From positions 1-49,455 of the forward strand of contig JAKAUU010000015.1 in NCBI GenBank assembly GCA_021817505.1: DNA of 49,455 bases, read 5' to 3'. Positions 1-49,455 of the stretch are shown one piece after another. Positions within the stretch are counted from its first letter, which is position 1. Every line of letters begins with the position of its first letter. The position numbers and the translations under genes were made by a program. The notes beneath the pieces are model-generated. The model was not told where the DNA came from. It searched no databases and saw only the letters and a program-made list of their open reading frames with translations. The stretch is from Microcaldota archaeon. GTDB lineage: Archaea; Micrarchaeota; Micrarchaeia; Micrarchaeales; CABMGC01.

Positions 1-1155
1 CCTTGCAACCCTGCTGTCGCAGAAGAGCTGTCCTACAGGAGAGATCAGCGAGTAGCCGAAGCCGCCGTGGATCTGCACGGCACGGTCTGCGGATTCGAAT
101 GCAAGCCTGCTTGCTATCCTCTTTGCAGAAGCTGATTTGAGATCCGTATCCAGAAGCAGCTCTTTGTTGTCCCTGTTCTTGTCGTATGCCTCCATGCTGA
201 TCGCAGCATTGTAGACAGGCCATTTTGCCATCTCAAGGTTCTGCTTTATTGCAGATATGTGCTGCTGTATCAGCTGGTGCTTGCCTATCTCCTTCCCGTG
301 CTGCACCCTTGATTTTGCCCTTTCGATAGAGGCCTTTAGAGAACCTTCAATGACGCCTATGCATGCAGAGCCTATCCCTATCCTTCCATTCGTGAGAGCG
401 CTGTAGGCCACCCTGAGCCCGTTACCAATGCCCCCAAGAATCTCCGATTCCGGAACGGTGATATCTTCCAGGTTTATCATCGATGTGTCTGCTGCAAAAA
501 GGCCTATCTTTTCCCTTAACTGCGCCTCTACGGAATAGCCGCTCTCTTTCGGATCGATTACAAATGCGGTTATCTCTTCGTCCCTATCAGAGGATTTTGC
601 AAATAGTATCATGTAATTGCATATGGATCCGTTTGATATCAGATACTTCTCCCCGTTTATCACATATGAATTGCCTTCCTTCCTGTAAGTGGTCTTCATT
701 GACGATGGATCGCTGCCTGCTTCCGGCTCCGTCAGTCCGAAAGAGAATATGTATTCGCCTGTTCCGGATTTCGGCAGGTACTTTTTTTTCTGCTCCTCTG
801 TTCCCCATCGTGCTATGGATGGCTGAGATATGAAGGTCTGGACATCAAACAGAGTTGGAAAACTCAGGCCGCTGTGTGCGAGCCTCTGCTGGATTAGCGC
901 ATGTATTATTGGCCTCACGCCGTTTCCGCCATACTCCCTCCCGACGTTCATTGCGAATAAGCCGTACTTCTTCGCTGTTGCAATCGCATCATTGTTGAAC
1001 TCATGCTTGAGGTAGTGCTCGTACTCTGATAGTGATATCTCTTCTGCAGCTTTATCTGCATTCTCAAGCATGCGCTTCTCTTCCTCTGAAATGAGTCCAA
1101 GCCTTGATAGCTCATCTACATCAATACTGAATATACTATCCATCTTATCTTCCAT
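1..1155 (-). CDS. Acyl-CoA dehydrogenase (C-terminus truncated by window edge)
   Basis: Reverse-strand reading MEDKMDSIFSIDVDELSRLGLISEEEKRMLENADKAAEEISLSEYEHYLKHEF...FGLTEPEAGSDPSS...RAVQIHGGFGYSLISPVGQLFCDSRVAR; paralog of the 1668..2888 gene. Not in the ORF track because it runs off the edge. Confidence 0.88.
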   Translation of the reverse strand, partial: MEDKMDSIFSIDVDELSRLGLISEEEKRMLENADKAAEEISLSEYEHYLKHEFNNDAIATAKKYGLFAMNVGREYGGNGVRPIIHALIQQRLAHSGLSFPTLFDVQTFISQPSIARWGTEEQKKKYLPKSGTGEYIFSFGLTEPEAGSDPSSMKTTYRKEGNSYVINGEKYLISNGSICNYMILFAKSSDRDEEITAFVIDPKESGYSVEAQLREKIGLFAADTSMINLEDITVPESEILGGIGNGLRVAYSALTNGRIGIGSACIGVIEGSLKASIERAKSRVQHGKEIGKHQLIQQHISAIKQNLEMAKWPVYNAAISMEAYDKNRDNKELLLDTDLKSASAKRIASRLAFESADRAVQIHGGFGYSLISPVGQLFCDSRVAR

Positions 1156-1663
1156 CTTTAATGTACCTGTTCTTCAGTTTAACATACTCCTTCCAGTTCT
1201 CCGTTATGCGTTGCTTATGCTCCTTGGTTACTTTCGCCTTTACCTTTGCAGGAACCCCGACCACTATGCTGTTTGAAGGTATCTTTGCGCCTTCAAGAAC
1301 GACAGCCCCTGCAGCTATTATGCACCAGTCGCCTATCTCGGCACCTTCCAGTATTATGCTGCCCATCCCTATCAGGCAGTTTGAACCCACTACGCAGCCA
1401 TGCACTATCGCGTTATGCCCTATTGAGACATTGTCCCCCACGATAGTCGGGTATTTGTTTGCAGTGCCGTGCATTACTGAATTATCCTGGACGCTGACAT
1501 TCCTGCCTATCCTTATATGGTGCATATCTCCCCTCAGCACTACGCCTGGCCATATGCTTGAATCTTTGCCTATTTTTACATCTCCGATGATCGTTGCGCT
1601 CTTTGCTATTAATGCAGATCTGTCGATTCTTGGTTTCTTCCCGTCAAACTCCTCCAATACCAT
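1145..1663 (-). CDS. Gamma-carbonic anhydrase-like left-handed beta-helix (hexapeptide repeat) protein
   Basis: MVLEEFDGKKPRIDRSALIAKSATIIGDVKIGKDSSIWPGVVLRGDMHHIRIGRNVSVQDNSVMHG...; start trimmed from the 203-aa ORF to the Met just after the upstream ACAD stop. Confidence 0.88.
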   Translation of the reverse strand: MVLEEFDGKKPRIDRSALIAKSATIIGDVKIGKDSSIWPGVVLRGDMHHIRIGRNVSVQDNSVMHGTANKYPTIVGDNVSIGHNAIVHGCVVGSNCLIGMGSIILEGAEIGDWCIIAAGAVVLEGAKIPSNSIVVGVPAKVKAKVTKEHKQRITENWKEYVKLKNRYIKDGR

Positions 1664-1667
1664 AATA

Positions 1668-2888
1668 TCACTTATACGCGGCAAACTCTCTTCCAAGTAG
1701 GCTCTCCGCGATCTTAAGATCCTGTATCTCGTCCGTCCCTTCGTATATCCTTGCAACCCTGCTGTCGCAGAAGAGCTGTCCTACAGGAGAGATCAGCGAG
1801 TAGCCGAAGCCGCCGTGGATCTGCACGGCACGGTCTGCGGATTCGAATGCAAGCCTGCTTGCTATCCTCTTTGCAAGAGAGACTCTCAGTTCTACTTCCT
1901 CCATAAGCTGCTTGTCATCATGATTGTGCTCATACTCTGCCTTTCTGAATGCTGCGAAGTAGACCGGCCATTTTGCCATCTCAAGGTTCTGCTTTATTGC
2001 AGATATGTGCTGCTGTATCAGCTGGTGCTTCCCTATCTCCTTCCCGTGCTGCACCCTTGATTTTGCCCTTTCGATAGAGGCCCTTAACGAACCCTCTATC
2101 ACACCGACGCAGCTTGCTGCGACACCGAGCCTTGCATTCAACAGTGCAGAATATGCTACGTTCATGCCCTTCCCGACAGGGCCCAGAACATTCTCCTTTG
2201 GAACAGATACATCGTCAAACTCGATCATCCCCGTGTCTGATGTGAAGAGACCGATTTTCTCATGAAGCTCCGTCCTGCTTATGCCGTTTGCTTTTGTGTC
2301 GACTATGAAAGCGGTTATCTCCTTTTGCGATCCCTTTTCATGTGCAAAGACGATCATGTGATCGGCGATGGTGCCGTTTGAGATCAGGTACTTTGTCCCG
2401 TTTAGCAGATAGTTTCCGCTCTTTTCTTCATATGCAGTTTGCAATGAGGCAGGATCGCTGCCTGCTTCAGGCTCCGTCAGTCCAAAGGCATAGACTCTTT
2501 CACTCTTGACGGCTCTTGGCAGATGCTCTTCTTTTTGCGCAGTATTCCCCCATCGCTGTATGGTCTGCGCGCACAGGAACATCTGAACGTTTATGAAGCT
2601 CGATATGCCAAGGCCCAACTGCCCAAGCCTTTGCTTCACAAGGACGGAGACTATTGGATTCATTCCAAGGCCCCCGTATTCCTTGCTTATCGGGATTCCA
2701 AGAAGGCCATACTTTGCAAGTATTCCGGGAGCTTCTTTGTTGAATTCATGTTTCAGGTAATGCTCGTACTCAAGGATAGAGAGTTCCTCTGCAGCTTTAT
2801 CCGCATTCTCTACTGCTTTCAGCTCTTCGGCGCTTAACTTGTACAAACTACGCATATCATTTACCGATCTGCTGAAGGTTTCTTCCAT
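1668..2888 (-). CDS. Acyl-CoA dehydrogenase
   Basis: 406 aa; FGLTEPEAGSDPASLQT and RAVQIHGGFGYSLISPVGQLFCDSRVARIYEGTDEIQ signatures. Confidence 0.93.
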   Translation of the reverse strand: MEETFSRSVNDMRSLYKLSAEELKAVENADKAAEELSILEYEHYLKHEFNKEAPGILAKYGLLGIPISKEYGGLGMNPIVSVLVKQRLGQLGLGISSFINVQMFLCAQTIQRWGNTAQKEEHLPRAVKSERVYAFGLTEPEAGSDPASLQTAYEEKSGNYLLNGTKYLISNGTIADHMIVFAHEKGSQKEITAFIVDTKANGISRTELHEKIGLFTSDTGMIEFDDVSVPKENVLGPVGKGMNVAYSALLNARLGVAASCVGVIEGSLRASIERAKSRVQHGKEIGKHQLIQQHISAIKQNLEMAKWPVYFAAFRKAEYEHNHDDKQLMEEVELRVSLAKRIASRLAFESADRAVQIHGGFGYSLISPVGQLFCDSRVARIYEGTDEIQDLKIAESLLGREFAAYK

Positions 2889-2892
2889 ATGT

Positions 2893-3333
2893 TCAACTCT
2901 TGCTTATCTCCTGCTTGGCATTGGTTATTATCTTTTGAACGTATTCTTCTGTTATCTTGCGTATCACAGGTTCGCCTATTCCGCCCATTATGCCCTTGAT
3001 CTCTATTACGCTCTTCCATTTTACCCCTGTCGCACCGCCTTTGGAATAAGGATTGATCGTCAGAGTCACTTTCACCTGGCTGCCTAATCCCTTCCCGTCT
3101 ATCAGATAGGTGTATGCATCGCCATCGGTTGAAAGGCTGCAGTTAAGCGGGAGAGAACCTTTTACTACTCCCAGTCCAGGCTCTATGTTCATTGTAAAAT
3201 GAGTGTCATCCTTCTTTGAGAAGTTGCCTGAATCAGGTATGCAGGCCGCCACCTTTTCCACGTTCTTTACAAAGTTGCGCACGGCTTCTATCGATGCATT
3301 GAACTCTTCATCCCCTCCAAAATCTACCTGCAT
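2893..3333 (-). CDS. SRPBCC/CoxG-like protein
   Basis: 146 aa; MQVDFGGDEEFNASIEAVRNFVKNVEKVAACIPDSGNF... resembles the CoxG subfamily; last gene before the promoter region of the operon. Confidence 0.65.
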   Translation of the reverse strand: MQVDFGGDEEFNASIEAVRNFVKNVEKVAACIPDSGNFSKKDDTHFTMNIEPGLGVVKGSLPLNCSLSTDGDAYTYLIDGKGLGSQVKVTLTINPYSKGGATGVKWKSVIEIKGIMGGIGEPVIRKITEEYVQKIITNAKQEISKS

Positions 3334-3572
3334 GCTTTCCTATTTCCTCTAAAGCTTTAATACTTTCGTGTATTTTAGAGGGAAGCAAATTGATTTGTGA
3401 TATCTACCACCTATAAATGGCGTGGGATTTCCCGCTCACTTTGTTAATCTTTTTACTGCAATAGAGATTACGGGAAGGTTGGATGTTTGCTTTTAGACAT
3501 ATTACAGAGGAATATTTTTCGTAGAGTATTTAAGAAGCATCTCTGACACTTACCTTAGAAGTTGGTAAGTGG

Positions 3573-5081
3573 ATGGGCAAAAAGGCAAATGCCAAAAAGG
3601 GTTTGGGGAAGAAGCCCGCAGTTTCGGGAATCAGGTCCGCCGGCAAGATCATTGAGTCGGTTTCCGAAGATGCGATGATACACAAGCTGCCTTCCTATGC
3701 GAACAGCTTCTTCTACTCGCTTGGCTTCCTTATGCTTGTATGTTTTGTGATACTGGTAATAACAGGGATGACCATGCTTTTCTTCGGGCAGGCGTGGTGG
3801 CAGCTCGCCCCCCTGGGCATCTTCACCCGCAGCGTCCATCTCTGGGCCGCGATGGCGTTCGCATTCTTCCTGGTATTGCACGCGTTCGTCGGCTTTTCGA
3901 CCTCTTCATTTAAGTCGACACGAAAGCTGCTGTGGGTTCTTGGCAGCATAATGCTGTTCATAGTGCTGGTGCAGATAGAGTTTGGATACGGTCTGCGAGG
4001 GGACTTTTCTTCCCAGTACAGGGCGCTTGCGGGAGCGGACTTCTGGAACGGGTCGGGACTGGGAGCATGGTTCAACGTGCTGAACTACGGGCAGCTGCTG
4101 TCGGTCCACACTGTGATAATTCCAATAATACTGATTGCGATAATAGCGCTGCATTACTCAATCGTTAAGAAGCTCGGCATTGCCAAGCCCTACAGGAAAG
4201 ACGTCCATTACAAGATGGTGCCTGCCGACCATGTTTCAATGGGAGTGAGGGCAGCAGCAGTCATTGTCATCATACTCTTTCTTGCCAGGACCGTTCCTTC
4301 CCCGTATATTCCTCCTGTGACCATCCAGCAGATAACTGCCAGCAATCCGCAGCTCATAGCAACTACTCTCATGTCGGAGTTGAATGGTACATCAGGTACG
4401 GCCACATACATGGATAACATAGACCCGTATACCTTCAACACGGCGCAGATATACGTGATAACCCCATATCTGGAATACGTGAATATGACAATGGTCAATA
4501 ATTCATATGCCATCTTCAACTCGGAGAACTCCTCGACGCAGAAGAAGAATATGGATTATGCTTCGGCGTACTTTGCGCGCAACGGGAGCATGAACTACAC
4601 CAACAACACAGACCCGGTAATAGCCATGGTGAGCGCAGTGGAGCTTGAGGCCAGGAGCGGCGTGTATGATTACTATCTTGAGCACGCAAGCCCCGCGGTA
4701 AATGACGAGACCTACGAACTCAGGTTTCTCTCAGACACGGGATACCTTGATGAAAAGGCGGCGCAGGTCGGCATAAACCTCACCGAGTACGGGATGGTAA
4801 AGGATGAGTATGGCTCAGGGCTGCTGCCGCCTAACTCATGGTGGATGCTTCCTTACAACGTCATAGACAATACAATATGGGCAAACGACCCGAACCAGGA
4901 CGCTGACGGGGCGCTCCTGCTGCTGCTGGTCTGGCTCGCGTTCGTAGCAGTACCTTGGATACCATTTGTGAACGAGCTTCCTGACAGGCTGGGCCTTTAC
5001 AAGCTCTTCTGGAGAGAACGCCCTGGGCATGAGCATTATCCGAAGGACTGGGGCAGATTGTTCAGGAAGAAGCGCAAATGA
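3573..5081 (+). CDS. Cytochrome b-like membrane protein
   Basis: 502 aa; multiple TM segments with paired His (SVHLWAAMAFAFFLVLHAFVGF; LSVHTVIIPIILIAIIALHYSI) as in cytochrome b/b6 N-terminal domains. Confidence 0.85.
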   Translation: MGKKANAKKGLGKKPAVSGIRSAGKIIESVSEDAMIHKLPSYANSFFYSLGFLMLVCFVILVITGMTMLFFGQAWWQLAPLGIFTRSVHLWAAMAFAFFLVLHAFVGFSTSSFKSTRKLLWVLGSIMLFIVLVQIEFGYGLRGDFSSQYRALAGADFWNGSGLGAWFNVLNYGQLLSVHTVIIPIILIAIIALHYSIVKKLGIAKPYRKDVHYKMVPADHVSMGVRAAAVIVIILFLARTVPSPYIPPVTIQQITASNPQLIATTLMSELNGTSGTATYMDNIDPYTFNTAQIYVITPYLEYVNMTMVNNSYAIFNSENSSTQKKNMDYASAYFARNGSMNYTNNTDPVIAMVSAVELEARSGVYDYYLEHASPAVNDETYELRFLSDTGYLDEKAAQVGINLTEYGMVKDEYGSGLLPPNSWWMLPYNVIDNTIWANDPNQDADGALLLLLVWLAFVAVPWIPFVNELPDRLGLYKLFWRERPGHEHYPKDWGRLFRKKRK

Positions 5082-5749
5082 TATTATGTGTAAGATGTGA
5101 TAAGATGGTTTTGTCCCAAATTGAAACGGAACTCTCGACAGCGCTGTTCTTCATTCTGAGCTTTTCGCTTGCATACATGCTGACGACAAAATATACACAG
5201 ACCAAGCAAGGGCGTTTCCTCTTCTGGGCTCTTGGAATGTGGGCGTTTTTCATCGGAGACGTTCTTGAATTTGTATTTGCAACAGGCATCTACAGCGTCT
5301 TTCTTGCGGATATCTACCTCTTTGCGATAGCGATACTGCCCGGACTCCTGGCCATAGGCTCGATGCAGTACGTGAAGTCAGGTCTTGTTCGCCGGGGTTA
5401 TTATATATTCAACATGCTCGCGGCGGTCCTGCTGCTGTACTATCTTGCTACCGAGAATGTTGGAAACATGATGGTCAGTTATGTGGTTGCAGGCATGCCG
5501 CCTATGGACGTGATCAACGCATCCACAATCATCACCGTGCCAGCCACGATAGTGATAGTGGTCGCAGCTCTTCTCTCGTACAGGCGCAAGAAGGACATAT
5601 GGCTTCTGAGCATAGTGGTCGGGATACTCGGGTTTGCAATCGCGGGCAGCCTTTATGCATTGAACGTGGCACCGCTCTTGCTGTACTATGCAGAGTTTGT
5701 AGGGCTCATCTTCCTGTGGGCAGGGTTTTACAAGTCAACCTACAGATGA
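5078..5749 (+). CDS. Polytopic membrane protein of unknown function, coupled to cytochrome b
   Basis: 223 aa; ATGA-type overlap with the cytochrome b stop; repeated hydrophobic segments. Confidence 0.7.
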   Translation: MILCVRCDKMVLSQIETELSTALFFILSFSLAYMLTTKYTQTKQGRFLFWALGMWAFFIGDVLEFVFATGIYSVFLADIYLFAIAILPGLLAIGSMQYVKSGLVRRGYYIFNMLAAVLLLYYLATENVGNMMVSYVVAGMPPMDVINASTIITVPATIVIVVAALLSYRRKKDIWLLSIVVGILGFAIAGSLYALNVAPLLLYYAEFVGLIFLWAGFYKSTYR

Positions 5750-5854
5750 CATCATAGATTCGCATGGCATAGCCCGCCATGCATTTTGCCTTTTGCATAA
5801 ACGGATAATGGACAATCAGGCATAGATTAAAAGGATTAATGCAAATCTGTTATC

Positions 5855-6742
5855 ATGACCACGGGGGTTTATGCAGACAGGGTTACAAAATTGTTCAGGA
5901 AGACGGTGGCTTTGGACAAGACCAGTCTTTCCATAGACAAGGGCATGAACATAGTCATAGGCCCTAACGGAGCAGGGAAGAGCACGCTGCTGAGATGCAT
6001 CGGGGGATTATACAAACCGGATTCAGGAAAGGTGAGGATCTTCGGCAGTGATCCGTATTATGATGATGATGCCAGGGGCAGGGTCTCCCTTCTCTCCGAT
6101 AACTATGCACTGTATGACAAGCTCTCTGTAATGAAGAACCTGCTCTTCTTCGGCAAGCTCTATGGGAACAGCAATGCTGAAACTGTTGAGATATCAAGAA
6201 CATTTCTCAAGAAGCTTGATGCCTACCAGTACATAGACAAGAAGGCCGGAGAACTTAGCAGGGGTACGAAGCAGAAGATAGCCATCTGCAGGGCGCTGCT
6301 TGGAGACCCCGGCGTCTTCCTGCTTGACGAGCCTACCGCTTTCCTTGATGCAGCCTCTGCCGAGAAGGTTCACCTTATGCTTGAGGAATTTGCCTCAAAC
6401 GGCAAGATAGTGATATATGCCACACAGAGGCTTAACGAGGCTGCTAGGTTCAACGCAAATCTCTTCATAATCAAGAGAGGAAGGATATCGAAGACGCTCA
6501 AACATAGCGATCTTTACGGCAGCATACTGAGAGATGCCAAGATCAACATAAAACTTGCGGATCCTGTGAATGCATCTATTGCGAATAAGGTCCCACATTT
6601 TGAAGAAGCACTGGGTTCTAACATAAGGATAAAGGTCAGGAATTACAAGGACATAAACGATTCGGTAAGATACCTTATTGACAAAGGAGCGTATATCATC
6701 AGCATAGATTATACCGAACCTCTTATAGAGGACATGTTGTGA
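5855..6742 (+). CDS. ABC transporter ATP-binding protein
   Basis: Walker A GPNGAGKST; signature LSRGTKQKIAICRALLGDPGVFLLDEPT. Confidence 0.95.
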   Translation: MTTGVYADRVTKLFRKTVALDKTSLSIDKGMNIVIGPNGAGKSTLLRCIGGLYKPDSGKVRIFGSDPYYDDDARGRVSLLSDNYALYDKLSVMKNLLFFGKLYGNSNAETVEISRTFLKKLDAYQYIDKKAGELSRGTKQKIAICRALLGDPGVFLLDEPTAFLDAASAEKVHLMLEEFASNGKIVIYATQRLNEAARFNANLFIIKRGRISKTLKHSDLYGSILRDAKINIKLADPVNASIANKVPHFEEALGSNIRIKVRNYKDINDSVRYLIDKGAYIISIDYTEPLIEDML

Positions 6743-6746
6743 TTGG

Positions 6747-7526
6747 ATGGATTTGAAGAAATCATATGCAGTAATGGTTAACGACCTTAGCGAGGTATTC
6801 AGCAGCAGGGCGATATACATGCCCATGATTGCCGTTCCTGTGTTCTTCGCGCTGCTCTTTCCCATACTTACATTTTACATAAGCACTTACAACCTAAGCG
6901 GCATTGCCACCCGTATAATAGGCACGGCAGAGCAGATATCCAGCACGCAGGTCAACGGCGCGGTGTTCATGTCATATTTCGCCATATACGTCCTGGGCCC
7001 GACCTTCATGACTATGCCGATATTCACCGCTTCGGTGATAGCTGCGGACAGCTTTGCCGGTGAAAAGGAGCGTAGAACCTCGGAAGCGCTTCTCTCCACT
7101 CCGATAAAGACATCGGAATTGCTTGTAGGCAAGATATTCGCTTCGCTTCTGCCAACAATTCTTTTGACTTTGGTCGTATTTGGAATATACGGATCGACGA
7201 TAAATTACCTTGCATTCAAGGCCTTCGATACCTATCTGCTCCCTACAACCTCATGGATACTGATAATACTGCTATCGCCGTTCCTCTCTCTTGCAGCAAT
7301 AGGAGTGGTAGTGCTTGTATCATCGCATGTAAGCGGCATAAAGGAGGCGCAGCAGATAAGCTCACTTGTAGTTCTCCCTGTATTGGTATTGCCTTTTGCC
7401 TCGATATTCGGGATATTTGACCTTACGCCAACATTCTTCTACGAATTACTTGCACTGCTGATTCTCTTTGATGCGGTGATAATATACATAGGGATAAAGA
7501 GCTTCAAGAAGGAGAATATCCTCTGA
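6747..7526 (+). CDS. ABC-2 type transporter permease
   Basis: 259 aa, multiple TM; AGEKERRTSEALLSTPIKTSELLVGKI motif typical of ABC-2 permeases; follows the ATPase by 4 nt. Confidence 0.9.
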   Translation: MDLKKSYAVMVNDLSEVFSSRAIYMPMIAVPVFFALLFPILTFYISTYNLSGIATRIIGTAEQISSTQVNGAVFMSYFAIYVLGPTFMTMPIFTASVIAADSFAGEKERRTSEALLSTPIKTSELLVGKIFASLLPTILLTLVVFGIYGSTINYLAFKAFDTYLLPTTSWILIILLSPFLSLAAIGVVVLVSSHVSGIKEAQQISSLVVLPVLVLPFASIFGIFDLTPTFFYELLALLILFDAVIIYIGIKSFKKENIL

Positions 7527-8261
7527 TTATCTTCGTGTTCCAAACCAGTCTATGAGCAGCGCTATGAACTCCTCCTGCCACTCGGGATTTGAGAACTGGT
7601 GGTCTGCGCCTTTGATTACTACGTGCTTGAGGGATTCCGGTTTTGCCGTCTTTATTATCAATTCGATTATCCTGTGAGGGATCACCTGGTCGTGCTCCGC
7701 CGTTATGAGCAGTATCCTGTTTCTGAATGCGGATATTGAATTCAGTGCAATATTATTGCGCGGACCTTCTCCTTCTTTTGCAAGGCGCATCGATTGCATC
7801 GAATTCTTTGCCTTGCTGCTGTATTCATCAGTGTATATTGCAGGTACACGGAGCACAATTGACCCTATCTTCCTTTTTGATGCGAGTACAGATGCTAAGT
7901 ACCCACCGTAACTAGTGCCCACCACGCTTATTTTGTCTTTGTCCACATTTTCCTGTGAAGCAAGGAAGTCATACGCTGCCACTGTAGCGCTAATGTTTTC
8001 ATTTAATGTAACTGTTTCCAGGTTTCCTGTGCTGTTTCCATGTCCAAGAAGGTCGAATGTCAGACAAATGTAGCCAAGCTTTACAAGAGGCTCTGCCCTT
8101 TTTGCGTATCCTGATTCATTGCTTGACCATCCGTGTATGAACAGCACTGCCGGGCATTTTCCAGTTGCGTTTTCAGGAGTGAATACAGTACCGCTTACAG
8201 TGCCGTCCCCTACTGCAAAACTTATCTTCTTCGTTGGCATTTTACCATCGCTTTTACGCAT
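7527..8261 (-). CDS. Alpha/beta hydrolase
   Basis: LFIHGWSSNESGY, GHGNSTG, VVGTSYGGYLAS nucleophile elbow, GADHQFSNPEW. Confidence 0.9.
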   Translation of the reverse strand: MRKSDGKMPTKKISFAVGDGTVSGTVFTPENATGKCPAVLFIHGWSSNESGYAKRAEPLVKLGYICLTFDLLGHGNSTGNLETVTLNENISATVAAYDFLASQENVDKDKISVVGTSYGGYLASVLASKRKIGSIVLRVPAIYTDEYSSKAKNSMQSMRLAKEGEGPRNNIALNSISAFRNRILLITAEHDQVIPHRIIELIIKTAKPESLKHVVIKGADHQFSNPEWQEEFIALLIDWFGTRR

Positions 8262-8288
8262 GTTAAGGAATAGACACAGAGGCAGTAT

Positions 8289-8624
8289 TTAATTCTCTCT
8301 CTTATGTCTTGCGAGAAGATTTATCATTGCGGAACATGCCCTTGCACTGTCCCAGCTGTTTAGTGCACGAAGATTGGCCACCCTGTTGCTCATCTCCAAG
8401 CTGCCTGCCATGGCCCTGGCCTTTTCCTCAGTACTTTGTAGCAGCGTAGCAAGCTTTCTGCCATGCCTCTCTGCCATTATGAAATCGTCTATAGCTTCCG
8501 ATGCCTTGCCTTCCACCAGCGCATTGACTCCTTCCCTGTCATATGTCTCGAATGCTATCCTGTGCAGTTCGGTAAATTTCTTGCTACTGTATAAGGTAGT
8601 GTGTCCCAAACTAATCACTTCCAA
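8289..8624 (-). CDS. Hypothetical protein (helical)
   Basis: 111-aa ORF; no recognised family. Confidence 0.5.
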   Translation of the reverse strand: MEVISLGHTTLYSSKKFTELHRIAFETYDREGVNALVEGKASEAIDDFIMAERHGRKLATLLQSTEEKARAMAGSLEMSNRVANLRALNSWDSARACSAMINLLARHKREN

Positions 8625-8715
8625 AACAATTATGCCTTTTTTGATTTTTAAAGCTTACTTGCCATACGGCATTATACCCTAATAACGGTTTTATAGCCTT
8701 AAGGAATTGCAACTA

Positions 8716-8756
8716 TGGGCCCGCGGAGAGTCGGACTCCAGTTGCTACCGTGTGAA
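8716..8756 (-). repeat. Partial tRNA-Val(CAC) copy (anticodon loop to 3' end), distal attachment-like repeat
   Basis: TGGGCCCGCGGAGAGTCGGACTCCAGTTGCTACCGTGTGAA matches 9601..9641 with 4 mismatches, same orientation; no 5' half present. Confidence 0.85.
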
Positions 8757-8784
8757 TTGGGCTGTCTATCTGGAGCTTTTATTA

Positions 8785-9585
8785 TTAATCAAGAATGTCT
8801 GATTTTGATTTGTAAGTAAGCATCGATTTTATGTTTTGGGCTTTTATATTCTTTTTTAATTCTTTTTCTATGAACATAAGCGATTCACTAGCTAATCTTA
8901 ATGAAGATGTATAGACTTTCGCAGTGTCGGTTGTGCCAACTAATGCAAAACATATAGGATAATCTATGGCAAAGTGTATGGGTTTCTTTTTTGCTGCGGA
9001 TAGTTGATCCCAAAGTATGTTTTCGCTTACGATACGCATGTTATTTGCAATTATTATGGGATTCTGTGAAGCTTCTGCTATCATATATGCTGCATATCTT
9101 ATCAAACGCGTATCATTTGCAATCTTTCCATTTCTAACCTTGCCTGCATATTCCAATAGATTTCTACAGGAATGCTCCAACATACTCTGTATATCTTCAC
9201 TACTGGCGTGTATTGTTCTAATTTTATCTAAAATTCTTTTGACGTTCCCATTCTTGTCAAAAAGTATTAGGTTACTCTTAGCGCTTCTGTCATATTGCAC
9301 ATCCAAACCTTTTGGGGTACTATATTTATCTATTGCCATAAACCATATGTCGACCTGAATCTTATCATCGAAATAGAAAAATTTCTTAAGCTTAGATTTT
9401 GGCTTCGTTAATGCAATAATATCAATGTCACTATATGGACCTTGGTCTCCCCTAGCTACACTGCCGTTAACTATTATACCTAAAACATTAGGATCTTTTT
9501 TCAGAATATTCTCTCTTGCATGATTTAGGGCTTTATTAAAACGTTTTCTTAGCGATTCCCTATCTAATCTCATATTTTTATTCAT
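8785..9585 (-). CDS. Nucleotidyltransferase-domain protein (pol beta-like)
   Basis: 266 aa; GIIVNGSVARGDQGPYSDIDIIALTK matches GSx(10)DxD; starts about 15 nt downstream of tRNA-Val on the same strand. Confidence 0.85.
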   Translation of the reverse strand: MNKNMRLDRESLRKRFNKALNHARENILKKDPNVLGIIVNGSVARGDQGPYSDIDIIALTKPKSKLKKFFYFDDKIQVDIWFMAIDKYSTPKGLDVQYDRSAKSNLILFDKNGNVKRILDKIRTIHASSEDIQSMLEHSCRNLLEYAGKVRNGKIANDTRLIRYAAYMIAEASQNPIIIANNMRIVSENILWDQLSAAKKKPIHFAIDYPICFALVGTTDTAKVYTSSLRLASESLMFIEKELKKNIKAQNIKSMLTYKSKSDILD

Positions 9586-9600
9586 CGTATCCCGATTCAG

Positions 9601-9671
9601 TGGGTCCGCGGAGAGTCGGACTCCGGTCTCTACCGTGTGAAGGTAGCGTCTTACCGTTGGACTACGAACCC
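9601..9671 (-). tRNA. tRNA-Val(CAC)
   Basis: Acceptor GGGTTCG/CGGACCC, anticodon arm CTACC-TTCACAC-GGTAG, T-arm CGGAG-TCCGACT-CTCCG. Confidence 0.93.
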
Positions 9672-9844
9672 ATATCCTTATGTCATCCTGACGATAGTAA
9701 GCTATTTAAACCTAATCATATAATAAAATAGCGCTGTCTGTGGTTTCTTCTACAGATAGTTGTGAAAATTCCTAATGGGAATTAGATGTAGGCTTGAGCA
9801 ATGCAAAGGAAGCTCGCGATACAATTGCAAAATAATTAAGTAAT

Positions 9845-11332
9845 AACTCCAGTCGATGCTGCTGGAGGACACTGCTATCAGATTTCGACAGCCATGCAAG
9901 TCAGCTTACAGACTTCTGTGAGCGGCGTACGGCTCAGTAACGCGTGGTCAATCTACCGTAGAGAAGGGGATAACCTTGGGAAACTGAGGCTAATACCATA
10001 TAGGATAGGGATTCTGGAATGAGCCCTAACTCAAAAGGTTGCGAATTGGAGCATTACCGCTCTACGATGAGACTGCGTCGGATCAGGCAGATGGCGGGGT
10101 AACGGCCCACCATACCTTTGACCCGTAGGGGATATGAGAGTAAGAGCCCCGAGAAGGGCACTGAGACAATGGCCCTAGCGCTACGGCGTGCAGCAGGCGC
10201 GCAATCTCCACAATGCGCGGAAGCGTGATGGGGGGAGTCTGAGTGATGGACTTCGGTTCATCTTTTGCCAAGTTTAGCAAGCTTGGAGAATAAGTGCTGG
10301 GTAAGACCGGTGGCAGCCGCCACGGTAATACCGGCGGCACAAGTGGTGTTCACTATTATTGGGCTTAAAGAGTCCGTAGCCGGCTAAAACCGTCTTGTGT
10401 GAAATATTGGTGCATGACGCCAATACGTGCATAAGATACCTTTTGGCTAGGGAGCGGGAGAGGTCAGGAGTATTCATGGGGTAAGAGTAAAATCCCGTAA
10501 TCCTATGAAGACTACCGGTGGCGAAGGCGCCTGACTAGAACGCATCCGACGGTGAGTGACGAAGGCTAGGAGAACGAATCGGATTAGATACCCGAGTAGC
10601 CCTAGCAGTAAATGATGCAGACTTTGGTGTTGCAACTGCCACGTGTGGTTGCAGTACCGTAGGGTAACTGTTAAGTCTGCCGCCTGGGGAGTACGGCCGC
10701 AAGGTTGAAACTTAAAGCAATTGGCGGGGGAGCACAACAAGGGGTGGATGCTACGGTTTAATTGAATTCAACGTCGGGAACATTACCTGGAGCGACGGCA
10801 GAATGATGGTCAGGCTAAAGACCTTACTAGACAAGCCGAGAGGTGGTGCATGGCGATCGTCAGTTCGTGGTGTGAACTATCCGGTTAAGTCCGGTAACGA
10901 ACGAGACCCTCATTTACAGTTGCCACTGGATTAGCGATAATCCAAGCACTCTGTCAAGACCGCCTTCGTTTAAGGAGGAGGAAGGAGAGGGCAACGGTAC
11001 GTCAGTATGCCCCGAATCTCCAGGGCTACACGCGGCATACATAGGCTGGCACAATGGGCTGCAACTCAGAGATGAGGAGCCAATCCCTAAAACCAGTCCC
11101 GGTCCGGATTGAGGGCTGAAACTCGCCCTCATGAAGTTGGAATCCCTAGTAATCGCTTGTCACTAACGAGCGGTGAATTTGTCCCCGCTCCTTGCACACA
11201 CCGCCCGCCAAGTCATCCAAGTAGGGCCTTAGTGAGGCAGCATCTTTAGATGCTTTCGAATTAAGGTTCTGTGAGGGGGGCTAAGGCGTAACAAGGTATC
11301 CGTAGGGGAACCTGCGGATAGATCACCTCAAA
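9845..11332 (+). rRNA. 16S ribosomal RNA (divergent archaeal)
   Basis: CTCCAGTCGATGCTGCTGGAGG 5' region, GGCAGCCGCCACGGTAATACC, GGATTAGATACCCGAGTAGCCC, GCACACACCGCCCGCC, GTAACAAGGTATCCGTAGGGGAACCTGCGGATAGATCACCTCA. Ends approximate. Confidence 0.95.
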
Positions 11333-11551
11333 ATACAATAAATGGATCACCTAAAAATAACCATTTCGTGTGCATAAAGCTGTTCGCGTTTTTCTGGCGC
11401 ATGCTCAAGCTACATTCATATTTTTTCTTTTCATCAGCACATAGCGCAAGCCATGTTTGTTTTTAAGTTTTCTAGACGCAGATTTGTATTCGGATTCTCT
11501 TCTGCGAGCACGCATATTTAATACAGAAGCTGCATATAAGAAAGCAGTCAG

Positions 11552-14500
11552 GTGTATAAAATAAGTTTTGCAACACGTTCATTGTTTTTTGTACTGCTTA
11601 TTTGCATGTCTGCAGGCATTGCAATGGCTTCAGGATTCGTAATCCCAAATAGCATAGTACATTATTCAAACCTTAGCATCTCCAACTCCCAGTCCTCTGC
11701 AACTGTGAAAGGTCTTCAGATAATGATCCCCTTCAATGCCCTAGCATATCAAACTTATGAGTCGAATTCCTTGAATAATATTGAATTCTTCTATACTAAC
11801 AACGGCACGGTTGTACCATCATGGATGGAGGGCAACCAGCTGGACTGGTATCAGCCTGCGAATACCCTTTACACGAGCCAGAATGTAATCTTCTGGATAA
11901 AGTATGCCCCTTCGATATCGGCAGGTTCCTCTGCAGTGAATACTGTCGCTATAGGATTTGCAAGCAAAACTGTAAATCTTCTGGATAATGTTGATACTGG
12001 AGAAGCTCCGCAGCTGTCATGTTCAAATCCTGCAAATACAATAACGTGCAATTACGGCAGATATGACGATGGCAGTAATGTATTCAATAATTATTGGAAT
12101 TTCTCCAGTAACAATACATGGTATAAAGGAGGACCTGGATACGGCCCTGCAGGCATAGAGTATGCAGACAATGGGATGAGAGTACAGGGATGGACATTTG
12201 ACAATGTCAAGGGGATAACCGCTGTTGGGAATATAATCACGACTCTTGTAAATGCGACAGGATATTCTGGGACAACTTGGGGAGGAGCATTGATACTTTC
12301 TAACAGCAGCGGCGGAAATGGTTTTGGAGATTATCCAGGGGTTGGCAGCATTACAGGAGTATACACGTACAGCCCTGTGATAAACCTGTACCATGGCCAG
12401 TATTTTACGCATCTGCAATTGGGTTCAAACATAACTGATCTTAACGCCCCGCATACAGTAAGCATAGGATTCAACAGTTCTGGGGAGATAAATTACACCT
12501 CGATTAATTATGGGAGCAGCATGGGAAGTGAGACATCCAACATGCTTGCACTGTTTCCAACAGGCTATTATAATCAGGGAGCATATGGCACAGGTATGCT
12601 TGCATGCACCAACTTTACCATAGCGTCAGCGCATGCGGAAATAACAACCATAAAGATAGAATGCTCAGGCAGATTCAGCAATAATGGCATTTTGTATGCA
12701 GGTGAAGGAGCAGATGGATGTGGCGGTGTGAGTTCCGCAGGAGGCAATGGAGAAAATTGCATAGGCAGCATCGGCTCTTTTGGAGGAAGCGGCGGGGCAG
12801 GAGGGGGAAATGCCACTCTTGGACTCATAGGAGGCTATGGAGGAAATACGCTTGCTAATGGAGGCATAGGAAGCACAGGTGCAGGCGGGAACGGAGCTGC
12901 TGCCCGGGCGCCATCTGTGATAGATGCTGCAAATGTTGCCTTGTGGGGAGGTTCACCTTCAACATATTTGTCAAGCGGAGGCGGTGGAGGGGCTGCAAAT
13001 GCTGGAGGAGCAGGAGAAGGAAGTTCCCAGGGATTGTTTATAGAGGGGAAGGCAGTTAATGCCGGAAATGTAATTGCAAGGCCTGGATTTAACGTAGGTT
13101 CCGGGTCAGGAGGGGCAGGAGCAGGAGCGTTGCTTATAGCATATGGAAATGGAGGGTATACTCCTGGAACTTATAACTTGTCAGGAAGCAGCGGAGGGGC
13201 TGCCGGGTCAGGCTGGGCTGCAGGCGGGAACGGAGGCGGCGGGCAACTTATCACTTATGATTATGGATCTAATTCCGTGCCTGTAAACGTTATTTTCCCA
13301 AAACAAACAACAACATATCCCATATTAGCTTCGTATCAAGGAAACGCATCTTATTATTACTTATATTCCAGATATATGCCACCGCTTGGCAGGATGCCTT
13401 CAGTAAGTTTTAGTAGCGCGCACATCACCCCATCATGTTCGGCATTCATCACAGATCCATCCAATAGCGTAGTTGATGTTGGACAGTATGAATCCTTCAC
13501 TGTTTCAGAGGGCAATTGCACGGCTCCGTACACATACAACATATTGGTTTCTAGCAGTGCAAAGCCTTCAGTTACAATACACGATTATTTGGTAACCGGG
13601 AGCAGTTCAAGATCCATAGTTTATTCGTTTCAGACAAATACTCTTGATCAGTCAAATTCTCCCGAAGTTGCAAACGTTATTGTAACCTCAGGCAGCAACT
13701 CAGTCGTATCGGCATATTCTTCTTCTTTTTATGTAAATCCACCATTATCTTTCGTGAGCCTGTCTTCTTCTCCCACGCTGCCTGTAACAGAATATACTGG
13801 AAATGCAGTAAAGTTCACTGCAAACATAAGCGGAGGCTCTGCCCCTTATTCCTACAATTTCCTTATTTATAATATAACAACTGGGAGCATAGTTGGCAAT
13901 TACCTGGCATCCAACTCTTCTACAAGCAACACCGTTTCATGGCAGATACCTTATTCGGTAGGGAACAATGCCCTTGAAGTAAATGTAATAGTGAGTGATG
14001 GGAGCTATGGAGGGGCTGAAAAGGTAAATAGCACATATATCAAACCGCTTTATACCAAAAGCATCGTTTCTGTTACAAACGTATTTCCAGATTCCTGCAT
14101 CTCGAACGGCGGTTGCGCAGTTACAGTAAGCGGCGCAGGATTTGAGAATGGGACATCTGTTATTTTCGGCAGCAACAGCGTAAATGCAATCAATGTTACA
14201 AATTCCAGCAGCATGCAGGTAACGGTACCTGCAGGTACTGTGAACAGCATTGTTGATGTGAGTGTAAAGAACCAGTTTGGCTCAACTGCCACTTGGAACG
14301 GCACATTCTACTACGGATGGATATTTATCTCTGATAACTTCTCCACTGGCAATTTTAATGGATGGAATGAAACTGGAAGCTGCTGCGTCACAGGAGGTAG
14401 TTTGTATGTTGTATCGGGTGGTCAGACAACATTCAGCAATACTTTGACACCTGCGCCCATATCAGGCAATACAGAAGCCATGATATGGTATCCATTCAGG

Positions 14501-16828
14501 CAGGGGATTGTGGATATAAATAGTACTAAGATGACGCTTGTAAGCGGCAATCCTTTTTCCCCAGGATGGGATTCTAATAATGGCGGTAGTGTTTATCTTG
14601 GAGGTTATTATGGCATAGTGACGAATAATGCAAGTGTTCTCCACTGGTTATATGGCAGTAAATTCTTAACTAATGGCAATTGGGCTGGAAACAATATTAC
14701 TATCTTTGAAGCGCGCAAGACAATAGCTTCAGTAACAAATTCGATATCGATGACATTGACAAGTTCTGCAGGAGGAAATAGCGGATACTTCCTTGCGGAT
14801 AAATGGTGGGAAGGGTTACAACAAAATATCGAATCATGTGCAAGTTCAACAGAATGCACCCTTACAAGTAATGTAGGGATAGAAAATAATATACCTTATA
14901 TAAGCGGAACAGATGATATAAATAATTTCTTTGGACAATCCTTCCTTAATAATGGACCTACAACCATGTTCGTAAGGGGCTATGTATACTTCCAAGCACC
15001 TACCCATGGGGGAGTGTATGGGCAGAGAAAGGTATACTACCTAAAAAATGAGTGCGGCGGCTCTTCAGGCCTGCCTTGTATAGGGATAGCATATATACTC
15101 AGCAGCTTTGTTTACAATCCGGAATATGGAAATGTTAGCATAAATGGCAATTCTGTAACTCTATTGTCTGGAGACGGATTCCCAACTGACGGAAGTTGGA
15201 ATGGTAAAGGAATACTGATAAATGAAAGCACAAACTATACTATCGCTTCCGTTAAGAATGGAACATACCTTACACTTACATCAAATGCAGGAAGGTATAC
15301 CGATGTAGGATATCAATCGTTAGCTAATGATATAGCTCTTACAAGCGATCTTCAATCCAATATCAACCCCGCTACGGGAAATTTGACAGATAGTGACCAT
15401 TATATGGCCGTTCCGTACCTTAACTTCAATCAGTGGTACGAGATACAGGTAGAGGCGGCGCTTAACACCCCTGGAGAAGCAAATGGTTATGTGAACGTTT
15501 GGATTAATGGCAGGTATAGGCCAGATCTGTCATTGTCCGGAATAGAATGGAGAAACTCAAGTAATGATGGAGGATGGCAGTATGTTGAAATAGGAAGGCA
15601 GCTTGATGCGGGCAATGGAACTGCTAGAACTGCCTGGACTAACGAATATAGATTCTGGGATGACGTAGCACTCTCTAATGCCGATACCCCAACACCTGTT
15701 CAGCTCCAGCCTATAAATACAACATTTAAAACGACAACTACTATTTCAGTATCTTCAACCTCTTCTACAACAACTGTTGGGACCACATCCCCGACAACCA
15801 TGCCTGTAACCACGGTTACATCAAGTGGAAATAGTGGTGGCGGAGGGGGAGGAGGGGCTGGAGGCGGTGGAGGATCCGGAGAGCCAGTGGTATTGGCATA
15901 TAACACCTCTTCGTTTAATGGGTGGAAAATACTTAACTTTACACAGGACAATTCTGAGAATCTGGTGATAGGCGGAAGATTATTTGGAATAACCTTGAAT
16001 TCCATATCGCCCACATTGGTAGATATTACCGTGAATGGGGTGGCGTATACGCTGCATGTCGGCACACCTTTGGCAATAGGCAGTAATTACTACCTTAATC
16101 TCAGTTCGATATCTTATCTCCCAATACTGGAGACTGCTTCTATTGAGTTGTATGTTAACAATACGGCGTCAAAGACCGTATCCTCAAGCAATTCATCTTC
16201 ACAGAATTACAACGTATCCATAAGCCTGAATGGCAGCAGTTTTGCTTCTGGAAGTTCACAGTACATAACGGCGCGGGTGGCAGACCCTTCAGATACGGTT
16301 GCAATATACACGAATGGTGTTCTCCAGGCAGAAGGTGAAGGAAGCGCAACATTCAACATCAACGTACTTTCAAAAGGGAATTATACCCTGCAGGCATGTG
16401 ATATAAGTGTATCTCCCAGAGCCTGCAGCGCTATAGAGAAGTTCTCCATACTTGCACCTTCTACTGCTGCCACGACTACCATATCCCAGGTCACAACTGT
16501 TGGCCAGACAAACACCTCATCTTCAACGGCATCTGAAACTGATGATATAGTACTGATGGTTGTTGCCACGATTGCAATAGGAACAATAATAGCATTCACG
16601 TTGCGCTACCGCAGGCATATGGGAAAAATGAGAGGCAATGACGGTGCAGGGCCTGAGCATGGCAGATTAACATACTCTTCTGAACAGCCTAAACAGGTTA
16701 ACCGGGCAGAAGAGCCTAAAGAAACAGGACCAACGCCTCCGGATGTAATTGGACAGCAGAATGAGGATAAACCTGATGAAAGTGCTGCAGGAACTTCTGC
16801 AGAACCTACAGGAGCAAAACAAGATTAA
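11552..16828 (+). CDS. Giant secreted/S-layer-like surface protein with N-terminal DUF2341-like region, Gly-rich block, IPT/TIG-like domain, Thr/Ser-rich linker, C-terminal TM and charged tail
   Basis: 1758 aa; signal-like N-terminus; GG-rich 12.7-13.25 kb; IVSVTNVFPDSCISNGGCAVTVSGAGFENGTSVIFGSN (TIG-like); TTTTISVSSTSSTTT; TM DDIVLMVVATIAIGTIIAFTLRYRR. Confidence 0.85.
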   Translation: MYKISFATRSLFFVLLICMSAGIAMASGFVIPNSIVHYSNLSISNSQSSATVKGLQIMIPFNALAYQTYESNSLNNIEFFYTNNGTVVPSWMEGNQLDWYQPANTLYTSQNVIFWIKYAPSISAGSSAVNTVAIGFASKTVNLLDNVDTGEAPQLSCSNPANTITCNYGRYDDGSNVFNNYWNFSSNNTWYKGGPGYGPAGIEYADNGMRVQGWTFDNVKGITAVGNIITTLVNATGYSGTTWGGALILSNSSGGNGFGDYPGVGSITGVYTYSPVINLYHGQYFTHLQLGSNITDLNAPHTVSIGFNSSGEINYTSINYGSSMGSETSNMLALFPTGYYNQGAYGTGMLACTNFTIASAHAEITTIKIECSGRFSNNGILYAGEGADGCGGVSSAGGNGENCIGSIGSFGGSGGAGGGNATLGLIGGYGGNTLANGGIGSTGAGGNGAAARAPSVIDAANVALWGGSPSTYLSSGGGGGAANAGGAGEGSSQGLFIEGKAVNAGNVIARPGFNVGSGSGGAGAGALLIAYGNGGYTPGTYNLSGSSGGAAGSGWAAGGNGGGGQLITYDYGSNSVPVNVIFPKQTTTYPILASYQGNASYYYLYSRYMPPLGRMPSVSFSSAHITPSCSAFITDPSNSVVDVGQYESFTVSEGNCTAPYTYNILVSSSAKPSVTIHDYLVTGSSSRSIVYSFQTNTLDQSNSPEVANVIVTSGSNSVVSAYSSSFYVNPPLSFVSLSSSPTLPVTEYTGNAVKFTANISGGSAPYSYNFLIYNITTGSIVGNYLASNSSTSNTVSWQIPYSVGNNALEVNVIVSDGSYGGAEKVNSTYIKPLYTKSIVSVTNVFPDSCISNGGCAVTVSGAGFENGTSVIFGSNSVNAINVTNSSSMQVTVPAGTVNSIVDVSVKNQFGSTATWNGTFYYGWIFISDNFSTGNFNGWNETGSCCVTGGSLYVVSGGQTTFSNTLTPAPISGNTEAMIWYPFRQGIVDINSTKMTLVSGNPFSPGWDSNNGGSVYLGGYYGIVTNNASVLHWLYGSKFLTNGNWAGNNITIFEARKTIASVTNSISMTLTSSAGGNSGYFLADKWWEGLQQNIESCASSTECTLTSNVGIENNIPYISGTDDINNFFGQSFLNNGPTTMFVRGYVYFQAPTHGGVYGQRKVYYLKNECGGSSGLPCIGIAYILSSFVYNPEYGNVSINGNSVTLLSGDGFPTDGSWNGKGILINESTNYTIASVKNGTYLTLTSNAGRYTDVGYQSLANDIALTSDLQSNINPATGNLTDSDHYMAVPYLNFNQWYEIQVEAALNTPGEANGYVNVWINGRYRPDLSLSGIEWRNSSNDGGWQYVEIGRQLDAGNGTARTAWTNEYRFWDDVALSNADTPTPVQLQPINTTFKTTTTISVSSTSSTTTVGTTSPTTMPVTTVTSSGNSGGGGGGGAGGGGGSGEPVVLAYNTSSFNGWKILNFTQDNSENLVIGGRLFGITLNSISPTLVDITVNGVAYTLHVGTPLAIGSNYYLNLSSISYLPILETASIELYVNNTASKTVSSSNSSSQNYNVSISLNGSSFASGSSQYITARVADPSDTVAIYTNGVLQAEGEGSATFNINVLSKGNYTLQACDISVSPRACSAIEKFSILAPSTAATTTISQVTTVGQTNTSSSTASETDDIVLMVVATIAIGTIIAFTLRYRRHMGKMRGNDGAGPEHGRLTYSSEQPKQVNRAEEPKETGPTPPDVIGQQNEDKPDESAAGTSAEPTGAKQD

Positions 16829-16960
16829 TGGAACAGAAATGGCAGACAGATCATTGCGCTGTTATTAAAAGTTCATTGACTGACTGCCATGCTCGCTTCT
16901 ATCCGATCAAAAAGACGTAGTATTAGCTTGATTTAAATAACGTAGTGGTTATTTGTAATC

Positions 16961-17443
16961 ATGAAAGTAAAGCTTGGGCCTAGTGCATATTACATCGCAG
17001 GTCTCTTATCCAAAACAAAGGAGGAGAACAACGCAATAGGAGTAAAGACAGGGATGCCGGAACTTGAGGAGCGTTTTGTTGAGATAGCGATAAAGGATTT
17101 CAAGATAGATTCAAAGAAGATACTCTTTGAGAAAGGTGAAAGGCACGTGCATGTTTACTTTTATCATTCGCAGATAGCGAAACAGCTGAAAGCGGTGATA
17201 AAGAGTTCTACTAAGATCTTTACAAAGAGGGATATCAAATCGGCGAGCTATCTCGCAGGCATATTTGATGCTGCCGGGCATGTAGGTAGGAACGAATTCA
17301 AGATAAACGGGCTGACAGCTGCGGATATTATGGTTCTTGAAAACCTCGGAGTGCATACGCATGGAGACAAGATAGTAAATATCGGTAGTTTTGTGCAACT
17401 GGTTAAAGACAGGAGCGTGATACTGAAACAGCGAAACCTGTAG
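16961..17443 (+). CDS. Stand-alone LAGLIDADG-fold protein (probably catalytically dead)
   Basis: 160 aa with two degenerate motifs: AYYIAGLLSKTKEENNAIGV and ASYLAGIFDAAGHVGRNEFKI. Confidence 0.7.
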   Translation: MKVKLGPSAYYIAGLLSKTKEENNAIGVKTGMPELEERFVEIAIKDFKIDSKKILFEKGERHVHVYFYHSQIAKQLKAVIKSSTKIFTKRDIKSASYLAGIFDAAGHVGRNEFKINGLTAADIMVLENLGVHTHGDKIVNIGSFVQLVKDRSVILKQRNL

Positions 17444-17537
17444 TCCTTCTACAGCGGTTCGTTTTTTGTCTAATTAACAGATGTTGTTTAAATATGACTT
17501 TTGTCATTATTTATCTCTGATTTAGAGGGTGTGAGCT

Positions 17538-18530
17538 ATGAGCATCATAATGATAGACTTCAAGAATAAGAGGCGTGTAGCTAGTCTTCTAGATGCTCAT
17601 AGGAAGGATGACAGTGAGGAAAAGGAGAGAAAGACTGAGAGGCATGCGGCTTTTACGGGATTTGTGGCTGGGACCTTGATGGCAGTTGCAATAGCGGTGG
17701 GAGTGCAGGACATGCACGATGCGAATCATAACTGGCAGGCGGCCAGAAATAATAATACGGAGTATAGCGTGACGAAGACGGGCAGCTTTAGGGAGCGCTA
17801 TATGCAGAGGAACCTTTTAGGCACATTAAACCTTGAGGACTCAAGATATGGAGTGTCATTTAATTGGGCAGGATATGAAATAGACGGCAGCAATGGTGCC
17901 TTTAAAGGCGTATCTGCGTCCTTCACGGTGCCTACGGCAATGTGGGATGGAAATAAGGCAATAGATATGTGGACTGGGCTTGGAGGTAGCCCCTCAGAGG
18001 GACTGATACAGGCAGGAGTGGAGGTTTCAGGAAGTAAGGTGTTTCCATGGGTAGAGGAACTCCCGAAAGCCCAGAGCAGGATATCGGGGATCGAAATAAG
18101 CTCGGGAGACAGCGTAAGCGTAAGCATAGATAGCAGGAACAAAAGCGGAATTGGAAATTTGTGGACCATTAGCATTGTAGACAATACCACAGGTAAAAGG
18201 TTTTCCGAGACTCTTGATTATAAAGTAGGTACAAAATCTGCCGAGTGCATAGTTGAAAGCCCAAGAACGGATATAAGGGCAGGCGGCCCTATCCTTAACA
18301 GAATGCCTGATTTCGGCACCGTGAGCTTCGGTTCATGCGTCCCTGTTTTTACAAAACAAGGGGTTAAGGATGCAGAGAGTACAATGGACAGGGAGAGTGA
18401 TTCGGTAAAGGTTATGCGCATGTACATACTTAGGAGAGATGGCAGACTGGCAACAAGCATGTCTGGGATAGGCAGCCGTGGAAGTTTTGACGTAAATTAT
18501 ATTCCAGGACCTGAATCAAAAAGAGTATGA
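17538..18530 (+). CDS. Membrane-anchored G1-family (eqolisin/peptidase A4-like) acid peptidase
   Basis: N-terminal TM; NWAGYEIDG...FTVPTAMWDGNKAIDMWTGLGGSPSEGLIQAGVE...FPWVEELP...SAECIVESP matches the Q/E catalytic neighbourhoods of G1 peptidases. Confidence 0.8.
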   Translation: MSIIMIDFKNKRRVASLLDAHRKDDSEEKERKTERHAAFTGFVAGTLMAVAIAVGVQDMHDANHNWQAARNNNTEYSVTKTGSFRERYMQRNLLGTLNLEDSRYGVSFNWAGYEIDGSNGAFKGVSASFTVPTAMWDGNKAIDMWTGLGGSPSEGLIQAGVEVSGSKVFPWVEELPKAQSRISGIEISSGDSVSVSIDSRNKSGIGNLWTISIVDNTTGKRFSETLDYKVGTKSAECIVESPRTDIRAGGPILNRMPDFGTVSFGSCVPVFTKQGVKDAESTMDRESDSVKVMRMYILRRDGRLATSMSGIGSRGSFDVNYIPGPESKRV

Positions 18531-18598
18531 TCCATTTCTGCTAGAAAGTACCTTCGGATAAACTGCGCGTTTCCTTTATCTTTGCAGTAAAAAGCAAA

Positions 18599-18673
18599 TG
18601 GGCCCGGAGAGATTTGAACTCTCGGCCTTTCGATTATCAGTCGAACGCTCCGACCAGGCTAAGCTACGGGCCC
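18599..18673 (-). tRNA. tRNA-Ile(GAT)
   Basis: Acceptor GGGCCCG/CGGGCCC; anticodon arm TTCGA-CTGATAA-TCGAA; T-arm GAGAGTTCAAATCTCTC. Confidence 0.93.
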
Positions 18674-19669
18674 TTAAGCGCTTATAGTATGTGCATCTTC
18701 CTTTTTATCCTTTTTCAATTCTCTTGAGGCGAGCTCCAGGTCGCTTTTCAGCATGTGCTCGTTCTTTGGGAACCTCAAAATTGCAGATGGGTGAAGTGTT
18801 ATGATATACCTGATCCCATTATTTTCCATTATTTTGCCCCGGTTATCTGAGATGGAGTCTTTCCCGAGTATTGCCTTTGCGGCTACTCTCCCAAGCAAAA
18901 CCACATACTCTGGTTTGATTATTGAGAGTTGTCTCTCTATGAAAGGCCTGCAGAGTGCAATCTCATCTTTAGAAGGCTCCCTGTTCTTCGGCGGGAAGAA
19001 CTGGACCACGCTTGTAATATAGGCATTCTCCCTGCCTATTCCGCTCTCTTCAAGAAGCTTGCTCAGAAGTGCGCCGCTCCTTCCTATGAATGGCCTCTTT
19101 TGTATATCCTCATTGGCACCTGGAGCCTGGCCTATTAGCATTATCCTTGCATTCAGCGGGCCCTCCCCCGGCACAAAGGTCTTCGAAAGAGACCATCCTT
19201 TGATGCTGCCCGGAAGCCTTGAATACTCTGAATTTAGCGTGTGCATCTCCTCATATCTGTCTATGTAATCCCTTATATCAGGAAGTATGTGCAGCATCTC
19301 CTTGTGTTTTAGAAGTTCGCCTGCCTCATTGACAGGACACCACAGGTATGCAATATGCTCCTCTGATATTCTTACTTTTTGGTCTCCACTCTTTGCCAGG
19401 AATAATCTCACGTGCTTCGACACCCTTTCCTTATGGTCTTCAAATATGTAATGTATGGATGTGCTGAAATACGGGAAGAGATTGACAGCAAGCCCGGTTT
19501 CCTCCTTTATCTCACGCAGGGCTGCTGCTTCTTCAGATTCCCCTCTCTCCACATGCCCTTTAGGGAGATCATATGCCTCTCTTCCCTCCTTTTTAAGCAG
19601 AAGAAGGCTTATCCCAGACGGATCGGACCGGTATATTATGGCTCCTGCAGAATACTCTGACCTCATCAT
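18674..19669 (-). CDS. Nudix hydrolase fused to family-4-like uracil-DNA glycosylase
   Basis: Nudix box GHVERGESEEAAALREIKEETGLAV, then FVPGEGPLNARIMLIGQAPGANEDIQKRPFIGRSGALL...HPSAIL. Start trimmed to MMRSEYSAG overlapping the upstream stop. Confidence 0.85.
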   Translation of the reverse strand: MMRSEYSAGAIIYRSDPSGISLLLLKKEGREAYDLPKGHVERGESEEAAALREIKEETGLAVNLFPYFSTSIHYIFEDHKERVSKHVRLFLAKSGDQKVRISEEHIAYLWCPVNEAGELLKHKEMLHILPDIRDYIDRYEEMHTLNSEYSRLPGSIKGWSLSKTFVPGEGPLNARIMLIGQAPGANEDIQKRPFIGRSGALLSKLLEESGIGRENAYITSVVQFFPPKNREPSKDEIALCRPFIERQLSIIKPEYVVLLGRVAAKAILGKDSISDNRGKIMENNGIRYIITLHPSAILRFPKNEHMLKSDLELASRELKKDKKEDAHTISA

Positions 19670-21183
19670 CACACCAGAGAGCTGTATACGCAGTATCTTC
19701 CGTTTATCTGTGCCATTTCCACCGGATTGTATGCAACTGGATTGAATACGTTTAACAGGTATGAATGCCAGTCTATAGGCTGGCAACTATTAACGCGTAT
19801 TGCGGAAAATACTCCTTGCGGCATGATTACATACTCCTTTATCTCCGTGTAGCTGCCGGGGCTTATCTCATAGACGCCTGAGCTCTGGAAGACGTAGAGC
19901 TCTGTCGAGTTGGAATGCAATTGATAATAGGTGGTGGTGAAGCCGGAGCTGTTTATGAAAGTGAACTGCTCAGTGGAAGATGAATTTCTAAGAAGATTCA
20001 TTATCGGATTGTCATAAGGTCTTGTGAGGATTGCAAGAGTGACGTTCCTGTCGGTGGTGGTCCTGTTGTACAGGTAGAGGGCGGCTGCGCTGTTGTTCGC
20101 ATATATGAGTATCTCGCTGGTGTAATTTCTCATTTTTATAGCGTTGTTGAAGTATTGCACAGTATTGTTCTGGGAAAAGTTAAACTGGCGGTTTATGCTG
20201 AGGTTCATCGGAGATATGTAGGTGTTGCCATAGCTGAACATCGCATAGTAGGTAATTGCAAGAAGGATAGCCGCTGCAAGAGCATACCTGTATTCCCTTA
20301 CCTTCTTTCCCTTGACGTTGTTGAATGTTGGAACCTCAAGATTGAACTTTCTCGCGGCGAGCAGCATCACTATTATGGTCATATAGAATAGCAGTACTCC
20401 GACGAACAGATGAACTGTTATGAGAGCCTGGGACGGGCCATATGCAAACCATAATGCGGTTATTGCAGACATGCGGATTATATTCAGTATCAGGAGAAGC
20501 GCTATGCCTGAGGCAATCCATACGCATCTGCTCTTATTAGTGCCATCATAGAAGTATGCTATAGGCACAAGGAGGAAGAGCAGGCCGAGTATCGCACCTA
20601 GGCCTACACAGGACTGGCCGATCCCTATGCTTAGGCCATTGAGGGTTAATGTTATAGGCGGGGAGAAATTTATTGCAGGTATGAACACTTTTGCTATATC
20701 ATACACTATAATGCTGTTGATAGAGGTGAATGCCTGGTTCTGCAGAAGCAACGGCAGAAGGACTATCGGAGACGTAAATATCGAGTATATGATTACGGAT
20801 CTGAACCGTTTCAGGTTCTTTGTCCCGAATGCGAGTATTGCCAATGCAGCCACCGATACCGGCATCAACAGGAAGCCTATGCCGTATGCCGAGAATTCGA
20901 ATGAGAGGGCAAACTTGGTATATTCCGTAATTATGATGCCGATTGCAAAGAGAAGAACGCCTATTGCGATATCCTTGGCTTTCACTTCGGGAAGTATCTT
21001 CTCCTTTAGCTTGAATATGAAGAATATCGGTAGCATCAGCACAGGTATGATCATGTAAGTGGATGGATCGGTGTCGCTTATCCCGGGCTGCACTGCGTTT
21101 ATGTATGCAGCAATTATGACCAGGAGTGCGGCAACGACTATCGCAGTAGACCATAATCCTGACTTTTTCATCAGAAGCACCAT
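19669..21183 (-). CDS. Archaeosortase/exosortase family protein
   Basis: 504 aa; polytopic; GIGQSCVGLGAILGLLFLLVPIAY, ILNIIRMSAI, ALITVHLFVGVLLFY supply the Cys/Arg/His triad. Confidence 0.82.
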   Translation of the reverse strand: MVLLMKKSGLWSTAIVVAALLVIIAAYINAVQPGISDTDPSTYMIIPVLMLPIFFIFKLKEKILPEVKAKDIAIGVLLFAIGIIITEYTKFALSFEFSAYGIGFLLMPVSVAALAILAFGTKNLKRFRSVIIYSIFTSPIVLLPLLLQNQAFTSINSIIVYDIAKVFIPAINFSPPITLTLNGLSIGIGQSCVGLGAILGLLFLLVPIAYFYDGTNKSRCVWIASGIALLLILNIIRMSAITALWFAYGPSQALITVHLFVGVLLFYMTIIVMLLAARKFNLEVPTFNNVKGKKVREYRYALAAAILLAITYYAMFSYGNTYISPMNLSINRQFNFSQNNTVQYFNNAIKMRNYTSEILIYANNSAAALYLYNRTTTDRNVTLAILTRPYDNPIMNLLRNSSSTEQFTFINSSGFTTTYYQLHSNSTELYVFQSSGVYEISPGSYTEIKEYVIMPQGVFSAIRVNSCQPIDWHSYLLNVFNPVAYNPVEMAQINGRYCVYSSLV

Positions 21184-21301
21184 TTGTCCTCAGCCGATAT
21201 GGACTTCATCATATCTCAGCAGTTACTCTTGTCTTCACAGGACAGTATTTAAAGGTAGGGAAAGATTATATACTGTCCGTTAATCTCTGGCGGGTTCTTT
21301 G

Positions 21302-21736
21302 ATGAAAGGTTTCAGATATGTCAACCATACTGCAGATATGGCATTCGTTGCGAATGGGAAAAGCGTCGAAGAGTGCATAGAGAATGCATGCTCCGCAATG
21401 CTAAATGCGATGCTGGACCTTCCGAAGATTAAAGGCATAAAAGCTCCGGCAAAGAGCATAGTCATAAATGAGAGCTCCGACAGGATAGAGTATTTAATCT
21501 GGTTCACCCTCGAGCATGTCCTTGAAGAGGTTGATGAGAAGGCGCTGAATGCCTTTGAGTTCAGGGTGGACAGGCTTGTTGAAGGCAAGAGCAAGATTAG
21601 CCTTCGCGGCAGGCTTTATTACAAGGATGAAAAAAAGGACTGCAGGCTGTTGAGCATAAAGGCAGTAACTCCCCATGGGATGAAAATGGTAAGGAAGGCG
21701 GGAAGATTCAGCATTAAGGTAACCGTCGATATATAG
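21302..21736 (+). CDS. Archease
   Basis: MKGFRYVNHTADMAFVANGKSVEECIENACSAMLNAM... VTPHGMKM. Confidence 0.88.
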   Translation: MKGFRYVNHTADMAFVANGKSVEECIENACSAMLNAMLDLPKIKGIKAPAKSIVINESSDRIEYLIWFTLEHVLEEVDEKALNAFEFRVDRLVEGKSKISLRGRLYYKDEKKDCRLLSIKAVTPHGMKMVRKAGRFSIKVTVDI

Positions 21737-21745
21737 AGTGGTTTT

Positions 21746-22435
21746 ATTTCAGAGAGAATAAATAGCTTATTTACGAGGATCCACAAGCGCTATGACCTTA
21801 TGAATCACCTCTTCAGCCTCGGGACGGACAAATTATGGCGAAGAAGGGCAGAGATCCTTGCACTCTCCAAAAGCCCCTGCACAGATATTATCGACATAGG
21901 GGCAGGCACCGGCGATCTTTCAATAGGGATTGCGCTGCGCGCAAGAAGGGATTCAAGAACAGTGCATATTGAAGCTGTTGACATGAACAGGAAGATGATG
22001 GGCATAGGGAAGAAAAAGGCCGCGTCAAGGAATATCAGGAACATAAGATTTGCTGAGGGAGATGCATTAAGGATGAAGTATGCGGATTCTTCCTTCGATG
22101 CAATGGTGTCCTCATTCATGCTAAGGAACCTTGATGATTTTGGCAGATTTGCAAAAGAAGCACATAGGGTAGTCAGGCCCGGAGGGAGGATAATACTGCT
22201 CGATATGGCGATGCCTGACGGCCCTTCGAAGTATCTCTTTGCGGCGTATTTCAGAATTATGCGGATCGTAGGGAGAATCGTTGATAAGGAAGCCTATGAG
22301 TGGCTTACCAGCAGCATCACAGCATATGATAAGGAAGAAGCTGCACGGACTCTTAGAAAGAGCGGATTCGGCAATGTCAGCATAGAGAGTGTATTCCCGG
22401 GAGTGGCCTTCATCATACTTGGCACACGTCAGTAA
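21746..22435 (+). CDS. UbiE/MenG-like class I SAM methyltransferase
   Basis: 211 aa from ATG at 21800, but family-like residues (SERINSLFTRIHKRYDLMNHLFSLGTDKLWRRR) begin upstream; DIGAGTGDLSI motif I. Confidence 0.82.
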   Translation: MSERINSLFTRIHKRYDLMNHLFSLGTDKLWRRRAEILALSKSPCTDIIDIGAGTGDLSIGIALRARRDSRTVHIEAVDMNRKMMGIGKKKAASRNIRNIRFAEGDALRMKYADSSFDAMVSSFMLRNLDDFGRFAKEAHRVVRPGGRIILLDMAMPDGPSKYLFAAYFRIMRIVGRIVDKEAYEWLTSSITAYDKEEAARTLRKSGFGNVSIESVFPGVAFIILGTRQ

Positions 22436-23274
22436 GAGGAGAGCATCCCCGCGTATCGCGATAGCATATCCCTTATCCTTCTGTCCTTTATGCCCGATAG
22501 CCCATCTGCAGCATATCTTTCCATTATGGATTCGGCCTTATCTGCGGATGCCTTATTGTCCATGCCTTCATTTTTTGCTATTGAGAAGACAATGTTTGGC
22601 TTGCGGCGCCCGGCCTTGTCTTCAGACTTGTAATCCGATAGGTCATCCTTTATCTGGAATGCTATTCCGAAGTTTATCCCGAAATTGTAGAACTCCTTTG
22701 CACCCCTGCTCTTAAGATGTATTGGCACGGAGGAACATGATGCACCTATGAGGGAAGCGCTCTTCAATCTGGCTATCTCAAGGTACTGGTTTAGGTTAGG
22801 AGTCTTGCCCTCCTTATAGAATGAGTAATCCAGAAGCTCGCCTGCACACATTTCAAGCGCAGCGTTTGCCATTGAGTCCATGACCTGCTTCCCGTATTCC
22901 GATGAGAACTGTATTGCTTTTGATATGAGTGCGTCTCCGCCGAGTATCGCAGGCTCTACGCCATACTTTACATGGACCGAAGGTACGCCTCTCCTGACTC
23001 TATCCTTGTCTATTATGTCATCATGAACCAGTGAAGAGGTGTGAAGAAGCTCCGCAGCAGTTGCCAGATCGACATACTCCTTAGGATCCGCGCCTATCGC
23101 ATAGGCTGAAAGAAGAACCAGTGTTGGCCTGAGATACTTGCTCTTCCTGCCGAGTAGATGCGCAGATGGCATGTAGAGCTGGCTGTTAACGAAATCGGCC
23201 TTATCAAGCAATGCTATTTGCCTTTTTACTGCTGATATTGACCTTGAAACGCTTGTTGGAACGGATATTGCCAT
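22429..23274 (-). CDS. Polyprenyl diphosphate synthase (GGPP/FPP synthase-like)
   Basis: LLHTSSLVHDDIIDKDRVRRGVPSVHVKYG and FQIKDDLSDYKSED Asp-rich motifs. Confidence 0.93.
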   Translation of the reverse strand: MAISVPTSVSRSISAVKRQIALLDKADFVNSQLYMPSAHLLGRKSKYLRPTLVLLSAYAIGADPKEYVDLATAAELLHTSSLVHDDIIDKDRVRRGVPSVHVKYGVEPAILGGDALISKAIQFSSEYGKQVMDSMANAALEMCAGELLDYSFYKEGKTPNLNQYLEIARLKSASLIGASCSSVPIHLKSRGAKEFYNFGINFGIAFQIKDDLSDYKSEDKAGRRKPNIVFSIAKNEGMDNKASADKAESIMERYAADGLSGIKDRRIRDMLSRYAGMLSSY

Positions 23275-23320
23275 AAGTATCAGTTGTTTGCTAATTAATA
23301 TCTTGCAATTAGTTTATAAT

Positions 23321-23767
23321 TCATGTTGTCTTTCCTAAATTCCCAATGCTTATCTTATCCCCTTGCCTTATTCCAGAGGAACCGGCAACTCCGCTGCAGA
23401 GCTCTATGACATACATCGCAGGCTTTGAAGGAGAGTAGCTCCTTGCTCTGAATATTGATTTTGCAGGGCGTGCGTCCCTGGTTATATCCACTACGCGAAG
23501 CTGCTTGTCCAGCCATATGAGGTCTATGCTGAACCGCATGTTTAGCATCCAGAAAGCGTACCTCCTTTCAGAATCGAATATGAAGAGCATGCCTTTTGCT
23601 TTTTGCATGGATCTCCTGTACATGAGGCCCTTTGCCCTTTTGTAAGAGTCATCGGCTAATTCCAGATCGACCTTCAGCCTGCCGATCCTCGCCTGCGAGC
23701 GCTTGTATCTGCCATCGGAGAAAAGCTTGAGAAATTGAAGGTATAGGCTCTCCAAACTATCAGCCAA
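23321..23767 (-). CDS. DUF192 family protein
   Basis: KRAKGLMYRRSMQKAKGMLFIFDSERRYAFWMLNMRFSIDLIWLD. Confidence 0.88.
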   Translation of the reverse strand: MADSLESLYLQFLKLFSDGRYKRSQARIGRLKVDLELADDSYKRAKGLMYRRSMQKAKGMLFIFDSERRYAFWMLNMRFSIDLIWLDKQLRVVDITRDARPAKSIFRARSYSPSKPAMYVIELCSGVAGSSGIRQGDKISIGNLGKTT

Positions 23768-25376
23768 CTATCGAGAGGCTCTGCTCTCTCATGAACTGCT
23801 GCAGATAAAACTTGCTGCCTGTGCCTTTGCCAGTAAGTCCGCTGCCCTTCCAGCCTACGAAGGTATGCAGGCCGACTATCGCTCCGGTCGTTGCGCTTGT
23901 CTCCCTGTTTATGTATACTACTCCTGACTGTACGGCCTTTGCATAGTCTCGTATCTCGCTCTTTTTCATGCTGTACATCCCTGCAGTAAGTCCATACTCG
24001 GAATCGTTTGCCTTCTCTATGGCTTCCGGCAGCTTCTTGTAAGTGTCTACCAGCAGAAATGGAAGGAAGAGTTCCCTGTGAAATAGCGGGTTTGAGTGAT
24101 CGGCCTCCGCGAGTACAGGTTCCACATATATTCCGCTCTGCGAGCGGACGATGTTTCCGCCGTATATCAGTCTTCCGGTCTTGCTTATCTCATCCACGCA
24201 TTGCACGTATCTCTTCAGAGCGCTTTGGCTTATCAGAGGCCCAAGGTAGTTCTCCTTTTTGAGAGGGTCGCCTATCTTCAGGGCGCGTATGTTGTCAAGC
24301 ATCTTTGAGACAAGCTCCTCCTTTACCGTTTCCTGCACGTAGACGCGTGAAGCTGCACTGCACTTCTGCCCGCAGTAGCCATATGCTGCACTTACTATGC
24401 CTGAGGCTGCGGCGTCAAGGTCCGCATTCTTCGATACTATTACCGCATTCTTGCCTCCCATCTCAACTACAAAACTCTTCTGCATGCCTGCTGAGAAGCT
24501 CTTTGCGATCATGGATAAGCCGGTGCTCCTTGATCCGGTGAAGACTATCCCGCTGACCTCTCCGCTCATCACAAGTTCGTCGCCTACCTCCGAGCCCGGT
24601 CCGGTAACATAGTTGAAGACTCCCGGAGGGACTCCTGCTTCTGCAAATATACGGTATATCTCAAGCCCCGTCATCATAGTCATATTGTCGGTAGATGAGG
24701 GTTTGAAGACAACGGTATTGCCAGTTATAAGGGCCCCGGAAGACATTCCTACAGATATGGAAATGGGGAAGTTGAACGGGGCTATGACGCCGAATACACC
24801 GTAGGGTTTCATGGCTATCGTTACCTTCTCAGCCCTGCCCGGCGCTCCCTGAAAGGCAGCTTTGACATGGACTTTGCTCTCGGTAAGCTTTGTCTTTCTC
24901 GCATATCCCTTGTTCCTCTCAAGCTCGACAGAATAGTAATTGAGGAAGTCTATCGCCTCGTCAACCTCGCCTATTGACTCGTATCTTGTCTTACCGTTCT
25001 CTATGCTCAGTATCGCAGCCACCCTGAACTTGTTCTTTGAAAAAAGCTCTGCCGCTTTCCTGAAGATGCTTATACGATCCCTGTAATCTGTCTGCGACCA
25101 GCTTGCAAATGCCTCGGATGCGGCCTTTATCGCAGCTGATGCCTGTTCCCTGCTTGCCTTCTGGAACTTGCCTATAAGAATGCCGTCTATCGGAGAGTAC
25201 TCGGATATCTCCTCGCCGGAGTAGACATCTTTCCCATTTATGTATAACGGGTGCCTCTTCCCCAGAATATTCCTTTTTACCGAGTCTACAGCCTCATCAA
25301 AAAGCCTGTCGAACTCCTGCTCCCTGCCGGATTCTGAGAGCCTCTTGAAAGTAGATTCGTTCCTGAAGACAAACAT
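23760..25376 (-). CDS. Aldehyde dehydrogenase (P5C dehydrogenase-like)
   Basis: 538 aa; APFNFPISI, VEMGGKNAVIV, GYCGQKCSAASRVYV catalytic Cys. Confidence 0.92.
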   Translation of the reverse strand: MFVFRNESTFKRLSESGREQEFDRLFDEAVDSVKRNILGKRHPLYINGKDVYSGEEISEYSPIDGILIGKFQKASREQASAAIKAASEAFASWSQTDYRDRISIFRKAAELFSKNKFRVAAILSIENGKTRYESIGEVDEAIDFLNYYSVELERNKGYARKTKLTESKVHVKAAFQGAPGRAEKVTIAMKPYGVFGVIAPFNFPISISVGMSSGALITGNTVVFKPSSTDNMTMMTGLEIYRIFAEAGVPPGVFNYVTGPGSEVGDELVMSGEVSGIVFTGSRSTGLSMIAKSFSAGMQKSFVVEMGGKNAVIVSKNADLDAAASGIVSAAYGYCGQKCSAASRVYVQETVKEELVSKMLDNIRALKIGDPLKKENYLGPLISQSALKRYVQCVDEISKTGRLIYGGNIVRSQSGIYVEPVLAEADHSNPLFHRELFLPFLLVDTYKKLPEAIEKANDSEYGLTAGMYSMKKSEIRDYAKAVQSGVVYINRETSATTGAIVGLHTFVGWKGSGLTGKGTGSKFYLQQFMREQSLSIVG

Positions 25377-25475
25377 AGAAACCTATATGATTTTGATAAA
25401 AAATATATAAAAGGTAGCATAGGAACAGGGCTTTTCAACAGCAAGGTATTTATTTTATCGTTGCATTGGTTATTC

Positions 25476-26168
25476 ATGGCGATCCAGGGAATGATTGAGG
25501 AAGCAGAGCAGAGGATAGACGTTGTCAGCCTCGTCTCAAAGGAGCCTACGTGGAAGGAGCTCCTCATAGAGCTTGTTGATAAGAACAGGATCGACCCGTG
25601 GAACATGGATATAGCGCAGATAGTTGACAATTATATGGAGGCTATAAAGGGGATGAAGAGCCTCGACCTCAAGGTTCCTGCAAACATAATGCTTGCCGCT
25701 TCAATACTGCTCAGGATGAAGAGCGCTTTGCTTGTGATAGCTCCAGAGGAGCCGGAGCCTGAACCGTATTATGAGAGCAGCGGCATAGAGAGGATAGAGG
25801 TAGAGCCTCTGAGCTTCAGATCAAGACTGCCCCCGAAGAGAAGGGTATCGCTCGATGAGCTCATAGCAGCCCTTGACGAAGCCATGAAGATAAAGGAGAG
25901 GAGAAGCTCGATCGCGTCTTTCGTCAGGCCGCCGATATCGTTTGAGGTGGGGAGCACCGATATAAAGGCAGATGCGGAGAAGGTCTATTCATACATAAAA
26001 GAGAGTGCTGATTCTGAGAATGTTGCCCTTTTCAGCTCCCTGGCCAAAGGCAGTGTGAACAATATCCTTCTGGGCCTTTTCATACCTATGCTATATCTGG
26101 CAAGCGAGGGCAGGATAGGCATTCGGCAGGATAAATTCTTTGACGAGATATTCATAACTGTAAATTAA
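25476..26168 (+). CDS. scpA: Segregation and condensation protein A
   Basis: LLIELVDKNRIDPWNMDIAQIVDNYMEAIKGMKSLDLKVPANIMLAASILLRMKSALL. Confidence 0.9.
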   Translation: MAIQGMIEEAEQRIDVVSLVSKEPTWKELLIELVDKNRIDPWNMDIAQIVDNYMEAIKGMKSLDLKVPANIMLAASILLRMKSALLVIAPEEPEPEPYYESSGIERIEVEPLSFRSRLPPKRRVSLDELIAALDEAMKIKERRSSIASFVRPPISFEVGSTDIKADAEKVYSYIKESADSENVALFSSLAKGSVNNILLGLFIPMLYLASEGRIGIRQDKFFDEIFITVN

Positions 26169-26179
26169 AAGGTGGGAGT

Positions 26180-26641
26180 ATGGATCAGGATAACGAGTAT
26201 AAAAAATTCATCGAAGCCGCTTTGTTCATGTCTTCAAATGCATTAGGGGCAAAGGAGATATGCAGCATTACCGGGATAGCCTCTCCAGGCATGGTGAACA
26301 AGCTGCTCAAGGATCTCCAGAATGATTATCAGGTAAGGGACAGCGCGATTGAGATAATAGAGATAGATAACAAATACATGCTTAGCCTTAGGGAGCCTTA
26401 TTCCAGAAAAGTAAGTTCGATGGCGACAGCTCCGGATATAAGCAGGGGTGCATTAAGGGTTCTTGCATATATCAGCAAGAACAACGGGGTTATGCAGAGC
26501 TCCCTGGTTAAGTCCTTCGGGTCAGGAGTGTACGAGTACACTAAGGAACTGGATGAGAAAGGATTTGTAGAGCGCAAGACCGTGGGAAGGAGCAGGAAGC
26601 TCATGGTGACGAGCAAATTCAGGGAGTACTTCAGCGCATGA
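26180..26641 (+). CDS. scpB: Segregation and condensation protein B
   Basis: Follows scpA; FIEAALFMSSNALGAKEICSITGIAS, two winged-helix units. Confidence 0.85.
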   Translation: MDQDNEYKKFIEAALFMSSNALGAKEICSITGIASPGMVNKLLKDLQNDYQVRDSAIEIIEIDNKYMLSLREPYSRKVSSMATAPDISRGALRVLAYISKNNGVMQSSLVKSFGSGVYEYTKELDEKGFVERKTVGRSRKLMVTSKFREYFSA

Positions 26642-26642
26642 C

Positions 26643-27185
26643 TCAGTATTTAGGATGCTTCTCGGTTATGCCTGATTTATAGTTGGCATATAGCGCCGCT
26701 ACGAAAAGATATGATGAGAGCCTGTTCACGTATTTTCTGGCAGTATCGTCTATTTGATACCCTTCGGATGCCTTTACAAGGTCCCTCTCCGCTCTCCTTG
26801 CGGTGGACCTTGCAAGATGCAGGCTTGCCGCACCTTCACTGCCTCCTGGAAGAACAAACTCTTTCAGATCAGGCAGCTCTTTTGACATGCGGTTTATGCT
26901 CTCTTCGAGCCGCTTCACAGCGCCTTCATTTAGTACTGCCTTATCCAGACTTGGATTGGACAGGCTGGCAAGATTCGCGCCTATTATGAAAAGGTCGTTC
27001 TGGATTGATTCAAGCTCGCTTTTTACAGATTGCTCTTCAACCTTGCAGCAGGCCACTCCTATCGCGCTGTTCAATTCATCGACAGCGCCTATCGCCTCTA
27101 TTATGGCACTGCCCTTTGACACCCTGTTGCTGGAGATTATACCTGTATCTCCGTTATCCCCCGAACCCGTATAATATTCTGGCAT
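26643..27185 (-). CDS. Cob(I)yrinic acid a,c-diamide adenosyltransferase (PduO/MMAB type)
   Basis: YTGSGDNGDTGII, DELNSAIGVA, PGGSEGAASLHLARSTARRAERDLV. Confidence 0.92.
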   Translation of the reverse strand: MPEYYTGSGDNGDTGIISSNRVSKGSAIIEAIGAVDELNSAIGVACCKVEEQSVKSELESIQNDLFIIGANLASLSNPSLDKAVLNEGAVKRLEESINRMSKELPDLKEFVLPGGSEGAASLHLARSTARRAERDLVKASEGYQIDDTARKYVNRLSSYLFVAALYANYKSGITEKHPKY

Positions 27186-27188
27186 ACT

Positions 27189-28172
27189 TTACTCGCGCCT
27201 CTGGTCCTTAATATGCTTGCCGCCCTTCTTTATGGCCTTATCCGCTTTCATCTCGATTTCTGCGCTTTTAAATGCATCGTCCCTGAATGTGCCGACCTCT
27301 GCACGGGTTATTTCCATGTGGTCCTTAAGCATCTTTGGCTTCTCCACGTAACTTATGCCTGATCCCTTCTCAACGTGCCCAGGTATGCTCTCCGGAGCCG
27401 CTATCACGCATGCGCCCATTGCGCAGTCGACCCCCCTCACGCTCATGGCTTCGGACATCCTTTGGAGAATGGTCCTTACATTTTTTTGCACTTTTTCAGG
27501 ATTGCCGCTTGGAACTGTCGCTATGACCACGAATTCGTCGCCTCCTCGCCTGTAGCTGCCATCGAATTTGTATATTGAATCCTCGCTTCTGGTAGTCTCT
27601 TTTATCGCATCGGCAGCGTTGATGATGAGTTTGTCGCCTTCTGCATAACTTTTGTTGTCGTTCGTTGCCTTGAGGTTATTCAGGTCTATCACTATCAGTA
27701 CAAGATTGAGATCATGCCTCATTGCTGTTCCGAATGCCCTTGGGAAACCTATGTGATTGAATACTTCGACTCTCTCCAGCCCCGTTAGCCCGTCAATATG
27801 TGCGAACTTCTTCAGACGGTGGTTATCGTCTTGGAGCCGCTTGTTTTCCTTTTTTAATGTCTCGTTTTCGGCTGAAAGTGCCTTTATGTACTGTTCAGAC
27901 TCGTGCTGACGCACTGCAGCATCCGCAACTGTCTCTATAAGTTTCTGTTTGTCAGAATTCAGAGCTGCCGTTTCATCCACATTGCTTCTGTGTGAGATTC
28001 TAAGCTCATCCTCAAGTTGCTTTATTGTCTCCCTGAAAAATAACCTTTCCTGGTTGTGTGGCGAGAGGTGCGTCCTGTCTGCGTGTGCGCCATGCTGGTT
28101 TGTTGCTCTGGTCTTGCAATCCGTGCCTCTCCCTTCTGTTGCATCATGTGGTGTTTGCTTCTTTGTTGTCAT
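27189..28172 (-). CDS. GGDEF-domain protein (putative diguanylate cyclase-like) with N-terminal coiled coil
   Basis: HIDGLTGLERVEVFN, LIVIDLNNLKATNDNKSYAEGDKLI, YRRGGDEFVVIATV. Confidence 0.88.
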   Translation of the reverse strand: MTTKKQTPHDATEGRGTDCKTRATNQHGAHADRTHLSPHNQERLFFRETIKQLEDELRISHRSNVDETAALNSDKQKLIETVADAAVRQHESEQYIKALSAENETLKKENKRLQDDNHRLKKFAHIDGLTGLERVEVFNHIGFPRAFGTAMRHDLNLVLIVIDLNNLKATNDNKSYAEGDKLIINAADAIKETTRSEDSIYKFDGSYRRGGDEFVVIATVPSGNPEKVQKNVRTILQRMSEAMSVRGVDCAMGACVIAAPESIPGHVEKGSGISYVEKPKMLKDHMEITRAEVGTFRDDAFKSAEIEMKADKAIKKGGKHIKDQRRE

Positions 28173-28257
28173 TTTAACAATTCCTCAGTTTAATATGTAT
28201 TATCATGAAATATGTAAAACCCGGTCGCCTGCTGGTCCTAAAAGGACAAAAATAAAG

Positions 28258-28331
28258 CAGATGAGATGGAGTGGTGGGTTGGTTGGGGATACAAGAACAA
28301 GGCCCTTTCGGGCTTGCGTCCATCTCATCTG
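28258..28331 (-). ncRNA. Candidate structured leader RNA: 13-bp perfect inverted repeat enclosing a GAAA-tetraloop hairpin
   Basis: CAGATGAGATGGA (28258-28270) complements TCCATCTCATCTG (28319-28331); inner GCCC-GAAA-GGGC on the minus strand; TATA-like TTTATATATA about 26-30 nt upstream on the minus strand. Confidence 0.5.
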
Positions 28332-28545
28332 ACTGGAATAGATATGAAATATTTAGTATATATAAACGAGCCCTTCCATGCTGCCTATAAATAGGGTTTA
28401 TCCTTTTTGAATAGGCATATTTCCATCTTTTACCCTATTTATTAATTAAAATCTGGTGCTTCATTACCCATCTACCTTGTTATTATCCGAAGGGCATATT
28501 TCAAAGTGTTACTTTTAAATATTAGTAGGCATAAGGTAATATCAG

Positions 28546-29958
28546 GTGGAGTTTTTGCCTAAGAAACTGCCTGAGAATATAGATAGAGCCGTTAAGAGGA
28601 TCAGGAAGGAGTACGGCCATTATGTAGAGGCGAAAATGCTCAGGGGCAGATACAGGCTCTTCCAGGCCACAAGCGTGTACAATCCTGAAAAGGGCAGGTC
28701 CGACAAGATAACAAAGTATTTGGGGTGGTTCACCGATGAAGGCCTGCTGATACCTGCAAACAGGAGGGATCCTGGTTCAAAGGAATTCATTGAACGCGAG
28801 CGCGAGGAGAAAGAGAGGATAAAGGCATTGGAAGAATCGGTAAAGAGCCTTGAGCAGAAGCATGTTGAAGAGAGCGTGCGCAAACGGGAGACTGAGAAGC
28901 ATGAGATGAACATACTGAAGGCACTTAGCATGGATGCACGCTCCACGATACCAGAGCTTGAGAAGGCTACGGGCATAAAGAGCACCGCGGTCAGCTACCA
29001 TAAGAGGAATCTGGAGAGGAGATACAATATCAAGTATACGCTCGAGATAGATATAGAAAAGTTCGGATACATAAACTACGTCGCATTTGCAGATTTTAAG
29101 GACAAGAAACCCGCATATAAGGAGATGAAGGGAGAGCTCGAGAAGCTTCCTTACGTACAGGCGGCGATGACCACGAACGGTACGCATGACATGGTAATCT
29201 TCCTTGTTGTCGAGGCTACGAGCAACGCAAGAGCCACTCTTTATCAGCTCACAAGGCATGCCTTCCCCTCATATGACATAGAATGGACGATGTCGCCGAT
29301 CTACTTCAGCAAGGGATTTGTGCCACTGCGTGATGAGTTCTTCGATATGCTCAAGGACAAGATATGGACAAGGACCAGGGCGAGGCCACGGCCCGGGCAT
29401 GACCAGATAACCGTGGTGGAGTATGATGTGCTTAAGGCTATGAACAGGAATGCTTCCTCCGATTTTGCTTCCATAGACAGGGCAATAGGTGCGGAAAGGG
29501 GCAGATCGAATTATGCTTATCACAGGCTTCTCGACAGAGGCATAATAAAGCGTGCCACGATAAACATGGAGAACCTTCACTCGAAATTCGACGTGCTTCT
29601 TGTAATGGACATAGTGAACATGAAGAAGTGGGAGCCCGCAAGGACGGAACTTCTCCTTGATGTTATAAGATGGAATAAGCGGCATTCTGACAAGTACTCT
29701 TTCGCATGTGACATAATGGCCCCGAAAGGGATGCTTGCGCTTACCCATGTTTTCGAGGGAGAGGATTTGGAAGAGGCCTCGGGAGAGCTTGCAGGAAAGA
29801 TGACAGGCGCAAAGATAGACAGTATGATAATTACAAAAACGCTGATAGGCTCTGCTGAGAACAGACTGTACGATCAGGAGCAGACTGTGCAGTATGAGAT
29901 ATTGATATCAGATTACAACTACACTCAGGATATGATACGCAGGGCTCTTGGCAACTGA
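28546..29958 (+). CDS. Two-module winged-helix/Lrp-like transcriptional regulator
   Basis: 470 aa; HEMNILKALSMDARSTIPELEKATGIKSTAVSYHKRNLERR HTH; second HTH near VVEYDVLKAMNRNASSDFASIDRAIG. TTG at 28555 is an alternative start with better SD (GGTGGAG) spacing. Confidence 0.65.
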   Translation: MEFLPKKLPENIDRAVKRIRKEYGHYVEAKMLRGRYRLFQATSVYNPEKGRSDKITKYLGWFTDEGLLIPANRRDPGSKEFIEREREEKERIKALEESVKSLEQKHVEESVRKRETEKHEMNILKALSMDARSTIPELEKATGIKSTAVSYHKRNLERRYNIKYTLEIDIEKFGYINYVAFADFKDKKPAYKEMKGELEKLPYVQAAMTTNGTHDMVIFLVVEATSNARATLYQLTRHAFPSYDIEWTMSPIYFSKGFVPLRDEFFDMLKDKIWTRTRARPRPGHDQITVVEYDVLKAMNRNASSDFASIDRAIGAERGRSNYAYHRLLDRGIIKRATINMENLHSKFDVLLVMDIVNMKKWEPARTELLLDVIRWNKRHSDKYSFACDIMAPKGMLALTHVFEGEDLEEASGELAGKMTGAKIDSMIITKTLIGSAENRLYDQEQTVQYEILISDYNYTQDMIRRALGN

Positions 29959-30153
29959 TGGATCAACCGGCCACTCCTCCTCCCATTTCGCCTAGCATAC
30001 ATATCATTTTATTAGTGATATTTAGTTTTAAAAATCTTTTGTACATGTTTTTTACCATTCGTCTCTTTTCCAGTGCCTGCCTCCGAGTTTTAAATCTATC
30101 CTGCATATCAATATTGCCATTTAATATGTGGATAACTGAAGCAGAGTGTTTGG

Positions 30154-30555
30154 ATGAGAGAGGAGCTTGAGAAGATATCCCTCGGGAAGCTGTTCAGCAT
30201 ACTTACCGAGTCTATGACCAAGATGGTCGACGGACTCAGAGGGCTCGTGAGCAGCAACAACCGGGTTGAAGACAGGGAGATAAGGGAGCTGAGGGAGCAC
30301 ATAAAGGAAAGGCTCGACAAAGGGGAGGAGCAGGTTGACAACCAGAAGATACTTAAACTGCTTAATCTGTTCTCGGAGAACAAGGAGGTAATCGAGTTCA
30401 TAAAGGAAGAGACTGAAGAGTGGCTGGAGCTTGTCGAGGCCATTGAGAAGCATGTCGAATCCGGTGGGAACAAGCTTACGAAAAGCGAGGAAGAGGAGAT
30501 AGAGGAGCTTAAGCTCCTTACAAAGAAGATAAGCAGCGCCTTGCGTAGCGAGTAG
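30154..30555 (+). CDS. Hypothetical helical/coiled-coil protein
   Basis: 133 aa, charge-rich, preferred over antisense ORFs. Confidence 0.65.
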   Translation: MREELEKISLGKLFSILTESMTKMVDGLRGLVSSNNRVEDREIRELREHIKERLDKGEEQVDNQKILKLLNLFSENKEVIEFIKEETEEWLELVEAIEKHVESGGNKLTKSEEEEIEELKLLTKKISSALRSE

Positions 30556-30583
30556 CGGATACGTCGCACGCATAGCTTATTTT

Positions 30584-32959
30584 TTATTCCAGGTTATGGC
30601 ATGCCTTCAGGTCCTTTGAGAATTCAGCCAGTTCGGCAGGAATGCCCATCCCTTCGATCTTCGCATTTAGGGCTATGCCCTTCTCCTTCTTCGCCTTCCA
30701 TACCATTGAGTTGAATTCCTTTATCAGCTGTATCGAGGAGATATCCGAATTGACCTTCTCTGCCTTCGGAAACACCGCATTCTGCAGGTCAATGCCATAT
30801 CTTTCGCCTATTATCGAGCAAACCTGAGGTATTATCGGGTATTCCAGGATTATGAACCTCTCGAAGATATGGTATAGGGAGTATATTGCTGAATTCTTCT
30901 CCTGCTCCGTGAACCTGTTATCGGTATTGTAGGCCCTGTTCTTTACCATCTCCACATAATTGGATGCAAATTCCTCCCAGAGGAACTGCTTCAGTCCCAG
31001 TGCAGGCCTGAAGAAGTCGTACCTCTCATACTCCCTGTCGGCATACGAAGTAATGTCCTCGATATAATCTATGAAGAGCCTGTCAAGTTTCGTCAGCTCC
31101 TGAGGCCTCTCCGGCTTCTTGAACTGGAGTATGAACCTCGCTACATTCAATATCTTGTTTATCGTCTTGGCTTCGCCGCGTATCTTTTCCTTTGTGCATG
31201 AGATGTCCTGCTTGGATATGTCGCCTTCGCTTGCAACCCAGAGCCTGAACGCTTCTGCCCCGTACTCTTTTAGTATCTCCTGCGGATCCACCACATTTCC
31301 CAGGGATTTTGACATCTTCTGTCCCTTGTCATCCACTATGTGCTGGTGTATCCATGCGTCGTTGAAGCATGCCTTTCCTGTCTGCAGATAGCCCCTGAGC
31401 AGGGAGTAGTAGAACCATGTCCTTATGATCTCCTTGCCCTGCGGCCTCAACGATACTGGATAAGCTCGCTTGAATAAAGAGTCGTTGGAGCCGTATTTTG
31501 TTATGAACAGGTCGGATATCGATGAGTCGAACCATGTGTCGAAGACGCGCTCCTCGCCAGTCCATTTCGCATCCTTGAAATCGGAGACCCTTCCTATGTG
31601 CTTGCCGTTTCGCATCACATCGCTATCTTCAGGAGGGCCCTCCTTCCATGGCCTGAAGTATCTTCCTGGTTTAGGCAGAGCAACCATGTCTCCGGAATAC
31701 CATAAAGGTATTTCTGTGGCATAGAATCTTCTCCTAGATATGGGCCAGTCTATTGAGATCTGGTCTATCCATGATTCGAGGATCTTCCTTGCCTCTTCAG
31801 GATAGAAGTTTATCTGCTTCTGGAGCTTTAGCATATGCTCCTTGAGCTCGACCTGGCTGAGGTAGAATTCTGGCATTGCTATGAACTCTATCTCCACCTT
31901 GGACCTCTCCGATATGGGAGTCCTGTGCATTATCCTCTCCTGCTTTACTAGAAGGCCCTTCTCCTTGAGCGTTGCGATCATCTTCTCCCGTGCATCCTTG
32001 ACCTTCAGGCCTTTTAGGAAGCCGGCATTTTCATTCATGGTGCCATCCTTTTCTATGGCTATGACCACGTCCAGACCCATCTCCCTGAAGAATCTTATGT
32101 CGGTAAGGTCTCCGGCAGAGCACATCATCACGAGCCCGGTGCCCTTCTCCACCTGGGCGAAAGGATGCGGCATTATCCTGACCTCTTTCTCGAATATCGG
32201 AGTTATGGCAGTCTTGCCTTCCAGATGCCTGTAGCGCTCGTCATCAGGATTGTATATCACCATCTTGCATGTTGCTATCAGCTCCGGCCTTGTTGTCGCC
32301 ACAACTATCTTCTCCCCTGTTTCCTTAACGGCCCATTGAACGTGGTTGAATGTAGACTCTACATCGATATAGTCTATCTCATTGTCAGCAACCGTAGTCT
32401 GCAGCTTCGAGTCCCAGTTGCTAACCCTGTTGTCCTCGTAGACAAGGCCGCGCTTGTAGAGGTCTATGAACGTGGACTGGGTCAGCGACCTGAACTCCTG
32501 CGAATCCGTGAAATATACTGCGCCTATATGGCTTCCTGTCTTATAGGAAGTAAATGATATGCCGAGTTTTTCGAAGCTGTCAATAGTAGTAAGGGAGGTT
32601 TCCTCGAGGAGCTTCTCGCATGCGTTTATGAACTGCTCCCTGCTCACCTTAAATGCAGATATGTTGAATTTTTTCTCCGCGGCTATCTCGACAGGAAGCC
32701 CGTTCCTGTCAAGGCCCAGAGGGAATATGACTTCATAGCCCTTCATGCGCCTGTACCTGACGAACATGTCCATCATCGCATATGTCGAGGCATGGCCGAT
32801 GTGTATCGGCGAGTTTATGTAAGGGGGAGGAGTGTCTAGGGAGTATATCGTTTTTTTGGTATGCTCATTGAACGCATAGCGCTCTGCGTCGCGCCATTCT
32901 CTCGTTATCTCCAGCTCTGTGGATACGGACCAGTTCTTTATATCGTCAAATTTCACCAT
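30584..32959 (-). CDS. valS: Valyl-tRNA synthetase
   Basis: 791 aa; PPPYINSPIHIGHASTYAMMDMFVRYRRMKGYEV; DDKGQKMSKSLGNVVDP. Confidence 0.93.
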   Translation of the reverse strand: MVKFDDIKNWSVSTELEITREWRDAERYAFNEHTKKTIYSLDTPPPYINSPIHIGHASTYAMMDMFVRYRRMKGYEVIFPLGLDRNGLPVEIAAEKKFNISAFKVSREQFINACEKLLEETSLTTIDSFEKLGISFTSYKTGSHIGAVYFTDSQEFRSLTQSTFIDLYKRGLVYEDNRVSNWDSKLQTTVADNEIDYIDVESTFNHVQWAVKETGEKIVVATTRPELIATCKMVIYNPDDERYRHLEGKTAITPIFEKEVRIMPHPFAQVEKGTGLVMMCSAGDLTDIRFFREMGLDVVIAIEKDGTMNENAGFLKGLKVKDAREKMIATLKEKGLLVKQERIMHRTPISERSKVEIEFIAMPEFYLSQVELKEHMLKLQKQINFYPEEARKILESWIDQISIDWPISRRRFYATEIPLWYSGDMVALPKPGRYFRPWKEGPPEDSDVMRNGKHIGRVSDFKDAKWTGEERVFDTWFDSSISDLFITKYGSNDSLFKRAYPVSLRPQGKEIIRTWFYYSLLRGYLQTGKACFNDAWIHQHIVDDKGQKMSKSLGNVVDPQEILKEYGAEAFRLWVASEGDISKQDISCTKEKIRGEAKTINKILNVARFILQFKKPERPQELTKLDRLFIDYIEDITSYADREYERYDFFRPALGLKQFLWEEFASNYVEMVKNRAYNTDNRFTEQEKNSAIYSLYHIFERFIILEYPIIPQVCSIIGERYGIDLQNAVFPKAEKVNSDISSIQLIKEFNSMVWKAKKEKGIALNAKIEGMGIPAELAEFSKDLKACHNLE

Positions 32960-33102
32960 GATTTCCTATACTACTTTGAGTAAATAATTATATTGCTGCC
33001 GTTTCTTTCTTGGATTGAGGTTTTATAGCAATACTTATAAACGTTAGCAAGGAATTATATGAGTGCCAAAGCCTGAGCTTTGGTTAGTTCTAAGTGTTTT
33101 TA

Positions 33103-33567
33103 ATGGCAAGAATGCACACTGGAAAGCATGGCAAAGCAAAGTCAAGGAAACCTGCTGCTGAACAGGCAGTACTACCTGAGGGAGCACCCTCGAAGGAAGA
33201 GGCAGCAAGGCTCATAACGGAGTATGCAAAGCAGGGGATGCACCATGCGGCAATAGGCCAGAAGCTGAGAGACGAGCACAACATACCTTATGTAAAGCAG
33301 TATTTCGGGAAGAGGCTGCACTCTGTTCTTGAGGAGCAGGAGGTAGCAGGAGAGTACCCTCAGGATTTCATGGATCTGCTTAAGAGTGCCGTCAAGATAA
33401 GAAGGCATCTGACAAAGAACAAGAACGATAAACACAATAGAACGAGCCTTACGAGGATCGAGTCCAAGATATGGCGCATGTCAAAGTACTACAAGAGGAC
33501 AGGCGCACTGCCCGAGGACTGGAAGTATGATCCTGAGAAGGCCGCATTGATAGTAAAAGGTAGCTGA
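33103..33567 (+). CDS. 30S ribosomal protein uS15
   Basis: MARMHTGKHGKAKSRKP...HLTKNKNDKHNRTSLTRIESKIWRMSKYYKRTGALPEDWKYDPEKAALIVKGS. Confidence 0.96.
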   Translation: MARMHTGKHGKAKSRKPAAEQAVLPEGAPSKEEAARLITEYAKQGMHHAAIGQKLRDEHNIPYVKQYFGKRLHSVLEEQEVAGEYPQDFMDLLKSAVKIRRHLTKNKNDKHNRTSLTRIESKIWRMSKYYKRTGALPEDWKYDPEKAALIVKGS

Positions 33568-33569
33568 TA

Positions 33570-34130
33570 ATGGCACAGAAGAGCGCTGAAAAATGGAAGA
33601 TGAAGAAGTGGCTTGAGGTTTACTCACCGAAGGTATTCGGCGAAGCATCCATAGGCGAGATACCTGCGGATGAAGAAGAGAAAGCCATAGGCAGGATAAT
33701 GAAGGTGAATATGTCCTGGCTGACCCATAAGCCTGAGCACTCATTCCTTGCCGTTGGCCTAAGAGTAACGGATGCAAACAATAACGCTGCCCATACGGAG
33801 CTTGAATTCATGGAGCAGATGTTCAGCTATACGCACTCGCTTGTAAGAAGGCATTCGAGCGTCATATACACTATGGACAAGTTTGCTGACAAAGAGGGCA
33901 AACCTGTAGTTGTAAAGTTAATTGCAGTCTCATTCTCCAAGCTTGCAACCCCTAAGAAGAGCGAGATAAGGAAGAAGCTCGGCGAGTACTGCAGAAAGTA
34001 TATTGCTGAGAGAAACAAGGATGAGATTATAAAGGGGATCATGGACAACTCCCTGCAGTCTGGAGCAAGAGAGTCCATAAAGAACATCACAAGGATGGCA
34101 AAGCTTGAAGTAAGGAAGCTCGAATTCTGA
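33570..34130 (+). CDS. 30S ribosomal protein eS1 (S3Ae)
   Basis: KWLEVYSPKVFGEASIGEIPADEEEKAIGRI; RRHSSVIYTMDKFADKEGKPVVVKLI. Confidence 0.93.
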   Translation: MAQKSAEKWKMKKWLEVYSPKVFGEASIGEIPADEEEKAIGRIMKVNMSWLTHKPEHSFLAVGLRVTDANNNAAHTELEFMEQMFSYTHSLVRRHSSVIYTMDKFADKEGKPVVVKLIAVSFSKLATPKKSEIRKKLGEYCRKYIAERNKDEIIKGIMDNSLQSGARESIKNITRMAKLEVRKLEF

Positions 34131-34235
34131 ATCCTGGTTCTTTAATCCGTCTCCTTTTGTCCTTTGATGCTTTAATTAGATTGAAAGAGTCAGATTGAAG
34201 GAATTAGATTGAAGGCAGTTTTGGCTTTGCAGCAG

Positions 34236-34607
34236 TCACTCTGCCGATTCCTCCATGTTTGCCTCCATATATTCACTTAGCACGACGGCATTGTTGTGCT
34301 CCGTATCCTTTGCAGCATAGAGCAGTGTAACATCGCCCTTCTCTGCAAGCTTGATCAGATCGGATACATGCTTGTTGGATTCCAGCTCCTTTACATACCT
34401 GGCTTTGAAGCTCTCCCATTTCTTAGGATCGTGGTCGAACCATAGGCGCAGTTCATTGCTAGGGGCTATGTCCTTCATCCACAGATCCACATTGGCAGTG
34501 CTTTTCTTAACTCCTCTCGGCCATAGTCTGTCGACAAAAACACGCTTTCCGTCAGTTATGCTCGCCTTGTCATAGATACGCTTGATTCCTACTAACACAT
34601 TGGGCAC
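34236..34607 (-). CDS. DUF488 family protein
   Basis: VGIKRIYDKASITDGKRVFVDRLWPRGVKKSTANVDLWMKDIAPSNELRLWFDHDPKKWESF. Confidence 0.9.
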   Translation of the reverse strand: MPNVLVGIKRIYDKASITDGKRVFVDRLWPRGVKKSTANVDLWMKDIAPSNELRLWFDHDPKKWESFKARYVKELESNKHVSDLIKLAEKGDVTLLYAAKDTEHNNAVVLSEYMEANMEESAE

Positions 34608-34713
34608 CTGATTATATTCTGCTGTATTTCATTTATATAAGTATTGTAGAGGAGAGCTTCTGTTCGTCATATAACAGAGCACGCCGAAAATTCGTACCCT
34701 TCTTGAGCAGAAG

Positions 34714-34798
34714 TGCAGGGAGAGAGATTTGAACTCTCGAACCCCTACGGGAACAGGCCCTGAACCTGTCGCATTTGACCAGGCTTTGCTATCCCTGC
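34714..34798 (-). tRNA. tRNA-Leu(CAG)
   Basis: GCAGGGA/TCCCTGC acceptor; ACAGG-TTCAGGG-CCTGT anticodon arm; class II variable arm; T-arm GAGAGTTCAAATCTCTC. Confidence 0.92.
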
Positions 34799-34849
34799 AC
34801 AATTATGCATTTAGCAGATTAGTATCAGTAAGGAAAGACTAAAAAAGAG

Positions 34850-35320
34850 TTAGGTTATCGCTTTCATGTAAACGCAGCTTACCGCAGTATTGCTCGGGCA
34901 TGAACTCTGGGCCGATATGTTTATCAGATAGGTTCCCGGAGTAGTGACTCCCTGCAGGTTTCCGCTTACAGCCACTGGAACGTATTCCGTTATGTAGCTC
35001 GGCCCTGCTGCGGATTCGACTACGAAGATTACAAGGTTGCCGACACCGTTAGTGGTATTTCCTACATATATGTTGCTGACTCCCGGAGGCACGTTGATGC
35101 TTGTGACGACCTTTGCAGGCACTCCCTCGCTGCCTACTACCGAAGCTACGCTTGCAAGATTAGATGCCGCCTGCTGCGACTCTGCGCTCGATAGGGAGGT
35201 GTTTGCGTTTGACACCTGTATGAATGCTATGACCACTACTGGAAGCAGTATCGCAAGGCCGAATGATAGAGTCAGCAGAAGTTCGAAACTTGACTGGCCC
35301 TTCGTTCGTTTTTGCTGCAT
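34850..35320 (-). CDS. Class III signal peptide (pilin-like) protein
   Basis: MQQKRTKGQSSFELLLTLSFGLAILLPVVVIAFIQ: basic N-terminus, G|QSSFE, hydrophobic helix. Confidence 0.8.
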   Translation of the reverse strand: MQQKRTKGQSSFELLLTLSFGLAILLPVVVIAFIQVSNANTSLSSAESQQAASNLASVASVVGSEGVPAKVVTSINVPPGVSNIYVGNTTNGVGNLVIFVVESAAGPSYITEYVPVAVSGNLQGVTTPGTYLINISAQSSCPSNTAVSCVYMKAIT

Positions 35321-35331
35321 ATATGCACCGG

Positions 35332-36456
35332 TTAATCCCTTTCCCTGTTCGTTATTATAAGCTCCTTCTGGTTTTTAATCTTGCTGTATGCTATCTTCTC
35401 CAGCTTCTGCAGCGTCTTGTACAGGTTGAAATCCTCAACGTGCACAGTGGTTATGCCTTTGTTGGTCAGGCCTATCATTGCACGCAGTTCATAGCCCCTT
35501 GATTTCATGCGCTTCACGTTAAGGTGAATGTAGCTTACCTTTATCCCGCTGAACTTGTCTATCTTCTCCGCTATCCTGTCCATCTCGTTGAGTATATCGC
35601 TCTCGTACTCCTTCGTATACTCATCAAGGCCTGAGAGCATTACGTCATAGTTGTTAGTGCTTATCTCCTTTGAAGCCAGTTCGAACAGATTGCTTATTGT
35701 AAGTATGCCTACGGGCTTTCCCTTTCTTGTCGCTATCATCGTGCTGTTCTTGTTGTTTATGAAATCCCTTAGTGCGCTCTCGAGGTTCGAGTCCGCATCC
35801 ACCGTCCTGAAATCATGCGAGGCTATCTCTCCTGCACTCGTGCCGCTCATGCTGATCGTGCCTTTGCTGCTCTTCGAGCTCCTGCTCGCTCCTTTCATCC
35901 CGAACCTCAGTATGTCGCTGTATCTGAGAACCCCGTATATCTCGCCCTTCTCGGATGCGACAGGCAGCTTCTTCACCTTATACTGGTCCATAAGCTCCTT
36001 GGCCCTTCTTACGTCCTCGCTCTCCTCTATTACCAGTATGGGGGAGCTCATCGCCTCGCTTACCTTCTTGTCAGAAAGCATATGCAGGGAGAGTATTGTC
36101 TTGAGTATGTTGCTCCTCTTAAGCATGCCTTTTACCCTGTTGTTCTCCATGTATGGCAGGGCGCTTGCCGCTGACGAGTTGAACTCCTTTATCGCACTGT
36201 TTATGCTTGTGCCTGAGTGCACCACGGCCGTCTTTACCGCAAGCCTTCCTACAGGCAGATTCTGCGATACCGTAAGATTCCTCCTTTTGCCCAGAGCCTT
36301 CCTGTCCACTATCCCGTAATAACGGTTATTCCTTGTCACTATTACTGCCCCTTCCTCGTTTATCTTCTCTACAAGACTTGCAAGAGGGACTTTATAGTCG
36401 TAAACTGATGACTTTGAAACAATCTCCTTCGGTATGGTCTCGAACGCTATCGCCAT
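35332..36456 (-). CDS. Multi-CBS-domain protein with C-terminal S30AE/HPF-like region
   Basis: Several CBS motifs (VREDVRRAKELMDQYKVKKLPV-like, GEIYGVLRYSDIL, GKPVGILTISNLF); tail IKVSYIHLNVKRMKSRGYELRAMIGLTNKGITTVHVEDFNLYKTLQKLEKIAYSKI. Confidence 0.7.
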   Translation of the reverse strand: MAIAFETIPKEIVSKSSVYDYKVPLASLVEKINEEGAVIVTRNNRYYGIVDRKALGKRRNLTVSQNLPVGRLAVKTAVVHSGTSINSAIKEFNSSAASALPYMENNRVKGMLKRSNILKTILSLHMLSDKKVSEAMSSPILVIEESEDVRRAKELMDQYKVKKLPVASEKGEIYGVLRYSDILRFGMKGASRSSKSSKGTISMSGTSAGEIASHDFRTVDADSNLESALRDFINNKNSTMIATRKGKPVGILTISNLFELASKEISTNNYDVMLSGLDEYTKEYESDILNEMDRIAEKIDKFSGIKVSYIHLNVKRMKSRGYELRAMIGLTNKGITTVHVEDFNLYKTLQKLEKIAYSKIKNQKELIITNRERD

Positions 36457-36547
36457 TTAAAACACCACTCACCCTTAGCAGGGCAAATTTATTAAGCAAT
36501 CTACCTTTATAATATGTGGTTTCTAGATTTACTCTTGTGCTACTTTT

Positions 36548-36618
36548 GCCAGGATGGCAGATCGGCTATGCGTCCGCCTGCAGAGCGGAGTAGAGGGGTT
36601 CAACTCCCTTTCCTGGCT
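36548..36618 (+). tRNA. tRNA-Cys(GCA)
   Basis: GCCAGGA/TCCTGGC acceptor; TCCGC-CTGCAGA-GCGGA anticodon arm; T-arm AGGGGTTCAACTCCCTT. Confidence 0.92.
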
Positions 36619-36622
36619 TTCT
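36605..36622 (+). repeat. Proximal 18-bp repeat at the tRNA-Cys 3' end
   Basis: TCCCTTTCCTGGCTTTCT, identical to 37583..37600. Confidence 0.75.
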
Positions 36623-36756
36623 GTACAGGGGTTATCTTTTCCCCACTATGGTGCCTGTTACATGATAGCTACGGCAATATTGTACATGCGGTTTAGGAAA
36701 TTGAGAGAGATGAGCTATTAAGTTTGCCATTCACAATGATTGCAGGACTGGGGCAT

Positions 36757-37269
36757 ATGGCAATCATAATAAGGAAGGCAGGAAAAGGAGATGCAAAAGG
36801 AGTGGCTAGACTTTGGGATGACGGTTTTGAGAGAGGATACTTCGGATACACCGGAACAAACAGGCGTAGAACTGTTAAAGACATCAGAAGATTTGAAGAG
36901 GTATATGCAAAAAATAAAAGAAACGAATTCGTATTTATTGCAATAGACAGCGTGAATGGGAAGGTTGTCGGCTCATGCACATTTTTTGCTAAAAAGGAGG
37001 GAAGGACCAGGCACAGGGGTGAAATGGGCTGGGCGATCCATCTGGATTACAGCAGGCAGGGGATAGCCACCAGGCTGGTTAAGAGAACGCTGGAAGAGGC
37101 GAAGAGGAGAGGGTTCAAAAAAGCCGAAGCCGAGGCTGCGGTTAAGAACATAGGCAGCGTCAGGCTTGCTAAAAAATGCGGCTTTAAGATAGAGGGAAGA
37201 AAGAAGAGAGGCCTGCTGCTCGATAGTGGAAGGTATGCAGACACTTATGTATTCGGCAAAGTCTTATGA
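36757..37269 (+). CDS. GNAT family N-acetyltransferase
   Basis: MAIIIRKAGKGDAKGVARLW...RGEMGWAIHLDYSRQGIATRLVKRTLEEAKRRGFKKAEAEAAVKNIGSVRLAKKCGF. Confidence 0.93.
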   Translation: MAIIIRKAGKGDAKGVARLWDDGFERGYFGYTGTNRRRTVKDIRRFEEVYAKNKRNEFVFIAIDSVNGKVVGSCTFFAKKEGRTRHRGEMGWAIHLDYSRQGIATRLVKRTLEEAKRRGFKKAEAEAAVKNIGSVRLAKKCGFKIEGRKKRGLLLDSGRYADTYVFGKVL

Positions 37270-37582
37270 TTGCAGGATATGGTTAAGAAGTTGGTTAAGA
37301 AGTTGTGTTGAGATATCGCATTCCAATAATGACATGCATCAGGTTAATTTTCTTTTACCAAAACCAAAAAACAAACGCCTGATCCTGGAAGGTAAACCAT
37401 TTTCCGGTTTATTGTTATATGTTATTAGGCCGGGGCAGTTGAGAATGCCACGCCTAAACCATTAGTTAGATTTTGTCTTGGTGAGTACTACGTACAGGTA
37501 AAGGAGTTTTTAAGATAAGTAATTTTACTCATATCTTTTATGTATGCGCATTTACAAAATATGATTAACATTCCTGCACACG

Positions 37583-37600
37583 TCCCTTTCCTGGCTTTCT
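37583..37600 (+). repeat. Distal 18-bp copy of the tRNA-Cys 3' end
   Basis: TCCCTTTCCTGGCTTTCT exact direct repeat of 36605..36622. Confidence 0.75.
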
Positions 37601-37694
37601 CTTTTTAGGCGTTTTTTACGGCTTGATCCTGGTCTTTCTTTTTAGAACGTAAACTTGGATAAAACTGCAATGCGCATAGCGTTATAACTATTCC

Positions 37695-39686
37695 ATGCTT
37701 AAACAGAATCTGATTACCATGACGGATGAAGGCAAAAAGATCATAGGATTAAATCCGGATTATATTGACAGGAGCGCAGACCCTAGGAAGGACATGTACA
37801 GATTTGCAAACGGCAGATGGATGGATACTGCCGAGATACCCAAGGACATGACCTCTATAAACGCTTTCGTGGAGCTCGATGAGCTCAATAAGGACAGGCT
37901 GCGAAGGATAGCCGAAGAGTGCGCTGCTGAGAAAGATGGAAGAAACAGGCATGAGAAGCTCGTTGGCGATTTCTACTTATCCGCGACAAATACGGATAAG
38001 CTCGAGGAGCTAAGGTTCAAGCCGATTGAAGATGATTGGAAGCTTGTTGAGGGCATAGATTCAAGGGAGAATCTTGCCCACGCCATATCAGAGCTGCATA
38101 TGAGGGGGGTTGGAGGCTTCTTCTATGTTTTGGCCTCTCCGGACAACAAGAATTCCTCAGTATATGCGCTTTACCTTCAGCAGAGCGGTCTCTCGCTTCC
38201 TGACAGGGAGTATTACCTTAATGGGAAGATGGCAGAGATACGCGACTACTACCTTCAGCATATGGAGAGGATGTTCGGCATGTATGGGATAGCTGCCGAT
38301 AAGGCAGAGGGCATGGCAAAGGCTGTCCTCGAGATAGAGACCGTTATAGCAAAGGCAAGCTGGCCCAATGAGCAGCTCATGGATGACATCAAGAACTACA
38401 ATCCCATGGATATAGAGGCGCTTTGCAAGAGGTACGGCAGCTTATACTTTGCAGATTATCTTAAGAGGTTTGAGGCGCAGCAGGTGCCTTATGTCATTGT
38501 GGGACAGCCTGACTTTTTTGATGAGATAAGCAGGATAGTAGCTGAAGAGGACATCGGAAAGCTTAAGGCATATCTCTCATGGAAGGTGATCAACGGATAT
38601 GCATCTTTGCTGCATAAAGAGGCTGATGATGAGCACTTTGACATGTTTGGAAGAAAGCTATCCGGGCAGAAGGAGCAGAAGCAGAGGTGGAAGCGTGCGG
38701 TTGGTGCAATCAATTCGTGCATCGGCGATTCAATAGGCAGGATATATGTGGAGAGATACTTCGATGCAGAATCGAAGGCCTTGATTGAGCAGATGGTTGC
38801 CGACCTGATAAACGTATTCAGGAAGAGAATACTGGCCCTTGAGTGGATGGGCGAAGAGACAAAAAGAAAAGCGGTTGAGAAGCTTGACAGAATGGTAGTA
38901 ATGGTAGGCTATCCGAAAAAGTTCAGGGAGTATGATGGTCTTGTTACGGATCCTGATGATTATGCAGGCAATGTCAAGCGTGCATACAGGGCAGAGCTTT
39001 TGAGGGATATGCATAGATTGGGGAAGCCTGTGGACAAAGACGAATGGTTCATGAACCCGCAGGATGTCAATGCATATAATTCCCCGCCTGACAACAGGAT
39101 AGTCTTTCCTGCAGGCATACTGCAGGCTCCTTTCTTCGATAAGGGCGTGGACCATGCGGTCAATTATGGCAGTATCGGCTCCACGATAGGGCATGAGATG
39201 ACCCATGGGTTCGACAGTACGGGCAGAACGCATGATGCAGATGGAAACCTGAGGGATTGGTGGACTGCTGAAGATGAGAAGAAATTCAATGAGCTTGCAG
39301 AAGAGGTCGTAAAGGAGTTCTCGTCTATTGAGATACTTCCCGGCATGAAGATAAACGGCAGGCTGACGCTCGGGGAGAACCTGGCAGACATGGGTGGTCT
39401 GAATATAGCTTATGATGCATTGATGGAAAGGCTTGCCTCTGGGGTTTCTGACAGGCATAAGATAGATGGTTTTACGGTAGAGCAGCGCTTCTTCATAGCA
39501 TATGCGCAGTCGTGGAAGAACAAGATAAGCGATGAATCTGCCATGAGGAGATTGCTGACAGACCCGCACTCGCCAGAGCGCATTAGGGCAATGGTACCAT
39601 CTGTTAACAACCCTGCTTTTGACATAGCATTCCCTCCTGATGCTTCTGCAGCTAAGGAAAAGAGGAAGCTGATAGGAGTATGGTAA
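37695..39686 (+). CDS. M13 family (neprilysin/PepO-like) metallopeptidase
   Basis: 663 aa; IGSTIGHEMTHGFDSTGRTHDADGNLRDWW; LGENLADMGGLNIAYDA. Confidence 0.95.
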   Translation: MLKQNLITMTDEGKKIIGLNPDYIDRSADPRKDMYRFANGRWMDTAEIPKDMTSINAFVELDELNKDRLRRIAEECAAEKDGRNRHEKLVGDFYLSATNTDKLEELRFKPIEDDWKLVEGIDSRENLAHAISELHMRGVGGFFYVLASPDNKNSSVYALYLQQSGLSLPDREYYLNGKMAEIRDYYLQHMERMFGMYGIAADKAEGMAKAVLEIETVIAKASWPNEQLMDDIKNYNPMDIEALCKRYGSLYFADYLKRFEAQQVPYVIVGQPDFFDEISRIVAEEDIGKLKAYLSWKVINGYASLLHKEADDEHFDMFGRKLSGQKEQKQRWKRAVGAINSCIGDSIGRIYVERYFDAESKALIEQMVADLINVFRKRILALEWMGEETKRKAVEKLDRMVVMVGYPKKFREYDGLVTDPDDYAGNVKRAYRAELLRDMHRLGKPVDKDEWFMNPQDVNAYNSPPDNRIVFPAGILQAPFFDKGVDHAVNYGSIGSTIGHEMTHGFDSTGRTHDADGNLRDWWTAEDEKKFNELAEEVVKEFSSIEILPGMKINGRLTLGENLADMGGLNIAYDALMERLASGVSDRHKIDGFTVEQRFFIAYAQSWKNKISDESAMRRLLTDPHSPERIRAMVPSVNNPAFDIAFPPDASAAKEKRKLIGVW

Positions 39687-39740
39687 TCGTAAAACCTGCA
39701 ACCATTATTAATTTTGGCTGCGGAATATGCTTGTGATAAT

Positions 39741-40001
39741 ATGGGAAAGAGAATAGTGGTGCATGAAAGGGATCATCCTTATGCAGTTAAGCTCAGCGAC
39801 CTTCCTGGCTTCAAGAACCTGACGGCCGATGAGAAGGTATTGAACTATGAAGTGCACATATGCGCATGCGGATTGTCTAACAACAAGCCTTTCTGCGACG
39901 GAAGCCATGCGAAGACCAAGGGAGAGGAAGCGGAGCACGTTTACACCTACAACAAGGAGCATGCAAGATCCGAGGTATACGAAGGGTATAAGGAGGAGTG
40001 A
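39741..40001 (+). CDS. CDGSH-type iron-sulfur protein
   Basis: VHICACGLSNNKPFCDGSHAKTKGEEAEHVYTY. Confidence 0.92.
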   Translation: MGKRIVVHERDHPYAVKLSDLPGFKNLTADEKVLNYEVHICACGLSNNKPFCDGSHAKTKGEEAEHVYTYNKEHARSEVYEGYKEE

Positions 40002-40003
40002 AA

Positions 40004-40075
40004 AGCCACCGGCGAGAATTGGACTCGCGACCTTCTGCTTACCATGCAGACGCTCTACCACTGAGCTACGGAGGC
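40004..40075 (-). tRNA. tRNA-Thr(GGT)
   Basis: GCCTCCG/CGGTGGC acceptor (one T-T mismatch); TCTGC-ATGGTAA-GCAGA; T-arm GCGAGTCCAATTCTCGC; discriminator U. Confidence 0.88.
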
Positions 40076-40182
40076 GCAACGTAAGCGTAACGTAAAGATA
40101 AGTATATATACTTACTATTGATAATTAGTAGTGGAAGCTTATTTAAAAAAATCGGTCAGAAACGGCTTCAAACTGTGATCTT

Positions 40183-40848
40183 ATGGTATTACTAGAAATA
40201 GGCATAGCATTGGTTGTCATAGTGTTCCTTGCAATAATAGGCATGATGTACAACGGGCTTGTCGTGAAGAGGAACAGGGTACAGGACGCGTGGGCGCAGA
40301 TAGACGTGCAGCTAAAGAGAAGGTATGACCTGATACCTAACCTGATAGACACTGTCAAGGGCTATGCGAAGTACGAGCGCAGCGTGCTCACCGATGTCAC
40401 AAGGCTAAGAACATCCCTTGTAGCAGGCTCTATCCAGGACAAAGCTGCTGCAAACAACCAGCTCACACAGGCTCTCAAATCCATATTCGCAGTTGCAGAG
40501 AACTATCCCGACCTTAAGGCGTCGGCGAACTTCCAGCAGCTGCAGCAGGAGCTCGCAGCCACAGAGGACAGGATAGCCTTTGTTCGAACCTCTTACAACG
40601 ATTATGTACTTGATTACAACAATGCTACGCAGACCGTGCCTAGTGTCTGGATAGCATCCGCATTCAACTTCAAGAAAGCTGACTTCTTCCAGGCACCTGA
40701 TGAGGAAAAGAAGGTTGTCAAGGTCGATTTCAGCGATCTTTCAGGATCGCAGCAGGCACAGCAGCCTGCGCCTGATCCACAGGCGGCTGCTAAACCTGCA
40801 GCAAAGCAGCCTTCCAAAAAGGCGGATAATAGTCAGGATAGCAAATAG
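40183..40848 (+). CDS. LemA family protein
   Basis: YNGLVVKRNRVQDAWAQIDVQLKRRYDLIPNLIDTVKGYAKYE. Confidence 0.94.
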   Translation: MVLLEIGIALVVIVFLAIIGMMYNGLVVKRNRVQDAWAQIDVQLKRRYDLIPNLIDTVKGYAKYERSVLTDVTRLRTSLVAGSIQDKAAANNQLTQALKSIFAVAENYPDLKASANFQQLQQELAATEDRIAFVRTSYNDYVLDYNNATQTVPSVWIASAFNFKKADFFQAPDEEKKVVKVDFSDLSGSQQAQQPAPDPQAAAKPAAKQPSKKADNSQDSK

Positions 40849-40864
40849 ACATAGATGATCGGTT

Positions 40865-41776
40865 ATGGCAAGCTTCTTCGATGAGATAGCGAGAAACAGG
40901 CTTAAGTCACTGCTGCTCATGGTGCTCTTTTCCCTCCTCTTCTTCGCGATAATATATGCAGTGGTATGGCTCTTCGGAGGAGGTCTCTTCGGCCTGATGG
41001 TCGGAGGGGCGATAGTGGTCGGATATGCCTTCTTCTCATACTTCTATGGGGCAAGCATGGTCCTGAAGATGTCGCGTGCCAAGCCTGCCAGCCAGAATGA
41101 TTATCCTGTGCTTTACGAGGTAGTGGGAGGTCTTGCTGCCGCAGGCCAGATAAAGATGCCGAAGATATATGTCATAGACACAAAGGACCCTAATGCGTTC
41201 GCAACTGGCAGGAACAAGAACAACGCTTCCGTAGCAGTAACCACGGGGCTTCTTGGAATGATGAACAAGGATGAGCTTGAGGGCGTTCTTGCTCATGAGA
41301 TATCCCATATATACAACAACGACATACAGTTCATGATGCTCACAGTTGTCTTTGGCGGAGTGATAGGGCTGATAGCAGCATTCTTCAGGTACTCGTTCTT
41401 CTTCGGGGGCTTCGGAGGCAACAACAGGAACGGAGGACTGCTGATATTGGTGGAGCTTGCACTCGCGATAATAGCACCGATAATAGCGACTTTGCTGAGG
41501 CTGGCGATATCAAGAAAGAGGGAGTATATGGCAGACGCAAACGGAGCCAGAATGACAAGGGATCCTGGGTCGCTTGCAAGCGCACTCGGCAAGATAAGGG
41601 ACTTTACCCAGAACCCGCAGAAGGTTGCGGCTGCGCAGCAGGGAAGCAGTTATGCGAACCCTGTGACAACATATCTCTACTTCTCGAATCCGATAAGCAT
41701 GAAATCCATAGGGAATCTGCTCTCCACGCATCCTCCTATAGAGGAGAGGATAAAAAGACTGCAGAACATGCACTGA
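40865..41776 (+). CDS. htpX: M48 family metalloprotease HtpX
   Basis: GVLAHEISHIYNNDIQFMM; YVIDTKDPNAFATGRNKNNASVAVTTGLL; STHPPIEERIKRL. Confidence 0.94.
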   Translation: MASFFDEIARNRLKSLLLMVLFSLLFFAIIYAVVWLFGGGLFGLMVGGAIVVGYAFFSYFYGASMVLKMSRAKPASQNDYPVLYEVVGGLAAAGQIKMPKIYVIDTKDPNAFATGRNKNNASVAVTTGLLGMMNKDELEGVLAHEISHIYNNDIQFMMLTVVFGGVIGLIAAFFRYSFFFGGFGGNNRNGGLLILVELALAIIAPIIATLLRLAISRKREYMADANGARMTRDPGSLASALGKIRDFTQNPQKVAAAQQGSSYANPVTTYLYFSNPISMKSIGNLLSTHPPIEERIKRLQNMH

Positions 41777-41786
41777 CCGTGTCTAT

Positions 41787-42131
41787 TTAACGGGATATGA
41801 GCCAGTTAAGGAAACCGTGGCCGGCCCGCTCTTCGTAATAGGCATCTGCCGAACGCATCATTGTCTTGAGATCCTCTACTGATTTTGCGCTGATCCCGTT
41901 TACCCTTACTTCATCCTTTGTTATACATATATCTGTAATCCTGCTGGGATCTTCCCTGCTACAGAGCAGGTGCGACTCCCCTCTGTCAGTCGCAAGCCCG
42001 TATCTCTCCCTTGAGCTGCGGTTCAAAGATATCAGCTCGTTTATCGAACTTATGTGCTTCCCGTCTATCGCAACCCTGTTTCCCGAGATTACTACATCTC
42101 TTCCGAACTTTGCTCCTTCCACAAGTGCCAT
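41787..42131 (-). CDS. Hypothetical protein
   Basis: 114-aa ORF with coding-like composition; no recognised family. Confidence 0.5.
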   Translation of the reverse strand: MALVEGAKFGRDVVISGNRVAIDGKHISSINELISLNRSSRERYGLATDRGESHLLCSREDPSRITDICITKDEVRVNGISAKSVEDLKTMMRSADAYYEERAGHGFLNWLISR

Positions 42132-42201
42132 CTTATCACGCTTGCCAGTAGAATCCCGTGATATAAATAGCTTTGCAGGACAGGCGCTGCTTTGGATAAT
42201 G

Positions 42202-42305
42202 TGCAGGGGGTGAGATTCGAACTCACGAAGGCGCTAGGCCACAGGATCTTAAGTCCTGCGCGTTTTTCTGTGGCTCTTTGCCAAACCAGACTCTGCAACC
42301 CCTGC
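42202..42305 (-). tRNA. tRNA-Leu(TAA) with about 19 extra nt in the D-arm/26-region (candidate non-canonical intron)
   Basis: GCAGGGG/CCCCTGC acceptor; CAGGA-CTTAAGA-TCCTG; T-arm GTGAGTTCGAATCTCAC; 104 nt versus 85 nt for tRNA-Leu(CAG) in this window. Confidence 0.82.
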
Positions 42306-42318
42306 AGGTTAAGTGCAA

Positions 42319-43053
42319 TCATGCGTACATTGAAGGGCCGCTGGTGCTCTCCGCAGTGCTATTGTACTGTTCATGCGTGTCCTTTACGTTCTTGAGCATG
42401 TCGCGTATCTTCGCCTCTACGAGCTTTGCTTCCTTGTCCAGCTCATCCAGGTCTATATCCAGGTTCATGAGCTTCTGCAGGCCCTGTATTGCAAGTTCGG
42501 CATACTTCGGATCTGTGATTGCAGGATCGACCTCTACGAGGACATTGGCAGCCTTTATGCCGTACTGCTCCGCATTCACAAGTATTATCGCATTGACTCC
42601 GGCAACCGCGCCTTCGTTTATCGGTTTCATGCCGCTTGATACGGCCTTCTTGAGCATATCCTGTGGACCGATCAGGTAGAGGTTGTCCTTTGGCTTCTTT
42701 ATCGCCATGCCGCTTATCGAGAATATCTGCTTTATCTTGTTCCTCTTGCAGAACGAGATTATCTCCATTGCAACGTCGCTTACCGCATCTACAGGTATGA
42801 CGAATTCCGACATGATTATTACTATCTTGAATTTGTCCGATTTGTAAAGTCTTGCAGGGGACATCGGAACTGCATTGTGTATAGCTGCTATTGGAGGGAA
42901 CCTCTGGCTTGCTATATAGCCTATGTATTCGGGCTTAAGCTTGTCTATCATGTAGCTCGCAGCCATCGGACCGACGAGACCCGCGCTTGGGAAGCCCTCT
43001 ATTACAGTATATCCTGATAGATCATAATCCTTGAACAGCTTTATCTCAACCAT
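42319..43053 (-). CDS. PAC2 family (proteasome assembly chaperone-like) protein
   Basis: VIEGFPSAGLVGPMAASYMIDKLKPEYIGYIASQRFPPIAAIHN. Confidence 0.9.
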   Translation of the reverse strand: MVEIKLFKDYDLSGYTVIEGFPSAGLVGPMAASYMIDKLKPEYIGYIASQRFPPIAAIHNAVPMSPARLYKSDKFKIVIIMSEFVIPVDAVSDVAMEIISFCKRNKIKQIFSISGMAIKKPKDNLYLIGPQDMLKKAVSSGMKPINEGAVAGVNAIILVNAEQYGIKAANVLVEVDPAITDPKYAELAIQGLQKLMNLDIDLDELDKEAKLVEAKIRDMLKNVKDTHEQYNSTAESTSGPSMYA

Positions 43054-43196
43054 AGCATCAGTAGACTCTGTGCAAGAATATTTAAATAGGCTTTGCAGAT
43101 TTTCCATCTATCCTCGGTTTTACCTCGTGTATAAAACTGTCGTCTTTACCTGTGATATATATAAAAAGCCTTCGACGGATATATTATCGTGGTAAA

Positions 43197-43439
43197 ATGG
43201 CTGAAAGAGTAGGATCAGAAAAGATCCGAAGGGAAGACGGCTATCTATATTTCCTCGGAAAGGATGGCGCAGTCTGGAAGACCCCTATGAAGAATAATCC
43301 GCGAGGTAGAAAGGCCCGAGTGAGCGAAGAGAAGGTAAAGAGACAGGAAGGCTATCTCTACTTTATAGACAAGAGCGGATACGTAGCAAGGACAAAGATG
43401 AACAGAAGGGGAAGAGTTGCAAGAAAGAAAAGGAGATAA
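43197..43439 (+). CDS. Small very basic protein with internal duplication
   Basis: MAERVGSEKIRREDGYLYFLGKDGAVWKTPMKNNPRGRKARVSEEKVKRQEGYLYFIDKSGYVARTKMNRRGRVARKKRR; preceded by TATA-like TGATATATATAAAAA. Confidence 0.8.
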   Translation: MAERVGSEKIRREDGYLYFLGKDGAVWKTPMKNNPRGRKARVSEEKVKRQEGYLYFIDKSGYVARTKMNRRGRVARKKRR

Positions 43440-43440
43440 C

Positions 43441-43500
43441 TCTTCAGAATTGTTTTCTTTTCTTTTCTTTTTTTCTAATTCTTTTTATTTTACCTGTTTT
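43441..43500 (+). terminator. T-rich archaeal-type terminator region
   Basis: TTGTTTTCTTTTCTTTTCTTTTTTTCTAATTCTTTTTATTTTACC immediately after the 43197..43439 stop. Confidence 0.55.
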
Positions 43501-43562
43501 TTGGCATACAGCATATGTTTTAATATCTGCATGCAGATGCTTTCTCATTAGAAGTGCATAAC

Positions 43563-44093
43563 ATGGAGATTAGGACCTTGATAATAATTGCAATAATAGT
43601 TGTCCTGCTCATAGTCGCCTACATATTTATTGTTTCACATAGGAGTACTGCCCAGTCGACTACCTCCACCTCAGGGCCTATAAACGGAACGACGAGTATG
43701 ACCGTGCCCCCTTATATCACTACTTATAACTCGGTCTCAAACAGCAAAAACATAACTAATTTGACAGGATTGAATGTGAAGACCATTTACACAGGGCCTG
43801 CCGAATCTGGCGGATTGTCGTGCAACGGGATAAGCAAGGCTTACTTTATAGACACTGTGGGCAAATTCCACGCAGACTCGAATTTCAGCTTTTACTTTGA
43901 GATAAGCTCGCCAAGCTGCAACTTTACCATAACGAGCATAAATATTGACAATCCGGGGTTCAGGATTGTCAGCGAGCAGCCGCCTGTGCCTTACTACATG
44001 CCGAGCTTCTCCAATATAGAAGAGGTTGTAACCCTGACTTCGCCTGTTGGCAATTTTACAGGGCCAGTCTCAGTAACGATTAATGCGAAGTAA
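43563..44093 (+). CDS. Hypothetical membrane-anchored/secreted protein
   Basis: N-terminal TM MEIRTLIIIAIIVVLLIVAYIFIVSH followed by a Ser/Thr/Asn-rich extracytoplasmic region. Confidence 0.65.
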   Translation: MEIRTLIIIAIIVVLLIVAYIFIVSHRSTAQSTTSTSGPINGTTSMTVPPYITTYNSVSNSKNITNLTGLNVKTIYTGPAESGGLSCNGISKAYFIDTVGKFHADSNFSFYFEISSPSCNFTITSINIDNPGFRIVSEQPPVPYYMPSFSNIEEVVTLTSPVGNFTGPVSVTINAK

Positions 44094-44139
44094 AGCATGG
44101 TCTGATTCTTTGCTCTCGGATATTGGCAAAGGCAGGCGT

Positions 44140-44880
44140 TCATCCCATAAGCGCATATGCTTTTTTAATGCTCTCCTTTGCCTCATGCATATTTGAGATC
44201 CTTCCTTTTATCTGGTCTGCGGACATCCTCTTCGAACATATCATTATGCTGTTACCAGACGCCAATTGGGTCTTCAATGAAAAGGTCTTGTAGTTCTTGG
44301 CAAGGCTGCCCATGTCAACCGTATGCTCTATCGAATTAATCGCGATGATGCCATCGCTTGAGAGCAGCTTGTATGAATCCGTGAAAAAATCCTGGCTCGT
44401 GAAGGCCTTGGGGATCTTGCTCCCTTCGAATGCGTCTAGTATTATGAGGTCGTACCTTGAATCGCTCTCTTTGACAAACTTTGCCCCGTCTCCCACTATT
44501 ACCCTTGCTCCCCCTATGTCAAAATGCTCCTTCGCAAGTTCGGCTATATCGCCGTCTATCTCTACTACATCGAGCTCCAGGTTTGAATATAAGGCGCTGA
44601 GCTGCCGTGCTATCGTCCCTCCTCCCAAGCCTATCATAAGCACTCTCGGCCTTTCATAAAGACCCGGAAGGATTGCGAAAAGGTCCCAGTAATTGTTTGT
44701 ATAGTAGTCGTCCTTGTTTGCTATCGAGTATATGGTTCCTATCCCATGGCACATCATGGTGGTGTTGTTCCTCCTCAAAACGAAGATGCTTCCGCGCTGG
44801 TCGACGACCTTCCAGCCGTTTAGAACATATGCGAATCGGGTCAGCGCGTTTGTTATGCTTACCATGAAAAGCAGCTCCAT
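44140..44880 (-). CDS. Spermidine synthase-like methyltransferase-fold protein
   Basis: VLMIGLGGGTIARQLSALYSNLELDVVEIDGDIAELAKEHF...YDLIILDAFEGSKIPKAFTSQDFF. Confidence 0.85.
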   Translation of the reverse strand: MELLFMVSITNALTRFAYVLNGWKVVDQRGSIFVLRRNNTTMMCHGIGTIYSIANKDDYYTNNYWDLFAILPGLYERPRVLMIGLGGGTIARQLSALYSNLELDVVEIDGDIAELAKEHFDIGGARVIVGDGAKFVKESDSRYDLIILDAFEGSKIPKAFTSQDFFTDSYKLLSSDGIIAINSIEHTVDMGSLAKNYKTFSLKTQLASGNSIMICSKRMSADQIKGRISNMHEAKESIKKAYALMG

Positions 44881-44972
44881 TCTAGCTCTTTGAACAGAAC
44901 TAATAAATATTTGATTGTTATAAGAACTTATTGTGGAAGGCAGCGAATTGATGATGGTTAGATGGTGGGAGA

Positions 44973-45434
44973 ATGGGAAGAGATGGCCAGGGAAACGTAG
45001 TGAGGATCTACGGCAGGAAGCTGTATGACGAACGTGTAACGGTAGGCAACACTGGGGAGGAGAGAGCGAGCACCTATCTCTACATAGCACGTGGATGGGA
45101 GGACCAGCTCAAGGACCCTTTGAAGATTACTCAGAACAGTGCCAATTCTGCAGAGTTCAACAGCGGTGCGTCAAGCAGATGGGAGAAGGCAGGGGATTAT
45201 GCCGTTGATCCGCATAAGAGGGCAAGCTATTATGAGAGGGCTCTGCGTTTTGCGAAGAGCCTGCCTGAAGAGGAGCGCAGGATAAAGGAGCTGAGGCTGT
45301 CGCTTAAGATGAGGAGGAGCAGTGCACATCTCCATGAAGCCGCTGCCGAGAAGCATGGCGTCGTCATAAATATGGATGCATATAGGAAGAAACATGAAGA
45401 TGGGGATAAGCTCGAAGGCTCGTTGCGTTCATGA
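44973..45434 (+). CDS. Hypothetical protein, tandem paralog A
   Basis: Shares NVVRIYGRKLY..R, WEKAGDY and LSLKMRR with the next ORF. Confidence 0.6.
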   Translation: MGRDGQGNVVRIYGRKLYDERVTVGNTGEERASTYLYIARGWEDQLKDPLKITQNSANSAEFNSGASSRWEKAGDYAVDPHKRASYYERALRFAKSLPEEERRIKELRLSLKMRRSSAHLHEAAAEKHGVVINMDAYRKKHEDGDKLEGSLRS

Positions 45435-45478
45435 GTTGCATTGTTCATTCGGCATTTGCATTATAGAAGGTGATTAAC

Positions 45479-45916
45479 ATGGATGGGGAAAAAGTGGTCC
45501 GCCTTTATAACAGGAAACTATACACAAGCAGGATAGGCATACTTCCAAGGGACAGATCGGATGCATCCGAAGTTTATGAAAGGATGGCCTTGAGCGAAGA
45601 GAAGATGCTCTTGGATCCTGAAAACAGAAGGCATATTGATCCTAAAGCGATAATCGACCTGCTGCGCACCATCTCCGAGGATTGGGAACGTGCAGGCGAT
45701 TATGAACGTGTGAAGGATAGGAAAGGGCACCTTTACGACCATGCGATGAATTCCGCAGAGATACTCGCTGCCAAAGGGGACGATTCGAATGAGAACAGGC
45801 TTCTGCTCAAGATGAGGAGAGATGGCTGCATAAGCGATGTTGGAAGGTATAAGATAAACAGGAGCAACGAGTATGTAACAAAAGAGGCTCTGAAAAAGCT
45901 GCGTGAGAAGAGTTAG
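45479..45916 (+). CDS. Hypothetical protein, tandem paralog B
   Basis: KVVRLYNRKLYTSR, WERAGDY, RLLLKMRR shared with the upstream gene; SD AAGGTGAT precedes ATG. Confidence 0.65.
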   Translation: MDGEKVVRLYNRKLYTSRIGILPRDRSDASEVYERMALSEEKMLLDPENRRHIDPKAIIDLLRTISEDWERAGDYERVKDRKGHLYDHAMNSAEILAAKGDDSNENRLLLKMRRDGCISDVGRYKINRSNEYVTKEALKKLREKS

Positions 45917-45936
45917 CAGGTATCTAATAGCCATAA

Positions 45937-46024
45937 GCATGGCTGACGCTATGCGTTCTTTCCTAAAATAAAAAATAGGAAAGGAGAAGGAAAGCTTGTT
46001 TGTGTAATGCGTTAGTTGCGGTGC
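45937..46024 (-). repeat. Distal copy of 88-bp direct repeat containing the 23S rRNA 3' end and downstream hairpins
   Basis: Identical over 88 bp to 47348..47435 by direct reading. Confidence 0.97.
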
Positions 46025-46080
46025 AGTGTCTTCGCAATAAGAATTAAGAACTTAAGCACGAATAATTATTAGGTGGAACA

Positions 46081-46317
46081 ATGAAACAACAAGAGATTCA
46101 ATTGGATAACGATAAAGGCATAAATGCCAAACTAGACAATATAACAAAACTGTTGAGTACGATAGCGCTAGAGCTGGAGGAGCTCTCAAATTCAGGGGCG
46201 GAGATAAAGATGAGCAAAAAGGCCAAGGCAGAGATAGAAAAGGGCCTTAGAGAGCTGGAGAGTGGGAAGGGCAGAACATACAAGAACTGGAGCGAATTTG
46301 ATAAAACGTTAGGGTAG
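46081..46317 (+). CDS. Putative antitoxin of a RelBE-like pair
   Basis: 78 aa, charged helical, SD TTAGGTGGAACA-ATG; 17 nt upstream of a RelE-like ORF. Confidence 0.65.
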   Translation: MKQQEIQLDNDKGINAKLDNITKLLSTIALELEELSNSGAEIKMSKKAKAEIEKGLRELESGKGRTYKNWSEFDKTLG

Positions 46318-46334
46318 TTCCTGTTGGTGATGTT

Positions 46335-46595
46335 TTGTCTTATTCTGTGACGTTTGTGCCGAGAGTCGAAAAGGCATTTGGCAAGGCGAAGAAACGGGAT
46401 ATGGAAACATACAAAGAAATAGCAAGGAAGATAGCGAAGATTCTAGAGGATCCGTATCGCTTTGGCAAGCCTATGCGCAGTGAATATAAGGGATTGTGGG
46501 AAATACATGTTAAGAACAACTTACTTTACTATAGGATAAATGAAAGGTCAAAGTCTGTTGAGATAGTCGCATACCTCGACCATGATACGCTGTGA
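46335..46595 (+). CDS. RelE/ParE-superfamily toxin
   Basis: YSVTFVPRVEKAFGKAKKRDMETYKEIARKIAKILEDPYRFGKPMRSEYKGLWEIHVKNNLLYYRINERSKSVEIVAYLDHDTL. Confidence 0.85.
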   Translation: MSYSVTFVPRVEKAFGKAKKRDMETYKEIARKIAKILEDPYRFGKPMRSEYKGLWEIHVKNNLLYYRINERSKSVEIVAYLDHDTL

Positions 46596-46642
46596 TAATA
46601 TATCAAAGCGGCATAAGGATTTGCCGTGATGTTTTACCGCAG

Positions 46643-47311
46643 TCATTTCCAGAATCGTAAAAGAAAACGCTCTCTTCCTCCAAAATTTTCTATCACTGCA
46701 ATATATCGCCGACTTCCTGCTTTCCCCATAATTCTTCTTATTGTGCTTTTATTGTGGACATACTGAGGCATGGAGCCTATCCCGGCAGTTTTTCCGGTAG
46801 TTATCCGTTTGCCAGACCGCACTGCCTCGTCTCCTACGGATTTGTTTGTGTGAATTTTTGGAACTACCCTCGCATAGCGCATTTCTATAAAAGCAAATCC
46901 GCCTTTCTTTAAAACCCTCAGCATCTCGTTTACCGCCTTCAACTGATCTGCTTCCTTATATAGTTCGCTGAAAGCGTTCCATGTGCATATTATTGCATCA
47001 AAACTGTCTTTCGCATAAGGCAGTCTTCTCATGTCTCCTATTCTAAAATGGATATCCAGGTGCTCTCTTTTGGCAGCTGCCTTTGCATCTTTAACCAGCG
47101 AAGGCGTGATATCCATACCTTCTATCGAATAGCCTTGCCTGGCCAGAGGAATAGTGAATCTGCCATAGCCGCAAGCCAGGTCAAGAATATGCTGCCTTTT
47201 GTTTAACAGCTTTTTTATATATTTCAGCTCTGATGCGGTGTGAAGCGCTGTTTTTCTTTGCTTTAGGCCCTTGGCAGTCAGCTTAGTATAAAACTGCTTG
47301 GATGTCCTCAT
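46643..47311 (-). CDS. Class I SAM-dependent methyltransferase
   Basis: HILDLACGYGRFTIPLARQGYSIEGMDITPSLVKDAKA...FDAIICTWNAFSELY. Confidence 0.9.
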   Translation of the reverse strand: MRTSKQFYTKLTAKGLKQRKTALHTASELKYIKKLLNKRQHILDLACGYGRFTIPLARQGYSIEGMDITPSLVKDAKAAAKREHLDIHFRIGDMRRLPYAKDSFDAIICTWNAFSELYKEADQLKAVNEMLRVLKKGGFAFIEMRYARVVPKIHTNKSVGDEAVRSGKRITTGKTAGIGSMPQYVHNKSTIRRIMGKAGSRRYIAVIENFGGRERFLLRFWK

Positions 47312-47347
47312 AAACTATATATAAGATAGAGCTGTTTTTAAGATTTG

Positions 47348-47435
47348 GCATGGCTGACGCTATGCGTTCTTTCCTAAAATAAAAAATAGGAAAGGAGAAG
47401 GAAAGCTTGTTTGTGTAATGCGTTAGTTGCGGTGC
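47348..47435 (-). repeat. Proximal copy of the 88-bp direct repeat (overlaps 23S rRNA 3' end)
   Basis: Same 88 bp as 45937..46024; includes 23S 3'-terminal region GCACCGCAACTAACGCATTACACAA and TTTCCTATTTTTTATTTTAGGAAA hairpin. Confidence 0.97.
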
Positions 47436-49455
47436 GCTCACAGGTCGCGTGAGCTCCCTGCTTACACGCCCGCCCTATCAAGGCCATGTACTATGGCCGC
47501 TCTGAATGTCTCGTTTCGGATGCGGCTTCGTCCTTATATGCTTTCAGGACTTATCCGCTTAGCGCGTGGCTACCCGGCAATGCCATAATGACAACCGGTA
47601 CACTAGAGGCGCCGAACTTTCGTTCCTCTCGTATTAAAAAGTTCTTATCCTCTGACACTTACACTCCCAGTAGTTGCTACCGTACTGTCTCGCGACGTAC
47701 TGAACTCAGCTCGCGTATCTCTTTAATGGACGAGCAGTCCAACCCTTGGCGGCTCCTGCACCGCCAGGATGAGATGAGCCCATATCGGTGTATCAAACGG
47801 CGGGGTCGATGTGAACTCTCACCCGCCACGAACCGGTTACCTCTAGAGTAACTTGTTTGACAGCTTGGTGCCCCATTAAAAGAGCATCCAACGTTCGTTA
47901 AGTCACTGTTTCCAGTCTGCATCTCCCGCTTTTCGAGATACAGTCAGCCCTGCATTTGCCTTTATGCTTAACGCTGGGTTTCCAACCCAGCTAAGCAGAG
48001 CATTGATCACTTTCGTTTCTTTATCGAAAGCAACCGCCCAGTCCAACTATCCACCTGCTGTTGTCCCTTGTTGGGTTAGCCGAGTAAAAAGCGCAGAGTG
48101 GTGTTACATTGTCGCTCCACCCGAACCGGAATCCGGGCTTCGACGCTCCCACTTACACTTTGCAGCACTTCTCACTCAGCAGCAACAGGCTATAGTCAAG
48201 TTTCATAGAGACTTCGCTACCCACTGAGAGAACGTGGCATGTACACCACGTAGTAATTTCACCAGGTCCCAGGTCGGGACAGTAGAAGAGTCGTTACGCC
48301 ATTCATGCAAGTCACCTATTAAGTGACGAGGTATTACGCTACCTTAAGAGAGTCAGAGTTACTCCCGCTCTTTGCTAGCGCTTAGTCCCGTTGAATTGGG
48401 GTTTCGCGGACTAGCGGTGAGCAGGCGTCACCCGCTGTACTAAGCCTTACGGCTTTGCGGCGAGTTGTGTTTTTGATAAACAGTCGCTCTTCCCTTGTTA
48501 ATGCTATCTGCGCTTACCAAGCGCAGACATGGTTTGTAGAAAACATACACCACTATTTTGCCGATTTCCCTGACCTGAGTTCTCCTGACACGCCTTGGCT
48601 TTTTCAGCCAGCAGCACCTGTACTGGTTCTTGGTACGATCTAGAACGATTGTTGCGTATTCCCTTTTCACGGGCTCAAGAACTTGGCCATTGTCAGTTCA
48701 TTTAGCTGCATCTCCTCATAATAAGACTCCGCAGCCATTTGGACCTGTTTTCAGACCTATCCTCAAGCGTCAGAAATACGCCTTGTGTTACCACGCCTAC
48801 GTTCTAGGCGCATGAATATTAACATGCTTCCCTTTCGCCTGGTAGTGATTAGCTCCAGGCTTAGGATCGGCTAACTCCCAGCTGACGATCATTGCAAGGA
48901 AAACCTTGTGCTTTCGGCGTAGGGGATTCTCACCCCTATATGCTGTTACTTATACCAGGATTTTCACTGCTGCGCAGTCCATGCGGCCTCAAAGCCACAC
49001 TTCTGCCCGCACAGCACGCCCTCCTACCCGCCTCTCGGCGCTAGGGTTTCGGTACTTGGTTTAGCCCCGTCCATCTTCAGACTGTGCTGTCTCAATCGGT
49101 ACGCTATTACGCGTTTTTTGAAGGATGGCTGCTTCTGAGCCTACCTCCCGACTGTCTACGACAACACCTTCCTTTGATGCACTCAACCAAGATTTAGGGA
49201 CCTTAACCCTAGAAACTGTCATTTCAGCAACGGGACGCTAGCTTACCCAACGTCCCCGACTCCTTGGGTCTACGCAGCATCTGCATTCGGAGTTTGACAA
49301 GAGTGTAGGGCCTTTCGACCCAGAGCACTCTGATCGGTCGCTCTACCGCAGATGCAAGCTCGCCAAAGGCTATCCTAAAGATACTTCGGAGGGGACCCGC
49401 TATTGCCATGTTCGAGTGGTCTATCGCCCCTAATCGCAGCTCACCCAACAGGATA
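47395..49455 (-). rRNA. 23S ribosomal RNA, 3' portion (5' part beyond the window)
   Basis: Minus strand contains TACGAGAGGAAC (sarcin-ricin loop), ACGCGAGCTGAGTTCAGTACGTCGCGAGACAG (PTC), CTGGGCGGTT (P-loop region). 3' end approximate. Confidence 0.93.

Follow-up and report, generated by a model that had tools for sequence, protein, structure and literature searches.

An 885-bp unit directly downstream of the tRNA-Val(CAC) gene in this Micrarchaeota genome is most likely an old integrase-mediated insertion from which the integrase is gone and in which a single cargo gene, a pol-beta-type nucleotidyltransferase (NTase), has been kept. At a probability of roughly 0.8, the unit is a non-autonomous and probably decayed integrated element that entered at tRNA-Val by the action of an integrase whose gene was either deleted afterwards or supplied in trans. 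This reading draws on the geometry of the repeat that bounds the unit, on empty sites with conserved flanks in two sister genomes, and on the patchy distribution and the G+C content of the NTase gene. It is further supported by the uniform placement of tRNA-Val fragments in relatives, by integrase-bearing elements at the same tRNA and by the wide occurrence of the corresponding integrase family, as well as by an arm-like motif after the tRNA, a tRNA fragment beside the one close NTase homolog, and strong constraint on the NTase itself. All coordinates refer to the window, the whole stretch of 49,455 nucleotides that was analysed.

The intact tRNA-Val(CAC) gene occupies 9601-9671 on the minus strand (lower bound 9600 or 9601; ARAGORN; Rfam RF00005, 57.3 bits). 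Its 3' half, at 9601-9641, forms the attL side of the duplication and recurs on the same strand at 8716-8756, the attR side, with 37 of 41 positions identical and a spacing of 885 bp; the displaced copy was recovered by repeat search, by BLAST within the window (E = 8e-12) and by direct reading. No tRNA-Val 5' half lies beside 8716-8756, and the direct repeat with four mismatches that had been described from the sequence alone is thereby borne out. The first nucleotides of the repeat are those of the 7-nt anticodon loop (TTCACAC), unchanged between the two copies, and its last is the discriminator base, while the four mismatches fall in the variable loop, the first position of the T-stem and the acceptor stem. 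Four differences in 41 positions are more than expected of a recent or active element, and this counts against the preferred explanation. The inserted segment proper, missing at the empty sites of sister genomes, spans 8757-9600, and together with one repeat copy makes up the 885 bp. Neither tRNA-Val copy is followed by CCA, and a retro-copy of a mature tRNA was rejected because the fragment stops at the discriminator base without it; a split tRNA was likewise rejected, since 844 nt away there is a complete tRNA-Val gene with an identical anticodon.

The tRNA-Val gene is identical at 71 of 71 positions in four of the five same-genus sisters (G001, G002, G003 and G005). At one base the displaced copy carries G, as do most other tRNA-Val genes, where the genus of the window has A; an origin of the copy in another genus was set aside, its support being that single base. 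Among 35 tRNA genes of this genome whose surroundings were scanned, tRNA-Val(CAC) was the only one with an anticodon-loop-to-3'-end copy nearby. Elsewhere in the window, 42201-42283 on the minus strand gives a weak tRNA-like match below the Rfam cut-off (20.7 bits), and over 29 nt it is 86% identical to the 3' part of the tRNA-Leu(CAG) gene (34713-34798); it is a degenerate tRNA, an intron-bearing tRNA or a relic. On another contig of the same genome (C4), two 19-nt T-arm-like matches to tRNA-Ser(GCT) lie downstream of that gene on the same strand (L102:9423-9441 and 7687-7705), which could be short att relics or chance.

The NTase gene (266 aa, minus strand, 8785-9585; Pfam NTP_transf_2, 2.4e-8) is the only plausible gene between the repeat copies. 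Its ATG lies 15 nt after the 3' end of the tRNA and its stop codon 28 nt from the displaced fragment. Thus the single ORF on the tRNA strand, about 15 nt past the tRNA, that the sequence-only reading had reported is confirmed, as is the lack of an integrase, of which neither a gene nor a relic was found in the unit. The active-site motif GSxxRGxxxxxSDIDI is intact, and the protein resembles kanamycin nucleotidyltransferase over most of its length (PDB 1KNY; E 2.9e-6, residues 16-218), a likeness that comprises the nucleotidyltransferase domain as well as the active-site motif. Matches to the ANT(4') models of NCBIfam are weak, at 33 bits against a curated cut-off of 350, and therefore place the protein far below the threshold for that family of aminoglycoside nucleotidyltransferases. 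It also scores below the cut-off for the MntA-HepT type VII and Hailong (HalB) two-gene systems, and as the single gene in the unit it has no partner gene beside it, as those systems do. The enzyme would probably transfer a nucleotide to a small molecule or to another target, and a small toxic molecule is our best guess by analogy with kanamycin nucleotidyltransferase. Structure prediction from an alignment of two sequences was poor (pLDDT 39).

The NTase gene is foreign in composition and patchy in distribution. With a G+C content of 0.333 it falls below both the window as a whole (0.467) and its neighbours (0.46-0.52). It is absent from the five same-genus sisters, and among the 301 genomes of the phylum a close homolog, at high similarity, occurs in only one other (G124), sited elsewhere, so that descent as a vertical core gene was rejected and the phylum-wide synteny of NTase and tRNA-Val that would speak against an insertion was not seen. 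A scan of viral contigs found no NTase. Between the two homologs dN is about 0.27 and dS is saturated, giving a dN/dS below about 0.1, which indicates that the gene has been kept for its function under purifying selection.

The other homolog sits beside a tRNA fragment of its own. In G124, which belongs to another family, the NTase is 64% identical to that of the window, and a tRNA-Glu(TTC) 3' fragment (positions 14-75) starts 29 nt past its stop codon. The intact tRNA-Glu(TTC) of that genome is on a separate contig and is followed by the same arm-like motif as described below. The G124 locus as a whole (L128:7824-10617) reads tRNA-Glu(CTC), directly followed by a divergent seryl-tRNA synthetase, the NTase homolog and the tRNA-Glu(TTC) 3' fragment; the synthetase is a second one, 39% identical to the other one in that genome.

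An empty tRNA-Val site, which the sequence-only reading had proposed to look for in sister genomes, was found in two. The far flank of the unit is a host ORF of 111 aa (8289-8624, minus strand; tblastn; no Pfam match), and in G003 and G001 this ORF follows tRNA-Val after about 134 and 98 nt, respectively, with nothing in between. The genes flanking tRNA-Val are conserved among the same-genus sisters. A different insertion of about 1.1 kb occupies the same spot in G002 (L037:203-1430), with the remnant of an integrase start, a HicA/HicB-like pair and a C39-peptidase-like ORF, the latter two assignments being our own reading; the HicB-like protein has no Pfam match and no distal tRNA fragment was found for this cargo, and the locus was taken only to show that this position has received another insert. 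In G005 (L040:9016-9116), two conserved element ends are fused directly to one another after tRNA-Val and the 111-aa ORF is missing, an arrangement that resembles the scar left when an integrase-bearing element collapsed. Together with the distribution and G+C content of the NTase gene, the occupancy of this site among the sisters indicates that the spot is a hotspot and that the NTase unit is a lineage-specific insertion.

Comparable units bounded by tRNA-Val fragments are found in relatives. Across 37 tRNA-Val genes from the window and the fetched loci, the ten secondary matches all concerned the 3' half and lay downstream on the same strand, and no match involved the 5' half, an upstream position or the opposite strand; because some of these loci were picked for having a fragment or an integrase, the direction of the matches is informative and their frequency is not. 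At least four genomes in addition to the window carry fragment-bounded units without an integrase: a 5.9-kb unit with a mercury(II) reductase (above the curated cut-off), an ArsR regulator and a thioredoxin-like protein (G045), a 3.9-kb unit with AbiEi/AbiEii (G030), a 3.85-kb unit with AIPR/AbiU, a DNA methylase and an HNH nuclease (G091), and a 1.7-kb unit with the same methylase and HNH pair (G068). A search at maximum sensitivity with the integrase family profile found no integrase or relic in any of these four or in the window unit. Three further tRNA-Val units with distal fragments do carry an integrase (G049, G033 and G054), which in G033 is accompanied by a DNA methylase and a Tsp45I-type restriction enzyme. 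In another genome, G088 (L047), two same-strand tRNA-Val-like fragments lie 928 bp apart (5535-5571 and 6463-6499), and are possible tandem relics of two insertions; one scan gave no tRNA there and an intron-tolerant scan gave tRNA-Val(TAC).

The enzymes that accompany such elements belong to one family of tyrosine recombinases. Members of 271-297 aa lie just after tRNA-Val and on the same strand in G106, G049, G085, G047 and others, sometimes with a TTG start 2 nt past the discriminator base. A profile built from four members, with up to eight matches listed per genome, found the family in 105 of the 301 genomes of the phylum. Of 30 loci checked, about 25 have the integrase directly downstream of a tRNA and on its strand, and the tRNAs concerned include those for Val, Glu, Pro, Ser, Gln, Lys, Ala and Arg, among others; a same-genus relative, G004, has one at tRNA-Glu(TTC). 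At three loci (L109:1503, L068 and L067) the integrase frames start 2-3 nt past the 3' end of the tRNA or run through it, an arrangement that suggests a leaderless integrase mRNA generated by processing of the tRNA 3' end. The sequence-only reading had looked to a tyrosine integrase encoded elsewhere in the host. Such enzymes do occur at tRNA-Val and other tRNAs across the order, but none was detected in the window's own genome, which is 84% complete and gave no match to PF00589 or to the family profile; a scan of viral contigs found none either. The lack of an integrase or relic in the unit and of the family in this 84%-complete genome also counts against the preferred explanation, and is the reason that the unit is classed as a non-autonomous or decayed derivative rather than as an autonomous member of the group.

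Short motifs that resemble integrase arm sites provide a further connection. Directly after tRNA-Val, about a dozen genomes drawn from two families share a 42-nt sequence, which in part serves as integrase start codons. In G068, G091 and G148 there is another conserved stretch ahead of the distal tRNA fragment, and G148 has, in order, the end of an integrase, two small ORFs, the conserved non-coding stretch and the tRNA-Val fragment. The sequence AAAATACGACGACAAAA or close variants of it occur in both stretches, and hence would flank the tRNA core on both sides, as expected of integrase arm sites. These two stretches are the element ends that are fused in G005. In the window, the similar ATACGATGA (9582-9590, minus strand) overlaps the NTase start codon and lies 11-19 nt after the tRNA, nearly the same distance at which AAAATACGACGACAAAA follows tRNA-Val in the integrase-bearing relatives. 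The arm motif of the integrase family, TACGAYGACAAAA, lies about 10-13 nt after the tRNA, and the window has ATACGATGAATAAAA in its place, a match in part only. As a putative arm site, ATACGATGA would link the window to the integrase family; the motif is short, at 9 nt, and was spotted before it was tested.

From these observations a course of events can be proposed. A small circular DNA carrying a tRNA-Val 3' half would have recombined with the host tRNA-Val through a tyrosine integrase, probably one of the tRNA-adjacent family of this order, regenerating a whole tRNA-Val at one edge and leaving a displaced 3' half at the other. The integrase gene may then have been deleted, which is the more likely course, or the enzyme may have been supplied in trans; the recombination step, the identity of the integrase and the substrate of the cargo enzyme are all inferred here. 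The NTase has since been retained under purifying selection. Its transcript probably originates at the tRNA-Val promoter and would be freed by processing of the tRNA 3' end. This co-transcription is suggested by the 15-nt gap between the two genes and by the TATA-box-like TTTAAATA (9703-9710, minus strand; direct reading), which lies 32-39 nt upstream of the tRNA, is the sole candidate promoter seen ahead of the tRNA and NTase genes, and also occurs in G002.

It is possible, if rather unlikely, that the unit is not a remnant but a live cassette, lacking an integrase, addressed to the tRNA and moved by integrases that reside on other elements in the population. The window unit and the four others without an integrase make at least five such tRNA-Val cassettes, and compatible integrases are numerous in the order. 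Furthermore, the methylase-HNH DNA of G091 and G068, two genomes of different genera, is 88.5% identical where the flanks are about 65% identical, with identity stopping exactly where the tRNA fragment ends. The two tRNA-Val copies of G091 are identical over 33 nt, and the unchanged anticodon-loop overlap in the window would also suit a mobile cassette. However, a complete-looking element in G155 has, from a tRNA-Pro to a tRNA-Pro fragment, an integrase, HNH, methylase and more ORFs, so the same restriction-modification pair occurs with and without an integrase and independent losses of the integrase would explain the pattern. The four differences between the window repeats and the apparent scar in G005, which indicates that integrase-bearing elements do decay, also argue against a live cassette.

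A segmental duplication or homologous recombination, by which linear foreign DNA with a tRNA-Val 3' fragment and the NTase gene was joined in by end-joining or recombination without an integrase, is improbable. Homology of 41 bp and the lack of an integrase in the genome are in keeping with it, but the bounds of the segment are the anticodon loop and the functional end of the tRNA, and random recombination predicts neither these nor the pattern in relatives, in which all ten fragments are same-strand 3' halves downstream and integrase-bearing versions occupy the same tRNA. An assembly artefact or chimera, conceivable for a draft genome of 34 contigs, can be dismissed with near certainty, since both flanks are syntenic with single contigs of the sisters, the fragment, having diverged, does not form an exact repeat, and the same architecture is present in independent genomes.

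The old insertion favoured here belongs to a known type of event, and its form is new and extremely reduced. Islands targeted to tRNA genes and the rule of the displaced fragment are well known (PMC4383910, PMC8371274), and the window shares with such Islander-type islands an intact tRNA, a same-strand 3' fragment at the far end, empty sites and foreign cargo. Archaeal elements integrated in tRNA genes, of about 9-23 kb, also leave tRNA fragments (PMC9897764), whereas the unit in the window has 885 bp, one gene and no integrase. The cryptic integrated elements of Thaumarchaeota, recognised by their integrase, range from 2.6 to 98 kb, lie in the 3' ends of tRNA genes and carry restriction-modification or other accessory cargo without hallmark genes of viruses or plasmids (PMC6563490); compared to these multigene, integrase-bearing elements (Krupovic et al. 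2019), the window unit is smaller, holds one gene, lacks an integrase and belongs to Micrarchaeota. Closest are the integrase elements of Micrarchaeota themselves (G049, G033, G148 and G155), with which it has in common the tRNA-Val target (in several of them), one to few cargo genes, a tRNA fragment at the far end and, for its putative arm motif, a nearly equal distance from the tRNA, the difference being that the integrase follows directly after the tRNA where the window has the NTase. An island of 36.5 kb with an XerD-type integrase has been described near the 23S gene of Mancarchaeum (PMC5498576). A review of archaeal recombinases makes no mention of DPANN, no literature was found that joins Micrarchaeota, integrases, tRNA genes and mobile genetic elements, and no description of the tRNA-anchored set of elements in Micrarchaeota was found in the literature searched; the group is widespread in the order and apparently undescribed.

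Micrarchaeota are ultra-small archaea in which gene gain is poorly known. Small elements anchored at tRNA genes are common across the order, with cargo that consists mostly of defence or resistance genes, among them restriction-modification, abortive-infection, mercury-resistance and similar genes, and the unit in the window, the smallest and most stripped-down member among those found, marks a lower limit of one gene and two att scars. The locus offers a test of whether cassettes of a single gene move in trans, and of whether the promoter of a tRNA drives expression of cargo placed immediately behind it. As a more speculative proposal, and one that we regard as doubtful, Micrarchaeota may hold a pool of tRNA-addressed cassettes without integrases, single genes or operons for defence and for metal and antibiotic-like resistance, that are recombined in trans by the tRNA-adjacent integrases found throughout the lineage. 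If true, these reduced, host-dependent archaea would possess a counterpart, based on tRNA genes, of the gene cassettes of integrons.

Follow-up and report, generated by a model that had tools for sequence, protein, structure and literature searches.

Positions 36605-37600 of the window (the whole 49,455-nt stretch analysed here, contig C30 of the 839-kb, 34-contig assembly G000 of a tiny micrarchaeote of symbiont type, ~94% of which was taken as stretches) are best read as a non-autonomous integrated cassette, or mini-island, placed by site-specific insertion at the end of a cysteine tRNA gene by an integrase that acted in trans or has since been lost. We put the probability of this reading, derived entirely from assembled MAG sequence, at roughly 0.78, with supply of the enzyme in trans specifically being less certain than the insertion model. 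Incoming DNA carrying a tRNA-Cys 3'-end sequence would have recombined site-specifically with the 3' end of the chromosomal tRNA-Cys, an exchange that would restore the tRNA while shifting one copy of its 3' end beyond the insert. The likeliest enzyme would be a tyrosine integrase, supplied in trans from another element or cell or belonging to an element that was subsequently lost.

The putative integration target is an intact tRNA-Cys(GCA) gene on the forward strand (36548-36618; ARAGORN; Rfam RF00005, 50.4 bits), identical in the congeners G001, G002, G003 and G005. Its final 14 nt, running from the T-arm through the 3' strand of the acceptor stem, form together with the 4 nt 3' of the gene the repeat TCCCTTTCCTGGCTTTCT. 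The att-like tRNA-proximal copy (36605-36622, forward strand) recurs exactly, 978 bp away and on the same strand, as an att-like distal copy at 37583-37600, a displaced tRNA-Cys 3' end that marks the far edge of the cassette, whose right end reads CATTCCTGCACACG and whose left end reads GTACAGGGG. This direct repeat had been described in an initial annotation of the window, and its positions, exactness, orientation and spacing all proved correct. A possible further degenerate copy at 37627-37646 (forward strand), picked out by eye from the likeness of TCCTGGTCTTTCTTTTTAG to TCCTGGCTTTCTCTTTTTAG of the distal copy, is weak and T-rich. A structured-RNA search of the interval returned the tRNA and no other RNA.

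It is extremely improbable that the repeat arose by chance, or that the neighbourhood is simply a conserved one that never received an insertion. The 18-mer occurs in the G000 assembly as just these two copies, even with one mismatch allowed, which disposes of the objection that it might be a common sequence in this genome; its reversed-pattern control has no match in the assembly; dinucleotide-preserving shuffles of the window average 0.04 matches when up to three mismatches are tolerated; and, on a crude estimate, ~6e-7 matches of 18 nt anchored on the tRNA end would be expected in 1.2 kb. The empty sites in related genomes, the recurrence of such arrangements at tRNA-Cys and the orientation controls described below all tell against chance in the same way, and nothing was found in its favour.

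Comparison with the rest of the genus, for which all genomes are fragmented MAGs of ~73-97% completeness, exposes the insertion directly. To the left of tRNA-Cys lies a CBS-domain gene (35332-36456, reverse strand) that is 82-84% identical in four congeners and adjoins tRNA-Cys in most genomes of the family; to the right lies an M13 peptidase (37695-39686, forward strand) with a homologue of 56-59% identity 3' of tRNA-Cys in the same number of congeners. G001, G002, G003 and G005 all keep the CBS gene, tRNA-Cys and the M13 peptidase in this order. In G002 and G005 the site is empty, with the peptidase ~75-95 bp past tRNA-Cys and no insert between them; the corresponding distance in the window is 1076 bp, and subtraction of the 978-bp repeat spacing leaves 98 bp. 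G003 has a longer spacer without a GNAT gene, and G001 has its own unrelated small insert directly after the tRNA. The GNAT family found in the window is absent from all four. Empty sites and the lack of the GNAT gene in congeners thus make the insertion specific to the window's lineage within the genus, and the presence of those sites removes the objection that synteny might be conserved with no unoccupied counterpart.

The cargo is a GNAT N-acetyltransferase of 170 aa (36757-37269, forward strand, with its start at the first ATG, 36757), and the accessory gene proposed between the repeats is accordingly a real ORF (PF13302, E=1e-15; PF00583). Its closest solved relative by sequence is 2i79, a GNAT-family acetyltransferase for which no substrate is named, and its NCBIfam matches all fall far under their cut-offs. 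The protein is presumably selected cargo that would acetylate a small molecule or peptide. The family is patchy and rare (6 of 301 micrarchaeal genomes searched), and none was found in viral contigs. Its members lie downstream of tRNA-Cys in the window and, inverted, in G022; downstream of tRNA-Thr(TGT) as a deleted copy in G000 and, 6 kb distant, in G033; and downstream of tRNA-Val (locus L139) and tRNA-Ser (locus L142). In G022, L139 and L142 the relative adjoins the tRNA with no detectable duplication, and relatives in C24, G196 and G173 have no nearby tRNA. L142 is a GC-rich MAG contig labelled Bacillota, in which the GNAT protein is 51% identical and lies 64 bp past tRNA-Ser(CGA).

The interval had further been described as one gene plus ~300 bp of non-coding DNA. 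The gene stands, but the remainder is not simply non-coding: at 37438-37518 (forward strand) it holds a Fic-family C-terminal relic of 26 codons, VENATPKPLVRFCLGEYYVQVKEFLR, followed by a stop. The relic shares 58% identity with the C-terminal end of an intact Fic ORF adjoining tRNA-Cys in G029, a genome of another genus, whose protein matches PF02661 with E=3.5e-20. It is probably what survives of a cassette that occupied this tRNA-Cys earlier, the order of events being our reconstruction, and the window interval would then be a composite in which serial insertions, or a replacement, at tRNA-Cys brought the GNAT gene up against the tail of an older Fic cassette.

Occupation of this tRNA extends beyond the genus. 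In G029 the intact Fic gene lies just 3' of tRNA-Cys, and an exact 16-nt copy of that genome's own tRNA end follows at 1109 bp. G021 carries a ParE/RelE toxin cassette of 693 bp at tRNA-Cys, closed by an exact 15-nt copy, and G028 has two tandem copies of the tRNA-Cys end, at 802 and 1758 bp, with a similar Fic-like C-terminal fragment. These three genomes belong to three other genera, and are 3 of the 19 additional genomes, from the family or order, in which tRNA-Cys could be read; in each, the duplicated end resembles that genome's own tRNA. Different cargo at the same tRNA-Cys indicates that the site turns over, and tRNA-Cys is thus a place of repeated insertion in the family, not the scene of a single event. 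Cargo also moves between tRNAs: the ParE/RelE cassettes at tRNA-Cys in G021 and at tRNA-Asn in G003 are 72% identical over 542 bp, and the GNAT relatives listed above are spread over four different tRNAs.

The window's cassette is one of many such arrangements. In five assemblies of the genus, with 113 tRNAs in all, we looked for matches to each tRNA 3' end of at least 29 bits, on the same strand and at most 6 kb downstream, a range that favours small elements. Such a duplicated 3' end follows 11 of the 113 tRNAs, which are not independent because the genomes are related, and one of the 11, a piece at G003 tRNA-Leu(TAG), was counted as an orphan and is not a self-duplication. Opposite-strand, upstream and 5'-end-upstream controls of the survey each gave 0, and the sole match of the 5'-end-downstream control is the G003 tRNA-Glu duplication itself, which extends into the 5' half. 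G022, from another genus of the same family, adds three duplications, including one at 680 bp and one at 807 bp. Spacings in the genus and G022 are mostly 0.68-1.53 kb, with a few of 2.4-5 kb, and most of the 0.68-1.53 kb cassettes contain intact one- or two-gene cargo and no integrase. The cargoes include GNAT, nucleotidyltransferase, methyltransferase plus ParE-like toxin, APH-type kinase, HicA, AbiEi/AbiEii, DUF4143 ATPase, PIN toxin, Schlafen AlbA_2 and a RelBE-like pair with no Pfam match.

Two of these arrangements share the window with the tRNA-Cys cassette, and the likeness of layout that had been drawn to them holds good. The tRNA-Val(CAC) pair (8716-8755 and 9600-9671, reverse strand) consists of the gene and, 885 bp downstream of it, a 41-nt copy of its 3' half with 90% identity; the copy spans the anticodon loop to the 3' end, and the cargo is a nucleotidyltransferase ORF. 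The 23S rRNA 3' end and its downstream hairpin are duplicated exactly over 88 bp (45937-46024 and 47348-47435, 1411 bp apart), and between the two copies lie a methyltransferase and a gene pair of ParE/RelE type. Elsewhere in G000, tRNA-Thr(TGT) (L068, contig C18) is followed at 1416 bp by a 24-nt copy of 92% identity, plus a degenerate copy, around a relative of the window's GNAT gene with an internal deletion, an APH-type kinase and HicA; and at tRNA-Ser(GCT) (L087, G000:C4:5000-17200) an array of ~105-bp repeats, 84-86% identical and including the tRNA 3' end, separates membrane-protein, RelBE-like, kinase, VapBC-like and GNAT modules. At tRNA-Leu(TAA) in G005, an AbiEi/AbiEii cassette ends in a duplicated 3' half 1526 bp off.

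These data bear on the main rival explanation, which overlaps the model we favour: that a full-size, integrase-bearing island once occupied tRNA-Cys and was reduced by internal deletion to the GNAT gene and a piece of Fic, and that there is no class of small trans-mobilised cassettes. The interval is partly decayed, as the truncated Fic relic attests, and may therefore be a reduced larger island; the tRNA-Thr cassette of G000 likewise holds a deleted GNAT relic, and the family also has larger islands, of ~7-13 kb, whose 3'-end blocks are similar. Against this, the same-strand duplications within 6 kb are mostly of the small, intact kind just described, related small cassettes sit at different tRNAs in different genera, and tblastn with the ORFs of at least 230 aa from sampled integrase loci detected no integrase remnant in the window's cassette or the others tested, the lone weak match, in the 23S cassette, probably being its methyltransferase. 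We regard reduction of a larger island as a genuine possibility, though at well short of even odds.

Two other routes could lead to a duplicated tRNA end. Casposons insert near tRNA 3' ends and generate duplications of ~14-15 bp, close to the 15-18 nt of the tRNA-Cys repeats, and transposition with target-site duplication, for example by a casposon-like Cas1, could be imagined on that basis. Yet match lengths across sites run from 15 to 88 nt, defining no single core, some blocks begin in the anticodon loop, and no clear terminal inverted repeats are visible by eye; the ends of the repeats suggest a boundary set by integrase class rather than by fixed length, and transposition is most improbable. 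Alternatively, a donor circle or fragment bearing a tRNA 3' end might have entered by a single homologous or illegitimate crossover, with no dedicated recombinase. The variable repeat lengths would suit such an origin, as would the fact that G000 and G022 carry cassettes without a recognised site-specific recombinase, but the duplication is always of the 3' end and always downstream, and several blocks begin at the sub-sites of integrases, in the anticodon loop or the acceptor/T region (PMC4383910, PMC8371274); we consider this route unlikely. Both sub-sites have been described for tRNA-targeting tyrosine integrases (PMC4383910, PMC8371274), and the blocks at Val-CAC, Leu-TAA and Gln start from the anticodon loop, with others, such as that at tRNA-Cys, starting from the acceptor/T region. 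This match in position favours site-specific integration by a tyrosine integrase.

The cassette contains no integrase gene. Searches with PF00589, PF00239 and PF16795, covering tyrosine integrases as well as serine recombinases and archaeal phage integrases, found no match in G000, G001, G002, G003 or G022, a provisional result given that these are MAGs and that PF16795 is a weak probe (its control matched only 3 of 14 genomes). In the wider family, tyrosine integrases of PF00589 are abundant, occurring in 57 of 79 genomes, and at 31 of 35 sampled integrase loci a tRNA lies within the retrieved 2-3.6 kb, in many cases with a ~400-aa ORF beginning 60-80 bp past the tRNA end; the tRNA-Asn locus of G205 provides one tRNA-adjacent integrase of this size. 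Several integrase-bearing elements have 3'-end blocks starting from -11 and spacings of 2.3-13 kb; two integrase-bearing elements, at L260 and L098, measure only ~1.8-1.9 kb from tRNA to duplicated 3' part (tRNA-Glu and tRNA-Leu). None of the sampled integrase loci is aimed at tRNA-Cys. As integrases are common in the family and mostly sit beside a tRNA, the enzyme probably either acted in trans or has since disappeared.

A broader reading is that Micrarchaeota harbour a large, overlooked population of trans-mobilised mini-cassettes of ~0.7-1.5 kb, carrying toxin-antitoxin pairs, Fic, GNAT and nucleotidyltransferases, which would use many tRNA 3' ends and the 23S end as sockets, form arrays, and be mobilised by tRNA-targeting integrases whose genes lie elsewhere in the population, the whole amounting to an integron-like system of gene exchange. 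We offer this tentatively, at a little under even odds. Integron cassettes and integrase-less arrays typically have single-gene or toxin-antitoxin cargo, no recombinase in the cassette and attC repeats, and PF00589 includes the integron integrases. The cassettes described here are alike in cargo, in the missing recombinase and, at some sites such as G000 tRNA-Ser, in forming arrays, but their repeats are local tRNA or rRNA 3' ends rather than attC, and G000 lacks PF00589.

Among described integrated elements, the window's arrangement corresponds to a tRNA-associated island minus its integrase, that is, to the cis-mobilizable type. With cis-mobilizable elements (CIMEs) it shares attL/attR-like flanking repeats and a cassette without integration or transfer genes; the two tandem copies at G028 tRNA-Cys and the array at G000 tRNA-Ser may reflect CIME-style accretion of related elements at one site, and the window itself shows only the Fic relic. 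With tRNA/tmRNA islands of the Islander class it has in common an intact tRNA, a displaced 3' fragment in the same orientation, an empty site in relatives and a block in the tRNA 3' region, but it lacks an integrase and measures 978 bp against an Islander length of 2-200 kb (PMC4383910). Islander discards any candidate that lacks an integrase or falls below 2 kb (PMC4383910), so that such cassettes could not appear in its list: the size class is rejected by design in searches of this type. The closest parallel found among described systems is the group of 15 ssrA islands of Dehalococcoides without an integration module (PMC3146451), which are similarly att-flanked, tandem at one RNA gene and accompanied by integrase-bearing relatives; they are bacterial, with a proposed serine recombinase and one target, whereas the present cassettes are archaeal, mostly 0.7-1.5 kb, spread over many tRNAs and the 23S gene, and carry toxin-antitoxin, Fic, GNAT and nucleotidyltransferase cargoes. 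SSV-type archaeal integrated elements share the domain, the tRNA target and, in several blocks, a start at the anticodon loop (PMC8371274), but no split int(N) fragment was detected by tblastn on the tRNA side in the window. The cryptic integrated elements of Thaumarchaeota, also archaeal and with transfer mode unknown, are complex and multigene (PMC6563490), in contrast to the mostly single-gene or gene-pair cassettes seen here. The open-access literature yielded nothing on such cassettes in Micrarchaeota. In genomes of ~0.8 Mb, cassettes that mostly bring toxin-antitoxin or modification genes could contribute importantly to the acquisition of genes, and because differing cargo has repeatedly occupied one tRNA across genera, turnover can be observed directly. 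The pattern also raises the question of how site-specifically placed DNA continues to enter a lineage in which no site-specific recombinase is recognised.

Some candidate matches were set aside during the survey. The apparent orphan tRNA ends at C30:42202, C13:1873, C21:5319, C16:25751 and C33:37187 were masked, being equalled by a 5'-end match or seemingly belonging to tRNA genes missed by the scan, and a 16-mer at G005 tRNA-Asp was not counted as a cassette, since it adjoins an apparent resident gene. In the window, 42202-42308 (reverse strand) is apparently an intron-containing tRNA-Leu(TAA) that ARAGORN missed. In G003 contig C24 (L181), the 3' half of a tRNA-Leu(TAA) lies 2.5 kb downstream of tRNA-Leu(TAG), a layout that suggests an attachment site borrowed between isoacceptors.
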